From Bacteroidales bacterium (GTDB taxonomy: Bacteria > Bacteroidota > Bacteroidia > Bacteroidales > UBA932), in assembly GCA_015060335.1 (NCBI GenBank), contig SUYR01000001.1, positions 82,466 to 146,465 of the forward strand: a DNA stretch of 64,000 bases, read 5' to 3'. Below the pieces are notes generated by a model. It worked only from the letters and a program-made list of their open reading frames with translations. It was not told where the DNA came from and did not search any database. Of this stretch, positions 1 through 64,000 are shown piece after piece; position 1 is the first letter of the stretch, and every line of letters starts with the position of its first letter. Made by a program: the position numbers and the translations under genes.

Positions 1-12
1 ACGGTTGCGGGA

Positions 13-540
13 ATGATTCTTAAGATACGTGAGATGAAGAATCCGTCAGCTGTTACCGGCCCGAAATGGATAAAGCTCACGAGCTTGTTGAATCAGATTG
101 ATGCTTGTGAAAGTGCGCATCTGCCTGTGACGATAATCAGCATACTCGAACTTCTTTCGGACAGAGAGGACGAGATAGGAATTATAGATGTTTGCCAGCC
201 TCCGTTGACGGATCTGACAATGAGAAAAGAAAAAATCGACAGATACCTCGAATGTAACTGTGCAAAGAAGATTACTCTGGAGCAGGTCGCAGACTACATA
301 GGAATGAGTCGTATATATTTCAGTGTCTTTTTCAAATCCCAATATGGAGAAGGCTTCGCGGATTATGTCAACCGCAAACGAGTGCAGAGATCCCAGGAAC
401 TACTCCTTCTTACAGACAAACCGCTCCCGTCAATCGCTTCAGAATGCGGTTTCAAGACTGTCCAGTACTATAATCGTATCTTCAAGAAAATAACAGGCAC
501 CACCCCGGCGACCTATAGAAAGAAGAAAACGGGTCTTTAG
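13..540 (+). CDS. AraC-family transcriptional regulator, C-terminal part (probably begins upstream of the window)
   Basis: C-terminal double HTH: ITLEQVADYIGMSRIYFSVFFKSQYGEGFADYVNRKRV...IASECGFKTVQYYNRIFKKITGTTPATYRKK. There is no N-terminal domain and the ORF abuts the window edge. Confidence 0.85.
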   Translation: MILKIREMKNPSAVTGPKWIKLTSLLNQIDACESAHLPVTIISILELLSDREDEIGIIDVCQPPLTDLTMRKEKIDRYLECNCAKKITLEQVADYIGMSRIYFSVFFKSQYGEGFADYVNRKRVQRSQELLLLTDKPLPSIASECGFKTVQYYNRIFKKITGTTPATYRKKKTGL

Positions 541-548
541 CCTTGTAC

Positions 549-658
549 TCCTGGCGCTTAACCCCTTGTCCCATAGTAATTTACGAATAATCGATTCCCC
601 GCCACCGGGGAATCGCGTTTCTGGTTTTCGTTGATAATCAGCGGATTAGGCGGCAGGC
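549..658. repeat. Copy A of a 110-bp multi-hairpin intergenic repeat
   Basis: Central hairpin CGATTCCCCG-CCAC-CGGGGAATCG (592-615), side hairpin CGTTGA-TAA-TCAGCG, and terminal CGGATTAGGCGGCAGGC. Same layout and length as 7582-7691 and 22104-22213. Confidence 0.85.
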
Positions 659-742
659 TGATGTTCTGTTTCGGGCTGAGGTCTGGCAGGTTGCTCGTGC
701 TGGATCAAAACCTTGCCACAGGTGTGTGGGGCGATTTACAAT

Positions 743-772
743 AAAAAAAGCCGCCTTGTGCACAAGGACGAC
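743..772 (-). terminator. Rho-independent terminator downstream of tRNA-Gly
   Basis: On the minus strand, stem CCTTGTG/CACAAGG extended by GC pairs, followed by a T7 run (A7 at 743-749 on +). Confidence 0.7.
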
Positions 773-835
773 TGCATATAATAGAACCCCGTCGGGTGAT
801 TTCAAAATTATAGGTCATCCGAAGATGACCTGTTC

Positions 836-911
836 TGGAGCGGAAAACGAGACTCGAACTCGCGACCCCAACCTTGGCAAGGTTGTGCTCTACCAACTGA
901 GCTATTTCCGC
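836..911 (-). tRNA. tRNA-Gly (anticodon GCC), 3' CCA encoded
   Basis: Minus strand GCGGAAATAGCTCAGTTGGTAGAGCACAACCTTGCCAAGGTTGGGGTCGCGAGTTCGAGTCTCGTTTTCCGCTCCA: complete cloverleaf, anticodon loop TTGCCAA, discriminator U. Confidence 0.97.
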
Positions 912-1003
912 AGGTTTGTTCCCTTACTTTTTGTTTGGGATTGCAAAGGTACAAACATTTTATTAATCTCCAAACTTTTTTGCAAAAATTTGATGTTTTT
1001 TCA

Positions 1004-4000
1004 TCATGACGTGCGTTTTGTCTGCTTATATGCAGATGGAGTCATGCCTTCATAATTCTTGAAGGCAGTGCTGAAATAGCTTTGGCTGGCGAATCCTGTC
1101 ATGTCGGATATCTCTGCTATGGTGAGCGATGTGGTCTCTATCAGAGACTTAGCCTTCTCGATACGGATCTTTGTTATATATTCCTTTGCGCCGGCACCTG
1201 TTATGGCTTTCATCTTATTATACAGAAGGGCGCGGCTCATTCCCATTTCCCGGCACATAAGCTGCTGGTCGAGTGCGGAGTTGCTGAGATTGTCAGATAT
1301 GATCTTGTTGAGCCTGATTATGAAGTCCTCTTCGTTGGATCCATATCCGGCTTCTGCTGTATCATCTGTATCAAGATATCTCTTACGTATTTGAGATTTG
1401 TTTCTTAACAGACTGCGTATAAGTTCCATAAGTGTTTCTGTTTCAAATGGTTTTGCGAGGAATCCGTCCGCTCCGAGCCTGTAACTTTCACTCTGACTGT
1501 AGTCCTCTCCTCGTGCTGTGAGCAGAACGAAAGGAATGTGGCTGTATTTCTCATTGCTTTTAACAGAGTTGCACAGCCAGAATCCGTCACCTTCAGGCAT
1601 GTTCACATCGCTGACAATTATGTCCGGCAGTCTTCCTGACGATATTTCTCTCAGGGCCGCGTGTCCGCCAGTAACTGTGATGATCTCTGAGAACTCGTCG
1701 CACAGGGCTTCGCGAAGGAAGTCCAGGAGGTCTTGACTGTCATCCACTATCATCAGTTTCATTCCTGACGTGTCGAATGTTTCGTCTGAATGTGCCGTAG
1801 TTGATTCCACTTCGTATGAATGTCCCAGCAGTTCGTTGAGGAAGGCTCGTGGTTCGAGGAGGTCTTCGGAGTCCGCTGACACCGGAATCTCCCACCAGAA
1901 TGTAGCGCCCCTGTCTTCGTTGTTATATACTCCTATCGAGCCACCGTGCATCTCTACAAGTATCTTTGAATATGACAGACCTATGCCACTGCCGTATTTC
2001 TCATTCTTGCTTTGGTAGAATCTGGTAAACATCTTTTCCGGGTCTATGTCGTTGCCGAGGCCTGGACCCTGGTCAGAAATGCTGGTACGGATCATTCCGT
2101 CTTCCGTAAGGACTGTCTTTATGGTTATTGTGTCACCCGGCAGACTGTGCTTGATGGCGTTTATAAGGAGATTCATGAGTACAGTGTCACATTTCTGTCT
2201 ATCTATTTCTGCATTGCCAATTGCCTTGTCAAAGTCATAGACAATCTCTATACCCTCTGCTTTTTCTTCATTTACGATATCTTCCACTGAGTTTTCTATC
2301 CATTTGTTGAATGCGGTACTTTCTGTTTTGAGATTGCTTCCGCTGATTTCCATTTTCCTCAGATCCAGAACCATGTCCAGGAGGTTGCGCATGCGGCGTG
2401 ACTGCCTGTAGATCCTGTTGAGGACAGGGTAGCTGCTGTCGTCGGTCCCGGTTGATTTCAGCAGACGTTTAAGTGGTGCCATCACTAACGTGAGAGGTGT
2501 GCGCAATTCGTGGCTGATATTTATAAGCATCTGCACCTTTTCTTCATATACTTTGTTTTCGCGTTCCTTTACAGCCATTTTAAGCTGGTTGGATTTTCTT
2601 TTGTTGATGGTGTATAGTGACAGGAAGAAAATGGAAGCTATAAACACAAGGCACACGCATATGAACCACCATGACAAGAACCATGGCTGAGGCACTTTCA
2701 GCGTAGTGAGTTGTGTGGGCTCTGTCCATTCGCCATTCCTTTTGGTGCATGATACGGTTATATCATGTGTGCCAGGTTTCGGTATCTGGTTGAGGACCAG
2801 TCTCGGTTCGTTAGTCTCGTACGTGTGCCCGGATACGGAAAAACGGAATTGTCTGTGTCTGAACATGTCTTTTTCCTTGACTGCCAGATCGATTCTAAGT
2901 GATTGGCTATGACTTGGAATCTTGAATTGCCGATTGTTCTCAACATCTGTCTTTACTCCGTCAATATATATTTCTCTCATTGTCAGTTCTGGCGCAATTG
3001 TGGTCTCTATCGTGTGTTCGTTATCGATGCACAGCAGTCCCTGCACGCCTCCCATATATATATTACCGTCTTTTGACAACAACTTCGGCTTGGGGAGATA
3101 TTCATTAGACTTGGCTCCGTCAGATTCTCCGAACAGTGTGAATGTCCCGGACTCTGACAGATATGCGGACAGTCCTCTTTCGGTCCCTATCCATATTCTC
3201 GAGCGCTTGTCGCAGATTACGGAAGTGGCATCGGAAAATATTGAAGATGTGACATGATGAAATGTTCCGTCAGCTACTGTAAAGCGGCAGAGGCCTTCTT
3301 CAGTGGCGAGCCAGATTATGCCATTATCAGAAAGATGTCCGCTACGAATCGGACCGTTCGGATGTTTCCCTTTCAGAGTCATTCTGTCCGAATCGTCATT
3401 CAACAGGTAGATTCCAAAATTGTCATGTAGCCAGATTCCTTCTTCTGAGTGCCCGATTGTCTGAAAATTTGAATGTGAAGACTCGGGGTCTTCAGAAATT
3501 ATTCTGGTACATTTGCCTGTCGATTTGTCGTATCTGTAAATCGCATTGGAATACATCAGGATGTCACCGTCGGCTTCGTTTAATAAGTTGATACTGCGTC
3601 CCGAAAATCTTATCTGGTATTGCATAGTGGTGTCAGCGATATGCATGGGTTGAATATTGCCGGTGTTCTTGTCGAATATGTAAATACCGTCTCCATACAC
3701 GGAAATAGCCAGTGTGCTTTCTGAATATTCTGCAATTGATACGACTTTTTTCTTGAATGTGCTGCTATAGTGCTCAAATTTCGACGTGTGCGGATCAAAT
3801 CTGTTGACACCCTCTCCATCTGTTCCTATCCATATCATATCTGAAGTCTTGTCCTGATACAGGCATAGTACAGTCGGATTGCTCAACCCGTTGGACAGGC
3901 CGAGATAGGAGTCTGTGTAAAAAGAGATCAGACTTCGGTTTATGTGAATGAGTCCGTCTCTGATACTTCCTGCCCAGATGTTTCCATAATGGTCTGTATG

Positions 4001-4873
4001 TAGGCTCTTGATTGAGTGCGCGGGGAATGATGCCCTGTCTCCGGATATGTGGGTAAGAGTCTGTATCTCATCTGTTTCCGGATTAATTATATTTATGCCG
4101 CCTCCATCTGTGCCAGCCAGTATGGTATTCCCTTTTTCTGTGAGGCATAGGACGATGTCATTGCTTAGTTTCGAGTTGGCTTTTCTATAATTCCTTATCT
4201 GCTGACCATCCTTGGTGTAGACCGTGATTCCATTATTGTAGTATGCAATCCATATGCGTCCCTTTCTGTCAATCAATGCGGCTGAAACTTCCTTCGAGTT
4301 GCCGTATGGGGCTTCGGAGATGGCTCTGTCGTTGAGGTCTATCAGAATCTTTCCTCTATTGGAGCAGCAGAGGAGTGTATTCTCGTTTATCATCCCCATG
4401 GAGCGGCAATCGAATTCTGTGTCTGTTTCGCAGAAAACCTCCAGGTTGCCGTTTTCGTATCTGTATATCTTGTTTCTTCCGCCAATCCATGTTGTATTAT
4501 TGTCTTGAACTGCACAGAAATAAGGCTCTTCAGCAACAGATACTTTTCTGAATCCGTCTTTTTCCGGCTCTTTTTTCAGGATGTGCCTGTCGGTCAGTAT
4601 AAACAGGTCGCCAGTGTTGCTGCAGCTTATATGAAACACTCTGCGGCTTTTGAATATATTGTCACTGTGATTTGTCAGGGAGTATCCGTCATAGCTGTAT
4701 AGTCCGTTGGGAGTTCCTATCCAGACATCTGAGTCCTTTTCCTTATATATGCAGTTTACTGTCGATGTGAGCCCTTCTTCCTGTGAGATGCGTGTATAGA
4801 CTAACGGCTTGTTATTGCTGAGAGCGTTGATTGCAGATGCTGCAAGGGTTAATGCGAGAACCAATCTTTTCAT
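1004..4873 (-). CDS. Hybrid two-component system regulator (HTCS): periplasmic beta-propeller sensor, histidine kinase, receiver, AraC HTH
   Basis: N-terminal propeller motifs (VWIGTPNGLYSYDG, IWAGSIRDGLIHI), H-box INISHELRTPLTLVMAPL, N/G boxes LMNLLINAIKH...GSGIGLSYSKILVEMHGG, receiver MIVDDSQDLL...DIIVSDVNMP, C-terminal AraC HTH. Confidence 0.97.
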   Translation of the reverse strand: MKRLVLALTLAASAINALSNNKPLVYTRISQEEGLTSTVNCIYKEKDSDVWIGTPNGLYSYDGYSLTNHSDNIFKSRRVFHISCSNTGDLFILTDRHILKKEPEKDGFRKVSVAEEPYFCAVQDNNTTWIGGRNKIYRYENGNLEVFCETDTEFDCRSMGMINENTLLCCSNRGKILIDLNDRAISEAPYGNSKEVSAALIDRKGRIWIAYYNNGITVYTKDGQQIRNYRKANSKLSNDIVLCLTEKGNTILAGTDGGGINIINPETDEIQTLTHISGDRASFPAHSIKSLHTDHYGNIWAGSIRDGLIHINRSLISFYTDSYLGLSNGLSNPTVLCLYQDKTSDMIWIGTDGEGVNRFDPHTSKFEHYSSTFKKKVVSIAEYSESTLAISVYGDGIYIFDKNTGNIQPMHIADTTMQYQIRFSGRSINLLNEADGDILMYSNAIYRYDKSTGKCTRIISEDPESSHSNFQTIGHSEEGIWLHDNFGIYLLNDDSDRMTLKGKHPNGPIRSGHLSDNGIIWLATEEGLCRFTVADGTFHHVTSSIFSDATSVICDKRSRIWIGTERGLSAYLSESGTFTLFGESDGAKSNEYLPKPKLLSKDGNIYMGGVQGLLCIDNEHTIETTIAPELTMREIYIDGVKTDVENNRQFKIPSHSQSLRIDLAVKEKDMFRHRQFRFSVSGHTYETNEPRLVLNQIPKPGTHDITVSCTKRNGEWTEPTQLTTLKVPQPWFLSWWFICVCLVFIASIFFLSLYTINKRKSNQLKMAVKERENKVYEEKVQMLINISHELRTPLTLVMAPLKRLLKSTGTDDSSYPVLNRIYRQSRRMRNLLDMVLDLRKMEISGSNLKTESTAFNKWIENSVEDIVNEEKAEGIEIVYDFDKAIGNAEIDRQKCDTVLMNLLINAIKHSLPGDTITIKTVLTEDGMIRTSISDQGPGLGNDIDPEKMFTRFYQSKNEKYGSGIGLSYSKILVEMHGGSIGVYNNEDRGATFWWEIPVSADSEDLLEPRAFLNELLGHSYEVESTTAHSDETFDTSGMKLMIVDDSQDLLDFLREALCDEFSEIITVTGGHAALREISSGRLPDIIVSDVNMPEGDGFWLCNSVKSNEKYSHIPFVLLTARGEDYSQSESYRLGADGFLAKPFETETLMELIRSLLRNKSQIRKRYLDTDDTAEAGYGSNEEDFIIRLNKIISDNLSNSALDQQLMCREMGMSRALLYNKMKAITGAGAKEYITKIRIEKAKSLIETTSLTIAEISDMTGFASQSYFSTAFKNYEGMTPSAYKQTKRTS

Positions 4874-5093
4874 GACGTGGTATATTTAAGTAACTTGACT
4901 GTTTCTGTGCACAAAATTAATAATTGCTGTCAACAAATTTGAAAAATTATTTTTGAAAATGTCTATTTTCTATTAAAAATCTGCTAAAACCGGCAGTCAA
5001 AATCAAAAACTGAAAATCTGAAAGTGTTTTTTGGAATATATAGGTATAGAATTGACAATACCTTCGCAGCAGAAACCAAAATCAGCTTTTCTT

Positions 5094-7553
5094 ATGAAGA
5101 ATATGGTGTACTGCATTATCTGCAACATTCTCCTTGTGGCACTTGTAATACTGACTTCATGCAGCAGACAGGTGGAACGGGTTACAATAGTGCCTGTTCC
5201 CGTACATATGGAGGTAGAACATGGAAATTTTGTCATCACGGACAACACAATAATATCTATCGAGGATGAATCCCAACGACCTGTTGCTGAATGGTTTGCC
5301 GGTCTGTTCCGTACGCCTGCAGGAAATATGCCTGTTGTTACCAATAATCCTGCCGAGGCTGGTATAAGACTGATGTGCGATCCTTCTCTTGGGAGCGAAT
5401 CGTATAGATTGTATGTGGGCAGGAGAGGCATAGATATACATGCGGCGGATGCGGCGGGAGCATTCTATGCCCTCCAGACTGTCCGTCAGGCCCTTCCGGC
5501 AGCACTTGAGTCTGATGTCCCTTCCCCCGAAGTAGTCTGGAAGGTGCCTTCGATGACTGTGTATGATTCGCCGAGGTTCCCTTATAGGGGTCTTATGGTG
5601 GATGTGTCAAGATATTTCCTCCCGAAGGATGATCTTCTTGAAATCATTGACTGCATGGCTATGCTCAAGCTCAACAATCTTCATCTTCATCTGACGGATG
5701 ACAACGGATGGCGGATCGAGATCAGAAAATATCCTTTGCTTACTCAGATAGGGGCGTGGCGTGCTGACAGACCGGATGTGCCGTTTCCGGACAGGAGCAA
5801 CCCTGTGGAAGGAGAACCGACTCCGATAGGGGGATATTATACTCAGGACGATATCCGTGAGATAGTGGCATATGCAGCAGAAAGACACGTCAATGTAATT
5901 CCTGAAATCGATATTCCGGCACATTCCAATTCGGCTCTTGCGGCCTATCCGGATCTGGCTTGCCCAGTGGTCGATAAATTCATCGGAGTGCTGCCGGGTC
6001 TGGGCGGAAGAAATGCAGATATAATATATTGTGCCGGCAATGACGATGTATTCGAGTTCCTCAGGAATGTCCTTGACGAGGTGTGTGAACTGTTTCCGTC
6101 CGAATATATACATCTTGGAGGCGACGAGGCTTGGAAGACATATTGGAAGATCTGTCCTCACTGTCAGGAGCGTATTTCTGACGAGGAACTTAAGGATGAG
6201 GAGGCACTGCAGGGCTGGTTCATGTCCCAGATGAACGACTATCTCAAGAGCAAGGGACGTACCATGATGTGTTGGGATGAGGTTACCAATTCGCGGATTC
6301 CGGAAGATGCGGTGGTCTTCGGATGGCGGGAAGATGGGGCGGCAGCGCTCAAGGCGGCCCGTCTTGGACATCGTTTTGTGATGACTCCGGCGGAAAAGCT
6401 GTATCTTATACGTTATCAGGGACCCCAGTGGTTTGAGCCGCTGACATATTTTGGCAACTCGACATTGAGCGATGTGTATGAGTATGATCCCGTACAGGAT
6501 TGTCCGGCGGAGCTGGAAAGCTTTCTGATGGGCATTCAGGGGTCCATGTGGACAGAATTCTGTGAATGTCCGGAGGATGTTGCATATCAGATATTTCCTC
6601 GACTTGCTGCCGTGGCGGAAAATGCGTGGTCTTCTTGCGGAAAAAGTAATTGGGCGGATTTTCTCAGACGTATGGACGGCTTTCTCAATCGTTTGGAGGC
6701 CAAGGGTGTAACATATTCAAAGGCAATGTATAATATTCAGCACGAAGCGGTCTCTGACGGGGAGGGTACTGTTGCTGTCACCCTGAAATGCGAAAGACCT
6801 GATGTGGCGATCAGATATACTATGGACGGGTCGGATCCGTGTGCAGATTCCCCTGTGTATTCGGGCACGATAAGCATTGGTGAGGCTGTGATGCTCAAGG
6901 CTGCAACCTTCTTTCCTGACGGATCTCAGGCAGGAAAGGTCCTGGAACTTCCTGTAGGTTGGAGCAAGGCTACCGCGTGCAGGGTGATGTCCGGACGTCC
7001 TGCTGCAAATGTCCTTACCAATGGTGTGCGGGGCAGTCTTCGCCAGACGGATTTCGAGTGGTGTCATTTTCATGACGATGCTGTCATTGTTGTGGATCTG
7101 GGTCAGGTTTCCGAAATCAGGCAGGTTGTCATCGGTACTCTCACAAACTATGGCATGGCATTCAACAGGCCTTCTTCAATTTCCCTTTCTCTGTCGGTTG
7201 ACGGGATCGACTATGTGCCTGCATGCAGCTGCGGATGGAGTGACGAGGATATATTCCGCGAAGGAAATTTCAAGGACGATGTGGTGTTTTCGTTCATTCC
7301 GTGTCCGGCAAGATATGTAAAGATCAAGGCGGTGCATCCGGGTGTCTGCCCGGAAGGTCATATCCGCAGCGGTCAGCTCTCACGTTTCTGTTTTGATGAG
7401 ATAAATGTCTATGGTCCACAGGCTTATTCTGGTCAGAATGCTCGAAAATCGACAATGTTCCTCCCTCAGCAGAAGCAGTCTTCGGTCATGGACAAGATAT
7501 CGGACAAATCGCAGAAAGATTTTCTTCGTTGGTCTTCGCTGGGAGGTATGTAG
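5094..7553 (+). CDS. GH20 beta-N-acetylhexosaminidase, lipoprotein, with C-terminal F5/8-type (CBM32-like) domain
   Basis: RGLMVDVSRYFLPKDDLLEIIDCMAMLKLNNLHLHLTDDNGWRIEI and catalytic IHLGGDEAWKTYWK. Lipobox LTSC supports the start at 5094; the ORF is open from 5031. Confidence 0.95.
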   Translation: MKNMVYCIICNILLVALVILTSCSRQVERVTIVPVPVHMEVEHGNFVITDNTIISIEDESQRPVAEWFAGLFRTPAGNMPVVTNNPAEAGIRLMCDPSLGSESYRLYVGRRGIDIHAADAAGAFYALQTVRQALPAALESDVPSPEVVWKVPSMTVYDSPRFPYRGLMVDVSRYFLPKDDLLEIIDCMAMLKLNNLHLHLTDDNGWRIEIRKYPLLTQIGAWRADRPDVPFPDRSNPVEGEPTPIGGYYTQDDIREIVAYAAERHVNVIPEIDIPAHSNSALAAYPDLACPVVDKFIGVLPGLGGRNADIIYCAGNDDVFEFLRNVLDEVCELFPSEYIHLGGDEAWKTYWKICPHCQERISDEELKDEEALQGWFMSQMNDYLKSKGRTMMCWDEVTNSRIPEDAVVFGWREDGAAALKAARLGHRFVMTPAEKLYLIRYQGPQWFEPLTYFGNSTLSDVYEYDPVQDCPAELESFLMGIQGSMWTEFCECPEDVAYQIFPRLAAVAENAWSSCGKSNWADFLRRMDGFLNRLEAKGVTYSKAMYNIQHEAVSDGEGTVAVTLKCERPDVAIRYTMDGSDPCADSPVYSGTISIGEAVMLKAATFFPDGSQAGKVLELPVGWSKATACRVMSGRPAANVLTNGVRGSLRQTDFEWCHFHDDAVIVVDLGQVSEIRQVVIGTLTNYGMAFNRPSSISLSLSVDGIDYVPACSCGWSDEDIFREGNFKDDVVFSFIPCPARYVKIKAVHPGVCPEGHIRSGQLSRFCFDEINVYGPQAYSGQNARKSTMFLPQQKQSSVMDKISDKSQKDFLRWSSLGGM

Positions 7554-7581
7554 TACTCCCTCTCCGTCAAATCCCGAAATT

Positions 7582-7691
7582 GCCTGGCACTCAACCGCCT
7601 GACTGTCAATGTTTTATAGAAACGCGATTCCCCGTCGCAGGGGAATCGCCTTTCTGCATTGCGCTGACTCTCAGCGCTTTAAGCGGCAGGC
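7582..7691. repeat. Copy B of the 110-bp multi-hairpin intergenic repeat
   Basis: AGAAACGCGATTCCCC-GTCGCA-GGGGAATCGCCTTTCT, then GCGCTGA-CTC-TCAGCGC and AAGCGGCAGGC; aligns with copies A and C over equal length. Confidence 0.88.
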
Positions 7692-7725
7692 GGAATGTCG
7701 GATATTTCGCGTCTGCATATATTTT

Positions 7726-7757
7726 TTTGAAAGTGTGCTGAAAAATGAGTAACTTTG
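7726..7757 (+). promoter_or_regulatory. Bacteroidetes-type promoter for the susC operon
   Basis: TTTG (7726-7729) - N20 - TAACTTTG (7750-7757), matching the -33 TTTG / -7 TAnnTTTG consensus. Confidence 0.75.
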
Positions 7758-7799
7758 TCAACTTTATTGAGTGAAGATTAAGGACTTATAACTTAACGT

Positions 7800-10700
7800 A
7801 TGCGCACACAAAGTCTTATCAAACATCTTTGCAGGGGGGGGCAACTCCTTACGGCCCTGCTGCTGATATTCTTCAGCGTCGAGCTTTCTGCTCAAAATGT
7901 CAGCACCATATCAGGTGTTGTAGTAGATGAATTTGACGAGCCTATGCCGGGAGTCGCAGTTTACGACCCCCTGGATACCGGCGGAGGAACGCTGACCTCC
8001 AACGATGGCCGTTATTCCATCATTGTTTCAAAATCTTGTAAAGAACTCGAGTTCTCATGCATGGGTTACAAGACCCAGAGGCTTTCCCTTGACAAGTCTG
8101 CCCTCGTAAGGCTTCAGCCCGACGCTCTGGCCATCGAGGAGACTGTCGTTACGGGTATCTATACCAGAAAGGCGGATTCATTCACGGGAGCCGTACAGTC
8201 AATAACCGCCGACAACCTCAAGAGAGTCGGAAACTCGAATGTCTTCGAATCGTTGAAGAATATCGATCCTTCTCTGATGATCCTGGACAACCTTGCAGCT
8301 GGTTCCGACCCGAATGCCATGGTATCCATGCAGCTTCGTGGCGCTTCGTCATTCGCGCTCGAGGGTACGACAAACCTCAAGAGTAACTTCGTCAACGACG
8401 CTAACATGCCTCTGTTCATCCTCGATGGTTTCGAAACTTCGGTCGAGAAGATCCAGGATATGGATATGAACCGCGTCCAGAGTATCACTATCCTCAAGGA
8501 TGCATCTGCAAAAGCTATCTACGGTTCAAAGGCAGGTAACGGTGTCATCGTGATCGAGACAAAGTCGCTCAGGTCTGATGAGACATTGATCACGTACAAT
8601 GGAAGTGTGGGAATCGAGACACCGGACCTTACAAGTTACAATCTTTGTAATGCGCTGGAGAAACTCGAGGTGGAGACGCGTGAAGGATATTATACCCCGA
8701 CAGCGATGCCTGATGCGGAGGCCCATATGCAATCTACAGAACTGTATTACTCGCGTCTCAAGAAGGCTTTGGAGGGGGAAAGTACATATTGGCTTTCAAA
8801 ACCTCTGCGTACGGGTATCTCACATCAGCATTCGCTCAGTGCAGAACTTGGTACAAAGGCCCTCAAAGCTATGGCTACGTTCAAGTATTCTGACACTCAG
8901 GGTACTATGAGAGGATCTTACCGACAGACGATTTCTGGCGACATAAATATCGCATATCGTTATGGAAAGTGGACGTTCAGAAATATAATGAGTATCGCAT
9001 CGATGAACAACGAGGACTCTCCTTACGGTTCATTCGATGAGGTAAGCCGTATCAATCCGTATTGTGCTCCTTATGATGAATTCGGTTCTCTTATCAAAAT
9101 CCTTGATAAGGTGGATGGTGTTGATGTGGGTAACCCGCTGTATAATGCTACTCTCAATACAAAGTTTGCAGAGTCTTATCTTGACTTTACGGACAATATG
9201 TATGTAGAGTACCAGATGTTCAAGCCATTGAAACTGGTTGGTCGTTTCAGTATCAGTTCCAAAAAGACCGAGATGGAGGATTTTTATCCCGCAGAGCATA
9301 CGAAATTCATAAGCGAGGACTGGGACAGCCGCGAGGACTTGATGATAAGAAAAGGTAGTTACGAGATTACCAACGGTAACCAGACAGCTTTTTCGGGTGA
9401 TATCTCGGCGCAGTTTAATTATTCATTTGCAAAGTCTCATGATCTGTTTGCAACGGGACAGTTTACTATCACAGAGACAAAATATGATGAGGTGTCGCAT
9501 AAAGCGGAAGGTTTCCCTAATAGCCGAATGAACAGCATCATTCATGCACGCCAGTATGCATTAGACTCTTCTCCTACGGGATATGATGGTATCAATAGAA
9601 ATATTGGTCTCCTTCTCACGGCGGGCTACAGCTATAAGGACAAATATATGCTTGATGCTACAATCCGAGGGTCTGCCTCATCGGTATTCGGTACCAACAA
9701 CAGATGGGGAACGTTCTGGAGTGCCGGACTTGCGTGGAACCTCCATAAGGAAGACTGGATGTCACAGGCTTCCTGGATCCAACAGCTCAAGATTCGCGGA
9801 TCTTTGGGATCTTCGGGAAATCAGAACTATTCTACCAACAGATCTCTTGCCGTCTATAAATACTATAATGACAGATATTATGACGGATTTACTGGTGCTG
9901 CCTTGGGTAATATGGAGAATCCTAACCTTGGATGGGAGCAGAAGATGGACTACAACCTCGGTCTGGACTTCAGGACATCTGCTATAACATTTACCGCAGA
10001 TTTTTATATCGCCGACACGAAGGATCTTGTATTCAACAGAACGCTTCTTCCGTCATCCGGATTCAGCACAGTTTCAGACAATCTCGGAGTGGTCCGCAAC
10101 AAAGGATTTGAGCTCAGCCTGAGCTATAGGTTGTTCCAGAGGGGCGCCTCATGGATGAGTGTGTTCGGAAAAGTGGCATACAATGACAACAGAATCCTGG
10201 AGATTTCAGATGCTCTTGAAGCATATAACAAGCTTCAGAAGCAGCAGGCGGTGGATACTGGTTCTCTTGAGCCTGTAGTGCAATACTACAACGGCATGCC
10301 TATGCATTCTATCTGGGCGGTAAGGTCTCTCGGTATTGACCCTGTTTCAGGCAAAGAGATTTTCCTCGACAGGAATGGAGACATGACAAACACCTGGAGT
10401 GCTAACGACCTGGTGAACTGTGGCTCTTCTGATCCTAAGTTTAATGGAAATTTCGGTCTTTCTGCAGAGATTAAGGGCATAGGAGTAAACCTTGTCTGCA
10501 GCTGGTACGGCGGAGGTTATATGTATAATACCACCCTGCTCAACAAGGTGGAGAACACTTACATCGGACATAATGTTGACAGACGTATCTTTACAGACAG
10601 ATGGTATCAGGTCGGCCAGGTAGCTCAGTTCCGAAACGGTTATTACAGTAGCATACAGGATCCAAAAAGTACATCATCGACAAAGGCAACATCTCGTTTT

Positions 10701-10907
10701 GTTCAGAAGAACAATACTCTGTCAGTGTCTTCTGCCTCAATATACTATGAATTTCCTTACAGTGTCATGAAAAAAATGAAGATGAATCGTCTTCGCTTGT
10801 CTTTGTATGCAAATGACCTGTACACCTTCTCTTCTATAAGGATTGAAAGAGGAACTTCGTATCCATATGCAAGATCATTCTCATTCTCTGTAACAGCGAC
10901 ATTCTAA
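7800..10907 (+). CDS. SusC/RagA-family TonB-dependent outer membrane transporter
   Basis: CarboxypepD_reg-like N-terminus (ISGVVVDEFDEPMPGVAVYD), plug motif ILKDASAKAIYGSKAGNGVIVIETK, C-terminal aromatic beta-strand ending. Confidence 0.96.
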   Translation: MRTQSLIKHLCRGGQLLTALLLIFFSVELSAQNVSTISGVVVDEFDEPMPGVAVYDPLDTGGGTLTSNDGRYSIIVSKSCKELEFSCMGYKTQRLSLDKSALVRLQPDALAIEETVVTGIYTRKADSFTGAVQSITADNLKRVGNSNVFESLKNIDPSLMILDNLAAGSDPNAMVSMQLRGASSFALEGTTNLKSNFVNDANMPLFILDGFETSVEKIQDMDMNRVQSITILKDASAKAIYGSKAGNGVIVIETKSLRSDETLITYNGSVGIETPDLTSYNLCNALEKLEVETREGYYTPTAMPDAEAHMQSTELYYSRLKKALEGESTYWLSKPLRTGISHQHSLSAELGTKALKAMATFKYSDTQGTMRGSYRQTISGDINIAYRYGKWTFRNIMSIASMNNEDSPYGSFDEVSRINPYCAPYDEFGSLIKILDKVDGVDVGNPLYNATLNTKFAESYLDFTDNMYVEYQMFKPLKLVGRFSISSKKTEMEDFYPAEHTKFISEDWDSREDLMIRKGSYEITNGNQTAFSGDISAQFNYSFAKSHDLFATGQFTITETKYDEVSHKAEGFPNSRMNSIIHARQYALDSSPTGYDGINRNIGLLLTAGYSYKDKYMLDATIRGSASSVFGTNNRWGTFWSAGLAWNLHKEDWMSQASWIQQLKIRGSLGSSGNQNYSTNRSLAVYKYYNDRYYDGFTGAALGNMENPNLGWEQKMDYNLGLDFRTSAITFTADFYIADTKDLVFNRTLLPSSGFSTVSDNLGVVRNKGFELSLSYRLFQRGASWMSVFGKVAYNDNRILEISDALEAYNKLQKQQAVDTGSLEPVVQYYNGMPMHSIWAVRSLGIDPVSGKEIFLDRNGDMTNTWSANDLVNCGSSDPKFNGNFGLSAEIKGIGVNLVCSWYGGGYMYNTTLLNKVENTYIGHNVDRRIFTDRWYQVGQVAQFRNGYYSSIQDPKSTSSTKATSRFVQKNNTLSVSSASIYYEFPYSVMKKMKMNRLRLSLYANDLYTFSSIRIERGTSYPYARSFSFSVTATF

Positions 10908-10908
10908 G

Positions 10909-12408
10909 ATGAAAAAATTATTAATGAAATATCTGCTGCCAGTCCTGATGGCAGCAACGGCGGTTTCTTGTGAAGATTGGCTCAATGTCACTTCGTCATC
11001 GGAACTGCAGGCCGACAAACTGTATGAGACGCGCACAGGCTTTTATGAAGCTCTCACGGGTGTTTATATGACTATGGGTGGTGCCAGTACATACGGCGGA
11101 AGCTATATGTGGTCTGTCAATAATTATGTTGCTTATCCATATAACATTAATTCACAGATTGTGATAGGAGAGATACAGAAGCATTTGTATTCTCATACGA
11201 AGATCAGATCAGTCATCGATCAGATGTGGTACAACGGCTACTTTACAATTGCCAATATCAACATTATCCTCAGGGAACTGGAAGCAAGAAGGTCTGTAAT
11301 ATCATCTGATGTTGAATATGATCTCTTCAAAGGAGAACTCCTCGCTTTGAGGGCGATGATTCATTTCGACATCATGAGAATGTTCGGTGTAAATGACTGG
11401 TCTGGTGAAAATGCTGCAAAACTGACAATTCCTTATGTCAAGGAATATTCAGCGGAAGTTACCCCTCAACTTTCGTATGAAGAAACCGAAAGGCTGCTGA
11501 TGGATGACATAAATAATGCTATTGAATGTCTGAGACGTTCCGACCCGATTGTTGCAGATCCGGGTGACTCATTCGACTCGACCATTAACGCAGAAGGTTA
11601 TTGGACCAACCGAGGCAAGCATATGAATTATTATGCAGCAATTGCTTTGGCAGCAAGAATTTATCAATGGAAAAAAGAATATGAAACAGCTGCCAAATAT
11701 GCTCAGGAAGTGATAGATGGGGCATTCGATGCCGGTCTCGTCTCATGGGTTGATGCGTATTCCATAGTCAATGAAACTTCAGATGACCAAAAGGATTGGA
11801 TATTTTCTACAGAGCATCTGTTCTCGCTTGACGTAACTGATTTATATTCGTCGCTTCGTCTGACTTTCTTTACCTCCGATGAAAATTCAATCTATATTGA
11901 TGACTCGTTCGTGAATCTGCTGTTCCCTCCAGTGGATTCTCAGACCGGTTCTGTGGCCGGACTTGAGGATATCCGAGGAACAGCTCTACATCTGAAATAT
12001 ACCGGTCTGGGATATGTTCTGTATAAATATTACGGTTCTACATCCTATAATGTCAAGTTCAGGAACAGGATACCGATGTCAAGGATCTCCGAAATGTATT
12101 ACATAGTGGCAGAGTACCTTATTGACGAAGGAGATATTTCCGGAGCAATGTATCAGTTGGATGAAGTTAGAGCGCGTAGAGGTATCACATCCAGATTGCA
12201 GGATTTCGTGGCTGCTCTGGACCCTTCAGAGGAACTTATGAAGGAATACTACAGGGAGTTTGTCGGAGAAGATAAACTGTTCTATTATCTGAAGCACGTC
12301 AAGGCAGAGAAATCTCTTTCCGAGACATTCGACCTCAGCGCTTCAGCCCTCATATATCCTTATCCGGATGAGGAAATCAATTACGGACGTAAACAGGAAC
12401 TTAATTAA
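10909..12408 (+). CDS. RagB/SusD-family nutrient-binding lipoprotein
   Basis: Lipoprotein signal (MAATAVSCEDWLNVTSS), position directly after susC, SusD-like C-terminus (RISEMYYIVAEYLIDEGDISGAMYQLDEVRARRGI). Confidence 0.93.
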   Translation: MKKLLMKYLLPVLMAATAVSCEDWLNVTSSSELQADKLYETRTGFYEALTGVYMTMGGASTYGGSYMWSVNNYVAYPYNINSQIVIGEIQKHLYSHTKIRSVIDQMWYNGYFTIANINIILRELEARRSVISSDVEYDLFKGELLALRAMIHFDIMRMFGVNDWSGENAAKLTIPYVKEYSAEVTPQLSYEETERLLMDDINNAIECLRRSDPIVADPGDSFDSTINAEGYWTNRGKHMNYYAAIALAARIYQWKKEYETAAKYAQEVIDGAFDAGLVSWVDAYSIVNETSDDQKDWIFSTEHLFSLDVTDLYSSLRLTFFTSDENSIYIDDSFVNLLFPPVDSQTGSVAGLEDIRGTALHLKYTGLGYVLYKYYGSTSYNVKFRNRIPMSRISEMYYIVAEYLIDEGDISGAMYQLDEVRARRGITSRLQDFVAALDPSEELMKEYYREFVGEDKLFYYLKHVKAEKSLSETFDLSASALIYPYPDEEINYGRKQELN

Positions 12409-12411
12409 GAT

Positions 12412-13218
12412 ATGAAGAGACACATATACATATTAATGATGCTTTCTACCTTATTCACAATATCCTGCAAGGTAGATGATATTGATACATATAGCATAGA
12501 GAACAGTGCTGTAGTATTTCAGGCGGGTTCGGTACAGTTCTCAATGAAGGGTGCTACTGATGAGTTTACTGAAAAGTCACTTACATTGAATCTGGTCGGA
12601 CGTATTGCGGATTATGACAGAAGGATTGATTTGAGAGTGCTCTCTGATGCCGACAATACCGCTAAACAGGATGTGGATTTTAAGATCGGGGAGGCCGTAA
12701 TGAAGGCAGGAGAATATGTGGCGACTGTTGATTTCTTAATCCATCAGATGCCAGAAGGGGTTGAAAATCAGAATGTCACCTTAGAGATCGTTCCTAATGA
12801 ATATTTTAGAAAGGGCTATCCTAAGACATCCAAGGTGTATGTTTCGTGGTCGGAGGAGTATGTCCGTCCATCTAAGGAGGTCGTCTGGAAAGACTGGTTT
12901 GATTTTTTCTGCCGAGGTTATAGCAAGAATTATCATAAAATTCTCATAGAGGTGTTCGGTGATGTAATTGAGACCTATACCAGAAGTGTTGTTAGTGTCC
13001 GTGAGGATGAGACATTGACATTGAAACTCATTGACTGGTGGTATGTCGCTCAGGATAAACTTGTCGACTATGTGAGGAAATACGATGCTGCACACCCGGA
13101 TGCACCTTTGATGCATAGTGATGATTACGAGACCTATACGACCTATAAGGACCCGGTTGGCTCTGGTAATAGACCGGAGAGAATACCTACCATTTATGAA
13201 ACTTTACTCCAATACTAA
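12412..13218 (+). CDS. DUF4843-like lipoprotein accompanying SusCD
   Basis: Lipobox TISC, 'YSIENSAVVFQAGSVQFS...' pattern, and synteny after SusCD. Confidence 0.7.
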   Translation: MKRHIYILMMLSTLFTISCKVDDIDTYSIENSAVVFQAGSVQFSMKGATDEFTEKSLTLNLVGRIADYDRRIDLRVLSDADNTAKQDVDFKIGEAVMKAGEYVATVDFLIHQMPEGVENQNVTLEIVPNEYFRKGYPKTSKVYVSWSEEYVRPSKEVVWKDWFDFFCRGYSKNYHKILIEVFGDVIETYTRSVVSVREDETLTLKLIDWWYVAQDKLVDYVRKYDAAHPDAPLMHSDDYETYTTYKDPVGSGNRPERIPTIYETLLQY

Positions 13219-13221
13219 AGT

Positions 13222-14766
13222 ATGAAACACGTATATACAAGATTTGCATTGCCCGTTCTTATCTGTGCTTTTGCTGTCTCCTGTTACAAGGATCTGAGCA
13301 CGGAGGCGACTAAGACCTTACCTGAAATAGAGATTACCTCTGAATATGAGAGTCTTGAGATCTATTATGGTGAAACCTTTACATTTACTCCGGAGGTAAG
13401 GATCAAGGGCAGGAAACAGAGTGACATAGAGTATAAATGGGAAATGACCATCAGGCCATTGACAGAAAAGTTTGATCTGGAACTGGGTACGCAGAAGACG
13501 CTGACATATATGGTCGGAAATACTCCTTCAAATAAGCCATATACTCTGAAACTTACAGTCACAGATAAGGTGACCGGTCTTGTGAGATCACAGTCTTGGG
13601 ATGCTTATGTCCTCAGTCCTCTTGGCGAGGGCCTTCTTGTTGCTCATACTGCGGATGGTGGCAAGACATCAGACTTGTCTCTCTTGAAGGCCCCTTCGGT
13701 TACGTCGGGATATTCGGAATCTCCACGAACTACACACAATCTGTTCTCTTTGTCAAATGGAAAACCGATTGAAGGAAGGGTCAGTTCACTTTGTCCTGTT
13801 GTAAGTTCAAATATGAGTACTTACAATCTTAACAGGATGTTTGTCGGAACAGATGGCGAACTGATTGCGCTGAATTATCTCGACTATAAAGAGGATGCCA
13901 GAAATGAGGCTCTGTTCCAGTTTACGCCTGATGAGAAGATCAATGTGGATTTTCTGATAAATTATGCCGGATATGCCCATGGCCTTGTTGCCAATGGAAA
14001 ATTCTATCATTATGTATGTAATATGAATTATCTCTACAACCCGGTTGCTTACCATTATACTCCATCGGATGTTTTTTCAAGTAAGACAATAACAGCCGCA
14101 AAGTATTCACAGGGAGATATATATCTGATAGATGTAAATCAGGGTTCTTTCTTTTATATGGTTGGATGGAAACCGGGTGGCAGTTTTGAGGAAATTTCTG
14201 TAAACACGACTTATCAGGTGAAGGGCGCGACACCTCTTGCCTGCGGTATCATGAAGGATGAAAAGGCTTGTTTTGTTTCTAAAGCTGTTGATGGAAACGT
14301 CTATGCTACCATGATTACCTATGCAACTCCTGTCATTTCATCAAATTATAACCTTACGGAAGTTGCTCCTGATATTGAGGATGCCAAAGGTTTTGCGTTC
14401 TGTGATAATGCTGATGTGTTCTATTATTATACTGATAGGAATATTTATGCCCTCATTATAACAGGAAAGTCGGTCACTTTGAGATCTGTAGCATGGACAC
14501 CTGAGAGTCAGAATGAAAAAGTTACCGGGCTTTGCCAGTACCAGCAGGGATGGTATGGTACTCAGCAGTTGTCTGAAATTGACTATCAGCACAAACTTGA
14601 TACCCATAGGCTCCAGATGATTATCACTACATACGACGAGACCACTGGTGAGGGCAAGATATATCTCCGTCCATTCAATGTGAGTACCGGACTTTTCACT
14701 ATGCAGTCAAACGGAACTTACGGTGGCTTCAACGAAATCACAGCAATCACCCCAACCCTCAGATAA
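13222..14766 (+). CDS. PKD-like family lipoprotein accompanying SusCD
   Basis: Lipobox AVSC, N-terminal PKD-like segment (EYKWEMTIRPLTEKFDLELGTQKTLTYMV...YTLKLTVTDKVTGLV), and synteny. Confidence 0.7.
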   Translation: MKHVYTRFALPVLICAFAVSCYKDLSTEATKTLPEIEITSEYESLEIYYGETFTFTPEVRIKGRKQSDIEYKWEMTIRPLTEKFDLELGTQKTLTYMVGNTPSNKPYTLKLTVTDKVTGLVRSQSWDAYVLSPLGEGLLVAHTADGGKTSDLSLLKAPSVTSGYSESPRTTHNLFSLSNGKPIEGRVSSLCPVVSSNMSTYNLNRMFVGTDGELIALNYLDYKEDARNEALFQFTPDEKINVDFLINYAGYAHGLVANGKFYHYVCNMNYLYNPVAYHYTPSDVFSSKTITAAKYSQGDIYLIDVNQGSFFYMVGWKPGGSFEEISVNTTYQVKGATPLACGIMKDEKACFVSKAVDGNVYATMITYATPVISSNYNLTEVAPDIEDAKGFAFCDNADVFYYYTDRNIYALIITGKSVTLRSVAWTPESQNEKVTGLCQYQQGWYGTQQLSEIDYQHKLDTHRLQMIITTYDETTGEGKIYLRPFNVSTGLFTMQSNGTYGGFNEITAITPTLR

Positions 14767-14791
14767 TCAAGCAATTTAATAACACCAGAAT

Positions 14792-17443
14792 ATGAAATTA
14801 TTTGACAACATCAGACTCGCGGCTCTCACAGTGCTTGCTTTCCTTGCATTCACTGCAATGCCGGTGGACATGTCTGCTAAGAAAGACCAGGGCGCTAAGG
14901 CCAAGACCGAAAAGGTGGATTCGAAGAAGAAGTCTGCCAAGGGTAAGAAAGGCAAGAAAGGCGAAACAGAGGCTGCTGATTCCGTAAAGAAGAAGGAGAC
15001 CAAGTACGAAAAGCTTTTCAAGAAGCCTCATAAGGTGGCTGAGGGAATGATAACCCTGCATCTGAAGGACGGCAAGGTGTATTTCGAGATGCCTCTGTCT
15101 CTTATGGGACGCGAGATGGTCATCGGATCTACCATCAAGTCCATCAGCGACAATGCGAATGGAGTGGTAGGTTCAAAACCTATGACTCTCAAGCACATCA
15201 AGTTTGAGAAGGCGGATACTTCCGTACAGGTACGTGAGATCAATGCCACTTATATGTCAAGCGATCCTGACATCAGGAAGGCTATATCGAAGAGCATGAG
15301 TGGCTCTATCATCAGAAACATGAAGGTAGAGGCGTGGAGTCCTGACAGCAGCGCTGTTGTCTTCAACATGACTCCTTTCTTCCTCGAGCATGACAAGAGC
15401 ATGAGTCCGTTCTCTGAAGTGGCGGCTTATTCGGCGTATGAGAGGAATGAGACCTTCAAGAAGGAACTGTCATATATTACTGACATCAAGTCTTTTGACG
15501 ATAATGTATCAGTGACCTCGAGTATGTCCTATACATATACAATGAAGGACGCAAAAGGCAGGACGTTATACAAGGATGAGCCTTTCACAGCAGAGCTCAC
15601 CAGATCGATTCTCCTTCTTCCGGAGCAGACCTATCATCCGAGAATGGCTGACTACCGTATCGGAGTGTTCTTTACCGAAAGACTGGAGTTCGGCAACAGA
15701 ATGAGCAATTCGGCTCCTGTATATTTCGCAAACCGCTGGAGACTCGAGCCCTCTGACACTGCGGCATACCGTGCAGGTGAGCTTGTAAAGCCTGTAAAGC
15801 CCATCGTATTCTATATCGACGAGAACTTCCCTGAGTGGTGGAAGCCATACATCAAGGAGGGTGTGGAGCAGTGGCAGGAGATGTTTGAGAAGATCGGATT
15901 CAAGGACGCTATCCTTGCAAAGGACTATCCGACAGACGATCCTTCGTTCGACCCTGAAAACATCAAGTACAGCTGCGTGAGATATGCGCCTATCGGTATT
16001 CAGAATGCAATGGGACCTTCATGGGTGGACCCTCGCAGCGGTGAGATCATCAATGCTTCTGTATATGTATATCATGATATTGTGAAACTGATACAGAGAT
16101 GGATGTTCATCCAGACATCGCAGGCAGATACAGATGTTAGAACAGTAGAGTTCCCGCAGGAAGTGCTCGGTGACGCCCTCAGATATGTGATTTCGCACGA
16201 GATCGGACACTGTCTGGGATTCATGCACAATATGAGCGGTTCGTCAGTGATCCCGGTAGAATCACTCCGCGATCCTGAGTTCACACAGAAGCACGGTACC
16301 ACCACATCAATCATGGACTATGCCCGTTTCAACTACGTGGCGCAGCCTGGTGACAAGGAGCGTGGCGTGAAGCTTACCCCACCTCGTTTCGGTACATATG
16401 ACCAGTGGCTTATCGAGTGGACATACAAGCCGGTATTCGACGTGGCTTCATTCCAGGAGGAGGCTCAGGTGACTTCCGGCTGGATTACTGAGGCGCTGAC
16501 AAAGGCTCCGTTCTACAGATATGGAAAGCAGCAGTTCCATGCTTCTCTCTATGACCCTCGTTCTCAGAGCGAAGACCTTGGCGATGATGCAGTGGCTGCT
16601 ACGAAATACGGTGTGGCAAACCTCAAGTACATCATGGCGAACTATCTTGACTGGATCAAGGAAGGGGATGATGATATGGAGTTCCGTACGGCTATATACA
16701 ACGGCATGCTCAATCAGTATCTCGCTTATGCTCAGCATGTCCTGATGAATGTCGGTGGTCTCTATAAGAACGAGGTCAAGTCTGCGGACAAGATGAAGAG
16801 ATTTGAGAACATTCCGGAGGCTAAGCAGCGTGAGGCTCTTGAGTATCTGTTCACTCTCCACAATGATGTGAGCTGGATGGGAGACAAGGCTGTGCTTGAC
16901 CGTCTGCCTGTTGTAGGCTCTCCGGAGTTTGCTGTCTGCAACGCTCTTCAGGAGATAATCCTAATGACTCCTGGCATGGCAAGCATGTCAGACGGAGTGT
17001 CAACTCAGGAATTCAGCTCAAGAGAGTGCTTCGACGTCATTCTCGGCAAGGTGTTCAATACCCCTAAGGGCAAGGCTTTGACAAAGATTCAGCGCTCGTT
17101 CCAGACCCTTTTCGTATCTTATTATATGTCTATGGGTAACTTCAAGATGCCTGGAGCTACAAACTCATTTGCTGTTGCCGCAGATTCTAAGTCTCTTACT
17201 GCCCAGTATTTCGGAAATTCAGAAGAAGGACTTCTTTTCGGAGACCTGATGTATGGTCCGGTAAGCGGATATGAGTGGTTCCCTCGTAATATGTTCAATC
17301 AGGGAGATCTTACTGCTGCGGACATTTATGCTGTCCTCAAGAAGGCAAGAGAGATGATGACCTCGCGCAAGGCCTCTGCGAATGCACAGGACAAGGCGCA
17401 CTACGACCTTCTCATCTCTACAATTGACTATAGCGTTAAATAA
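14792..17443 (+). CDS. Zinc-dependent metalloprotease (metzincin-like, DUF5117/DUF4953-type), exported
   Basis: Signal peptide, Lys-rich linker, HEIGHCLGFMHN (HExxHxxGxxH at 16196-16228), downstream SIMDY Met-turn-like motif. Confidence 0.92.
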   Translation: MKLFDNIRLAALTVLAFLAFTAMPVDMSAKKDQGAKAKTEKVDSKKKSAKGKKGKKGETEAADSVKKKETKYEKLFKKPHKVAEGMITLHLKDGKVYFEMPLSLMGREMVIGSTIKSISDNANGVVGSKPMTLKHIKFEKADTSVQVREINATYMSSDPDIRKAISKSMSGSIIRNMKVEAWSPDSSAVVFNMTPFFLEHDKSMSPFSEVAAYSAYERNETFKKELSYITDIKSFDDNVSVTSSMSYTYTMKDAKGRTLYKDEPFTAELTRSILLLPEQTYHPRMADYRIGVFFTERLEFGNRMSNSAPVYFANRWRLEPSDTAAYRAGELVKPVKPIVFYIDENFPEWWKPYIKEGVEQWQEMFEKIGFKDAILAKDYPTDDPSFDPENIKYSCVRYAPIGIQNAMGPSWVDPRSGEIINASVYVYHDIVKLIQRWMFIQTSQADTDVRTVEFPQEVLGDALRYVISHEIGHCLGFMHNMSGSSVIPVESLRDPEFTQKHGTTTSIMDYARFNYVAQPGDKERGVKLTPPRFGTYDQWLIEWTYKPVFDVASFQEEAQVTSGWITEALTKAPFYRYGKQQFHASLYDPRSQSEDLGDDAVAATKYGVANLKYIMANYLDWIKEGDDDMEFRTAIYNGMLNQYLAYAQHVLMNVGGLYKNEVKSADKMKRFENIPEAKQREALEYLFTLHNDVSWMGDKAVLDRLPVVGSPEFAVCNALQEIILMTPGMASMSDGVSTQEFSSRECFDVILGKVFNTPKGKALTKIQRSFQTLFVSYYMSMGNFKMPGATNSFAVAADSKSLTAQYFGNSEEGLLFGDLMYGPVSGYEWFPRNMFNQGDLTAADIYAVLKKAREMMTSRKASANAQDKAHYDLLISTIDYSVK

Positions 17444-17458
17444 TAAACTGTCACGGAT

Positions 17459-19927
17459 ATGAAAAGAATATACAATATACTTGCATGTATTCTCGCGGCA
17501 GTTGTCTTGCTGACCTTGCCGCAGGATATGTCTGCCAAGAAGGCAAAGAAGGGCAAGAAAGCCAAGACCGAGGCTGAAGCTCCTGCCAAGAAGAAGACTG
17601 CATATGAGAAATTCATTTCCAAGAAAGGAACTGAGACAGTTGAGGGCTTCCTGAAGGTGTACAGGAACGGAGAAGATGTGTGGTTTGAGATTCCGGACTC
17701 GCTGGTCGGTAAAAAGCTCATCCAGAGCAGTATCCTTGAGAACAGTGCATCACTTGAGATGTCTGTCGGAATGGAGGTTTCGGACAATGTCATTTATCAG
17801 ATAGCAAAGACGGATTCTCTTATCCTGTTCAAGACTCCTGCAGAGAAATTCCTTGTGGAGGATGAGGGTATCAGAAAGGCTTTGGAGTCTTCGTTAGCAC
17901 AGCAGACCCTGCATGTTTTCCCTATCAAATACAGGAATGCAGATTCTACCGCATCAGTAGTGAAGGTAAATGCCCTCTTCGATATGTCAAAGAAGGAGGT
18001 AGTGTCATTTGCCGGACTTGACTATGGTAATCTCAAGATAGAGAAAGGCTCTTTCAAGAAGGATTTTTCAAAAACGATCGGAGTTGACTGCTTCGGCAGT
18101 ACGCTTGGTGTGAGAAAGCAGGCTACATTCGAGTTGTCTCTTTATATACCTGGCTTCGGATTCCGTTCTACCGAGACACCGACTCTCACCACTCAGATTC
18201 TTTCTTCTGTCACACTCATGCCCGACAAGGATCTTCCTATGAGAGAAGTCAACGACAGGGTAGGAGTCCGCAAGATCAGCAGAATGGTCTATAAATCCAC
18301 TGGCGCCATCGAGAAGAAACGAGTTGCTTCCAGATGGGATCTTTCTGATGGAGAGGGAATTACAATCTATGTGGACACACTCCTTGGAGAGTCATGGATG
18401 GCTGCTGTCAAGAAGGGACTTGAGGCTTGGAATCCTGCGTTTGAAAAGGCCGGACTGAAGAATGTCATCAAGGTCCTTCCTTATCCGTCTGGCGACGAGT
18501 CTTTCAGAGTGGATAATCCGCTTGTAAGTCTTGTGACTTATGCCGGAGGATCAGGAATGGGTGTGTCAGCCAATATTCTGACAGATTCTTCTACCGGTGA
18601 GATCATGAGCGTGAGAATGCTTGTTCCGGGCGATTTTGTAACAGGAGTCCGCAGGGCAAGTGTCTATACCATCAGTGATGTCGATCCTCGTTATCAGGAC
18701 TATTATGTCAGTGACGATGCTGTATGCGAAGTCCTTACAGCAAAGGTAATGGGACTTTTCGGACGCTGTCTGGGTCTTGACCGCAATATGGCAGGAAGTG
18801 CCGCCTTCTCGCCGGAACAGCTCTCGGACCCAGCCTTCACTCAGGCTAACGGTATTACCGGTTCGGTTACTGATGAGGTCCTCTTCAATGTGTTCGCAAA
18901 ACCCGGAGACAAGGAAAGAGGTCTTGTGACAATCATTGACAGAGTGGGACCATATGACGAGTTCGCAATAGAATGGCTTTATGGTACAGATGGTACCAAG
19001 AAGTCGCTTGATGCTCTTGTCGAGAGTCATAAAGGTGATCCTGTATATTTCTATGCACCAAGTGTGAAAGGAAGAATATCTGACCCACGTCTTGCCAAGG
19101 AGGCTCTTGGAAATGATCCTCTCGCCAATTATGAGGCATCGATGTCTCATCTGAAATTTGTTGCAGAGAATGCTTCAAAATGGCTCAAGGATGACTCGAT
19201 CCCACAGACATATTCGGATCTGTTCATTGACTGGCTGTGGCTCGAGATGAATACTACAGCCTTCCGTCTTACTCCTTATATCGGTGGAATGTATGCTCAC
19301 GATATCACAGAGGGCAAGCCGAAGTTCGAGCCTGTACCGGAGGATCTCCAGAAGAAATGCCTTCAGCTTATGTTCGATACATTCTCTGACATCAGGTGGA
19401 TGGAGCAGGACAAGGCTCTGATACAGATGCCGGGTGCGAACAAGGACCTCACAAGATTCACAAACATGAATCTCTTCAACATGTCAGACGTGTATTGGCG
19501 TCTTATGCATGTTGCTATGTCAAATGTCGAGGCCGGAAGCACCTATACTGTTGAAGAATACCTTAATGATGTTGAAAAACTCATGTTCAGGGATATTCTC
19601 AAAGGAAAATTCTCCCCAGCAGGAGAGACGGTTGTGGCAAACTATCTGTCGATGTTCCTTCAGCTGTCACCTCTGATGAAACAGAATTACAAGGACGGCA
19701 TCACAGGCAACAATTCATGCGACTGTCTGACAGGAATGGAGAATTTCAGAATTTCTGTCAGCGGAATACCGGTTGACTGCGTGACAGATCTTGAGAACTA
19801 CTCGTGGATATATATGCGTCGCGCTCACAAGCTCCTTCTTCAGGCTCGTTCTGCTTTCAGAAATGACTTCGACCGCAAGAAGATCGACTATCTCATCAGT
19901 GTGGCGGAAGCAGCATTGGGAAATTAA
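17459..19927 (+). CDS. Paralogue of the upstream metalloprotease with a degenerate zinc site (predicted pseudoprotease)
   Basis: Same architecture and shared blocks (FTQ.NG.T.S..D, F.V.A.PGDKERG, IEW.Y), but the motif is GLFGRCLGLDRN instead of HEIGHCLGFMHN. Confidence 0.88.
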   Translation: MKRIYNILACILAAVVLLTLPQDMSAKKAKKGKKAKTEAEAPAKKKTAYEKFISKKGTETVEGFLKVYRNGEDVWFEIPDSLVGKKLIQSSILENSASLEMSVGMEVSDNVIYQIAKTDSLILFKTPAEKFLVEDEGIRKALESSLAQQTLHVFPIKYRNADSTASVVKVNALFDMSKKEVVSFAGLDYGNLKIEKGSFKKDFSKTIGVDCFGSTLGVRKQATFELSLYIPGFGFRSTETPTLTTQILSSVTLMPDKDLPMREVNDRVGVRKISRMVYKSTGAIEKKRVASRWDLSDGEGITIYVDTLLGESWMAAVKKGLEAWNPAFEKAGLKNVIKVLPYPSGDESFRVDNPLVSLVTYAGGSGMGVSANILTDSSTGEIMSVRMLVPGDFVTGVRRASVYTISDVDPRYQDYYVSDDAVCEVLTAKVMGLFGRCLGLDRNMAGSAAFSPEQLSDPAFTQANGITGSVTDEVLFNVFAKPGDKERGLVTIIDRVGPYDEFAIEWLYGTDGTKKSLDALVESHKGDPVYFYAPSVKGRISDPRLAKEALGNDPLANYEASMSHLKFVAENASKWLKDDSIPQTYSDLFIDWLWLEMNTTAFRLTPYIGGMYAHDITEGKPKFEPVPEDLQKKCLQLMFDTFSDIRWMEQDKALIQMPGANKDLTRFTNMNLFNMSDVYWRLMHVAMSNVEAGSTYTVEEYLNDVEKLMFRDILKGKFSPAGETVVANYLSMFLQLSPLMKQNYKDGITGNNSCDCLTGMENFRISVSGIPVDCVTDLENYSWIYMRRAHKLLLQARSAFRNDFDRKKIDYLISVAEAALGN

Positions 19928-19957
19928 CAACTCAATAACATATTAACAATTAAACGT

Positions 19958-21988
19958 ATGAAAACATTGAAATTTTTTGTAGCAGCAGTAGCCGCACTTA
20001 TGGCTCTGGCCTGCACACAGGAGGAAATAGATGTTCTGACAATGGGTTCGTCAGAAGTCAAGGTTCCTTACGAGGGTGTTGAGAAGACACTCGAGTTTAC
20101 AGCAAGTACTGCTTGGACAATCGAGTCTGACCAGGACTGGGTATCATTCGACCAGACAGAAGGTGTTGCTGGCGACGTTACTGTAGTTATGACAGTAGCA
20201 GCCAACACAACTTACGAGAACCGTACAGCTGTTGTGACAATCAGTGCTGGTGACAAGTTCACTGAGATCACACTTCAGCAGGGTTTTGCATCTGAATTTG
20301 GCTCTGAACTGGTTTATGATTTCGATGATGCAGCTCACACAGTCACTTATACAGTCAGCACAAATGTGGACTATGAAGTGACAATCAGCGAAGATGCTAA
20401 GTCATGGATTACATATGTTCCTGCTGCAAAGGCTGCACCTGTTTCAGAAGTAGTTACCTTTGAAGTCGCTTCAAATCCGGGTAAGGACCGTAGCGGACTC
20501 GTTACTGTAAAGGTTGGCGAATATGCTCAGAATATCAGAATCAACCAGTATGGTTACATTGACATGACTGAGGCTTCGGCTATTCATCTCGGAACTAGGC
20601 AGTTCATCTATGATGCAGATAATGGTTATACTGATTTCGCAGAGTACTATTTGAGTTTTGCAAATGAAAATGGTGAGGCAATGACATTGTCACTCAATGC
20701 AGAGACGCCATCGTCTCCACTTGACGCAGTTCCTGCTGGAAACTATGTTGTGGATGCGTCAGGCAAGCATGCGAGCAAGACATTCACTATTGCATCACTT
20801 GACGGAAGTGTGAAATATTATACATCTCTTACAGCAGGCGGCGAGCAGAAACTGATTGTTGACGGAACAGTTTCTGTGGCTAAGTCGGAGGATGGTACAT
20901 ATACTATCATCGCAGGCCTTTACGACGAGGCTGGTAATATTTATCGTTACAGATATATTGGCGTGATTGCAGAAATTGTTGATGATTCATTCGGAGCAAG
21001 CGCAACTGCAGCAATGGATGGTCAGTACGAAACATATTTCGCTACAAAGGCAAATAGGTGGACCGTGACTTTCCATATAAATCAGAAGAATCCAGACTGT
21101 GAAGTGTACATGAACTATTTCTCAGTTTCATTATATACACCATCTACAAGTACAGCAGAGGATGGACTTCCTGTAGGTACCTATACCTATGCCCAGCCTG
21201 CAACTAATACAGACTCGAAGTATGCATGTGGTAACCTGATGGCTCAGCCTGGTGATATGACTTATTTCTATGGATCGGATGAGTCCGGTGCTACAGTAGA
21301 TTATCTTGAAGGTTCGACGATTGAAGTCGTAAAGAATGCTGACGGTACGTATAATTTTAAGCTTGACCTGAAGGCTACTTCATGGGAATATGATGCTGAC
21401 TGGAATCAGGTTACAGTGGAGGAAGAGTTTACTTATACTGCAGAGTTCAAGGAGGTATATGTGGAGCAGGTGGTTTCTAATACAACTCAGCCTACGCCTG
21501 ACGTTGATGCGGAATTTAATTCTGTAATGAGTCCTCAGACTATCGGTCTGTATTATGGTGACAGATGGGAGACAGGTGGTGCTACATTTGTAGTAGGCTT
21601 CAACTATGTAAATGGAATTTATACGGTTTATCTTGCTCTCAATCAGGCTGCTTCATATACATTTGAAAAGAACTTTAATAATAAGCACTGTGCAACTCCT
21701 ATCGAGGAAGGTACCTATACTTTCTCAAAGACTCCTAAGGCCGGCGAGAGATCTCTTGTTCCAGTCAAATTGGGAATGACATCCTACTGCTATGTGCAGA
21801 ATACTTATACAGGAACCAAACTTCCTATTACCGGAGGCTCTGTTACTTGGGAGAATGGTGTGATCAAGTATGACCTCGAGGCATCTGAGGGAGATGTGAA
21901 ATGTAAATTTACAGGTTCACATGCTGCAACATTCTATTTCGCTCAGGATAAATCAAGTAGTGCAGCAAATCTCAATATTGTTGAGTAA
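19958..21988 (+). CDS. BACON-domain lipoprotein with three C-terminal tandem beta-rich repeats
   Basis: Lipobox ALAC. Two BACON units (YEGVEKTLEFTASTAWTIESDQDWVSFDQTEGVAGDVTVVMTVAANTTYENRTAVVTIS; second with SWITYVPA...). Then three similar ~120-aa units. Confidence 0.8.
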   Translation: MKTLKFFVAAVAALMALACTQEEIDVLTMGSSEVKVPYEGVEKTLEFTASTAWTIESDQDWVSFDQTEGVAGDVTVVMTVAANTTYENRTAVVTISAGDKFTEITLQQGFASEFGSELVYDFDDAAHTVTYTVSTNVDYEVTISEDAKSWITYVPAAKAAPVSEVVTFEVASNPGKDRSGLVTVKVGEYAQNIRINQYGYIDMTEASAIHLGTRQFIYDADNGYTDFAEYYLSFANENGEAMTLSLNAETPSSPLDAVPAGNYVVDASGKHASKTFTIASLDGSVKYYTSLTAGGEQKLIVDGTVSVAKSEDGTYTIIAGLYDEAGNIYRYRYIGVIAEIVDDSFGASATAAMDGQYETYFATKANRWTVTFHINQKNPDCEVYMNYFSVSLYTPSTSTAEDGLPVGTYTYAQPATNTDSKYACGNLMAQPGDMTYFYGSDESGATVDYLEGSTIEVVKNADGTYNFKLDLKATSWEYDADWNQVTVEEEFTYTAEFKEVYVEQVVSNTTQPTPDVDAEFNSVMSPQTIGLYYGDRWETGGATFVVGFNYVNGIYTVYLALNQAASYTFEKNFNNKHCATPIEEGTYTFSKTPKAGERSLVPVKLGMTSYCYVQNTYTGTKLPITGGSVTWENGVIKYDLEASEGDVKCKFTGSHAATFYFAQDKSSSAANLNIVE

Positions 21989-22010
21989 TATTTCTCAATA
22001 AAAATATTCC

Positions 22011-22046
22011 AGCGCTGAAGAGCATCCGCTTTTCAGCGCTTTTTTT
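22011..22046 (+). terminator. Rho-independent terminator
   Basis: AGCGCTGAA ... TTCAGCGCT stem with inner AGC/GCT pairing, followed by a T run. Confidence 0.85.
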
Positions 22047-22103
22047 GCACGCAGCTCCGAAGGGCTTCGATTTTCCCCTTCCGTGGTCAGAAACGCCATT
22101 TTT

Positions 22104-22213
22104 GCCTGCCGCCTAATCCGTTGACTCTTAAGCGTTTGCAGAAAGGCGATTCCCCTCCGCAGGGGAATCGCCTTTCTGCAAAGCGTTGATCTTCAGCGCT
22201 TTGGGTGCCAGAC
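22104..22213. repeat. Copy C of the 110-bp multi-hairpin intergenic repeat (best-preserved palindrome)
   Basis: Perfect 21-bp inverted repeat TTTGCAGAAAGGCGATTCCCC - TCCGCA - GGGGAATCGCCTTTCTGCAAA (22135-22182). Left end GCCTGCCGCCTAATCCG is the exact reverse complement of the copy A right end CGGATTAGGCGGCAGGC. Confidence 0.92.
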
Positions 22214-22298
22214 GAAAATGCGGCTTGGGGCGCCTGCTGTGATTGAGGACGGGCATTGCGGATTGCAGAAAAGACCGCCTTGCCGGTGTGCCTTTCTG

Positions 22299-22329
22299 TT
22301 TGGTCAAACCGAGAAATTTTGTAAATTTG
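22299..22329 (+). promoter_or_regulatory. Bacteroidetes-type promoter for mutS
   Basis: TTTG (22299-22302) - N19 - TAAATTTG (22322-22329). Confidence 0.75.
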
Positions 22330-22372
22330 TCAGGTTTACCGAGGTGCTCATATGCGCCGAAAATAATGATAT

Positions 22373-25090
22373 ATGACAGAAAAGAAACCTACCGAGACCC
22401 CGATGATGAAGCAGTATTTCGCTATGAAGGCGGAACATCCTGAGGCGTTGCTTCTGTTCAGGTGCGGTGATTTTTATGAGACATACGGAGAGGATGCGCT
22501 GACTGCAAGCAAGGTGCTGGGTATCGTATTGACAAAACGTTCGAGTGCTACTCCCGGAGCGATACCGATGGCAGGTTTCCCTCATCATTCGCTTGAGACA
22601 TATCTTCCAAGACTTGTGCGTTCCGGTTATAAGGTGGCTGTGTGCGATCAGCTCGAAGATCCGAAACTTACCAAGAAGATTGTCAAGAGGGGTATCACCG
22701 AGCTGGTGACTCCGGGTGTTGCATTCAACGAGCAGCTCCTCGACCAGAAGGAGCACAATTATATTGCCGGTCTCACTTTCTTCAAGGAGAAATGTGGAGC
22801 GGCATTTCTTGATGTATCTACAGGTACTTTCCAGGTTGCAGAAGGATCTCTGGACTATATCGGCACGCTGCTGGGTTCGTTCTCTCCGAAGGAGCTGCTT
22901 GTGCCGAGAGGTTTTGAGAAAGGTACTCGTGAGAAGTTTGGAGACGGTTTCTATATATCGACTCTCGAGGAATGGGCTTTTGTATATGAGAGTTCGGTGG
23001 AGAAGCTCAAGAGGCAGTTCAAGGTGGATTCCCTCAAAGGCTTTGCTGTGGATAATTTCCCTCTTGGAATCACATCGGCTGGAGCTCTGCTGATCTATCT
23101 TGAGCAGACCCAGCATAAGGATCTGACAAACATCTGCTCGATTTCCCGTATCGATGAGGGCGCATTCGTATGGATGGACCGTTTTACCTTCCGTAATCTC
23201 GAGGTCTTCAATTCGACCGCGGGCAAGGAAGGGACTTCGCTTGTGGATGTGATGGACAGGTGTTCTTCTCCAATGGGTGCAAGAATGTTGCGTTCTTGGC
23301 TTGCCATGCCGGTAATGGACCTGAAGGAGCTTGAAGACAGATATTCTGTGGTACAGCATTTTGTGGATAATCGGGATGACCTTGTACGCCTTCAGACCAT
23401 GATAGGCGATATCGGAGACCTTGAGAGGATCATATCCCGCGCGGCTGCCGGCAAGATAATGCCAAGAGAGGTCATGCAGCTCAGTCGCGGATTGAGTAGG
23501 ATGGAACCGATAGTGTCTTTATGCACGGGTAAAGGAGTGTCTGCACTCGATGATATGACAGGCAGGATGGGGGATTGCAGCCAGCTGCTGGAATATCTCG
23601 GCAGCACCATGCATCCTGAGACTGCATCGCAGCTCGGAAAGGGAGATGTCATTGCAGACGGAGTGAATGCAGAGCTGGATGAACTCCGCAGGATTGCCCG
23701 TCACGGCAAGGATTATCTTCTGGATATACAGCAGAGAGAAATCGAACGCACCGGAATTTCGTCTCTGAAGATAGGATTCAACAACGTGTTCGGCTACTAT
23801 CTGGAGGTGCGCAATGCCCACAAGGACAATGTGCCGGAGGAATGGATAAGGAAACAGACACTTGTAAATGCAGAGAGATATATAACAGAAGAGCTGAAGG
23901 AATATGAGCAGAAGATTCTGGGAGCGGAAGAAAGGATATATGCTCTTGAGGTGCAGATATATTCCGAGCTGGTGTCAAGAATCCAGTCACAGATATCGGT
24001 GATACAGGGCAACTGCCGGATTCTTTCCCGCCTCGATGTGCTTTCTTGTTTTGCAGACCTTGCTCTTTCAAACGGTTATTGCCGTCCTTCGATGAATGAC
24101 AGCAGGATTATAGATATCAGGCAGGGACGCCATCCGGTCATCGAGACAATGATGCAGGCAGGGGAGGAGTTCGTGCCGAATGACATATATCTGGACAATT
24201 CTTCCCAGCAGGTGATAATCCTTACAGGACCTAATATGGCGGGTAAGTCTGCGCTTCTGAGGCAGACAGCCCTGATAGTCCTGATGGCCCAGGTCGGATC
24301 GTTCGTTCCGGCAGCCGAAGCCACAATAGGCTATTGCGACAAGATATTCACTCGCGTGGGAGCATCTGACAATATTTCGCGTGGAGAATCCACATTCATG
24401 GTGGAGATGCTCGAGACATCGATGATTCTTCATAATCTTTCTTCGCGTTCTCTGGTGCTTCTCGATGAGATCGGACGCGGAACGTCCACATATGACGGAA
24501 TGTCCATTGCACGTGCCATTGTGGAATATGTGCATGAATACGGAGACGGAGCGAAGACCCTGTTCGCTACCCATTATCATGAACTTAATGACCTGGAGGA
24601 GATATATCCTCGCGTGAAGAATTTCCATATCGCAGTAAAGGAAGTCGGCAAGAATGTGATTTTCCTGAGAAAGCTCAAGGAGGGCGGTGTGGCTCATAGT
24701 TTCGGACTTCATGTGGCGCGTATGGCGGGCATGCCGAAGCAGGTGCTGGAGTCGGCGGAGAAGACATTGGCGGCGTTGGAGAGGAATGAGATTTCTCCAC
24801 TCCCTACAGTCGGTCGAAATGACAGTGGTGATACGGCCGGTCGGAGTGACAATGCCGTTTCAGGAGAGACCGGTAACAGGAATTCCAAAAAGCGTAATAC
24901 CATAAAGCCATATAATATAAAGGAAGGACGTGTCGAAAGCGACGGCTCTCTTCAGCTGTCGTTCTTCCAGCTTGAAGATCCGCTCCTGTCATCACTCAAG
25001 GCCGAGCTTGACAACGCAGATCTGAACAACATGACTCCTCTCCAGGCTTTTGACCTGCTCCGCAGCATGAAGGAACAATTAGGAATATAA
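22373..25090 (+). CDS. mutS: DNA mismatch repair protein MutS
   Basis: MutS N-terminus (TPMMKQYFAMKAEHPEALLLFRCGDFYETYGEDA), Walker A TGPNMAGKSALLRQTALIVLMAQ, LLDEIGRGTSTYDGMSIA, FATHYHEL. Confidence 0.98.
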   Translation: MTEKKPTETPMMKQYFAMKAEHPEALLLFRCGDFYETYGEDALTASKVLGIVLTKRSSATPGAIPMAGFPHHSLETYLPRLVRSGYKVAVCDQLEDPKLTKKIVKRGITELVTPGVAFNEQLLDQKEHNYIAGLTFFKEKCGAAFLDVSTGTFQVAEGSLDYIGTLLGSFSPKELLVPRGFEKGTREKFGDGFYISTLEEWAFVYESSVEKLKRQFKVDSLKGFAVDNFPLGITSAGALLIYLEQTQHKDLTNICSISRIDEGAFVWMDRFTFRNLEVFNSTAGKEGTSLVDVMDRCSSPMGARMLRSWLAMPVMDLKELEDRYSVVQHFVDNRDDLVRLQTMIGDIGDLERIISRAAAGKIMPREVMQLSRGLSRMEPIVSLCTGKGVSALDDMTGRMGDCSQLLEYLGSTMHPETASQLGKGDVIADGVNAELDELRRIARHGKDYLLDIQQREIERTGISSLKIGFNNVFGYYLEVRNAHKDNVPEEWIRKQTLVNAERYITEELKEYEQKILGAEERIYALEVQIYSELVSRIQSQISVIQGNCRILSRLDVLSCFADLALSNGYCRPSMNDSRIIDIRQGRHPVIETMMQAGEEFVPNDIYLDNSSQQVIILTGPNMAGKSALLRQTALIVLMAQVGSFVPAAEATIGYCDKIFTRVGASDNISRGESTFMVEMLETSMILHNLSSRSLVLLDEIGRGTSTYDGMSIARAIVEYVHEYGDGAKTLFATHYHELNDLEEIYPRVKNFHIAVKEVGKNVIFLRKLKEGGVAHSFGLHVARMAGMPKQVLESAEKTLAALERNEISPLPTVGRNDSGDTAGRSDNAVSGETGNRNSKKRNTIKPYNIKEGRVESDGSLQLSFFQLEDPLLSSLKAELDNADLNNMTPLQAFDLLRSMKEQLGI
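24788..24825. repeat. REP-like dispersed repeat embedded in the mutS coding sequence
   Basis: GAGATTTCTCCACTCCCTACAGTCGGTCGAAATGACAG, resembling the GAGATTTCTC...GGTCGAAATGAC palindromic repeat seen in Bacteroidetes genomes, followed by a second GGTCGGAGTGACA half-copy. Confidence 0.6.
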
Positions 25091-25108
25091 CTCTAATAAC
25101 CATTTATA

Positions 25109-26299
25109 ATGAAGAAATTTGTCACATTCATTGCATTTGCGCTGTCTGTTGTGACAGCCGGTGCGCAGCATTATTATCAGGATTCCAACAATTCCGAGAT
25201 GCTTCGTCATTGCACGCGTCATGAATCCTGCAGGAAGGAAGTGGTGCTTCCGGGAGTGAACGGATACAATGTCTATAAGGCAGACCTCCACACTCATACA
25301 ATCTTTTCCGACGGTCAGGTTCTTCCTGCTCTTCGTGTAAGGGAAGCGTGGATTGACGGTCTTGACATCATGGCTGTAACCGAGCATGTGGAATACAGGC
25401 CTCATGAGGATACATTTGTGGACTATCTTGAGGATTATGTATCTAAGAAATATGACAAGGCAGTTAATAACAGAATTGGAGACGATGTGACCAAAGAAGG
25501 AATAATGGTGGACCTGAATTACTGTGTACAGCAGAGCCAGTCTGCAGCGAAGCAGTATGGACTCCTTATCATTCCTGGCTGTGAGATTACCCGAAACGGT
25601 ACCACGGTCGGCCACTTCAATGCCCTGTTCACATCCGACAACAACACAATATATGATCCGGATCCAGTGCAGGCTGTGCGCAATGCAAAGGCTCAGAACG
25701 CCCTTGTAATGCACAACCATCCGGGCTGGACAAGAAAGAACATTGACTTTACAGAGACCGAGAAGGTACTTTATGGAGAAGGTCTTATTGACGGAGTTGA
25801 GGTGATGAACGGTGCGGAATTCTACCCTGGCATCGTGGACAGAGTGAATGAAAGAGGACTTTTCATCGCAGCGAATTCAGATATTCACGCTACAACAGCC
25901 ATTGATTATAGACTTAATGGCACAGAACGTCCGATGACTCTCATCTTTGCCAAGGACAAGTCTTTGGAGTCGATAAAGGAGGCCCTGGTTGCAGACCGCA
26001 CTCTTGCTCTGGGATTCAACACAGTCTGCGGAGCCGAGCAGCTTCTCAAGGATTTCTTTGTTGCAGGAGTCAAGACTCAGGTGGTAAGCGTGGATTCAAA
26101 GGACCGCTCTACAGTCTTGCTGACCAACTGCACGTCAGTGCCTTATCTTATCAAGGTAGGAAACGGCAATCCAAGATATCTCGATCCGTTCTCGACCATC
26201 AGCCTCAGATCTGCAGCAGGTGAGAAGGTCCTGAAATTCCAGGTGCTGAACATGTTCAGTGCAAAGGATGCCCATCCGATAGTTGAAGTTTCATTCTAA
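25109..26299 (+). CDS. Exported PHP-domain phosphoesterase (Sb-PDE-like)
   Basis: Signal peptide. PHP motifs KADLHTHTIFSDG, AVTEHVEYRPH, IPGCEIT, MHNHPGW, NSDIHAT. Confidence 0.85.
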   Translation: MKKFVTFIAFALSVVTAGAQHYYQDSNNSEMLRHCTRHESCRKEVVLPGVNGYNVYKADLHTHTIFSDGQVLPALRVREAWIDGLDIMAVTEHVEYRPHEDTFVDYLEDYVSKKYDKAVNNRIGDDVTKEGIMVDLNYCVQQSQSAAKQYGLLIIPGCEITRNGTTVGHFNALFTSDNNTIYDPDPVQAVRNAKAQNALVMHNHPGWTRKNIDFTETEKVLYGEGLIDGVEVMNGAEFYPGIVDRVNERGLFIAANSDIHATTAIDYRLNGTERPMTLIFAKDKSLESIKEALVADRTLALGFNTVCGAEQLLKDFFVAGVKTQVVSVDSKDRSTVLLTNCTSVPYLIKVGNGNPRYLDPFSTISLRSAAGEKVLKFQVLNMFSAKDAHPIVEVSF

Positions 26300-26305
26300 A
26301 ATATA

Positions 26306-27685
26306 ATGACCATGGAATTGCCATTTGCGGAATCTTGGAAAATCAAGATGGTGGAGCCACTTCGCAAGAGTACTCGTGAAGAGCGCGAACAGTGGATAAA
26401 GGAAGCTGACTACAATCTTTTTCAGCTCAAATCAGATCAGGTATATATTGACTGTCTCACAGATTCCGGTACAGGAGCCATGAGCGACCGTCAGTGGGCT
26501 GCGATGATGATGGGAGACGAGAGCTATGCCGGTTCTTCTTCATTCTTCATGCTCAAGGATACGATATGCAGAATTACAGGTTTTGAGTATGTCATTCCTA
26601 CTCATCAGGGCCGTGCAGCAGAAAATGTGCTTTTCAGTCATCTTGTGACTGCCGGGGCAATAGTGCCGGGCAACTCACATTTCGACACCACAAAGGGACA
26701 TATCGAGAGCCGTAAGGCGTTTGCAGTGGACTGTACCGTGGATGAGGCAAAGGACACTCAGCTCGAAGTGCCGTTCAAGGGTAATGTGGATCCTGCAAAG
26801 CTCGAGAAGGTACTGGCGGAGAATGCTGAGAAAGTTCCGTTCATCATAGTTACGATCACCAACAACACAGCCGGAGGCCAGCCTGTATCAATGCAGAATC
26901 TGCGTGAGGTACGTGCAATCGCAGACAAGTACGGAAAGCGTGTGATCTATGATTCAGCCCGTTTTGTGGAGAATGCATATTTCATCCGCACACGTGAGGA
27001 AGGATACGGAGAAAAGACTATAAAGGAAATCTGCAAGGAGATGTTCTCATATGCGGACGGAATGACGATGTCTTCAAAGAAGGACGGTCTTGTGAACATG
27101 GGAGGCTTCATTGCCACCCGTCACGAAGACTGGTACGAGGGAGCCAAGAGATTCTGTATCCCGTTCGAGGGCTATCTCACATATGGAGGTATGAACGGAC
27201 GCGACATGGCAGCTCTTGCAGTAGGTCTTGACGAAAATACAGAGCTTGACAATATCGAGACACGTATCCGTCAGGTGCAGTATCTCGCTGCACGTCTCGA
27301 CGAGTTCGGCATTCCTTATCAGCGTCCTGTCGGAGGACATGCCATCTTCGTGGATGCAGACAAGGTGCTCGACCAGATTCCTAAGGAAGAGTTCCCTGCG
27401 CAGACCCTTGCAATCGAGCTTTATCTCGAGGCCGGTATCCGTGGCTGCGAGATCGGATATATCCTTGCTGACCGTGATCCTGTGACCCGTGAAAACCGTT
27501 TCGGCGGACTCGACCTGCTGCGTCTCTGCATAGCACGTCGCGTCTATACCAACAATCATATGGATGTCATAGCGGTTGCCTTAAAGAACGTCTTTGACCG
27601 CCGTCATGAGATTACACGAGGCGTGAAGATCGTTTGGGAGACCGAGCTCATGCGTCACTTTACAGTCAAGCTGGAAAGGCTCTAA
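26306..27685 (+). CDS. tnaA: Tryptophanase (L-tryptophan indole-lyase)
   Basis: Beta-eliminating lyase fold: LTDSGTGAMSDRQWAAMMMGDESYAGS, PTHQGRAAEN, PLP Lys in SSKKDGLVNMGG. Specificity residues are tryptophanase-type: FDTTKGH (Asp), CEIG instead of the TPL MERG arginine, and RHFTVKL His. Confidence 0.92.
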   Translation: MTMELPFAESWKIKMVEPLRKSTREEREQWIKEADYNLFQLKSDQVYIDCLTDSGTGAMSDRQWAAMMMGDESYAGSSSFFMLKDTICRITGFEYVIPTHQGRAAENVLFSHLVTAGAIVPGNSHFDTTKGHIESRKAFAVDCTVDEAKDTQLEVPFKGNVDPAKLEKVLAENAEKVPFIIVTITNNTAGGQPVSMQNLREVRAIADKYGKRVIYDSARFVENAYFIRTREEGYGEKTIKEICKEMFSYADGMTMSSKKDGLVNMGGFIATRHEDWYEGAKRFCIPFEGYLTYGGMNGRDMAALAVGLDENTELDNIETRIRQVQYLAARLDEFGIPYQRPVGGHAIFVDADKVLDQIPKEEFPAQTLAIELYLEAGIRGCEIGYILADRDPVTRENRFGGLDLLRLCIARRVYTNNHMDVIAVALKNVFDRRHEITRGVKIVWETELMRHFTVKLERL

Positions 27686-28461
27686 TATACATGCACGCTT
27701 GTGCGGGCTGCGGGCAGATAGTTTATGCCCCACCAGCACATCTGTAGCAGGATAAAGCAGAAGATCAGGAGTGCGAATGCGTATTCCTGATTTTTTATGT
27801 GCGGGCGCAGGTGAATATACAGCAGATAGCCGAGCCAGGTGGCTGCGGCCCATGTCTCCTTCGGGTCCCATGTCCAGTAATCACCCCAGGCTTCCTTTGC
27901 CCATAACGAGCCCATAACCATTCCCAGTGTGAGGAAGGCCCAACCTATCTTTACAAGAGTGTCGCATGCGGTCATTTCTTCAGCGAGGATTGTTCTGCGC
28001 GAGGATTTCCACCAGAGATATATGGCGAAGAGTGTTGCCGCCCCCATCATTGCATAGGCGAACATATATACGGCCACATGAGGCACAAACCATACGCTCT
28101 GCAGGGCAGGCATCAGTGCCTTGCTGTGTATTTCTGGCTTGAACAGGTTGATGCAAGTGAAGACTATTGCCATCATGGTACTGAAACTCAGTATCCAGCG
28201 GTATTTCCACCTGCAATATACGAGGATTCCTATCAAGGATATGAAGAATGAGTACCAGAGCCGGGTCTCTCCCTGAGTCCTCATAGGCGGACGTTCGAGC
28301 GTAAACCAAAGGCAGACAATGAAACCGAAGAAGACAGCAGTACCTATGGATGAGGCCGCCGTCGCCCACTTTCGGCTATCTTTGAAAGAGAGGATTGCTC
28401 CTGCAACCCAGCATATGGCAGCGCAGATGGCAAACCATACGAAATCATTCCATGTAATCAT
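27682..28461 (-). CDS. ccsA: Cytochrome c maturation protein CcsA (System II)
   Basis: WWD domain (WGDYWTWDPKETWAAATWLGYLLYIHLR) in a multi-TM protein. The start at 28461 forms an ATGA overlap with the resB stop; the ORF is open to 28575. Confidence 0.92.
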   Translation of the reverse strand: MITWNDFVWFAICAAICWVAGAILSFKDSRKWATAASSIGTAVFFGFIVCLWFTLERPPMRTQGETRLWYSFFISLIGILVYCRWKYRWILSFSTMMAIVFTCINLFKPEIHSKALMPALQSVWFVPHVAVYMFAYAMMGAATLFAIYLWWKSSRRTILAEEMTACDTLVKIGWAFLTLGMVMGSLWAKEAWGDYWTWDPKETWAAATWLGYLLYIHLRPHIKNQEYAFALLIFCFILLQMCWWGINYLPAARTSVHVY

Positions 28462-29390
28462 TGTCTGTCCTCCCTTTTTCTTCTGTATCCTGCAGTCAAA
28501 GCCATGAAAATCCCTGCGGCAAGAATGATCCAGAGTCCGGTCTTGACAACAGGATACCAGCCGTCCCTGACACATTCGAGTGTGCTTGTGCCCATCTCCT
28601 TGTCATATCCCACCTGATATATCTTCCAGATGCCGACCTGAGCCGGATGATTGACCTTGACATCGAAATGCCTTTCGCCTTTCCTGTCCGATACGGTTAT
28701 TCTGGAAAGGAACATCTTTGGCTCTCCTTTCTGCATCGTGATGGTCTTTCCGCTCGGAAGACGGATTTCCTCAGGGGGATATTCTTCCATTATGAATTCA
28801 TCCAGCCTTATCATGAACGGAAGCACGGAAGTCCGTCCGGTTTGAGGAGATATGCCGACATGCTGCTGCTCTCCCTCCCTGAAGATTATTCTTGCCCTGA
28901 CCATGTCTCCGCTTCCGAACAAAGCTGCTGCGAGTACGATGAACACGGCAGAATGTATTACAGTAGCAAGCGCGGGGCGTTTTCTCCAGTTTCGTATTTC
29001 ATCTATTGCACGCATGCCAAGAACGGTGATGAAATACAGCAGCATTATGCAGAATGGCCAAGAGGTGGACATTGAACGGAATCCGAGAGCACCCCAAAAC
29101 CCTTCAGTAGAGCCGTTCTGACCGGTAAGACCGAACAGCAGAGTCATTACCAGCATACCTGCAAGAGATGAGATGCAGGCGTAGTGGTCACTTAGCTGCC
29201 TGACCCATGTCAAGCGCTCCGACTTTGCGCTCAGAAGGATAAGTGCATAGATATAGTTGATGAATAGGATCAGTCCCAGCGGATATCTTATCCAGTCAGG
29301 TCTTATGTTCCCGAATATAAGCTGAAACGCCACGCCGACTGCAAACAGCAGGGCGCAGCGCAGAAAGGCCCTCTTATAACCCCATTTCAT
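28458..29390 (-). CDS. resB: ResB-like cytochrome c biogenesis protein (System II)
   Basis: Four-TM layout with large extracytoplasmic domain (FMIRLDEFIMEEYPPEEIRLPSGKTITMQKGEPKMFLSRITVSDRKGERHFDVKVNHPAQVGIWKIYQVGYDKEMG), next to ccsA. Confidence 0.85.
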   Translation of the reverse strand: MKWGYKRAFLRCALLFAVGVAFQLIFGNIRPDWIRYPLGLILFINYIYALILLSAKSERLTWVRQLSDHYACISSLAGMLVMTLLFGLTGQNGSTEGFWGALGFRSMSTSWPFCIMLLYFITVLGMRAIDEIRNWRKRPALATVIHSAVFIVLAAALFGSGDMVRARIIFREGEQQHVGISPQTGRTSVLPFMIRLDEFIMEEYPPEEIRLPSGKTITMQKGEPKMFLSRITVSDRKGERHFDVKVNHPAQVGIWKIYQVGYDKEMGTSTLECVRDGWYPVVKTGLWIILAAGIFMALTAGYRRKREDRQ

Positions 29391-29392
29391 AG

Positions 29393-30286
29393 TTATGCAA
29401 GTTTCCATTGTGAGCGCAGCAGCTCTACAGCGGCAGGCACAGTCTGGTTGCGGTCTCCGTCCGTTCCGCACTCGAAGCTGATGTATTTGTCATATCCGAG
29501 CTGCTTGAGTGCGCGCATGCCATCTATATAATTGTCGAGTTCTCCGTCTTCGCCCGGCATCCTTCGATGTCCGCGACTGGCGACATGAACATGCTGAAGA
29601 TACTCTCCGGCAGAGATGAATGCGGCATAATCGGATGTCTCCTCCTGCATATGCCAGAAGTCTCCCATGCATTTTACGCCGGCACTTTTTGAATCGCGAC
29701 AGATAGCGGCTGCATCTGCAACCTGACGCAGGTAATGTGCCTCCTTGCGGTTGAGCGGCTCAAGAATCACCGTAGTATTATGTTTCAATGCGTATTCTCC
29801 AAGCTCATGCATCTGCTCGCAGAGGTACTCACGGGTCTGGAGGGTATGAGGCAAGGCCGGTTTCTGATGGTTGAACACCGGTACCATTATGACACCTGTC
29901 GAGCCAAGTTCTCCCGCAGCTGCAATTATATCACGTATAGATGAGTCAAAAGCAGCTTTCACAGCAGGGTCTTCCGCGAGTATGAATCCCTCAAATCCAG
30001 CGCAGATTGCACTTGTCTTGATATCTCTTCCCCTAAGTGCCTGCTGGAGCTCGTTAACCCTGTCTGCAAGACCACGTCCTCCAGGCTCCAGGGCAGCAAT
30101 ACCGAGAGCCTCCATATAGTCAAGCCTCTCATTCAGGTCCTTTCCCGGTGCCGTCTTCTCCTGGAAGGAGAGTTTCAGATCGGATCCCTTTTCTGATCTG
30201 TGTGGTGTCGAGCACGAAAGCACTCCCAGCGGAGAGGCTGCCAGAGTCAGTCCGGCAGCTCCCAACAAGAATTCACGCCTGTCCAT
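29393..30286 (-). CDS. Tat-exported sugar phosphate isomerase/epimerase-like TIM-barrel protein
   Basis: Tat-like MDRREFLLGAAGLTLAASPLGVLSC. AP2Ec/xylose-isomerase-like barrel (VILEPLNRKEAHYLRQVADA, GDFWHMQEE, HVHVASRGHR, YDKYISFECG). Confidence 0.88.
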   Translation of the reverse strand: MDRREFLLGAAGLTLAASPLGVLSCSTPHRSEKGSDLKLSFQEKTAPGKDLNERLDYMEALGIAALEPGGRGLADRVNELQQALRGRDIKTSAICAGFEGFILAEDPAVKAAFDSSIRDIIAAAGELGSTGVIMVPVFNHQKPALPHTLQTREYLCEQMHELGEYALKHNTTVILEPLNRKEAHYLRQVADAAAICRDSKSAGVKCMGDFWHMQEETSDYAAFISAGEYLQHVHVASRGHRRMPGEDGELDNYIDGMRALKQLGYDKYISFECGTDGDRNQTVPAAVELLRSQWKLA

Positions 30287-30288
30287 GA

Positions 30289-31629
30289 CTATTTCGCAAC
30301 ACCAGGAGTCATGACAACATGCCTGCTCATATCCATAGGTCCGAGTTCAAGCTTCTCCTGCATATAGTCAAGATCGGACTGGCTCATCTGATCCCAGCTT
30401 ACAGTACTTCCTGCATATGCAGATTCACGTCCCATCACACCTGCAAGACATGATACCGCACAGTCGATAGCCTCATCAAGTCCCTTACCCTGTCTGATAT
30501 GGTTGATGGCATCAACATGCTCAAGGACGTAAGGATTATGCTGCTTGAAGACCTCTCCCTTGTCATATTTCCATATTACATTGCCGTTGAGGTCCTTTAT
30601 CTCATGGTCAAAGCTGTTCCATGAACCTTTTGAGCCGAATATCACTTCTCCTACAGCATTGCTGCAACCGTCTATCTGGCGGCACATGCTGTGAAGATGA
30701 ACTCCGTTCTCCATTTCAAAATCCACGCTGAACATGTCATACTGATCGCCTGTAATACGTCTGTGACGGGCTCCGAAGCCTGTTGCCTTTGCCACCTTGA
30801 GTCCCGACATCCAAAGGAATACGTCGATATTGTGGACATGCTGCTCTACGATATGGTCGCCCGACAGCCACTTCCAGTTCACCCAGTCACGGATCATCCA
30901 TTCCATATCGCTCCAGCCCTTTTCTCTGTTCTTGTACCAGAGCATTCCCTGATTCCAATATACATTTCCTCCGGTAATCTCTCCGATCATTCCTTCTGAA
31001 ATCTTCTGGAAAGCCTCAACATAAGGACGCTGGTGATGACGCTGGGTTCCGCATACCACTACAAGGTTTCTTGCCTTTGCCTGCTTTGCTGCAGCCATTA
31101 CTGTCCTGTACCCCTTTGCATCCACGGCGATAGGCTTCTCAAGGAAGCTGTGAACGCCCTTTTCTACGGCATATTTGAACTGCTCCGGACGGAATACAGG
31201 CGGAGTCGTGTTGATTACGTAGTCAACGCCTGAGTCTATGAGCTTCTTATATGCGTCAAATCCGATAAAGCATTTCTCGTCAGGAATCTCCTGATTGTAT
31301 CTGTCTCTGATCTTTTTGCGGAGAGACTCAAGCCTGTCCGGAAATACATCGGCAAGCGCAACTATCTTCACTCCATCTGCAGCCTCCATCACATTGTCAA
31401 CGGCTCCGGATCCTCGCCCGCCGCATCCGATGACACCGACTCTGATCTCTTTTCCATCAGCCGCTTTGTCAGGAAGTTCCGGGATATAATATGATCCGGC
31501 TTCTCTGAGGGGAGTGTTCTTTGACTTGCCTGCGCATGATGATACCAGTGCAGAACCTCCGATAAGTCCTGTGACTCCCAGCAGTGCAGATGCCTGAAGG
31601 AAGTCTCTTCTGTTCATTTCCTTGCTCAT
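30289..31629 (-). CDS. Tat-exported Gfo/Idh/MocA family oxidoreductase
   Basis: MNRRDFLQASALLGVTGLIGG Tat signal, Rossmann IRVGVIGCGGRGSGAVDN, EKPIAVDAKGYRTVMAAAKQA, VVCGTQRHHQRPYVEAFQKI. Confidence 0.93.
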   Translation of the reverse strand: MSKEMNRRDFLQASALLGVTGLIGGSALVSSCAGKSKNTPLREAGSYYIPELPDKAADGKEIRVGVIGCGGRGSGAVDNVMEAADGVKIVALADVFPDRLESLRKKIRDRYNQEIPDEKCFIGFDAYKKLIDSGVDYVINTTPPVFRPEQFKYAVEKGVHSFLEKPIAVDAKGYRTVMAAAKQAKARNLVVVCGTQRHHQRPYVEAFQKISEGMIGEITGGNVYWNQGMLWYKNREKGWSDMEWMIRDWVNWKWLSGDHIVEQHVHNIDVFLWMSGLKVAKATGFGARHRRITGDQYDMFSVDFEMENGVHLHSMCRQIDGCSNAVGEVIFGSKGSWNSFDHEIKDLNGNVIWKYDKGEVFKQHNPYVLEHVDAINHIRQGKGLDEAIDCAVSCLAGVMGRESAYAGSTVSWDQMSQSDLDYMQEKLELGPMDMSRHVVMTPGVAK

Positions 31630-31640
31630 AGTTTATGTTG

Positions 31641-33170
31641 TTAATTATTGTTTGTCTTTATATGTTCCGGCACCTCGCACACGACTCTGAATCCTATTCC
31701 CTTTACATCGGAGTACCACCAGATGCTCTTCGGATTCTGCGGGTCCGTGCGCAGCCATTCATCATGTCGGGTATGTCTTCTCGCCGCACTTCTCACTTCT
31801 GCAGCATCGTCGTTGTAGTGACCACCGCGGACTACGTGTTCTTCACCTTCAGCAGGACCCTTAGGGTCGAGTTCCCCGTCCTGAACTGATGAATATGCAT
31901 CTTCCGAGTACCAGTCTTCGCAATATTCCATTACGTTGCCGAGCATATTCTTCAGACCGAACGGATTAGGCTTCACCTTGTCCGGTGTCAAGGTGCGGTT
32001 GCCGCTGTTGTTCATATAGACAGCGTGGCTTGAAATGCTTGTGGTGTCGGGCTTGAATATACCTTTCAGGAAGCCTTCGTTCGAGAACTTCTTGGGATTT
32101 CCCTCAAAGAAGTAAGGCGTGTCTGTGCCACCTCTTGCTGCATATTCCCATTCAGCCTCTGTAGGCAGACGGTATTTCTTTCCGGTCTTCAGAGACAGCC
32201 ACTGGCAGAATGTCTGTGCAGAATAGTGTGTCATGGTAATAGCGGGACGGTCTCCCATTCCCCAGCCTTGGTCAGGAAGTCCGAATGGTGGGGTAGGACC
32301 GCTTACGGCATCGATGTCTTTGCGGGAATTGTTTGCATATATTACTGCAGGCGGTGTTCTGCCCTCTGACATTGTTTCAGAGTAGAATGCCCAGAACTGG
32401 TCCCATGTCACCTCTATTTCTCCCATGAAGAAAGGTGATATCCTTACCCTGCGCTGAGGCCCTTCGTCGTTTCTTCTGCAAGGTTCGTCTTCAGGGCTTC
32501 CAAGCTGGAATTCTCCTCCAGGTACTGCAATCATGCTGATTGAGGCTGCTGTTCCGGGAACTGTCTCAATGAAATCCTCAAATTCACTAATCTCCGCTGC
32601 TGCTGCATGTATCTCACCGCTTGGTCTGAATACTTCCTTGAGTGTCCCGTGCTTGTAGTTGGGATTGTAGTGACCTGCGTCCAGATGGCAGCTGATGCAC
32701 TGCAGGTCCAGTTTCTTCTCATTTTCTTCATAATAGAGGTGAGCTGTGATGCCGTCATCTGTAATTCCTTCCGGGAAGAGGTTGATATGGCATTCCTTGC
32801 AGGATTCGTTATAGACTATCCTGCTGGCATATTCAAGTTCTCCCTTCCTGTCCCAGTCGATTGACTCTGGATCCTTTGTCATGTTGGACCAGATGTCTTT
32901 CAGACCCATTCTGATCTTTGTATAAGCATATCTGAATGTGCCTTTTGGGGGTAGGTGGCACGCAGCGCAGTCTGTCTTTGTTCCACTGCCGTTGATGTAG
33001 TGGTATGACTGCATGTAGCTGGCATCGGACTCCGGATGAGAGTGGCAGGACATGCAGGACTCGTTCATCGAACTCCGCGTCCATGCCGAATTGAATGCCA
33101 ACATCAGGGACAGTCCCACCACGAAACCACCCAATGCTCCAAGAAGGAATCTGTTTCTATGCTTGCCCAT
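31641..33170 (-). CDS. NapC/NrfH-like tetraheme cytochrome c fused to a SUMF1/FGE-sulfatase-type domain
   Basis: N-terminal TM anchor and four CxxCH motifs (CMSCH, CAACH, CKECH, CISCH). C-terminal MIAVPGGEFQLGS...YRLPTEAEWEYAARGG...NVMEYCEDWY...VRGGHYN...GFRVV. Confidence 0.93.
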   Translation of the reverse strand: MGKHRNRFLLGALGGFVVGLSLMLAFNSAWTRSSMNESCMSCHSHPESDASYMQSYHYINGSGTKTDCAACHLPPKGTFRYAYTKIRMGLKDIWSNMTKDPESIDWDRKGELEYASRIVYNESCKECHINLFPEGITDDGITAHLYYEENEKKLDLQCISCHLDAGHYNPNYKHGTLKEVFRPSGEIHAAAAEISEFEDFIETVPGTAASISMIAVPGGEFQLGSPEDEPCRRNDEGPQRRVRISPFFMGEIEVTWDQFWAFYSETMSEGRTPPAVIYANNSRKDIDAVSGPTPPFGLPDQGWGMGDRPAITMTHYSAQTFCQWLSLKTGKKYRLPTEAEWEYAARGGTDTPYFFEGNPKKFSNEGFLKGIFKPDTTSISSHAVYMNNSGNRTLTPDKVKPNPFGLKNMLGNVMEYCEDWYSEDAYSSVQDGELDPKGPAEGEEHVVRGGHYNDDAAEVRSAARRHTRHDEWLRTDPQNPKSIWWYSDVKGIGFRVVCEVPEHIKTNNN

Positions 33171-34207
33171 TATAGAATTCCTGTCAGTTTTTCAGCAAGT
33201 GAGAGGAATGCAAGTCCGTCCGGGCGGGATGACAGGGCGGCAGGCTCTCCGCAGTCTCCACCTTCGCGGATACTCTGCACAATAGGAATCTGTCCCAGAA
33301 GCGGGATGCCATATTTCTCGGCCATCCTGATGCCTCCGTCACGTCCGAAGATATAATATATCTCGTCCGGATGCTCTGCAGGGGTGAACCATGCCATATT
33401 TTCCACAAGTCCGAATATCGGCTTGTTTACGCTTTCGTTGCGGAACATGTTCACGCCTTTCTCCACATCGGCAAGAGCCACGTCCTGCGGCGTGCTGACA
33501 ATCACTGCTCCCTCGAGAGGAATGTCGTGTACGAGGCTGATATGGATATCTCCTGTTCCCGGCGGCATGTCGATAAGCAGAAAGTCCAGCTCGCCCCAAC
33601 GTACCTGCAGAATCATCTGCTTGAGTGCATTACAAGCCATAGGACCACGCCAGATCAGAGCCTGCTCCGGTTTGGCAAAATAGCCGATGGACATCCACTT
33701 CACGCCATATTTCTCATATGGCAGGATGACTTCCTTCTCTCCTTCGAGTATCGCATCCGGCACCATGCCTTCAGAGGCTGTCATCTTAGGAACGGACGGG
33801 CCATATACGTCTGCATCGGCAAGTCCGACCTTGTATCCGAGTCTGGCAAGAGCCACAGCAAGATTCACGGATACGGTGGATTTTCCGACTCCTCCCTTAC
33901 CGGACGCTATGCCAATGATATGCTTCACCTGTGACAGCTCTTCGAATCCGAGGTCAAGACCAGGCTTCTTTTTCGGAGCAGCCTCCCTGATTACAGTCTT
34001 AATCTCCACCTGAGTGCCTTCAGGTGCGTTTCTGATGACTGCCGCTTTTGCACTTCCGATCAGATACTCGGCAAGAGGATCGCGGTGTTTTGCAAAGCCG
34101 AGGGTGACGACAATCTTGTTGCCGTCATCCTCTATGCCCTCTATCATGCCCAGCTCGACGATATTCCTGTCCTTTGCCGGGTGCTCCACTTCCTGGAGCC
34201 ACTGCAT
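33170..34207 (-). CDS. apbC: Mrp/NBP35-family P-loop ATPase, Fe-S carrier
   Basis: Deviant Walker A GIASGKGGVGKSTVSVNLAVALA, DADVYGPSVPKM, DMPPGTGDIHISL, N-terminal DUF59-like region. The ORF is open to 34231. Confidence 0.92.
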   Translation of the reverse strand: MQWLQEVEHPAKDRNIVELGMIEGIEDDGNKIVVTLGFAKHRDPLAEYLIGSAKAAVIRNAPEGTQVEIKTVIREAAPKKKPGLDLGFEELSQVKHIIGIASGKGGVGKSTVSVNLAVALARLGYKVGLADADVYGPSVPKMTASEGMVPDAILEGEKEVILPYEKYGVKWMSIGYFAKPEQALIWRGPMACNALKQMILQVRWGELDFLLIDMPPGTGDIHISLVHDIPLEGAVIVSTPQDVALADVEKGVNMFRNESVNKPIFGLVENMAWFTPAEHPDEIYYIFGRDGGIRMAEKYGIPLLGQIPIVQSIREGGDCGEPAALSSRPDGLAFLSLAEKLTGIL

Positions 34208-34211
34208 TATA

Positions 34212-36398
34212 TCATTTCTTCTGTTTGTCATGTCTCTTTTCTACGATTTTCATCTCATCCACCAGATGTCCTGCTCCACCGAACTTGTCGATGATGAAGA
34301 GCACATATCTGATATCGACATTTATACATCTCTGAAGCTCCGGCTCGAACATCACATCGCTGCTCATAGACTCCCAGTTTCCGTCGAATGCAAGTCCGAT
34401 GAGTTCTCCGTGGGCGTTCATGATAGGGCTGCCGGAGTTGCCGCCTGTGATGTCATTCGTGCTGAGGAATGCCACCGGCATCTGACCGTCTTCCATTGCG
34501 TATTTCCCGAAATCCTTGCTCTCATATAGAAGCTTCAGTTTCTCAGGAACCACAAACTCCCAGTTTTCAGGATCTTCCTTTTCCATTACACCTTTGAGGG
34601 TGGTGTAGTGCCTGTATATGACTGCATCCTTAGGAGAATATCCCTTTACGGATCCGTATGTGAAACGCATGGTGAAGTTTGCGTCAGGATATTTAGGTGC
34701 CTTACCCTTCCACTCGAGAAGGCCTGCGGTATAATTCTTCTGTGCCTTCGCCAGTGCTGCACCAGGATTGGCAGCCTCCTTCTGAGCCTTTGTGCACTCG
34801 TTATAGATGGACATTCCTACGATGCATGCAGGGTCTTCAAGTACAGCCGTTCCTTTTTCTGCCACAGCAGCCTTGAGTGTCTCGGCAGAGGCGAATACGC
34901 TGCTGTCGAACAAACCGTCAACGAAGGCGTCTATATCCATCTGTGCAAAGTCTTCTGACAGGTCTTTGAGATAATTCTCCGGCTTTGCCCTCTCGCGGTA
35001 GAACTTCATCATTGCCTTTGCTACCTTGCGGTCGGTCTCGAATGAGTAGTCGGCATACTGTTTCTCCAGCACGGCTACAGCCTCGTTCAGTGCAGTGAGA
35101 GTGTCCTTGCCTGCCTTTACGCCCCTTGCAGTCAGCCTGTCGAGGGTCATGGCAAAATTGGTGAGCTCGATCCTATAGACAGATTCAAATGCTGTAGTGA
35201 ACGCCAGATTGGCATCTTTCCCTTCATTGACTGCCTTTTCGATATCTCCGAGTGCATTGCCATAGCTGGCGAGTCTTCTGCCCTTGCGGTCTTTTGCAAG
35301 CCACTGAGTGAAAGCGTGCTCCTGCTCTTCTGCCCTTCCTATGATATTGAGCTTGTCGAATGCCAGCTTCATGCCTTGCCATTTCTTCCATCCGTTTGAG
35401 GAACCTGAATATTTGCTTGCGTACTGGATCTTTATCTTAGGGTCGGCGAGCATATCCTCAAGCAGTACGTTCTGACGGACAGTGCGTGCAGCAATGCGGA
35501 TGTCGTTCTGCTCGATCTGGAATTTGAGCTCAGGAGATGTCTGGAAACGTGTAGTACGTCCCGGATAGCCCATGATCATCGTGAAGTCACCCTCCCGGAT
35601 ACCGGCTGTAGATACCTTGAGATAGTTCTTCATTTTCAGAGGAACATTATTAGGAGAGTAATCTGCCGGATTGTTGTCCTTGTCTGCATATACACGGAAC
35701 ATAGAGAAGTCTCCTGTATGGCGAGGCCACATCCAGTTGTCAGTGTCCGCTCCGAATTTTCCGATTGATGAAGGAGGTGCGCCTACGAAACGTATATCTC
35801 TATATACTTTATATACAATAAGATACAGCATATTGTCATTGTAGAAAGACGTGGTCACCACCTTGCAGTGAGGATTCTTCTTTTCTGCCTTTTCTACAGC
35901 AGCCTTGATGACTGCAGCCCTTGCCTGAGCTACTTTGCTTTCGATTTCAGGATTGCCCTTGTACTCTCCGCGAGCCTTCTTTTCTGCGGACTCGAGAGCA
36001 GGAGTCAGGTCTTCCATGTATTCGAGGAAGGTGACTGTAAGACCCTCGCACGGGAGCTCTTCGCTTCTTTTCATTGCCCAATATCCGTTCTTGAGATAGT
36101 CGTGCTCTGTTGAGCTGAGCTTCTGTATATGGCCGTATCCGCAGTGGTGGTTGGTCAGAAGAAGACCTTCATCTGAGACGATCTCTCCTGTACATCCGCC
36201 CCCGAACTGCACGATGGCATCCTTGAGGGAACCGTTGTTTATCTTGTATATCTGATTGGTGGACAGCTCGCAGCCTGCTTCCTTCAGTGCCTTGCCGTTC
36301 ATTTGCTTCAGAAGCGGAAGGAGCCACATGCCCTCATCTGCCCTCAAACTTCCTGCGCATAGCGCCAGGATCGTGATAATGCTGATAAATTTCTTCAT
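34212..36398 (-). CDS. S46-family serine dipeptidyl-peptidase (predicted DPP7-type)
   Basis: ADEGMWLLPLL, LLLTNHHCGYGHIQKLSS, TGGNSGSPIMNAHGELIGLAFDGNWE. A Gly, not Arg, occupies the S1 specificity position. Confidence 0.93.
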   Translation of the reverse strand: MKKFISIITILALCAGSLRADEGMWLLPLLKQMNGKALKEAGCELSTNQIYKINNGSLKDAIVQFGGGCTGEIVSDEGLLLTNHHCGYGHIQKLSSTEHDYLKNGYWAMKRSEELPCEGLTVTFLEYMEDLTPALESAEKKARGEYKGNPEIESKVAQARAAVIKAAVEKAEKKNPHCKVVTTSFYNDNMLYLIVYKVYRDIRFVGAPPSSIGKFGADTDNWMWPRHTGDFSMFRVYADKDNNPADYSPNNVPLKMKNYLKVSTAGIREGDFTMIMGYPGRTTRFQTSPELKFQIEQNDIRIAARTVRQNVLLEDMLADPKIKIQYASKYSGSSNGWKKWQGMKLAFDKLNIIGRAEEQEHAFTQWLAKDRKGRRLASYGNALGDIEKAVNEGKDANLAFTTAFESVYRIELTNFAMTLDRLTARGVKAGKDTLTALNEAVAVLEKQYADYSFETDRKVAKAMMKFYRERAKPENYLKDLSEDFAQMDIDAFVDGLFDSSVFASAETLKAAVAEKGTAVLEDPACIVGMSIYNECTKAQKEAANPGAALAKAQKNYTAGLLEWKGKAPKYPDANFTMRFTYGSVKGYSPKDAVIYRHYTTLKGVMEKEDPENWEFVVPEKLKLLYESKDFGKYAMEDGQMPVAFLSTNDITGGNSGSPIMNAHGELIGLAFDGNWESMSSDVMFEPELQRCINVDIRYVLFIIDKFGGAGHLVDEMKIVEKRHDKQKK

Positions 36399-36420
36399 AA
36401 CTATTCTATAATACCTGTTT

Positions 36421-37032
36421 CTAAAACAATGTTGGCTCCAACTGCTTCAGATGGAAGCTTTTCCTGTGGTGCGGGGTGTATCCGTGTCTGATTATTGCAT
36501 CGACATGCTCTTTGGTCGGATAGCCCATATTTCTTTCCCATCCGTACTGGGGATGCTCCAGAGCCAGTTTTCTCATATAATCATCCCTATATGTCTTTGC
36601 CAGTACCGATGCTGCGGCTATGGAGGCGAACTTGGCGTCACCCTTGACTATGCACTGGTATCTATAACCGTCGAAGGGTTTGAACCTGTTGCCGTCGATG
36701 AGCAGGTATTCCGGTTTTATCTCCAGCCTGCGAACAGCCCTCTGCATGCCGGTAATGGATGCATTCAGTATGTTTATTGTGTCTATTTCTGCCGCACTCA
36801 CCTCTTCTACCGCCCATGCGAGAGCTTCCTGTTCAATAATGGGGCGGAGCTGTTCGCGGGCTTTTTCTGTCATTTTCTTTGAGTCATTCAGCAGGGGATG
36901 ATGGAAGTCTTTAGGCAAGATTACAGCAGCGGCAAAGACAGGACCGGCCAGAGGACCTCTTCCCGCTTCGTCGCACCCTGCCTCAATCAGGTCTGCGTGA
37001 AGATAACTCAACAAGTGGTTTTCATTGTGCAT
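36421..37032 (-). CDS. rnhB: Ribonuclease HII
   Basis: [65 protein letters not shown]. Confidence 0.96.
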
Positions 37033-37050
37033 CCTGCAAATTTACACAAT

Positions 37051-37437
37051 CTATTTGTCCTCGCCAAGTCTTTTCTTCAACATTAATATGATTTCGTTCT
37101 TGCTGCTTATTGTCTCCTCGTGAGAAGCGACCAGCTTTTCCAGATCGCTGATTCTCCTTTCCAGATTGTCTATCTTGCCTGAATACTCCTGCTGTACCTC
37201 CATGAGAGTGGCACCCTCTATCTGTGAGGGACGATAACCGAGCACGATTTCCTCTGCCGGCGTGTCCAGAAGTGATGCTATTCTGTGCAGGTTGCAGTTG
37301 AGGATGGATGTGTTGCCTTTTTCAAGATCGCGATAGGCGGTGAGTGAAATGCCCATCTGAAGGGCCATGTCTTCCTGTGTCAGTTTTCTGGCCTTTCGGA
37401 GCTTTCGGATATTGTTTTTGATGGAGGTGTTGTCCAT
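37051..37437 (-). CDS. XRE-family HTH regulator with C-terminal coiled coil
   Basis: IRKLRKARKLTQEDMALQMGISLTAYRDLEKGNTSILNCNLHRIASLL, then heptad-rich IDNLERRISDLEKLV. Confidence 0.88.
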   Translation of the reverse strand: MDNTSIKNNIRKLRKARKLTQEDMALQMGISLTAYRDLEKGNTSILNCNLHRIASLLDTPAEEIVLGYRPSQIEGATLMEVQQEYSGKIDNLERRISDLEKLVASHEETISSKNEIILMLKKRLGEDK

Positions 37438-37457
37438 GCCAAGTTGTTTTATCGAGA

Positions 37458-37487
37458 CAAAAGTATCGGTATAACAACTTCGTTATA
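37458..37487 (-). promoter_or_regulatory. Promoter/operator of the XRE gene: -7-like box plus upstream palindrome
   Basis: Minus-strand TACTTTTG (37458-37465) and TATAAC-aacttc-GTTATA (37470-37487), ~20 nt upstream of the start codon. Confidence 0.5.
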
Positions 37488-37628
37488 AACAAGATTTTCT
37501 GGCGAATAGCAAGAAAAACAACCTAAAAAAGAGAAAAAAGCGTAAGAAAAAGAAAAAAACGACGGATTTTATGGCGAACGCGTACATGACTCTTGCATTT
37601 TCTTGACTTTCTTCTCTACTTTGCCCTT

Positions 37629-37832
37629 ATGAATCAGAGTCAGAAATTTGAACTTATATGCGGCGTCCTTGCCGAAACAGACTGGAATGTACATTTTACA
37701 GTCACTTTTGATGACGTCTGCCGAAGGTACGGGGCTGACCCCCGACGGATGGACAATATGTTTTATGACCGTTTCGGCATGTCCGGCGAAGAGATGATCG
37801 AACAGTACAGAAAAGGCTGTCTTGTTTTCTGA
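37629..37832 (+). CDS. Small protein with a single AraC-like HTH segment
   Basis: VTFDDVCRRYGADPRRMDNMFYDRFGMSGEEMIEQYR fits the second HTH of AraC proteins. Start at 37629 is likelier than 37593. Confidence 0.55.
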   Translation: MNQSQKFELICGVLAETDWNVHFTVTFDDVCRRYGADPRRMDNMFYDRFGMSGEEMIEQYRKGCLVF

Positions 37833-37856
37833 TGTGTAAAAAACATCGGCCGATTT

Positions 37857-37888
37857 GTTGGTATTGTAATAATCTTTTTTTAGTTTTG
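37857..37888 (+). promoter_or_regulatory. Candidate promoter for the EF-G2-like gene
   Basis: TTG (37857-37859) - N21 - TAGTTTTG (37881-37888), matching TAnnTTTG. Confidence 0.6.
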
Positions 37889-37948
37889 CGAAGATGTGTC
37901 TTTTCAGACACCGACTGACTAATTACAAACACAATAACACTACAACTG

Positions 37949-40102
37949 ATGAAAGCTTATCAAACCCAAAACATCCGCAATGTGGTTCTCCTCGGCAGCA
38001 CAAAGTCAGGAAAGACCACATTATCTGAAGCAATGCTTTATGAAGGTAAGGTGATTGACAGAAGAGGTACTGTAGAGGCAAAGAATACTGTCTCTGACAA
38101 TGCGGAGATCGAACAGATCAACCAGAGATCCATCTATGCTACTCCGCTCTATGCTGAGTTCATGGATACAAAGTTCAATATCATTGACACTCCGGGTGCT
38201 GATGACTTTGTGGGCGGTGCTGTTTCCGCTTTCAAGGTATGCGATACAGGAGTGCTTGTTGTAAATGCACAGCAGGGTGTCGAGGTAGGAACCCAGATTT
38301 ATTCGCGTTATGCAAATGAATATGGTATTCCTATGATTGTGGCTGTCAACCAGCTCGACGGAGAAAAGGCTTCTTGGGAGAACACCCTTGAGTCTATGAA
38401 AGAGGCATTCGGTAACAAGCCGGTAGTGGTTCAGTATCCTATAGAAGTGGGTGCCGGATTTGACGGCTTTATCGATGTGCTCAAGATGAAGCTTTACCGT
38501 TTTGAAGGCGACACAGGCAAACGTCAGGACCTTGAAATCCCGGCTGACAGACTTGAGGAGGCAGAGGAACTCAGAAATGCTCTCATCGAGCGCGCGGCTG
38601 AGTATGACGACACTCTTATGGAGACATTCTTCGACCAGGGTTCTCTCTCGGAGGATGAGATCAGAAAGGGTCTTGGAATCGGTATCCGTGAAGGTGCTGT
38701 GATGCCTATATTCTGTCTTTCTGCAAAGAAGGATATCGGAGTAAAGCGTCTCATGGAGTTCACAATCCGTACAGCGGCTTCTCCGGCAGAACGCAAGGGC
38801 GTTACAAAGGACGAGAAAGTTATCGAGTGTAAGCAGGAGGCTCCTGTATCACTCTTTATATATAAGACATCAGTAGAGCCTCATCTTGGCGAGGTGGCTT
38901 ACTTCAAGGTGATGTCAGGTGAGCTTACAGAGGGTATGGACCTTGAGAATCCTGAGACAGGTGACAAGGAAAGAATCTCTGCAATCTATGCTGTCGCAGG
39001 TAAGAAGAAGGAGAAGGTGACAGACCTTATCGCCGGTGATATCGGATGTACAGTGAAGCTCCGTGCAGCAAAGACAAATGTGACTCTTTGTGCTCCTGGC
39101 GCAGATATAGCTTACAAGGATATCGTCTTCCCTCACTATAAGTATCGTTGTGCTGTAAAGGCTAAGGATGCAAAGGATGAGGAAAAGGTGAGCGAGGCTA
39201 TGGCAAAGATATCTGCCGAGGATCCTACATATGTAATCGAGTACCACAAGGAGCAGAAGCAGACTATCCTCAAGGGTATGGGTGAGCAGCATGTCAACAC
39301 TCTCAAGTGGAGACTTCAGAATGAGAACAAGCTTGAGATCGAGTTCTCGGCTCCTAAGATTTCATACCGTGAGACCATCACAAAGGTTGCATGTGCGGAC
39401 TATCGTCACAAGAAGCAGTCGGGTGGAGCCGGTCAGTTCGGTGAGGTGCATCTCCTTATTGCTCCATATCAGGAAGGAGTGGATCCGGGCAACAAGTTCA
39501 AGGTTGACGGCAAGGAAGTCGTTCTCAATATCAAGGGTAAGGAAGAGTTTGACCTTCCATGGGGAGGTAAGCTCGAGTATTACAACTGTATCGTAGGTGG
39601 TGCTATCGACGCACGCTTCATGCCTGCTATCCTCAAGGGTATCAATGAGAAGATGAGCGAAGGTCCTCTTACAGGTTCGCTTGCACGAGATATCCGCGTT
39701 TATGTTTACGATGGTAAGATGCATCCGGTTGACTCAAATGAAATCTCATTCGTTCTCGCATCACGTAATGCATTCAAGGAGGCGTTCCGCGCTGCAGGTC
39801 CGAAGATCATGGAGCCTATCTACAATGTAGAGGTGCTGACTCCGTCTGAGTACATGGGTGCATGTATGTCTGACCTCCAGAACCGTCGTGCTCTTATCGA
39901 GGGTATGGGATCAGACAAGGGATTCGAGGTCATCAAGGCTCGTGTTCCACTTGCAGAGCTCTACCGTTACTCTACAACTCTCAGTTCTCTCTCATCAGGT
40001 AGCGCAACTTTCACAATGGACTTCGCTGACTACCAGCCGGTACCGGGTGATGTACAGGAAAAGCTCCTGAAGGCTTACCTCGAGGAAGAGAAGGAAGACT
40101 AA
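37949..40102 (+). CDS. Elongation factor G paralogue (EF-G2-like), predicted GTPase-deficient
   Basis: EF-G architecture with P-loop GSTKSGKTT and domain IV YRETITKVACADYRHKKQSGGAGQFGEV, but G3 is DTPGADDF instead of DTPGHVDF, switch I lacks RGITI, and G4 is NQLD. Confidence 0.93.
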   Translation: MKAYQTQNIRNVVLLGSTKSGKTTLSEAMLYEGKVIDRRGTVEAKNTVSDNAEIEQINQRSIYATPLYAEFMDTKFNIIDTPGADDFVGGAVSAFKVCDTGVLVVNAQQGVEVGTQIYSRYANEYGIPMIVAVNQLDGEKASWENTLESMKEAFGNKPVVVQYPIEVGAGFDGFIDVLKMKLYRFEGDTGKRQDLEIPADRLEEAEELRNALIERAAEYDDTLMETFFDQGSLSEDEIRKGLGIGIREGAVMPIFCLSAKKDIGVKRLMEFTIRTAASPAERKGVTKDEKVIECKQEAPVSLFIYKTSVEPHLGEVAYFKVMSGELTEGMDLENPETGDKERISAIYAVAGKKKEKVTDLIAGDIGCTVKLRAAKTNVTLCAPGADIAYKDIVFPHYKYRCAVKAKDAKDEEKVSEAMAKISAEDPTYVIEYHKEQKQTILKGMGEQHVNTLKWRLQNENKLEIEFSAPKISYRETITKVACADYRHKKQSGGAGQFGEVHLLIAPYQEGVDPGNKFKVDGKEVVLNIKGKEEFDLPWGGKLEYYNCIVGGAIDARFMPAILKGINEKMSEGPLTGSLARDIRVYVYDGKMHPVDSNEISFVLASRNAFKEAFRAAGPKIMEPIYNVEVLTPSEYMGACMSDLQNRRALIEGMGSDKGFEVIKARVPLAELYRYSTTLSSLSSGSATFTMDFADYQPVPGDVQEKLLKAYLEEEKED

Positions 40103-40123
40103 TCGATATTTGTCAAATTCGTA

Positions 40124-40152
40124 TAACCCCGGAAGTCTTGCTTTCGGGGTTA
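40124..40152. terminator. Stem-loop after the EF-G2-like gene
   Basis: TAACCCCGGAAG - TCTTG - CTTTCGGGGTTA; strong stem but no T tract on +. Confidence 0.5.
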
Positions 40153-40168
40153 ATCATAATGAATGTCT

Positions 40169-41005
40169 ATGAAAAAGTTCTTAGCTATTTTATGTCTGGT
40201 TGTTGTGTCCGCTCTCAGTTCTTGGGCGGCAAAACCGGATACTTTGAAGGTCCTTGCTATAGGAAACAGCTTTTCAGAGGATGCCGTCGAGCAGCATCTT
40301 TCCGGCCTTGCCAGGGCTGAGGGGCTGAATGTTATAATCTGCAATATGTACATAGGCGGATGTTCCATTGAGAGGCATGTCAAGAATCTCAGAGGAAATA
40401 TTCCTGATTACAGATATCGTAAGATCGATGTAAACGGAAAGATGACAGAAGTCTGGGGATATACCCTCGAAAAAGTTCTGGCTGAGGAAGACTGGGATTA
40501 TATCAGTCTCCAGCAGGCAAGCCATTATTCCGGCCTTCCGGAGTCGTATGCGCTTCTGCCTGAGCTTGCGGAGTATGTCAGGGCGAGAGTTCCTGAGGAC
40601 GCCGAACTTGTGTTCCATCAGACCTGGGCATATGCCGAGACATCTGATCATGGAGGTTTCGTGAATTATGACAGAGACCAGATGAAGATGTACAAAGCAA
40701 TAGTGTCCACAGTTAATCAGGAAATTCCGAAGTCCGGTATTAAGCTCATAGTCCCTTCCGGAACAGCCATCCAGAATGCCCGTACCTCAGCATTGGGCAA
40801 TGATCTTACACGTGACGGCTTCCATCTGAGTTTCCTTCACGGACGTTATATCGCTTCATGCGCATGGCTTGAGGCGGTGGTCGGAGTCAATCCTGTCGGC
40901 AATTCATACTGCCCTGATGGTATGACTGCGGAGGAATGCAGGCTGGCTCAGAAGGCTGCCCATAAGGCTGTGAAGAAGCCTTCAAAGGTGTCGGTGATAA
41001 AGTAG
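40169..41005 (+). CDS. DUF4886 (SGNH-hydrolase-like) exported protein
   Basis: Signal peptide then TLKVLAIGNSFSEDAVEQHL...WDYISLQQASHYSG...LTRDGFHLSFLHGRYIAS. The ORF is open from 40163. Confidence 0.8.
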   Translation: MKKFLAILCLVVVSALSSWAAKPDTLKVLAIGNSFSEDAVEQHLSGLARAEGLNVIICNMYIGGCSIERHVKNLRGNIPDYRYRKIDVNGKMTEVWGYTLEKVLAEEDWDYISLQQASHYSGLPESYALLPELAEYVRARVPEDAELVFHQTWAYAETSDHGGFVNYDRDQMKMYKAIVSTVNQEIPKSGIKLIVPSGTAIQNARTSALGNDLTRDGFHLSFLHGRYIASCAWLEAVVGVNPVGNSYCPDGMTAEECRLAQKAAHKAVKKPSKVSVIK

Positions 41006-41025
41006 CCGGACCTGAAATAAATTGA

Positions 41026-41073
41026 AATCGTCCCTTCCTTCATGAGATATTCCCGACGAAGGAAGGGACGATT
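41026..41073. terminator. Bidirectional terminator hairpin between convergent genes
   Basis: Perfect 16-bp inverted repeat AATCGTCCCTTCCTTC ... GAAGGAAGGGACGATT in the 82-bp gap between convergent stops. Confidence 0.8.
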
Positions 41074-41087
41074 GTATTATTTTGCTC

Positions 41088-41951
41088 TTAATATTTTATA
41101 AGGAGCTGTCTGATATGATTCCTGTACTCGATAGGGGTCATGTTCTTTCTCTTGGTAAATATCCTGATGAAGTTGGACTTGTTGTTGAATCCGCATTCAT
41201 AGCATATTTCAGAAGCGCTGAGGGCGGTGTCGGCCAGCAGGTCGCATGCTTTTGCAACTCTGAGATTGTTCACGTATGTTATGAATGATATGCTGGTCTG
41301 ACGCTTGAAGAAATGGCTGAATGCAGAATCTGACATATTTGCAAGCTTGGCAGCATCCGACAGGGTTATCTTTTGAGAGATGTTTTCAGATATGAAATTA
41401 CATACCTTGCTGATTCTCCTGGACTTGGACTTATGTATGAGGATTTCGGACTCATATGAATTGCTGACAATCTTTCTGCGTGGTGCGTGGGCCAGTGAGT
41501 TGAGGATGTTTAGGAATTTGGTCGCTGTCTGGAATCCCTGAAGCTTTGTAAGTTCCATGATTTCGTCCTTGATCCGCTCTGCCTCTTCACCGTAGAAATA
41601 CAGCCCTTGCATGGAGTCCATAAGCAGCTGTTTTATAGGCATGAACAGACGCTTGCTCATTATATGATAATTCAGCAGGTCCCTGGAAAACTGTATGGTG
41701 ACCTCGTGGTTCTCTTCGGGCTCGCTTTTCCATACATGAGGTACATATGGACCGATCATTACAAAGTCCAGCCCTGAAAATGTCTCCTCGGAATCACCGA
41801 TGACTCTTGTGCCGCTTGTATTCATCACCAGATTGATTTCGTATTCCGGATGACAATGTATCGGATACTCAAATTTGGCATTCGGGCGGTCAAAAATGAT
41901 AAATAAGTCGTCTCCATTGATCGGACATATTTCCTGTTGAATTTCAGCCAT
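41088..41951 (-). CDS. AraC-family transcriptional regulator (cupin plus HTH), divergent from the mannan PUL
   Basis: Cupin-like N-terminus (FEYPIHCHPEYEINLVMNTSGTRVIGD) and AraC HTH (ITLSDAAKLANMSDSAFSHFFKRQTSISFITYVNNLRV...). The ORF opens at 41975, but that start overlaps the -7 box. Confidence 0.93.
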   Translation of the reverse strand: MAEIQQEICPINGDDLFIIFDRPNAKFEYPIHCHPEYEINLVMNTSGTRVIGDSEETFSGLDFVMIGPYVPHVWKSEPEENHEVTIQFSRDLLNYHIMSKRLFMPIKQLLMDSMQGLYFYGEEAERIKDEIMELTKLQGFQTATKFLNILNSLAHAPRRKIVSNSYESEILIHKSKSRRISKVCNFISENISQKITLSDAAKLANMSDSAFSHFFKRQTSISFITYVNNLRVAKACDLLADTALSASEICYECGFNNKSNFIRIFTKRKNMTPIEYRNHIRQLLIKY

Positions 41952-41972
41952 TTGTAAATGTTTTAATTGGTG

Positions 41973-42002
41973 CAAAATTAGTAATTCTTCAACAATTGCA
42001 AA
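41973..42002 (-). promoter_or_regulatory. Bacteroidetes-type promoter for the AraC regulator
   Basis: Minus strand TTTG - N18 - TAATTTTG (CAAAATTA at 41973-41980 on +). Confidence 0.6.
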
Positions 42003-42193
42003 ATATTTTTCAAAAGAGTATAATTAATTTTCGTCGAAAAATATACAGAAAAGTCGAAGTATCTATGTTGTTGAAAAAAAGAGTGATGGCACATAATTGT
42101 ACTTTTTTGTCCGTTCGTTACACAATTTCAACATACTTCAAAATAGTATAACATATTGACATAACTCTCATCTTCCTTGTTTAGTACTCAAAT

Positions 42194-42201
42194 TATATTT
42201 G
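42194..42201 (+). promoter_or_regulatory. -7-like box upstream of the mannan PUL
   Basis: TATATTTG matches TAnnTTTG. No correctly spaced -33 TTTG, which suggests activator dependence. Confidence 0.45.
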
Positions 42202-42221
42202 CAATGCGGTGGTGTGCAATG

Positions 42222-42249
42222 ATATGAGACATCGAATATGAGACATCGA
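42222..42249 (+). repeat. Exact 14-bp tandem duplication in the PUL leader
   Basis: ATATGAGACATCGA x2 (42222-42235, 42236-42249). Confidence 0.95.
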
Positions 42250-42321
42250 AGCGGGTGTCTGAAGGCTGGCCACAAAAACGAATATTTATTAACAACTATT
42301 AATAACCAAACGTACCAATTT

Positions 42322-43401
42322 ATGAAGAAGATTTTCAGAAATCTGTTTCTGACAGTGGTTACTTTGACGGCTTTGTCATCTTGCAATGAGAAAGCGCGAA
42401 ACGCAGAAGAACTGATTGATCCTTGGCTTCGTGAACGTACTCCTGTCAATGTGAGATTAGAGTCTCAGATAGGTCCTGCTATCATTACCAGTGACTGGAA
42501 GACGGATGATCAGGGAGCAGTTTCGGTAAGTCTGATCACAACAGGGCTTGACCTTAGTGCGGTAAAGGTTGTCGCTCTGGATTTCAAGTATCCTGACAGC
42601 GAGTTCTGTCCTACCGCAAGCATCAAGCCGGGTGACACAATCGACCTCAGCGACGGTTCGGCCGAATTTGTCGTGACATCCCCTAACGGTGAGACCCGTA
42701 CATATACGGTGACTTACAACGTCTTCAGGGATACTCTCGAAGGATGCTACAGCTTTACAAAAGTGGGAGGCCTTCTTGATACAAGTGGAGCCGTTCCATT
42801 GGCAAGCTGCGTGATGATCGGTGGATTTGAGGGTTGGATCACATATTGTCAGGTAATGGATAAATACTGGATATGGACCAGCGACTACAATCCGAGGGAT
42901 GAAGATGACAACACGTTGAGTTTCCGTCTCGAGAAGGCAGATGACCAGACTGGTGAGACATTCGGTACAGTTGTGAATACTCCGGGTCCGGATGGAAAAT
43001 ATGCCAACTATATATTCAAGACTTATGACATCAATGAGGAGTATCGACTGATACCTGCAGGCAAGAGCCGTTGGGCAAAGCATGGTGACGGGTTCATTAC
43101 CATTTATGCATATGAAGATACGGAGTATGCAAATCCGCTTCATAAGCTCGAGTTGCTTGCTCAGGGAGAACATAAATATTGGTCAGAGGCAGTACAGTCG
43201 GAAGGGGGCAGTGCAGAAAAGATTGTCAATGTTCCAGAACTGGCTCTTCACCGTTCATTCGGCCCCGGTCCTTTCAATAATGAGACAAGTAACTGGGGTG
43301 ACGAACGCTGGTATGCAAACAACATCCGTAACGTCTTCTGGCTCATAAAGAAGGATAGCGACTCGGCTCTCGACAATCACGACGAATATTTAGCAAAATA
43401 A
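42322..43401 (+). CDS. PUL surface lipoprotein (DUF5018-like N-terminal repeat)
   Basis: Lipobox ALSSC at start 42322 (MKKIFRNLFLTVVTLTALSSCNEK). Ig-like N-terminus (ASIKPGDTIDLSDGSAEFVVTSPNGETRTYTVTYNVF). Confidence 0.75.
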   Translation: MKKIFRNLFLTVVTLTALSSCNEKARNAEELIDPWLRERTPVNVRLESQIGPAIITSDWKTDDQGAVSVSLITTGLDLSAVKVVALDFKYPDSEFCPTASIKPGDTIDLSDGSAEFVVTSPNGETRTYTVTYNVFRDTLEGCYSFTKVGGLLDTSGAVPLASCVMIGGFEGWITYCQVMDKYWIWTSDYNPRDEDDNTLSFRLEKADDQTGETFGTVVNTPGPDGKYANYIFKTYDINEEYRLIPAGKSRWAKHGDGFITIYAYEDTEYANPLHKLELLAQGEHKYWSEAVQSEGGSAEKIVNVPELALHRSFGPGPFNNETSNWGDERWYANNIRNVFWLIKKDSDSALDNHDEYLAK

Positions 43402-43405
43402 GCTG

Positions 43406-44851
43406 ATGAACAGGATTATGGGTATGTCTTTTCTGATTGCAGCCGTTTTACCGATGGCTGTATTGTCGTGTTCTGACGTAAACGGAGAGTCTGACTCATC
43501 CGCTGGTGAAAGACACATGACCGTTCAGGAAAGAGTTGAGATTGACCATGATACAGAACGCTTCTCAGTCGAAGTCGAGGCTAATTTCGAGTTCAAGGTG
43601 GAATCTCAGGTGGAATGGCTCGGATTCGACAAGGTAGAAGGCAGCAAGGTGTGGTTTACAGCTCAGACCAACAGGAACAGAGACAGCCGTCTTGGAAAGA
43701 TAAGATTCACAGATCCGTCGGACAAGTACTTCTACAAGGAAGTGAGAGTGTCTCAAAAGGGCAGTCCTGAGCAGCCGGTTTCATTGAGCCTGGCGGACAG
43801 GAATGCAACCGCAGAGACCAAGGCTCTGTATGCCAACCTCTGGGATATAGCTTCAAGAGGATTCATGTTCGGTCACCACGACGACCTCTGGTATGGCAGA
43901 TATTGGTACAACGAGCAGGGAAAGTCGGATACCAAGGCTGTTTGTGGAGATTATCCGGCAGTGTTCAGCGTGGATTTCGGTGCAATAATGGACAACAGGT
44001 ATAATGATGCGGAAAATGCCATCCGTCGCAGGGTGATACTTGAGGCCTACGACAGGGGAGAGGTGATCACTGCATGCTGTCATCTGAACAATCCGCACAC
44101 CGGAGGAGATTCTTGGGACAATTCAAGCAACGAAGTTGTAAAAAGTATCCTTACAGAAGGTCATGCCACCAGGACAAAATATCTTCAGTGGCTGGACAGA
44201 TGCGCTGATTTTGCAAACAATCTCAAAGGTGCAGATGGAAAGCTGATTCCTGTAATCTTCAGACCATATCATGAACATACTCAGACATGGTCGTGGTGGG
44301 GCTCGAAATGCACAACTGAGGATGAGTTCATCCGTTTCTGGAGATTTACTGTCGAGTATCTCCGGGATACAAAGGGAGTCAGGAATTTCATATATGCGGT
44401 TTCTCCGCAGATGGACGAGGTTTACAACGACGCAAAGTCCCGCCTGACTTTCCGTTGGCCTGGTGATGATTATGTGGATTTCATCGGCATGGACTGTTAT
44501 CATTACAGTTGGAAACAGGCGTTCAAAAGCAATCTCGAAGCCATTTCAGAAGTTTCTCGCGAGAAGATGAAGCCTTGCGGAGTGACCGAGACCGGCCCTG
44601 AAGGATTTGACTGGAAGGATTACTGGACGAATCATATTCTCCAGAGTGCGGCAGGCAGCAGGGTGAGCCTGATTGTGATGTGGAGGAACAAATATGTCGG
44701 AAATAACGAATCGGACAGACACTTCTATTCCGTGTATCCGGGACATCCGTCAGAAGATGACTTCCGTACCATGTATGACGATCCGCGCACATTCTTCAGC
44801 AAGGATCTTCCGGACATGTACACAATGCCTGACGGCTACGCGGTCAATTAA
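43406..44851 (+). CDS. GH26 beta-mannanase, lipoprotein, N-terminal BACON-like domain
   Basis: GFMFGHHDDLWYGRYW, acid/base IPVIFRPYHEHTQTWSWWG, nucleophile region PCGVTETGPEG. Lipobox VLSC; BACON-like FSVEVEANFEFKVESQVEWLGF. Confidence 0.93.
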   Translation: MNRIMGMSFLIAAVLPMAVLSCSDVNGESDSSAGERHMTVQERVEIDHDTERFSVEVEANFEFKVESQVEWLGFDKVEGSKVWFTAQTNRNRDSRLGKIRFTDPSDKYFYKEVRVSQKGSPEQPVSLSLADRNATAETKALYANLWDIASRGFMFGHHDDLWYGRYWYNEQGKSDTKAVCGDYPAVFSVDFGAIMDNRYNDAENAIRRRVILEAYDRGEVITACCHLNNPHTGGDSWDNSSNEVVKSILTEGHATRTKYLQWLDRCADFANNLKGADGKLIPVIFRPYHEHTQTWSWWGSKCTTEDEFIRFWRFTVEYLRDTKGVRNFIYAVSPQMDEVYNDAKSRLTFRWPGDDYVDFIGMDCYHYSWKQAFKSNLEAISEVSREKMKPCGVTETGPEGFDWKDYWTNHILQSAAGSRVSLIVMWRNKYVGNNESDRHFYSVYPGHPSEDDFRTMYDDPRTFFSKDLPDMYTMPDGYAVN

Positions 44852-44898
44852 GCCCGATCCTACCTTAGAATATTATTAATAACAAAACATAACCAAAA

Positions 44899-47800
44899 AT
44901 GACCAAATCACTCAAATTATTTCTACTTGGCTGCATCATGCTGCTTGGTGGAGTCATTGCCAGCCCGCTTTATGCTCAAAGCAGGACTGTCAATGGTGTA
45001 GTGCAGGACGATAATGGGGAACCGTTATTCGGCGCATTTGTAGTTGAGAAGGGTACTACCAACGGAACATCTACCGACTTTGACGGTAAGTTCACGCTGA
45101 CAGTGGCTTCCGGCGCCGTGCTTGAGTTCCAGTTTATCGGTTTCAGGACACAGGAGATTCCGGTTGGCAATCAGGACAATTTCCTGATCAAGATGGAAAC
45201 TGATGAGAACCTGATGGAAGAAGTCGTGGTTACGGCATTCGCCACTCAGAAGAAGATCAACGTTACAGGTGCCATTTCATCAGTGAACGGTAACGATCTC
45301 GTTGCCGCTCCGGTTGCAAACATCTCTAACGCCCTTCTCGGTAACACTCCTGGTGTCAGCGGTCTTCAGACCTCTGGAGAGCCCGGACGAAATGAGGCAA
45401 ACATCTATGTCCGCGGAGTCTCGACTTATGGAGAATCTACCCCTCTGATCATCATCGACGGCGTAGAACAGGCGTCAGAGCAGGCATTCAGCGCATTCAA
45501 TGCAATGGATGCGAATGAAATCGCCAGCATCTCTGTCCTCAAGGATGCATCTTCTACAGCAGTTTATGGTGTGCGCGGTGCGAACGGTGTAATCATAGTG
45601 ACAACAAAGCGTGGTAATGTAGGTAAGCCTACCATCAGTGCATCTGCAAACTTCGGTCTTACAGCGGCTACTCATCTCCAGGAGGGAACTACCGCTTACG
45701 AGTATGCCCTTTTCAGAAATGAGGCTATCCGCAATGAGCAGAAGAGTTATGCCGGTACAGACGTGCTCAATGCCAACATCTTTGACGACTATGACCTCTG
45801 GAAGTTCAAGAACAACCGTGACTTCACTCCGCAGGAGGTGGACGGCATGACACAGCTGACTCCAGAGCAGAAGGAGCAGCTCAAGAATACCCCGGCCCTG
45901 TACTATGCGTCACGTAACCTTTACAAGGAGCAGTTCAACAGAGTGGCTCCTCAGTATCAGGCAAATGTCAACATCAGCGGTGGTACAGACAGGGTGAAGT
46001 ACTTCGTGTCATTCGGTTACTTCCGTCAGGAGGGTATTACAAGCGACGTGGAATATTACGGCTCACAGACAGGATCTACATTCAACCGTTACAACTTCCG
46101 AAGCAACTTTGACATCAACATTACCGACAACCTCAAGATCACCATCAATTCTGCAGGTCAGTTCGGCGAGACAACAGGTCCGGGTAACGTGGATGACCCA
46201 TACAATATGTCTGAGCGTTACAAGATCATCATGCAGTACATCTATGACTCGAACCCGTTCATTTCTCCGGGTATCATAGACGGTAAGCTTATAAGCGGTT
46301 TCTCTGGAACGACAAGCCTTATACAGAATCCTCTTGCAACCAAGGTGGACAGCAAGATCGGTATGCAGAACGCCCTTCACAACCTCTTGAAGAGTGGATC
46401 GGGAACAATCTTCAACAGCCTTCTCGACAACTCCATCAAGCTTGACCATACGATGGATTACATTCATCCTAACCTCAAGGTATATATGACGGTTTCCTAC
46501 CAGGACAACTACAACCGTTATGTGAAGTTCGCTCCATCTATCCCTTCATATACAGTTCAGCGCAGCCTCGAGAATCCTAATGTCCTTGAGTTCTTCGGAG
46601 GCTCGATGGGAGCAGGTTCGTTCAGCTCATATGGATACAGCAACTGGAACAAGCTCTATATGGATGCCGGAGTCAGCTGGCATGAGTCTTATGGAAAGCA
46701 TAATATTTCAGCCCTCCTGCTCGGCAAGGCATCGCGTTATACAATGCCTGGAGACTCATATCACGTGCCGTCTGGTATCATGGGTTTTGTGGGCAGAGTG
46801 ACTTATAACTATGATGACCGCTATATGCTGGAGGTGAATGCAGGTTACAACGGAACGGAGCAGTTTGCAGAAGGCAAGCGTTTCGGTCTCTTCCCTGCAA
46901 TTTCCGCCGGTTGGGTGCCTACAAAGGAGAAATGGTTCCCTAAGAACGATATCCTTACATTCATCAAGATCCGTGGCTCGTACGGTGAGGTAGGTAACGA
47001 CCGTCTCGGAGGATCGAGAAGATATTATTACCTCCCTAATACATACAACCTCAATCAGGGAGGATATTATCTTGGAAACAGTAACGGTTCAAACAAGAAC
47101 TCTTACTATTACGGAGCGACAGAAGGAGTGCTCGGTAATCCGGATATCACATGGGAAAGATCCCGTAAATATGATGCCGGTATCGAGACCAAGTTCTTCA
47201 GCGACAGACTCTCTGTCGATTTCGACTACTTCTATGAGAAACGAGACAACATCCTCACCACCCTCGGTATCATACCGGGAATCTACGGTGTTCCGGGAAG
47301 TGCGGTACCTCCTGCAAACGTGGGTATCACCCAGAACCAGGGATATGAGTTCGTGGTCAACTGGTCTGACCAGATCGGCGACCTCATGTACACAATCGGA
47401 GCTGACCTCAGCTGGACACGCAACAAGATCATCTACAAGGCGGAGGCAAACAATCCTCACCCATGGATGAGTGCTACAGGCCACGCGATCGGACAGCGTT
47501 TCGGACTTGTAAGCGACGGTCTCTACAATACTCCTGAGGAACTCGCAAACCGTCCTTACAATACATATACATCAAACCGTGCCACCCTCGGAGATATCCG
47601 TTACAAGGATCTCGACGGTGACGGACTTATCAATCAGAACGATATTGCTCCTATCGGTTTCCCTAACCACGCGCAGTACCACTTCAATGTGAAGCTCCAT
47701 CTGGCATATAAGGGATTCGATATCAGGATGCTCTTCACCGGATCGGCAAACGGTTCATACTACCTCAACAGCGGTTACACGATGCCGTTCTTCAAGAATG

Positions 47801-48180
47801 CAGGTAACGCATGGCTCTGGCAGTACGAAGGACGTTGGACTCCTGAAAAGTATGCGGCAGGTGAGAAGATCACATATCCGCGTGCAATATACAATCCGAC
47901 AACTTCTGACAACAACTTCCTTCAGAGTGACTACTGGATGGTATCTACCAACCATTTCAAGCTCAAGAATGTCGAGCTCGGCTATACATTCAACGTGAAG
48001 AAGGGAGTTCTCAGCAAGCTCCAGGTGCAGTCACTCAGAGTCTTCATGAATGCCAATAACGTTCATACATTCAAGAATGACCTGACTCCTTACGGAATTG
48101 ACCCTGAGACCACAGACGGAAGCGCATATGTATATCCTCTTACAAGAGTTGTCACTTTCGGTCTGAATCTGCGTTTCTAA
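44899..48180 (+). CDS. SusC/RagA-family TonB-dependent transporter
   Basis: CarboxypepD_reg-like NGVVQDDNGEPLFGAFVVEKGTTNGTSTDFDGKFTL, MEEVVVTAF, ILKDASSTAVYGVRGANGVIIVTTKRG. Confidence 0.97.
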   Translation: MTKSLKLFLLGCIMLLGGVIASPLYAQSRTVNGVVQDDNGEPLFGAFVVEKGTTNGTSTDFDGKFTLTVASGAVLEFQFIGFRTQEIPVGNQDNFLIKMETDENLMEEVVVTAFATQKKINVTGAISSVNGNDLVAAPVANISNALLGNTPGVSGLQTSGEPGRNEANIYVRGVSTYGESTPLIIIDGVEQASEQAFSAFNAMDANEIASISVLKDASSTAVYGVRGANGVIIVTTKRGNVGKPTISASANFGLTAATHLQEGTTAYEYALFRNEAIRNEQKSYAGTDVLNANIFDDYDLWKFKNNRDFTPQEVDGMTQLTPEQKEQLKNTPALYYASRNLYKEQFNRVAPQYQANVNISGGTDRVKYFVSFGYFRQEGITSDVEYYGSQTGSTFNRYNFRSNFDINITDNLKITINSAGQFGETTGPGNVDDPYNMSERYKIIMQYIYDSNPFISPGIIDGKLISGFSGTTSLIQNPLATKVDSKIGMQNALHNLLKSGSGTIFNSLLDNSIKLDHTMDYIHPNLKVYMTVSYQDNYNRYVKFAPSIPSYTVQRSLENPNVLEFFGGSMGAGSFSSYGYSNWNKLYMDAGVSWHESYGKHNISALLLGKASRYTMPGDSYHVPSGIMGFVGRVTYNYDDRYMLEVNAGYNGTEQFAEGKRFGLFPAISAGWVPTKEKWFPKNDILTFIKIRGSYGEVGNDRLGGSRRYYYLPNTYNLNQGGYYLGNSNGSNKNSYYYGATEGVLGNPDITWERSRKYDAGIETKFFSDRLSVDFDYFYEKRDNILTTLGIIPGIYGVPGSAVPPANVGITQNQGYEFVVNWSDQIGDLMYTIGADLSWTRNKIIYKAEANNPHPWMSATGHAIGQRFGLVSDGLYNTPEELANRPYNTYTSNRATLGDIRYKDLDGDGLINQNDIAPIGFPNHAQYHFNVKLHLAYKGFDIRMLFTGSANGSYYLNSGYTMPFFKNAGNAWLWQYEGRWTPEKYAAGEKITYPRAIYNPTTSDNNFLQSDYWMVSTNHFKLKNVELGYTFNVKKGVLSKLQVQSLRVFMNANNVHTFKNDLTPYGIDPETTDGSAYVYPLTRVVTFGLNLRF

Positions 48181-48189
48181 ACTAAATGA

Positions 48190-50046
48190 ATGAACAAGAT
48201 GAAAAATATAATTAAAATATCGGCAGTTCTCGGTCTTCTTGCCCTGACCTCGTGCGACTTCTTCCTTCAGAAGCCGGACACTACAGGTACGGTGGACCGT
48301 GATGCTGTCTTCGGCACGAAGAAGAATGCCGAGGCGGCTTTGATGTCCTGCTATTCAAATGCCTTGATTCATGGTCTTCCTGGAGGTCTGGGATATACCC
48401 ACGGCACTCTTGGAGCTATTTCCGGTGAGATCAACAGAGGTGCCAGCTGGCATGGAACTTATGTCATTACAGAGCAGGGCCTCAACGTAAACGGAGCCGG
48501 ATCGGACGCAACAGACAGAAGCAACGGCTCAAGTGCAGGATCAGAAAACTATGCAAAGAACTGGAGTGTCATCCGCCAGTGCTTCATTGTAAAGGAAAAT
48601 ATCGACAAGGTGGCTGACATGACCCAGGAAGAGAAGGATGTCATCAAGGCAGAAGTCACTGCTCTGATTGCGTACAGATATATGGGTATGTTCTACCGTT
48701 TCGGCGGTGTTCCTAAGGTAACCAAGTCTTTCCTGGCAACAGACGACCTCACAGCAGGCCGTGAGACTCTTGAAAATACTCTGCAGTACATCATTGACCT
48801 TTGCGATGAGGCTTATCCGGGTCTCCCTGCAAAATGGGACAATGCAAATACCGGCCGTATGACTCAGGGTGCTGTGCTTGCGATCAAGGCAAGGGCTCTG
48901 ATGTTTGCTGCGCGACCTCTGTTCAACAGCGCCACTCCATATCTGGACAACGGCGAGCTGAACAATCTCATCTGCTTCGGCAATGTTGACAAGGAACGTT
49001 GGAAGGCTGCAATCGACGCAAACGAGGATGTGCTTGAGTGGGCATCAGCTAACGGTGTGGCACTGATCAACACCGGAGGAACTCCTAACACCAAGGCATT
49101 TGAGGACTATGCTACAGCAACCTCAACTCCTGCAAACAAGGAAATCATCCTGGCCTATAAGAACAACAGTTCATCTCAGGACTACAGTACTTACGTATTC
49201 CTTTATAATAACTGCTCGGCTTACTGGACATGGAACCGTTTCGACTCAGGCGAGTCAGGTCTCCTTTCCAACCATATAAAGCTGTATTATAAGAACGACG
49301 GTACAGAGATGAGCTGGCCATCTTTGGGAGATGCTGCTCCAAGACAGGGATCGGACTGGCTTGAGAATGTTGCCGCAATCGAACCGAGAGCTCTGGCAGA
49401 CATCAAGTTCGCCGGTCACGATGCGATGAACAATCCTGGAGACACCAAGTGGACCAGCCTGGGATGGGGACGTAACGGCTACGACGGAAAGATCGGCATG
49501 GGTGACGCTTTCCCTAACAGCGTAGGAGGATCGGACAAGGGTCAGCTTTCAGGAGAAAGAACCAAGTTCTATTACAAGGCAGGCTCAAGAACATGGTTTG
49601 AGTTCCCTCTCTTCCGTCTGGCAGAGACTTATCTCAACCTCGCTGAGGCATACAATGAGTATGGCAATCCTGAAAAGGCTCTTGAGAATCTCAACAAGGT
49701 GCACAACCGTGCAGGTCTTCCATCCATCGCAGAAAAGGATCAGGCTAAACTCAGGAAGATCATTCAGAGAGAGAAGGCTATCGAGTTCTTCAGTGAGAAT
49801 CACAGATATTTCGATGTGAAGCACTGGAAACACGAGGATATCGCGAAGGGAATCTGCGGCGGCTCGATGCGTGGATTTACATTCAACATCAAGGCCGGTG
49901 CAACTTGGCCATATGATAAGAGCAAGATTGACACATATTGGGAAGCAGAATACTATCAGTCTTTCTGGTCTCCATCAATGTTCCTCGAGCCTTTCCCTCA
50001 GACTGAGGTGAACAAGGGAACAATCACTCAGAATCCAGGTTATTAA
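48190..50046 (+). CDS. RagB/SusD-family lipoprotein
   Basis: Lipobox LTSC, FRLAETYLNLAEAYNEYGNPEKALENLNKVHNRAGLPSI, IIQREKAIEFFSENHRYFDVKHW. Confidence 0.96.
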   Translation: MNKMKNIIKISAVLGLLALTSCDFFLQKPDTTGTVDRDAVFGTKKNAEAALMSCYSNALIHGLPGGLGYTHGTLGAISGEINRGASWHGTYVITEQGLNVNGAGSDATDRSNGSSAGSENYAKNWSVIRQCFIVKENIDKVADMTQEEKDVIKAEVTALIAYRYMGMFYRFGGVPKVTKSFLATDDLTAGRETLENTLQYIIDLCDEAYPGLPAKWDNANTGRMTQGAVLAIKARALMFAARPLFNSATPYLDNGELNNLICFGNVDKERWKAAIDANEDVLEWASANGVALINTGGTPNTKAFEDYATATSTPANKEIILAYKNNSSSQDYSTYVFLYNNCSAYWTWNRFDSGESGLLSNHIKLYYKNDGTEMSWPSLGDAAPRQGSDWLENVAAIEPRALADIKFAGHDAMNNPGDTKWTSLGWGRNGYDGKIGMGDAFPNSVGGSDKGQLSGERTKFYYKAGSRTWFEFPLFRLAETYLNLAEAYNEYGNPEKALENLNKVHNRAGLPSIAEKDQAKLRKIIQREKAIEFFSENHRYFDVKHWKHEDIAKGICGGSMRGFTFNIKAGATWPYDKSKIDTYWEAEYYQSFWSPSMFLEPFPQTEVNKGTITQNPGY

Positions 50047-50059
50047 AATTCAGAAGACA

Positions 50060-52870
50060 ATGAGAAAACAGAATATATTCAGATGTCTCACTCTGCTGAG
50101 TACATCGATACTGATTTCCACAGGCCTGGCGGCCCAGGATGCTTCCGGATCGCTGTCGGCTGATGCTGTGTCAACTGTGACCGGAGATGAACTGTACCAT
50201 ATCCAGACATCAAACCTCTCAAACACTTGGGTCGGTATGTTACCTGGACTGACAGTGATTCAGGGAAACGGCGCTGTGGGATATGACAATGCCCAGTGGC
50301 TCATCCGTGGCGTAGGCAGCTACGGATCGGGCACATGGAATTCGGCAAAGATCTTTGTTGACGGCTTTGAAGTGAACTCGGAGTATCTTGTATCGCTCTC
50401 TCCATCAGAGATCGAGAGTGTGTCCATCCTCAAGGACGGAGCTGCTCTTGCAATCTACGGAGACCGCGGAGCAAACGGTATCATCAAGATCGAAACCAAG
50501 AGAGGCAAGATCGGTCCTGCGACCGTGACTGCCAAGGTCCGCTATGGTGCGACCACTCCTAATGTGCTCAACAAGCCTCTTGATTCATATAATTTCGCCA
50601 AACTTTACAATCAGGCTGTCTCAAATGACAACGGCAGAGTATGGACACCATATTACTCTGAAGAGCAGCTCAAGGCTTATCAGACCGGTGAAGGCGTAAA
50701 TGTAGATTGGTATGATGAGGTCCTCCGCAAGGCTGGCTCGTATGTTGACGGAGACGTGATCTTCAACGGAGGCAACGAGAATGCACGTTACAATGTGAAT
50801 CTCGGATACCTCAACACTCAGGGACTTTTCGGAGCAAAGAATACCGACAGCACCAAGAATCTCGGATATGAGAAATATAATATCCGTGCCAACCTCGATT
50901 TCAATATCATGAAGATCTTCGAGTTCAGAGTGGACTTCAGCGGTAGGATCGAGCAGCGCAGAAGACCTAACTATGGTGTGACCGATCTTTTCAGTGATCT
51001 TGCACGCACACCTTCAAATGCGTACAATATCTATGATGACAAGCAGCTCGGTCATCTGTCAGGAACCTCGATCTATCCGAACAACCCATACGGCTCTGCA
51101 AATGCACTCGGATGGTACTCTCAGAAGGCAAGAGCCCTTCAGGGTAACTTCCAGCTCAGAGAGAAGCTTGACATCATCACTCCTGGTCTCTACCTCGAGG
51201 AAGCATTCTCTTTCTACAGCTACACCTTGAGTACATACAGCAAGACCAGAGACTATGCACGTTATTTCAACGGCAATACCACTACAACCAACCAGACAAC
51301 CTCTCTGACAGCCAGCGGCTACGGCTCAGCAGGTATGCAGGACTGGAAACAGGGACGTATCACTGTGGGTTATGACCGCAATTTCGACAAGCACTCTGTA
51401 TCGGCAGCTGTAAATTATGACATCTCTGCATACAAGGGCAATGATTTCTATACATACAAGGTGAATTATCTGAACCTTAACGGAATCGTTGACTATAATT
51501 ACGACAGCCGATATGTGGCACAGCTCGCTTTCTCATACTTCGGAAACGATGCCTTTGCACCTGGTAACAGATGGCATTTCTATCCGTCAGCGTCATTCGC
51601 ATGGGTGGCATCCAATGAGGACTTCCTCAAGAGCTGCACATGGGTTGACTTCCTCAAGGTTAGGGCATCATTCGGTATGGCAGGAGCATCAGAGTCCAAT
51701 GCTACATCAGTGCTTTCCAACTTCTCGACAAACGGACGTTACCTCTTCAAGGACTACTATACCAGCAGTTATATCGGAGCATTCTACATCGGTCCTAACG
51801 GCGGTACAGACAACGGCTCGCTTGTGCCTATGTTCATAAGCAATCCGAATGTGGTTCCTGAAATGAGCATGAAATACAATGTCGGAATTGAGGCAACTCT
51901 CTTCAAGGGTCTGAACATCACTGTTGATGCATATCTCGACAAGAGAAGCAACATCCTCACGCTTGACAGCAACAGGATGGCATACTACGGCAAGCAGTAT
52001 GTGTTCTCTAACGTAGGAGAGATGACTAACCGAGGATTCGAGGCGTCAGCGATCTACAACGGCAAGAGCGGAGACTTCTCATACAGAGTCAACGGTATGG
52101 TTTCCTTCACAAGGAATACGATCGACTATATGGCTGAGGCAAAACCAGCAAATGCATTCAGTGCAAAGACAGGACGTCCTTATGGAACATATATAGGTCT
52201 TGAGGCTGAGAGATTCTACGATGTCAGCGACTTCGACAGTGAAGGAAATCTCAAGCTCGGCATCCCTACACCGGCTTTCGGCTCGGTACAGCCGGGAGAC
52301 GTGAAGTACCGTGACCTTGACAAGAACGGCGTTGTTGACCAGAATGACGTGACTGCTATCGGCAAGTCTCCATATCCGGAGTGGTATTTCAGCTTCGGTG
52401 GAAAGGTGGCTTGGAAGGGATTTGACCTTGAGGTCCTCTTCCAGGGAGCAGCCGGAGCATCTGTGAACATTCTTGACAACAAGAATCAGGTGATGGCATT
52501 TGTCAACAACGGTAATGCATATGAGATTGCAAAGAACGCATGGGCATATTATCCTGAGCAGGGTATCGACACGAGGGCTACCGCAACATATCCACGTCTT
52601 ACCACACAGAGCAACGAGAACAACTATCAGACAAGCTCGATGTGGGTCAAGAATGCGGACTACCTCAAACTGAGAAATCTCGAGCTTGGATACAATATCA
52701 ATGCTCTCAGGCTTCAGAAGGCAGGAATCGACAACTTCAGAGTATATCTGAGCGCTCAGAACCTTCTTACCATCAGCGGACTTCTCAAGCACTACAACAT
52801 GGACCCTGAAAGAATCAGCGGCTATCCTACAATCAAATCCTACAACGTAGGCGTATCGATTACCTTCTAA
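50060..52870 (+). CDS. SusC-like TonB-dependent transporter lacking the N-terminal CarboxypepD_reg-like domain
   Basis: Signal peptide is followed almost directly by plug domain (VSTVTGDELYHIQTSNLSNTWVGMLPGLTVIQG...ILKDGAALAIYGDRGANGIIKIETKRG). Full-length SusC-like barrel. Confidence 0.94.
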   Translation: MRKQNIFRCLTLLSTSILISTGLAAQDASGSLSADAVSTVTGDELYHIQTSNLSNTWVGMLPGLTVIQGNGAVGYDNAQWLIRGVGSYGSGTWNSAKIFVDGFEVNSEYLVSLSPSEIESVSILKDGAALAIYGDRGANGIIKIETKRGKIGPATVTAKVRYGATTPNVLNKPLDSYNFAKLYNQAVSNDNGRVWTPYYSEEQLKAYQTGEGVNVDWYDEVLRKAGSYVDGDVIFNGGNENARYNVNLGYLNTQGLFGAKNTDSTKNLGYEKYNIRANLDFNIMKIFEFRVDFSGRIEQRRRPNYGVTDLFSDLARTPSNAYNIYDDKQLGHLSGTSIYPNNPYGSANALGWYSQKARALQGNFQLREKLDIITPGLYLEEAFSFYSYTLSTYSKTRDYARYFNGNTTTTNQTTSLTASGYGSAGMQDWKQGRITVGYDRNFDKHSVSAAVNYDISAYKGNDFYTYKVNYLNLNGIVDYNYDSRYVAQLAFSYFGNDAFAPGNRWHFYPSASFAWVASNEDFLKSCTWVDFLKVRASFGMAGASESNATSVLSNFSTNGRYLFKDYYTSSYIGAFYIGPNGGTDNGSLVPMFISNPNVVPEMSMKYNVGIEATLFKGLNITVDAYLDKRSNILTLDSNRMAYYGKQYVFSNVGEMTNRGFEASAIYNGKSGDFSYRVNGMVSFTRNTIDYMAEAKPANAFSAKTGRPYGTYIGLEAERFYDVSDFDSEGNLKLGIPTPAFGSVQPGDVKYRDLDKNGVVDQNDVTAIGKSPYPEWYFSFGGKVAWKGFDLEVLFQGAAGASVNILDNKNQVMAFVNNGNAYEIAKNAWAYYPEQGIDTRATATYPRLTTQSNENNYQTSSMWVKNADYLKLRNLELGYNINALRLQKAGIDNFRVYLSAQNLLTISGLLKHYNMDPERISGYPTIKSYNVGVSITF

Positions 52871-52882
52871 AGAATGCAGATT

Positions 52883-54541
52883 ATGAAAATAAGAACAATA
52901 TTATCCGCTTTTGTGATTGCATTGGTATCATCTGCCTGCAGTGATTTCCTCAATACAAGTGTTGACCGCAACTCGACAGGAGAGACGATAGCCACAAACT
53001 ACAGCTCTATCTGGGGCTTCGGCAGGGCATTCTACACTCCTATCGGATATGGTTTCGGAATGATCGACAGCAACATATTCGCAACTGCATCAGATGAGGC
53101 GCAGCAGACATCTGCACAATCAACTGTAATCTATTTCAACAAAGGTATGCTGAACGAGAATGTAAACCCTCTGTTCACATACTACAGAAACTATTATGAG
53201 GGCATCCGTGCCGCAAACTTCTTCCTTGACTATGTGGGAGACGGAAAAGGTGAGCAGATGCTTGCCCATAACCGTAACCTCGTTACGGACAAGGTGAATT
53301 ATGAACGTGACCTTCAGTCACTTGCATGGTTCAAGGCTGAGGCTCATGTTGCCAAGGCTTACTATTACTCGGAGCTGGCAAAGATGTATGGCGGTGTCCC
53401 TATCGTGGAGTCGTTCGTTGACGACGGTACAATGATCAAACGTTCTTCATATGAAGATGTAGTTGATTATATCGTACGCGAGATTGACGACTACAAGTCT
53501 GAGCTTGCCCTCAACTGGGATGAATTCAAGGACCGCGAGGGACGTTTCACCCTTGGTGTAGCCCTTGCAATCAAGGCCCGCACCCTTCTTTATGCCGCAT
53601 CGCCTCTCCATAATCCTGAGAACGATGTCAAGAAGTGGGAAGCAGCGGCTGCTGCGGCAAACGAACTGATCGGCAATTCGGACCTCGGCTATGCTTTGGC
53701 TGACAGTTATGGCTCATACTTCATCGGCGGAAATCCACTTACAAGCCCTGAGACCATATATGCAGTCCGCAGATCTCAGTCAAACAACATGGAGAAGAAC
53801 AACTATCCTATCGCCACACAGGGCGGTAAGAGCGGTGCGACTCCTACCCATAATCTTGTTGCTGCATATGAATATATCGGCACACCTGATCCTACAGATC
53901 CTTATGCAAACCGTGACCCGCGTCTTGCTGCGTCAATCGTGACTAACGGAAGCACATGGAACGGCCGTGTCATCGACCAGTCTGCGGGTGGAAGCGACGA
54001 TATGTCAAAGGCGAATGCAAGCCGTACAGGATATTATCTCAAGAAGTTCCTTACAGACAACCTCAATCTTCAGCAGGGTCAGGCTGCACAGCACAACTGG
54101 GTGGCTTACCGTTGGGCGGAAGTCCTTCTCAACTATGCAGAGGCAATGAACGAGGCTTATGGTCCGGATGCTATTCCTGCAGGTTATACAATGTCTGCAA
54201 GAGCGGCGCTTCAGCAGGTAAGAGACCGTGCAAGTACAAAGCTTCCTAAGGTTTCGGCTGCTGACAAGGACTCGTTCCGCGAGGCTGTAAAGCGCGAGAG
54301 AAGGGTGGAACTTGCATTTGAGGATCACCGTTATTGGGACCTCCTCCGCTGGAAGGATGCTATGGACGTGCTCAACAAGCCGGTGCTTGGTGTAGCGGTT
54401 ACAAAGACAGAAAACGGCTGGAGCTATGAGGTGAAGGAAGTGGCTACACGTACTTTCCACGAGAGAAATTACTACCTGCCGTTCCTCCGTTCGGAAATCG
54501 AGAACTCTAACAACACATTGGAACAGAACCCGAATTATTAA
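52883..54541 (+). CDS. RagB/SusD-family lipoprotein
   Basis: Lipobox VSSAC, YRWAEVLLNYAEAMNEAYG...RAALQQVRDRAS, VKRERRVELAFEDHRYWDLLRWKDA. The ORF is open from 52874. Confidence 0.95.
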   Translation: MKIRTILSAFVIALVSSACSDFLNTSVDRNSTGETIATNYSSIWGFGRAFYTPIGYGFGMIDSNIFATASDEAQQTSAQSTVIYFNKGMLNENVNPLFTYYRNYYEGIRAANFFLDYVGDGKGEQMLAHNRNLVTDKVNYERDLQSLAWFKAEAHVAKAYYYSELAKMYGGVPIVESFVDDGTMIKRSSYEDVVDYIVREIDDYKSELALNWDEFKDREGRFTLGVALAIKARTLLYAASPLHNPENDVKKWEAAAAAANELIGNSDLGYALADSYGSYFIGGNPLTSPETIYAVRRSQSNNMEKNNYPIATQGGKSGATPTHNLVAAYEYIGTPDPTDPYANRDPRLAASIVTNGSTWNGRVIDQSAGGSDDMSKANASRTGYYLKKFLTDNLNLQQGQAAQHNWVAYRWAEVLLNYAEAMNEAYGPDAIPAGYTMSARAALQQVRDRASTKLPKVSAADKDSFREAVKRERRVELAFEDHRYWDLLRWKDAMDVLNKPVLGVAVTKTENGWSYEVKEVATRTFHERNYYLPFLRSEIENSNNTLEQNPNY

Positions 54542-54550
54542 TAACTTGAT

Positions 54551-55093
54551 ATGAGAAAGATTTTATTTTCAATTATGTCCATCTGCTGCCTCTTTGCTCT
54601 TGCTTCATGCGCAAAGGGTGATGGTGACAAGGATTACGGCATAGAGAAGGTGTATATACCTCAGTCTATGGCTGACGGCGGTATCACCAATATCTACAAT
54701 GTCCCTTCAGGAGATGGAGAATACACATATAACTTCTCCATCGGGGATGCCACAGTAGAGGTCTTCCTTGGAGTTCTCCGTTCAGGAAAGCAGTCAGGCG
54801 ATGCCTTCACAGTAAATGTGGTGGTCAACGACGAATCCACTGCTGCACAGGCAACAAAGAACAAGGCAGAGGTCATGCCTGAAAACCTGTATGAACTGCC
54901 TTCACAGGTAAAGGTGGATGCCGGTACAAACGGCAAGACCTTCCACCTGAGTCTTGACAAGGCTGCACTTAAGGAATATGCTGGCAAGAAGCTCGTTCTC
55001 TGCATCGGCCTGGCAAGTCCTTCAAGATATGAACTCTCTGAGAAAGCCTCTGAAGTGACAGTATTGGTAGATGTTGACGCATTAAAACTTTAA
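54551..55093 (+). CDS. DUF1735-like lipoprotein
   Basis: Lipobox LASC; DUF1735-type pattern IGDATVEVFLGVLRSGKQSGDAFTVNVVVN. Position after SusD. Confidence 0.65.
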   Translation: MRKILFSIMSICCLFALASCAKGDGDKDYGIEKVYIPQSMADGGITNIYNVPSGDGEYTYNFSIGDATVEVFLGVLRSGKQSGDAFTVNVVVNDESTAAQATKNKAEVMPENLYELPSQVKVDAGTNGKTFHLSLDKAALKEYAGKKLVLCIGLASPSRYELSEKASEVTVLVDVDALKL

Positions 55094-55096
55094 CCT

Positions 55097-56740
55097 ATGA
55101 AAAGAATCATTACAGCAGCATTTGCTCTTCTGACTGCAGTCGGCATGAGTGCGCAGATCATCTCTGTTACTCCGTCTGCATCTAAAGTGAAGCAGTATGA
55201 TGCAATATTCTTCGAGGTCGTCCTTTCCGGAGAGTGGGATAACCCATATCTCCAGGAAGAGGCAGCCCTCGATATGGTGCTTGCTGCACCTTCAGGAAAG
55301 GAACTTGTACTTCCATGTTTTTATAGGTCAGGAGAGAGCGGAGCCGAGAGCACATGGGAAGCAAGATTTACCCCGCAGGAAAGAGGAAAATATACATATT
55401 TCTTCCGTTACAGCGAGGATGGCAAGGTTGTATCCGAGTCGGCTCCTGCAAAGTTCAGGTCCCGCAGAAGCAGACTTCAGGGTATGCTTCACGTACGCGA
55501 CAACTGGACTCTTGTATATGACAACGGCAAGCCTTTCAGAGGCGTAGGTATCAACCTTTGCTGGGAGTCCCGCACAGAGGATGATTCAAAGTTCTTCAGC
55601 GATCTTCACGAGCAGCATGACAGATTCAATTTCGACGCTATGCTTCCTGATTTCGCTCAGAACGGAGGAAACTTCACCCGTATGTGGATCTGCAACTGGA
55701 ATTTCCCTATTGACAGACAGGAAGGTTTCAACAACCACCGTTATACAGAAACCACAGAATATATGAATGAGAGTGCATGTGAGCGTCTCGACCATGTTCT
55801 TGACCTCTGCATGGACCTTGATATCAGGATCATGCTCTGCATGGGTCAGGGTAAGGTGGTGGCTGACCGTGCGTTCTTCAACTGCCCTGATGCAAAGACC
55901 CGCTACCGCAATTATCTCCGCTATATCGTGGCAAGATGGGGTTACAGTCCTGCAATCGGTATGTGGGAGCTCTTCAACGAGATAGACAATGTGCAGCATA
56001 ATGCTCCGGACGGAGTGATTCCGGCAGAGGAGATTGTGGCTTGGCATGATGAGATGAGTACCTATCTGGCTGCTCTGGATCCGTTCCACCATATCAGGAC
56101 AACATCGATTTCGCACCGTGATCTCGAGGGTCTGAACGACCTTGCAAACCTTGATATAAACCAGAAGCATATCTATAATGCAACTCATGTGGTTCCGGAG
56201 ACTATCGATGCATATTCGGCGAAGCATGGCAAACCATATATCGTAGGTGAAGTAGGATATGAATGGGACTGGTCGAAGAACTTCGATGACTTCGCAGACG
56301 GCATGAACATGGACTTCCGCAGAGCATTCTGGTATGGCCTGTTCAACCAGACTTCTGTTACACCTATGACATGGTGGTGGGAGTGGTTCGATGAGAACGG
56401 CACCATCCCTTATATGAAGAATGCCCGTCTGATCAGCGACTTGATGCTCAAGTCAGGCAAGGGCCGGTTCGAGAAGTTCCAGACAGTAAAGAACGGCAAG
56501 GCTGAGGCTTACGCAGTACGTTGCGGAAAAAGGACTTTCGTATATGTATATAACGGTAACGAGGAAGTTCTCGACAATATCAGCATCGAAATCGGAAAGA
56601 CAGGCAAGGTGAAGGTCTCGGCTCTTGACACCGAGAATGTGAAACTCGAAAAGCCTGTACGCATGGAATCGGACGGAACTCTCTCATTCGAGGGTTTCGG
56701 TCTTGAGAAATGGGAAGAAAAAGTATTTGTAATCAGATAG
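55097..56740 (+). CDS. DUF5060 plus GH5-like endo-glycosidase (probable beta-mannanase)
   Basis: N-terminal DUF5060-like Ig domain (WEARFTPQERGKYTYFFRYSEDGKVVSESAPAKF), then GH-A barrel with acid/base IGMWELFNEIDN and nucleophile YIVGEVGYEWDW. Confidence 0.8.
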   Translation: MKRIITAAFALLTAVGMSAQIISVTPSASKVKQYDAIFFEVVLSGEWDNPYLQEEAALDMVLAAPSGKELVLPCFYRSGESGAESTWEARFTPQERGKYTYFFRYSEDGKVVSESAPAKFRSRRSRLQGMLHVRDNWTLVYDNGKPFRGVGINLCWESRTEDDSKFFSDLHEQHDRFNFDAMLPDFAQNGGNFTRMWICNWNFPIDRQEGFNNHRYTETTEYMNESACERLDHVLDLCMDLDIRIMLCMGQGKVVADRAFFNCPDAKTRYRNYLRYIVARWGYSPAIGMWELFNEIDNVQHNAPDGVIPAEEIVAWHDEMSTYLAALDPFHHIRTTSISHRDLEGLNDLANLDINQKHIYNATHVVPETIDAYSAKHGKPYIVGEVGYEWDWSKNFDDFADGMNMDFRRAFWYGLFNQTSVTPMTWWWEWFDENGTIPYMKNARLISDLMLKSGKGRFEKFQTVKNGKAEAYAVRCGKRTFVYVYNGNEEVLDNISIEIGKTGKVKVSALDTENVKLEKPVRMESDGTLSFEGFGLEKWEEKVFVIR

Positions 56741-56745
56741 ACAGG

Positions 56746-59553
56746 ATGAATTTCAGGAGTTTCTTTGCCTTCCTCGTGTCGGTCGCTTTCTGTATTTCTG
56801 CAGGCGGCCAGACTCCGCATAAGCAGATGTTGTCAACCAACTTCGGTCTCCCTTCGCCTCAGCCGGAAGAGACTCTTCCTAAGAGTTCAGTACCGGTACA
56901 GATGCCGGAAAGGGTGGCGAAGGTGGCTGCGCAGACTGTTCTGCGTCCTATGGCGGACAATGTCTGGGAGATCACTTCCGGATGGGAGATGTGCGAGGGA
57001 GACAAAGTAATGACTGATGACTGGTATGACGCCACAGTGCCTGGTACGGTGCTAAGGACATTGGTCGATCAGGGAGTATGGCCGGACCCGTATTACGGTC
57101 TGAACAATCTTGCCATTCCTGAAGACCTTTGCAGAAAGGACTGGTGGTACAGATGCTCCTTCAGTCTGTCTGAGGATATGCTCTCAAAAGAGACGCTTGA
57201 ACTTCTCTTTAGCGGCATCAACTACAAGGCAGACATCTGGTTCAATGGAGAGAAGCTTGGAAACATCGCCGGAGCATTTATCCGCGGTAGATTCGATATA
57301 ACCGATCTTGCAAAGCCGGAAAACACTCTGGCAGTGCATATCTTTCCGCCGGCAAATCCTGGTATTCCTCATGAGCAGTCGCCAAGGTCAGGAGCTGGAA
57401 AGAACGGAGGAGCTCTCTGTCTTGACGGCCCTACATTCTTCTGCTCTGAAGGCTGGGACTGGATACCAGGGGTAAGGGACAGGAATATCGGCATATGGCA
57501 GGATGTAAGACTCGTAGCTACAGGTGGAGTCTCGATTGATGATACTCAGGTTATTACAGACCTTCCGCTTCCGGATGTGTCATATGCAGACCTGACAGTT
57601 CAGACTACATTGAAGAACAGCTCTTCGTCAATAAGATCTGTGATCTTGGAAGGCAAGATAGGAGACGTGATGTTCACGGAAGAGGTAAGTGTGCCGGCTG
57701 GGGAGGAAGTCCATGTAAGCATATCTGCTGCGGACGAGCCTCAGTTGAGGATGAAGAATCCTGCGCTATGGATGCCTAACGGATATGGCGAGCCGAACCT
57801 GTATGAACTGGAGCTCAGATGCCTTGACGGCTCTGATGTGTCCGATGTGCAGAAGATACGATTCGGTGTAAGGGAACTCTCATACGAACTGACAGTTGAC
57901 GCCCCGTCGGCAAAGAGTATCAGAATAGAGCATAATCCTATAGCGGACAACCGTCTTGGGGAAATCCTGGATCATAGGATGCTTCGTGATACGCTTGGTG
58001 GAATCCACATTCCTTCTCTTGCGGAAGGGATCAGCCCAGATCAGCTGACTGTAATACCTGAAGACGGAATGAGTCCGTACCTTGTGATAAAGGTCAACGG
58101 TGTCAGAATCTTCTGCCGTGGCGGCAATTGGGGTATGGACGATATGATGAAGAATGTTTCAAGAGAACATCTGGAGCCGTATATCATCCTTCACAAGGAG
58201 GCAAACTTCAATATGATACGCAACTGGACAGGCGCAAGTACGTCAGAGACTCTATATGACCTCTGTGACGAGTACGGCATGCTGGTGTGGAATGATTTCT
58301 GGCTTTCTACAGAGGGATTCAACCTCAACCCGCTTGACGAGGACCTGTTCATGCGCAATGCCACAGATGTTGTCCGCAGATTCCGTCACCATCCTTCAAT
58401 CGTGATGTGGTGCCCTCGTAACGAAGGTTACGCTACAGAGACCTTGGAGAGAAGACTCTCTGCTATGATACAGAAGGAAGACGTGACACGCAGATATCAT
58501 CCTAACTCGCGCAACTGCAATCTACGTTGGAGCGGTCCTTGGCATTATTACAAGGATGCTTCCGTATATTACAGCTACGATGCTCATGGATTCAACTCGG
58601 AGCTTGGCTCGCCGTCAGTGCCGACAGCCTCTTCAATGAGAAAGATGATGCCGGAGGCTGACCTCTGGCCGATTTCCGACACATGGCACTATCATGACCT
58701 TCTTGACGGTCTTCATGAATATGTAAGTGCAGTTGACAGACTTTACGGCAAGGCAGAGAGCCTGGATGACTTCTGCAGAAAGGTCCAGTTCATCAACTAC
58801 GACAGCTACAGAGCTATGTTCGAGTCCTGGAACAGCCGTCTGTGGGGCGACACTTCGGGAGTACTGCTCTGGATGAGCCATCCTGCATGGCCAAGCGTAG
58901 AGTGGCAGACATATTCATGGGATTATGAGACATTCGGCTCATACTACGGTTCACGCAAGGCCTGCGAGCCTGTGCATGTACAGATGAATCTGGATGACCA
59001 CGGCATCGTTGTACTCAATACCACGACATCCGATCTTGTGGGACTCTCGGTCACATTGTCATGCTACGGCCTTGATGGAAAAAGGATTTCCACAAAGACT
59101 CTCAAGGGTATTGATGTTCCTGCAAATTCAAGAAAGGACCTTTTCAAGGCGGAACTCGGCGGCATCAAAGGCAATTATATGGTACGTCTGATTCTTTCGG
59201 ACAGAAAGGGGCAGACCGTGACCATCAACGATTATATGATGCGCGGAGAGGGGACGGAAGACTTTACTTCTTTTGATAATCTCGGCAAGGCGCAGATAAA
59301 GGTGCGCAAGGTGTCTTCAAAAGACTCTGTGGAGCGATATGAAATTACAAATACATCAGGAAATATAGCAATGAATCTCAAGTTCAATCTTTGTGATCCT
59401 CAGACAGGGGAAATAATCCTTCCGGCTTATTTCAGCGACGGATATTTCCACCTGCTCCCGGGAGAGAAGAGAACGATTCAGATGCACTCGCCTTCGACAG
59501 GAGCAATCATGGCGGAAGGCTATAACGTTGATAATATAATATTAAAACTATAA
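56746..59553 (+). CDS. GH2-family glycosidase (beta-mannosidase / exo-beta-glucosaminidase-like)
   Basis: GH2 features: NVWEITSGWEMCEGDKV...WYDATVPGTVLRTLVDQGVWPDPYYGLN, RGGNWGMDDMM, IVMWCPRNEGY, NSELGSPSVPT. The ORF is open from 56710. Confidence 0.88.
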   Translation: MNFRSFFAFLVSVAFCISAGGQTPHKQMLSTNFGLPSPQPEETLPKSSVPVQMPERVAKVAAQTVLRPMADNVWEITSGWEMCEGDKVMTDDWYDATVPGTVLRTLVDQGVWPDPYYGLNNLAIPEDLCRKDWWYRCSFSLSEDMLSKETLELLFSGINYKADIWFNGEKLGNIAGAFIRGRFDITDLAKPENTLAVHIFPPANPGIPHEQSPRSGAGKNGGALCLDGPTFFCSEGWDWIPGVRDRNIGIWQDVRLVATGGVSIDDTQVITDLPLPDVSYADLTVQTTLKNSSSSIRSVILEGKIGDVMFTEEVSVPAGEEVHVSISAADEPQLRMKNPALWMPNGYGEPNLYELELRCLDGSDVSDVQKIRFGVRELSYELTVDAPSAKSIRIEHNPIADNRLGEILDHRMLRDTLGGIHIPSLAEGISPDQLTVIPEDGMSPYLVIKVNGVRIFCRGGNWGMDDMMKNVSREHLEPYIILHKEANFNMIRNWTGASTSETLYDLCDEYGMLVWNDFWLSTEGFNLNPLDEDLFMRNATDVVRRFRHHPSIVMWCPRNEGYATETLERRLSAMIQKEDVTRRYHPNSRNCNLRWSGPWHYYKDASVYYSYDAHGFNSELGSPSVPTASSMRKMMPEADLWPISDTWHYHDLLDGLHEYVSAVDRLYGKAESLDDFCRKVQFINYDSYRAMFESWNSRLWGDTSGVLLWMSHPAWPSVEWQTYSWDYETFGSYYGSRKACEPVHVQMNLDDHGIVVLNTTTSDLVGLSVTLSCYGLDGKRISTKTLKGIDVPANSRKDLFKAELGGIKGNYMVRLILSDRKGQTVTINDYMMRGEGTEDFTSFDNLGKAQIKVRKVSSKDSVERYEITNTSGNIAMNLKFNLCDPQTGEIILPAYFSDGYFHLLPGEKRTIQMHSPSTGAIMAEGYNVDNIILKL

Positions 59554-59558
59554 ACAAT

Positions 59559-61793
59559 ATGAGAAGAATCACAATTCTTTGCATGGCGCTGGCTATGTCG
59601 GCGTTCGCATTCAACAACTGTGCTTACCCTGACTGGGAGCCGGAGCCATCTAAAGGAGGATCGGGTGACGGGGATGGTCCAGGTCTGGTTATCCCTACAG
59701 TGACTGATTTCTCCGTAGTCGCTTCGATTGCACAGACCAAGTCTGAAGTGTCAGATGAGGGTGCGCTCGTGTGGTCGGAGGGCGATCTTATCAATGTGTT
59801 CCACGGAGTTGCCGGAGAAGCGAAACTGGTCTCTGACGGAGTCGTTTTCTATGACGCCAAGTCTGAGGACCAGAATGACTTCAGCGGTAAGCTTGGTGAA
59901 GACCTCAAGAAGGGCTATACCTATGACTGGTATATATTCTACCCTTATAATGAGGAATTTTCCATTTTGAACAACACTGCAGCCACAATCATCGGATCAA
60001 AGGCTGACAAGGCACAGATTCAGGAAGGATATGGTGACAAAGGTCATGTTTCCGGAAGCTTCATGCCGCTCTATGGTACTGCAACAGGCGTTGAGCAGGG
60101 CAAGACTCCTTCTGCTGAACTTCATCATCTGGCATCTGTAGTTGAACTCAATATCGCCAGCTGTATGCCTACCCCTGTTGAAATCACAGAGGTAAAGATT
60201 ACTGCAGGAGAGGCTATCGTCGGTGAGTTTACATTTGACTTTGTCAAGGGTACATTGACACCGGTTGAGGGCACCTCGAGCAATTCTGCAGTACTGACAG
60301 TCAATAATGCCACTTCAATCGAAAACGGACAGTCAGAGAAATTCTATCTGCTTGTGAAGCCGTTTACTGCTTCTGCAAAAGACGGTCTCGCTATCACTGT
60401 GAACGGAGCGGAGAAGCAGATTTCTCTTAAGGAAGACCTTGTGTTTGCACCAGGAAAGATCACCTCGATAGATTATACTTACTATGATGTGAACATGATC
60501 GAAGACACTCTTCTCGGAAGCTTCAGAATCAAGACATTCTTTGTGTATGGCGGTACCGGACCAGAGTATGGCGGTGGTGGATGGGTTGACCTCTACAATA
60601 AGACATGGTGGTTTGACGCAGCGTCAGGACATGGAATTTCAGCAGAACTTGACAATTATCTTGAGTTTACTTTGACAGACCTGCTGGAAGGCGGTAACAA
60701 ACTTACAGGTAAATGCGTCAATTGGGCAGGTGTGGATGGAAAGAACTGGAGCTGCTATTTCCATAACTCAAACGTCAACGGAGGAGATCCGACTGATGCA
60801 ACGCAGTTCTATCGTCAGATTCCGATAGGTGAGAGCACATGGGTGCGCGACCTGACAGTTACTCCTAATACCGTGACATTTACAGATGCTTGGGGTAAGG
60901 TGACTACTCTTGAAATTTATGACTCGACTCATGAGTTCGTTCCTGGCTATAATGACAGCAATGCTGCTGCCAACACAAGATATTTCCCTGGATGTTATAA
61001 GGCAGGTGCAACTGCACCGGAAGACATTGACCTCGCCTTCCATGCGAAACTGACAGGTGGAAAGGATGTATGGCCTGCACGATATAATGAAGTCGATAAG
61101 ATATTTGACAGGCCTCGAGATTTCTTTGTCAATATAGAAAGAGTAGATGAGGTTCCAGAGAGCGCCAAGACTTATGAAAAGCCTTACGAACCTGCCAGTC
61201 CATATCCGGAGTCAATCGCCGGTACATACAAGTACAACTCAGATGTGACTTATGGCGGAAAGGACGGCGGAATTACCGGTAAGGGTCTGACTGTTCAGTA
61301 TGCTACATGGCAGCCAGCTGCTGAGCATGTCAACAAGATCAAGAACGACAGTTATACATTCACTCCGACCGGTACGGATGCTTACCAGAACGAGATCGGA
61401 ACCGTTACATTCAATGATGGCGGTGACGGCACATGGGAGTATCAGCTGTATGATAACATGAATGGTAACAAGGAGTATAACGGAATTGACCTTTATGGAT
61501 TCATCGCCCATGACAATACGACCACATATGTGTATGACAGGGCTGCAAAGACCATTACATTCACTACAAGAGGAAAGGAGTATGTCGTGGATTATCTGAT
61601 TCCGGGATCGCATTCATACCATGGTCTGACCTCAGCAGAGGCTACAGCAGTTGTGCCGGCAAATGGATTCGGAATGCATTATGACATGGGCTATACCGAG
61701 GCACGCGTAGAGGGCTACAGCACGACCTCTAACGGTTTCGCACGTCATTATGTCTGGGCGCGCGATTGGGTCCTCTGTCTTGAGAAACAATAA
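59559..61793 (+). CDS. Surface lipoprotein with fimbrillin-like N-terminus and a C-terminal domain shared with the next gene
   Basis: Cys at a putative lipobox (AFNNCAYPDW), fimbrillin-like ALVWSEGDLINVFHG...YPYNEE. C-terminal YGGTGPEYGGGGWVDLYNKTWWFDAASGHGISAELDNYLEFTL recurs in 61825..>64000. Confidence 0.72.
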   Translation: MRRITILCMALAMSAFAFNNCAYPDWEPEPSKGGSGDGDGPGLVIPTVTDFSVVASIAQTKSEVSDEGALVWSEGDLINVFHGVAGEAKLVSDGVVFYDAKSEDQNDFSGKLGEDLKKGYTYDWYIFYPYNEEFSILNNTAATIIGSKADKAQIQEGYGDKGHVSGSFMPLYGTATGVEQGKTPSAELHHLASVVELNIASCMPTPVEITEVKITAGEAIVGEFTFDFVKGTLTPVEGTSSNSAVLTVNNATSIENGQSEKFYLLVKPFTASAKDGLAITVNGAEKQISLKEDLVFAPGKITSIDYTYYDVNMIEDTLLGSFRIKTFFVYGGTGPEYGGGGWVDLYNKTWWFDAASGHGISAELDNYLEFTLTDLLEGGNKLTGKCVNWAGVDGKNWSCYFHNSNVNGGDPTDATQFYRQIPIGESTWVRDLTVTPNTVTFTDAWGKVTTLEIYDSTHEFVPGYNDSNAAANTRYFPGCYKAGATAPEDIDLAFHAKLTGGKDVWPARYNEVDKIFDRPRDFFVNIERVDEVPESAKTYEKPYEPASPYPESIAGTYKYNSDVTYGGKDGGITGKGLTVQYATWQPAAEHVNKIKNDSYTFTPTGTDAYQNEIGTVTFNDGGDGTWEYQLYDNMNGNKEYNGIDLYGFIAHDNTTTYVYDRAAKTITFTTRGKEYVVDYLIPGSHSYHGLTSAEATAVVPANGFGMHYDMGYTEARVEGYSTTSNGFARHYVWARDWVLCLEKQ

Positions 61794-61824
61794 TATCATA
61801 ATTAATACATAAAAACCATTAAAA

Positions 61825-64000
61825 ATGAAACGATTTTTATCAATCTTAAGCCTTGTTGTTTTTGGCTTTGCATCGATGTCTTGCTACGATGATTCAGAAT
61901 TGTGGGAGACAGTCGAAGACCTTGACGGCAGAGTTCAGACTCTTGAGGATCTCTGCACAAAACTTAACACTAACCTGACTGCACTTTCCACTTTGGTGCA
62001 GTCAATGGAGAAAGGTGACTATGTTGTAAGTGTTTCTCCATTGAAGGAGGGCTCAGTAGAGGTAGGTTACCGTATCGTATTCAAAGAGAACGGTCCGGTT
62101 GACATCTATCACGGTCAGGATGGTGCCGATGGAAAAGACGGTCAGGACGGTACTGACGGTAAGGATGGTCAGAATGGTACAGATGGTGAGAACGGTGCTG
62201 ACGGTAAAACACCGGAATTCGGTCCTAAGAAAGATATGGATGAGCTTTATTACTGGGCAGTTGACGGTGAGTTCGTTCTGGATGCAGAGGGAAAGAAGAT
62301 ACCTCTCGTGACAGTGGGCGCAACCCCTCAGCTGAAGATCGAGGACGAGACCTGGTTTGTTTCTTATGATGATGGCAATGAGTGGGAAGAGCTCGGTGCT
62401 GCTGTTTCTGTAGGCATCAAGGAGATCGAGGAAGTGGACGGAGAGCTTGTCATTACAATGGCTGACGGAAGCCAGATCGCAGTTCCTCTCGGAAGCCCTA
62501 TGAAGGTTGTTCTCGGAGAGTTCGACGCAGCTACACTCCAGTATGGTAACGACCTCGTGATCCCTTATACTATCGAAGGCGTTGAGGGTGAGGCTGTTGT
62601 ATTCCTTCTGAAGGAAGGAGAAGGCTTTGTGGTTGAGCTCGTTGAGGAGACTGCAACTTCAGGTAAGGTGACTGTAAGCCAGCAGGAAGCAGCAGAAACA
62701 GAGAAGAAGCTGAAGGTCGGAATCTTCGCAGTCGGCGAGGACGGAACAACAGTTTCTCAGGCTGTAAGACTTGTTTCAGGTGTATTCTACTCAGTAGAGG
62801 GTAATAAGGAGACTTATGATGTTGAGGCAGCCGGCGGAAAGGTTGAGTTCACTGTTGCAACAAATGCAGCATTTGAGGTAAAGACTGGCGCAGAGTGGAT
62901 CACTTATGCTCAGACCAAGGCTGTAGAGGAGAAAGTTCTCGGCTTCGATGTTGCTGCAAATGAGGGCGAGGCAAGAGAGGCTGCAGTGGAGATCGTTTCT
63001 GGCGATATCACTCTCGGCTTCACTGTAGCTCAGGCAGGCGGATATGTTCCTGCTCCAGAGGAATCACTTGTAGGTGCATACAAGATCCAGAAGTTCTGGG
63101 TGTATGGTGGTACTGGTCCTGCATACGGCGGAGCAGGTTGGGTTGACCTTCACAACAAGACATGGTGGTTCGACGAGGCAACCGGTCACGGTATCAAGGC
63201 TGAGCTTGACAACTACCTTGAGTTTACTCTTACCGAGTTCAATGCTGACGGTACTCAGAGTACAGGTAAGTGTGTGAACTGGGCAGGTGCTAATGGAAAG
63301 AACTGGGATACATGGTTCTATAATAACAAGAAGGCTGACGGTGCAGATCGTAATCCGGATGCTCCAAAGGACGGTTCGAACTTCTATCGTCAGATTCCTA
63401 TCGGTGAGAGTACATGGGTTCGTGATTACACTGTAACTCCTAATACTGTCACATTCACAGATGCTGATGGAAGAACGACAGTTCTTGAGCTGCTTGAGCC
63501 TGGCTATGAGTTCACTACTGATAAGTATGGTGACTCAAATGCAGCAGCAAATAAGCGTGTATTCCCAAGAACTGAGGGCGACGACCTTACATTCCATGCT
63601 AAACTTACAGGCTGGAAAGAGGTATGGCCGGCAAGGTATAACGAACTTGACAAGATCTTCGACTGTCCACGTGACTTCTTCATTGACGTTGATAAGGTTG
63701 ACGAGGTTCCGGCAGAGTCCAAGACTTCTGAGGAGAAGTGGGTACCTGAGCTTCCGGAGCCTGAGGAACCAGAAGTGGCATCTACCCTCGCGGGCACATA
63801 CAAGTTCAGAGACGGCAAGACTGTCGGCGGAAAGGATGGTTCTATCACCGCAAAGGGTCTTATCGAGCAGTATGGCGGATGGGATCCTGTAAAGGCTTCT
63901 ATCAACTCAATGAAGGATGACAAGTTCACATTCACAGCAACAGGTACAGATGCTAATGGCAATGAGACTGGTACAGTGACATTCGACAAGGGTGCTGACG
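61825..64000 (+). CDS. Partial (3' truncated by window): lipoprotein with coiled coil, collagen-like repeat, DUF4988-like region, BACON domain and the shared C-terminal domain
   Basis: Translated by eye from ATG 61825: MKRFLSILSLVVFGFASMSCYDDSELWETVEDLDGRVQTLEDLCTKLN...(GxD)n...YDVEAAGGKVEFTVATNAAFEVKTGAEWITYAQ...YGGTGPAYGGAGWVDLHNKTWWFDEATGHGIKAELDNYLEFTL. Absent from the ORF track, as expected for an ORF with no stop in the window. Confidence 0.9.
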   Translation, partial: MKRFLSILSLVVFGFASMSCYDDSELWETVEDLDGRVQTLEDLCTKLNTNLTALSTLVQSMEKGDYVVSVSPLKEGSVEVGYRIVFKENGPVDIYHGQDGADGKDGQDGTDGKDGQNGTDGENGADGKTPEFGPKKDMDELYYWAVDGEFVLDAEGKKIPLVTVGATPQLKIEDETWFVSYDDGNEWEELGAAVSVGIKEIEEVDGELVITMADGSQIAVPLGSPMKVVLGEFDAATLQYGNDLVIPYTIEGVEGEAVVFLLKEGEGFVVELVEETATSGKVTVSQQEAAETEKKLKVGIFAVGEDGTTVSQAVRLVSGVFYSVEGNKETYDVEAAGGKVEFTVATNAAFEVKTGAEWITYAQTKAVEEKVLGFDVAANEGEAREAAVEIVSGDITLGFTVAQAGGYVPAPEESLVGAYKIQKFWVYGGTGPAYGGAGWVDLHNKTWWFDEATGHGIKAELDNYLEFTLTEFNADGTQSTGKCVNWAGANGKNWDTWFYNNKKADGADRNPDAPKDGSNFYRQIPIGESTWVRDYTVTPNTVTFTDADGRTTVLELLEPGYEFTTDKYGDSNAAANKRVFPRTEGDDLTFHAKLTGWKEVWPARYNELDKIFDCPRDFFIDVDKVDEVPAESKTSEEKWVPELPEPEEPEVASTLAGTYKFRDGKTVGGKDGSITAKGLIEQYGGWDPVKASINSMKDDKFTFTATGTDANGNETGTVTFDKGAD

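Follow-up and report, generated by a model that had tools for sequence, protein, structure and literature searches.

REPIN-like elements and a probable cognate RAYT in a Bacteroidales genus keep one hairpin shape while the stem sequence differs between species

Most of what is known of RAYT/REPIN systems comes from Proteobacteria. In Pseudomonas fluorescens SBW25, REPINs consist of two inverted half-elements in a long hairpin of about 110 bp, are intergenic and lie near a cognate RAYT; several families are present in one genome, each with a RAYT of its own, tandem clusters include the flanks, and compensatory changes are seen (PMC3116915). The elements described here are like the SBW25 REPINs in all of these respects. 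In Escherichia coli, TnpA-REP acts on a single REP of 20-50 nt with a GTAG guide (4er8; PMC8266576), and published RAYTs cut at C|T beside their hairpins (PMC8266576). RAYT-associated elements of Bacteroidetes have earlier been noted as 'atypical structures', and the GT[AG]G tetranucleotide, also absent in subclass 2.6 and class 3, is not universal (PMC6006769). Here, we analysed a stretch of 64,000 nucleotides from a Bacteroidales genome (the window). Judging from sequence, three sites in it are very probably copies of a non-autonomous REPIN-like element, which would be disseminated by a RAYT encoded outside the window in the same genome (Table 1).

As the first-pass annotation had proposed, the three intergenic sites of 110 bp align end to end without a gap, and cmsearch of the window, using a covariance model built from 32 copies, returned exactly three copies (E 1e-18 to 1e-22). 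The core pattern occurs three times in the window and not once in 100 shuffles. The conserved sequence spans model columns 4-111, about 108 bp, and copies B and C fold much more stably than their shuffles (z -5.7 and z -6.4), with z -3.0 for copy A. The element is an imperfect palindrome with an outer stem of 12 bp, a central stem of 19 bp and, between them, two symmetric motifs (TAA..CTGAnnnTCAG..TTA). Reading inward from either end, one meets CYTGnCnnnnTAA, the motif around CTGAnnnTCAG, TTAnnnAAA and then the central stem; by column profile, the right half is an inverted copy of the left, and the two halves share one profile. The perfect terminal ends reported in the first-pass annotation had been taken from two copies, the left one from copy C and the right one from copy A. 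The ends are inverted, but no single copy in the window has both of them perfect, and end pairing within each copy is imperfect. The side motif CTGA-nnn-TCAG, described there as single, is present on both sides. A tRNA gene lies downstream of copy A (window 839-911, minus strand), flanked by the AraC-family gene and the gene of a hybrid two-component regulator (1004-4873).

Table 1. Positions of the element copies, their parts and the two transposase genes with adjacent elements (window coordinates unless a contig is given)
Feature	Position	Strand	Description	Surroundings or partner	Evidence
Element copy A	549..658 (conserved part 550-657)	.	Imperfect palindrome	8 bp past the stop of an AraC-family gene (13-540)	cmsearch, 86.4 bits
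Element copy B	7582..7691 (conserved part 7583-7690)	.		GH20 gene (5031-7553) on one side, SusC-like gene (7800-10907) on the other	96.8 bits
Element copy C	22104..22213 (conserved part 22105-22212)	.		BACON-domain gene (19958-21988) on one side, mutS (22373-25090) on the other	102.1 bits
Copy A outer stem, left arm	550..561		Columns 4-15	Pairs with 646-657	Between-genome covariation (helix 1)
Copy A outer stem, right arm	646..657		Columns 100-111		Between-genome covariation (helix 1)
Copy A central stem, left arm	582..600		Columns 36-54; holds invariant CGATTCCCC	Pairs with 607-625	Covariation (helix 3)
Copy A central stem, right arm	607..625		Holds invariant GGGGAATCG		Covariation (helix 3)
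Copy A left dyad motif	564..578		Columns 18-32; consensus CTGAnnnTCAG, degenerate in copy A		Column profile; hairpin unsupported
Copy A right dyad motif CGTTGATAATCAGCG	629..643		Columns 83-97; the side hairpin of the first-pass annotation		Column profile; hairpin unsupported
Copy B central stem, left arm	7615..7633	.		Pairs with 7640-7658	Folding, covariation
Copy B central stem, right arm	7640..7658	.			Folding, covariation
Copy C central stem, left arm	22137..22155		Continuous 21-bp stem in copy C	Pairs with 22162-22180	Folding, covariation
Copy C central stem, right arm	22162..22180	.			Folding, covariation
C4 RAYT	G000:C4:26117-27049 (outside the window)		310 aa, HUH/Y1		HxH at residues 60-62, Tyr120 in YLFNNP
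Second RAYT	G000:C29:14074-15003 (L031:1411-2340)			Amid three copies of its own family	

The genome around the window, a 2.46-Mb draft that is 86% complete, holds many more copies than the three with which the first-pass annotation worked. The core CGATTCCCC-N6-GGGGAATCG, counted with the pattern CGATTCCCC-N(4,8)-GGGGAATCG, is found in 89 exact copies genome-wide (0 with a reversed-pattern control), and 93 cores are recovered when up to three mismatches are allowed; all 150 candidate placements scored by the covariance model, on both strands, lie at E < 1e-10. Tandem arrays with repeated flanks are present on contigs C46 (period about 252 bp), C6 (about 220 bp) and C23. Contigs C10, C11, C27, C29, C44, C46 and C49 start or end within about 1 kb of an element. 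The assembly may thus be interrupted by the repeats or by their duplicated flanks, and the count given here may be too low. At the starts of contigs C11 and C8 (L020:89-202 and L021:16-129), two half-elements that share an identical unrelated left flank, TTTCACCCGTTAGAACATGCCCATGCTGGGCGTACTAC, are joined to different right halves, as in a chimera or a recombination junction. Viral contigs gave one core match only, a chance one that lies inside a phage coding gene and has no arms.

By simple ORF calls the copies are mostly intergenic, following genes and often touching the stop codon on one or both sides. This position, together with a core that scores as terminator-like on both strands, could be expected of bidirectional intrinsic terminators, or of RNA hairpins stabilising 3' ends, that resemble each other through shared function. 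We consider this explanation very unlikely: the U-tracts are weak (TTTC), copies occupy divergent gaps (6/48) besides convergent and tandem ones, and no Rfam family matches the element above the gathering score, a tRNA being the only match in the window. The fixed length of 114 bp, the dyad motifs and the bracketing of a RAYT would also be left unexplained. Termination may nevertheless be a side effect of the element.

The first-pass annotation had noted no RAYT in the window and had pointed to the rest of the genome as the place to look for one. Both points were borne out by a search with the Pfam model Y1_Tnp, which detected several such genes, all elsewhere in the genome. The RAYT on contig C4 has intact HxH and Tyr residues and is bracketed by copies of the element: the upstream one (C4:26001-26114) ends 2 bp short of its ATG, and the downstream one (C4:27035-27148) contains its stop codon. 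The RAYT on contig C29 is accompanied by a family whose core, ATGCCTGC-N12-GCAGGCAT (ATGCCTGCN12GCAGGCAT), is present in 19 exact copies genome-wide; this family has the general layout of the C4 family, with an asymmetric loop, TCCCCAAAGTACG. Two more distant Y1-like genes were also seen, one on contig C41 (L034:826-1758; G000:C41:5708-6640, minus strand), which matches Y1_Tnp weakly (14 bits) and has an element copy 1.7 kb away, and one on contig C4 (L033:1387-2247; G000:C4:45426-46286), which matches REP_Tyr_transpos with 34 bits.

Homologues of the RAYT (E <= 1e-5) are encoded in 30 of 41 genomes of the genus, the best ones being 29-48% identical. In GTDB genomes 126 relatives were confirmed, and those listed all come from Bacteroidales or Bacteroidia MAGs, mostly from ruminant gut. 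Of 50 relatives, 49 are hit by the NCBIfam model REP_Tyr_transpos (best E 3e-15), while the two proteins of the window genome and the lead relative score 33-38 bits against an equivalog cut-off of 80. An AlphaFold2 model of a close relative, L094 (pLDDT 93.5), finds its best PDB match in 4er8, in which the E. coli RAYT is complexed with a REP hairpin, and IS200/IS605 transposases come next; the match to 4er8 (TM-score 0.69 by target, E 5.7e-5, 15% identity) covers about 140 of the 325 residues. We conclude that the transposase core is a TnpA-REP homologue, although its score does not reach the equivalog cut-off of NCBIfam. The C-terminal half (about residues 160-310), which could be the part that reads the stem, has no match among the Pfam and NCBIfam models. 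This same region is predicted to be confidently folded and mostly helical.

Across the genus, RAYT loci are bracketed in the same way, with stop codons at recurring in-element offsets of -15, -23 and -8; some RAYT loci have no detectable element. When 80 RAYT loci, fetched independently, were scanned by structure only, 29 had an element next to the RAYT, compared with 0 of 80 shuffled controls. A strong RAYT homologue is present in all 12 genus genomes that have at least two element matches and in 9 of the 24 others (Fisher p 2.6e-4). The core identity between RAYT-adjacent and dispersed elements is 0.74 within the same genome and 0.35 between genomes, some loci of genomes G006 and G003 being exceptions, and the distance between RAYTs correlates with the distance between elements (Mantel r 0.34, 1/999 permutations; 29 loci from an independent collection). 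At one RAYT locus, in genome G005 (L077:2422-2802), three head-to-tail elements with a period of 134 bp lie directly behind the RAYT, which may represent a stage in the growth of an array.

With its terminal inverted repeats and its small size, the element could also be taken for a classical MITE, whose transposase would be of the DDE type and would recognise these repeats. This origin is extremely improbable in our view, as the centre of the element and not its tips is best conserved, the transposase bracketed by copies, from a search that covered the Y1 family, is of the Y1 and not of the DDE type, and target-site duplication is absent: none was detected above chance at any length in 46 copies, with all boundary shifts tried. 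The first-pass annotation had called the element "MITE- or REP/BIME-like"; the second affinity agrees with the roughly 90 copies, the tandem clusters and the bracketed RAYT, and a DDE-type MITE is unlikely in the face of the missing duplication and the linked Y1 gene.

Searches with the covariance model detected related elements in 18 of the 36 other genus genomes, and 24 genomes that represent other families of the order yielded none. The related elements are 113-115 bp long, and their central and outer stems vary by species, including AATCCTCGGC, TTTCTCGTTC, GCGTGCTCCC, CCCTGGTCCC and others. A sister species, whose MutS is 91% identical over the first 242 residues (about 80% for mutS DNA), has 0 copies of the CGATTCCCC/GGGGAATCG core and carries elements of the same layout with the core ATCACCTGC. 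For 19 elements from 13 genomes, aligned without gaps, covariation between genomes reached 0.506, a strength somewhat inflated by the partial use, in finding the elements, of a structure-aware model that favours paired candidates, compared with 0.190 +/- 0.016 when shuffled (0/500) and at most 0.14 when partners were slid. In columns 46-52 of the central stem, seven consecutive pairs have both sides changed in 9-12 sequences each, with one broken cell. Swapping right halves between genomes lowered central pairing from 16.6 to 10.3 of 19 (maximum 12.5 in 300 trials). The slide and swap controls indicate that detection bias is not the cause of the covariation.

This covariation is limited to the outer and central stems. 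Among the copies of the window genome, 80.3% of cells are paired versus 80.2% when shuffled, and covariation is 0.129 versus 0.135. The suggestion of the first-pass annotation that partly kept pairing reflects a conserved structure fails within the genome; comparison between genomes bears it out strongly, but in no more than the outer and central stems. The side motifs showed no covariation within or between genomes, either as self-hairpins or as cross-arm pairs, while their bases T21 and A29 are almost invariant. Conserved sequence is a more apt description of these motifs than hairpins. The "cruciform-capable" element with a compensated side hairpin thus finds no support in that form: the supported shape is a long interrupted hairpin, and "cruciform" is too strong a word. 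The conserved columns do not contain the tetranucleotide GT[AG]G at the foot of the hairpin.

Mean pairwise identity among the copies of the window genome is 67%, with a maximum of 79% outside duplications, and the copies are star-like, without detectable pedigree. A pedigree test by linked halves found no linkage in descent between the two halves of one copy. A division into two half-element types that form heterodimers was also considered and rejected; the two types are weakly separated, and heterodimers show no enrichment (19 versus 18.3 expected). The copies appear to be old and, since they are old and star-like, recent activity is doubtful. The core, on the other hand, is exact in 89 of 93 copies at a divergence from consensus of 28.8% in non-core columns, at which 0.2% of the 18-nt cores would be expected intact, and nine more columns beyond the core are also invariant. 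Such near-total invariance is not predicted for dead copies that decay freely: either selection maintains each single copy or copies whose core is broken are lost fast, and the present data fit both.

It is therefore a tentative possibility, though an unlikely one, that the roughly 90 copies are maintained functional sites, with the RAYT or another protein of the lineage domesticated and binding of the core under purifying selection. Their roles might lie in chromosome organisation, termination or end processing, and they may have spread first as a mobile element. The exact core, the further invariant columns and the age of the copies all speak for this, and the sister species, which lacks this core and has elements of the same kind, points to a lineage-specific constraint like that of a DNA-binding protein. 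The same pattern is also expected, however, if only copies with an intact core are made and broken ones are deleted fast; moreover, no host phenotype is known, and the conserved part is wholly replaced between sister species, which would be odd for an essential site. A more specific version, to which we give slightly less credit still, is a maintained hairpin network read by a domesticated long RAYT, in which the core is selected letter for letter, the arms drift, and the transposase and all stems switch together between sister species. If true, this would be an example from bacteria of a DNA-binding protein and its scattered sites evolving together in a concerted or driven manner.

Most likely, the elements spread by RAYT-mediated single-strand transposition, with the species-specific stem as an address label. 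In single-stranded DNA, as arises in replication, in transcription or on the lagging-strand template, the element would form a long hairpin that leaves two conserved patches open. The cognate RAYT would read the species-specific stem (GATTCCCC in the window genome), and the conserved YTGA/TCAR patches would act as a guide or be cut, with the YT within the CTGA motif as the candidate cleavage position. The RAYT would then nick the strand, form a 5'-phosphotyrosine link and join the strand elsewhere without target duplication, and copies would come to rest between genes, in many cases directly at stop codons, where a palindrome is presumably least harmful. The mutS, hisIE and manA neighbours and a 138-kb stretch of the sister genome yielded no clean pair of occupied and empty sites, since the collinearity of neighbouring genes does not extend to the relatives; with neither a target-site duplication nor a collinear empty site, movement is deduced rather than directly demonstrated.

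Read from its sequence features, the system appears to work like REPIN/RAYT, with the putative activity of the RAYT being single-strand cleavage and strand transfer. Many intergenic palindromic copies, two inverted half-elements and an adjacent cognate Y1 HUH transposase are all present, and only the GT[AG]G foot is missing among the defining features. A search of the open-access literature found no paper describing the element or its cognate long RAYT. The uncultured gut genus is a natural experiment, in which one architecture and one transposase family are combined with a different stem in each species, and comparison across it can reveal how a RAYT recognises its hairpin, through the residues that change when the stem changes. 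The invariant core, in turn, makes directly testable the open question of whether transposition or selection on the individual copies is what keeps REPINs in being.

Unlike in the REPINs of SBW25, which have conserved 16-mers at both ends, the core of the central stem is best conserved here, GT[AG]G is absent, and the length is kept across species while the stems are replaced; the RAYT, with about 310 aa, has an extra C-terminal half, and stop codons lie inside the element (PMC3116915). Compared with E. coli TnpA-REP, the predicted core fold is that of a RAYT, HUH and Tyr are kept, and cleavage at C|T is compatible with the conserved YT, whereas the E. coli protein has no C-terminal extension, is 15% identical and acts on a single short REP with a GTAG guide (4er8; PMC8266576). 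Within the same phylum, the 'atypical secondary structures' of Bacteroidetes TnpAREP subclass 2.6 likewise flank RAYTs, lack GT[AG]G and have copies elsewhere in the genome (PMC6006769). The proteins of that subclass, however, average 179 aa with NH[LIV]H and YIH[QN]NP, while the family described here averages about 310 aa with mostly DHxH, YxxNNP and WN instead of WQ (alignments A4/A6); an assignment to subclass 2.6 was rejected, as motifs and length do not fit its definition (PMC6006769). The main text of PMC6006769 contains no account of structures that would allow one to recognise the 114-bp layout. Subclass 2.4 (YIxNNP, NH[IFV]H, GT[AG]G REPs, and REPs located inside the gene) comes closer in its Tyr motif alone, as HUH motif and REP type differ. 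What is new with respect to these systems is a REPIN/RAYT branch in which sister species have the same hairpin shape and a wholly different stem sequence.
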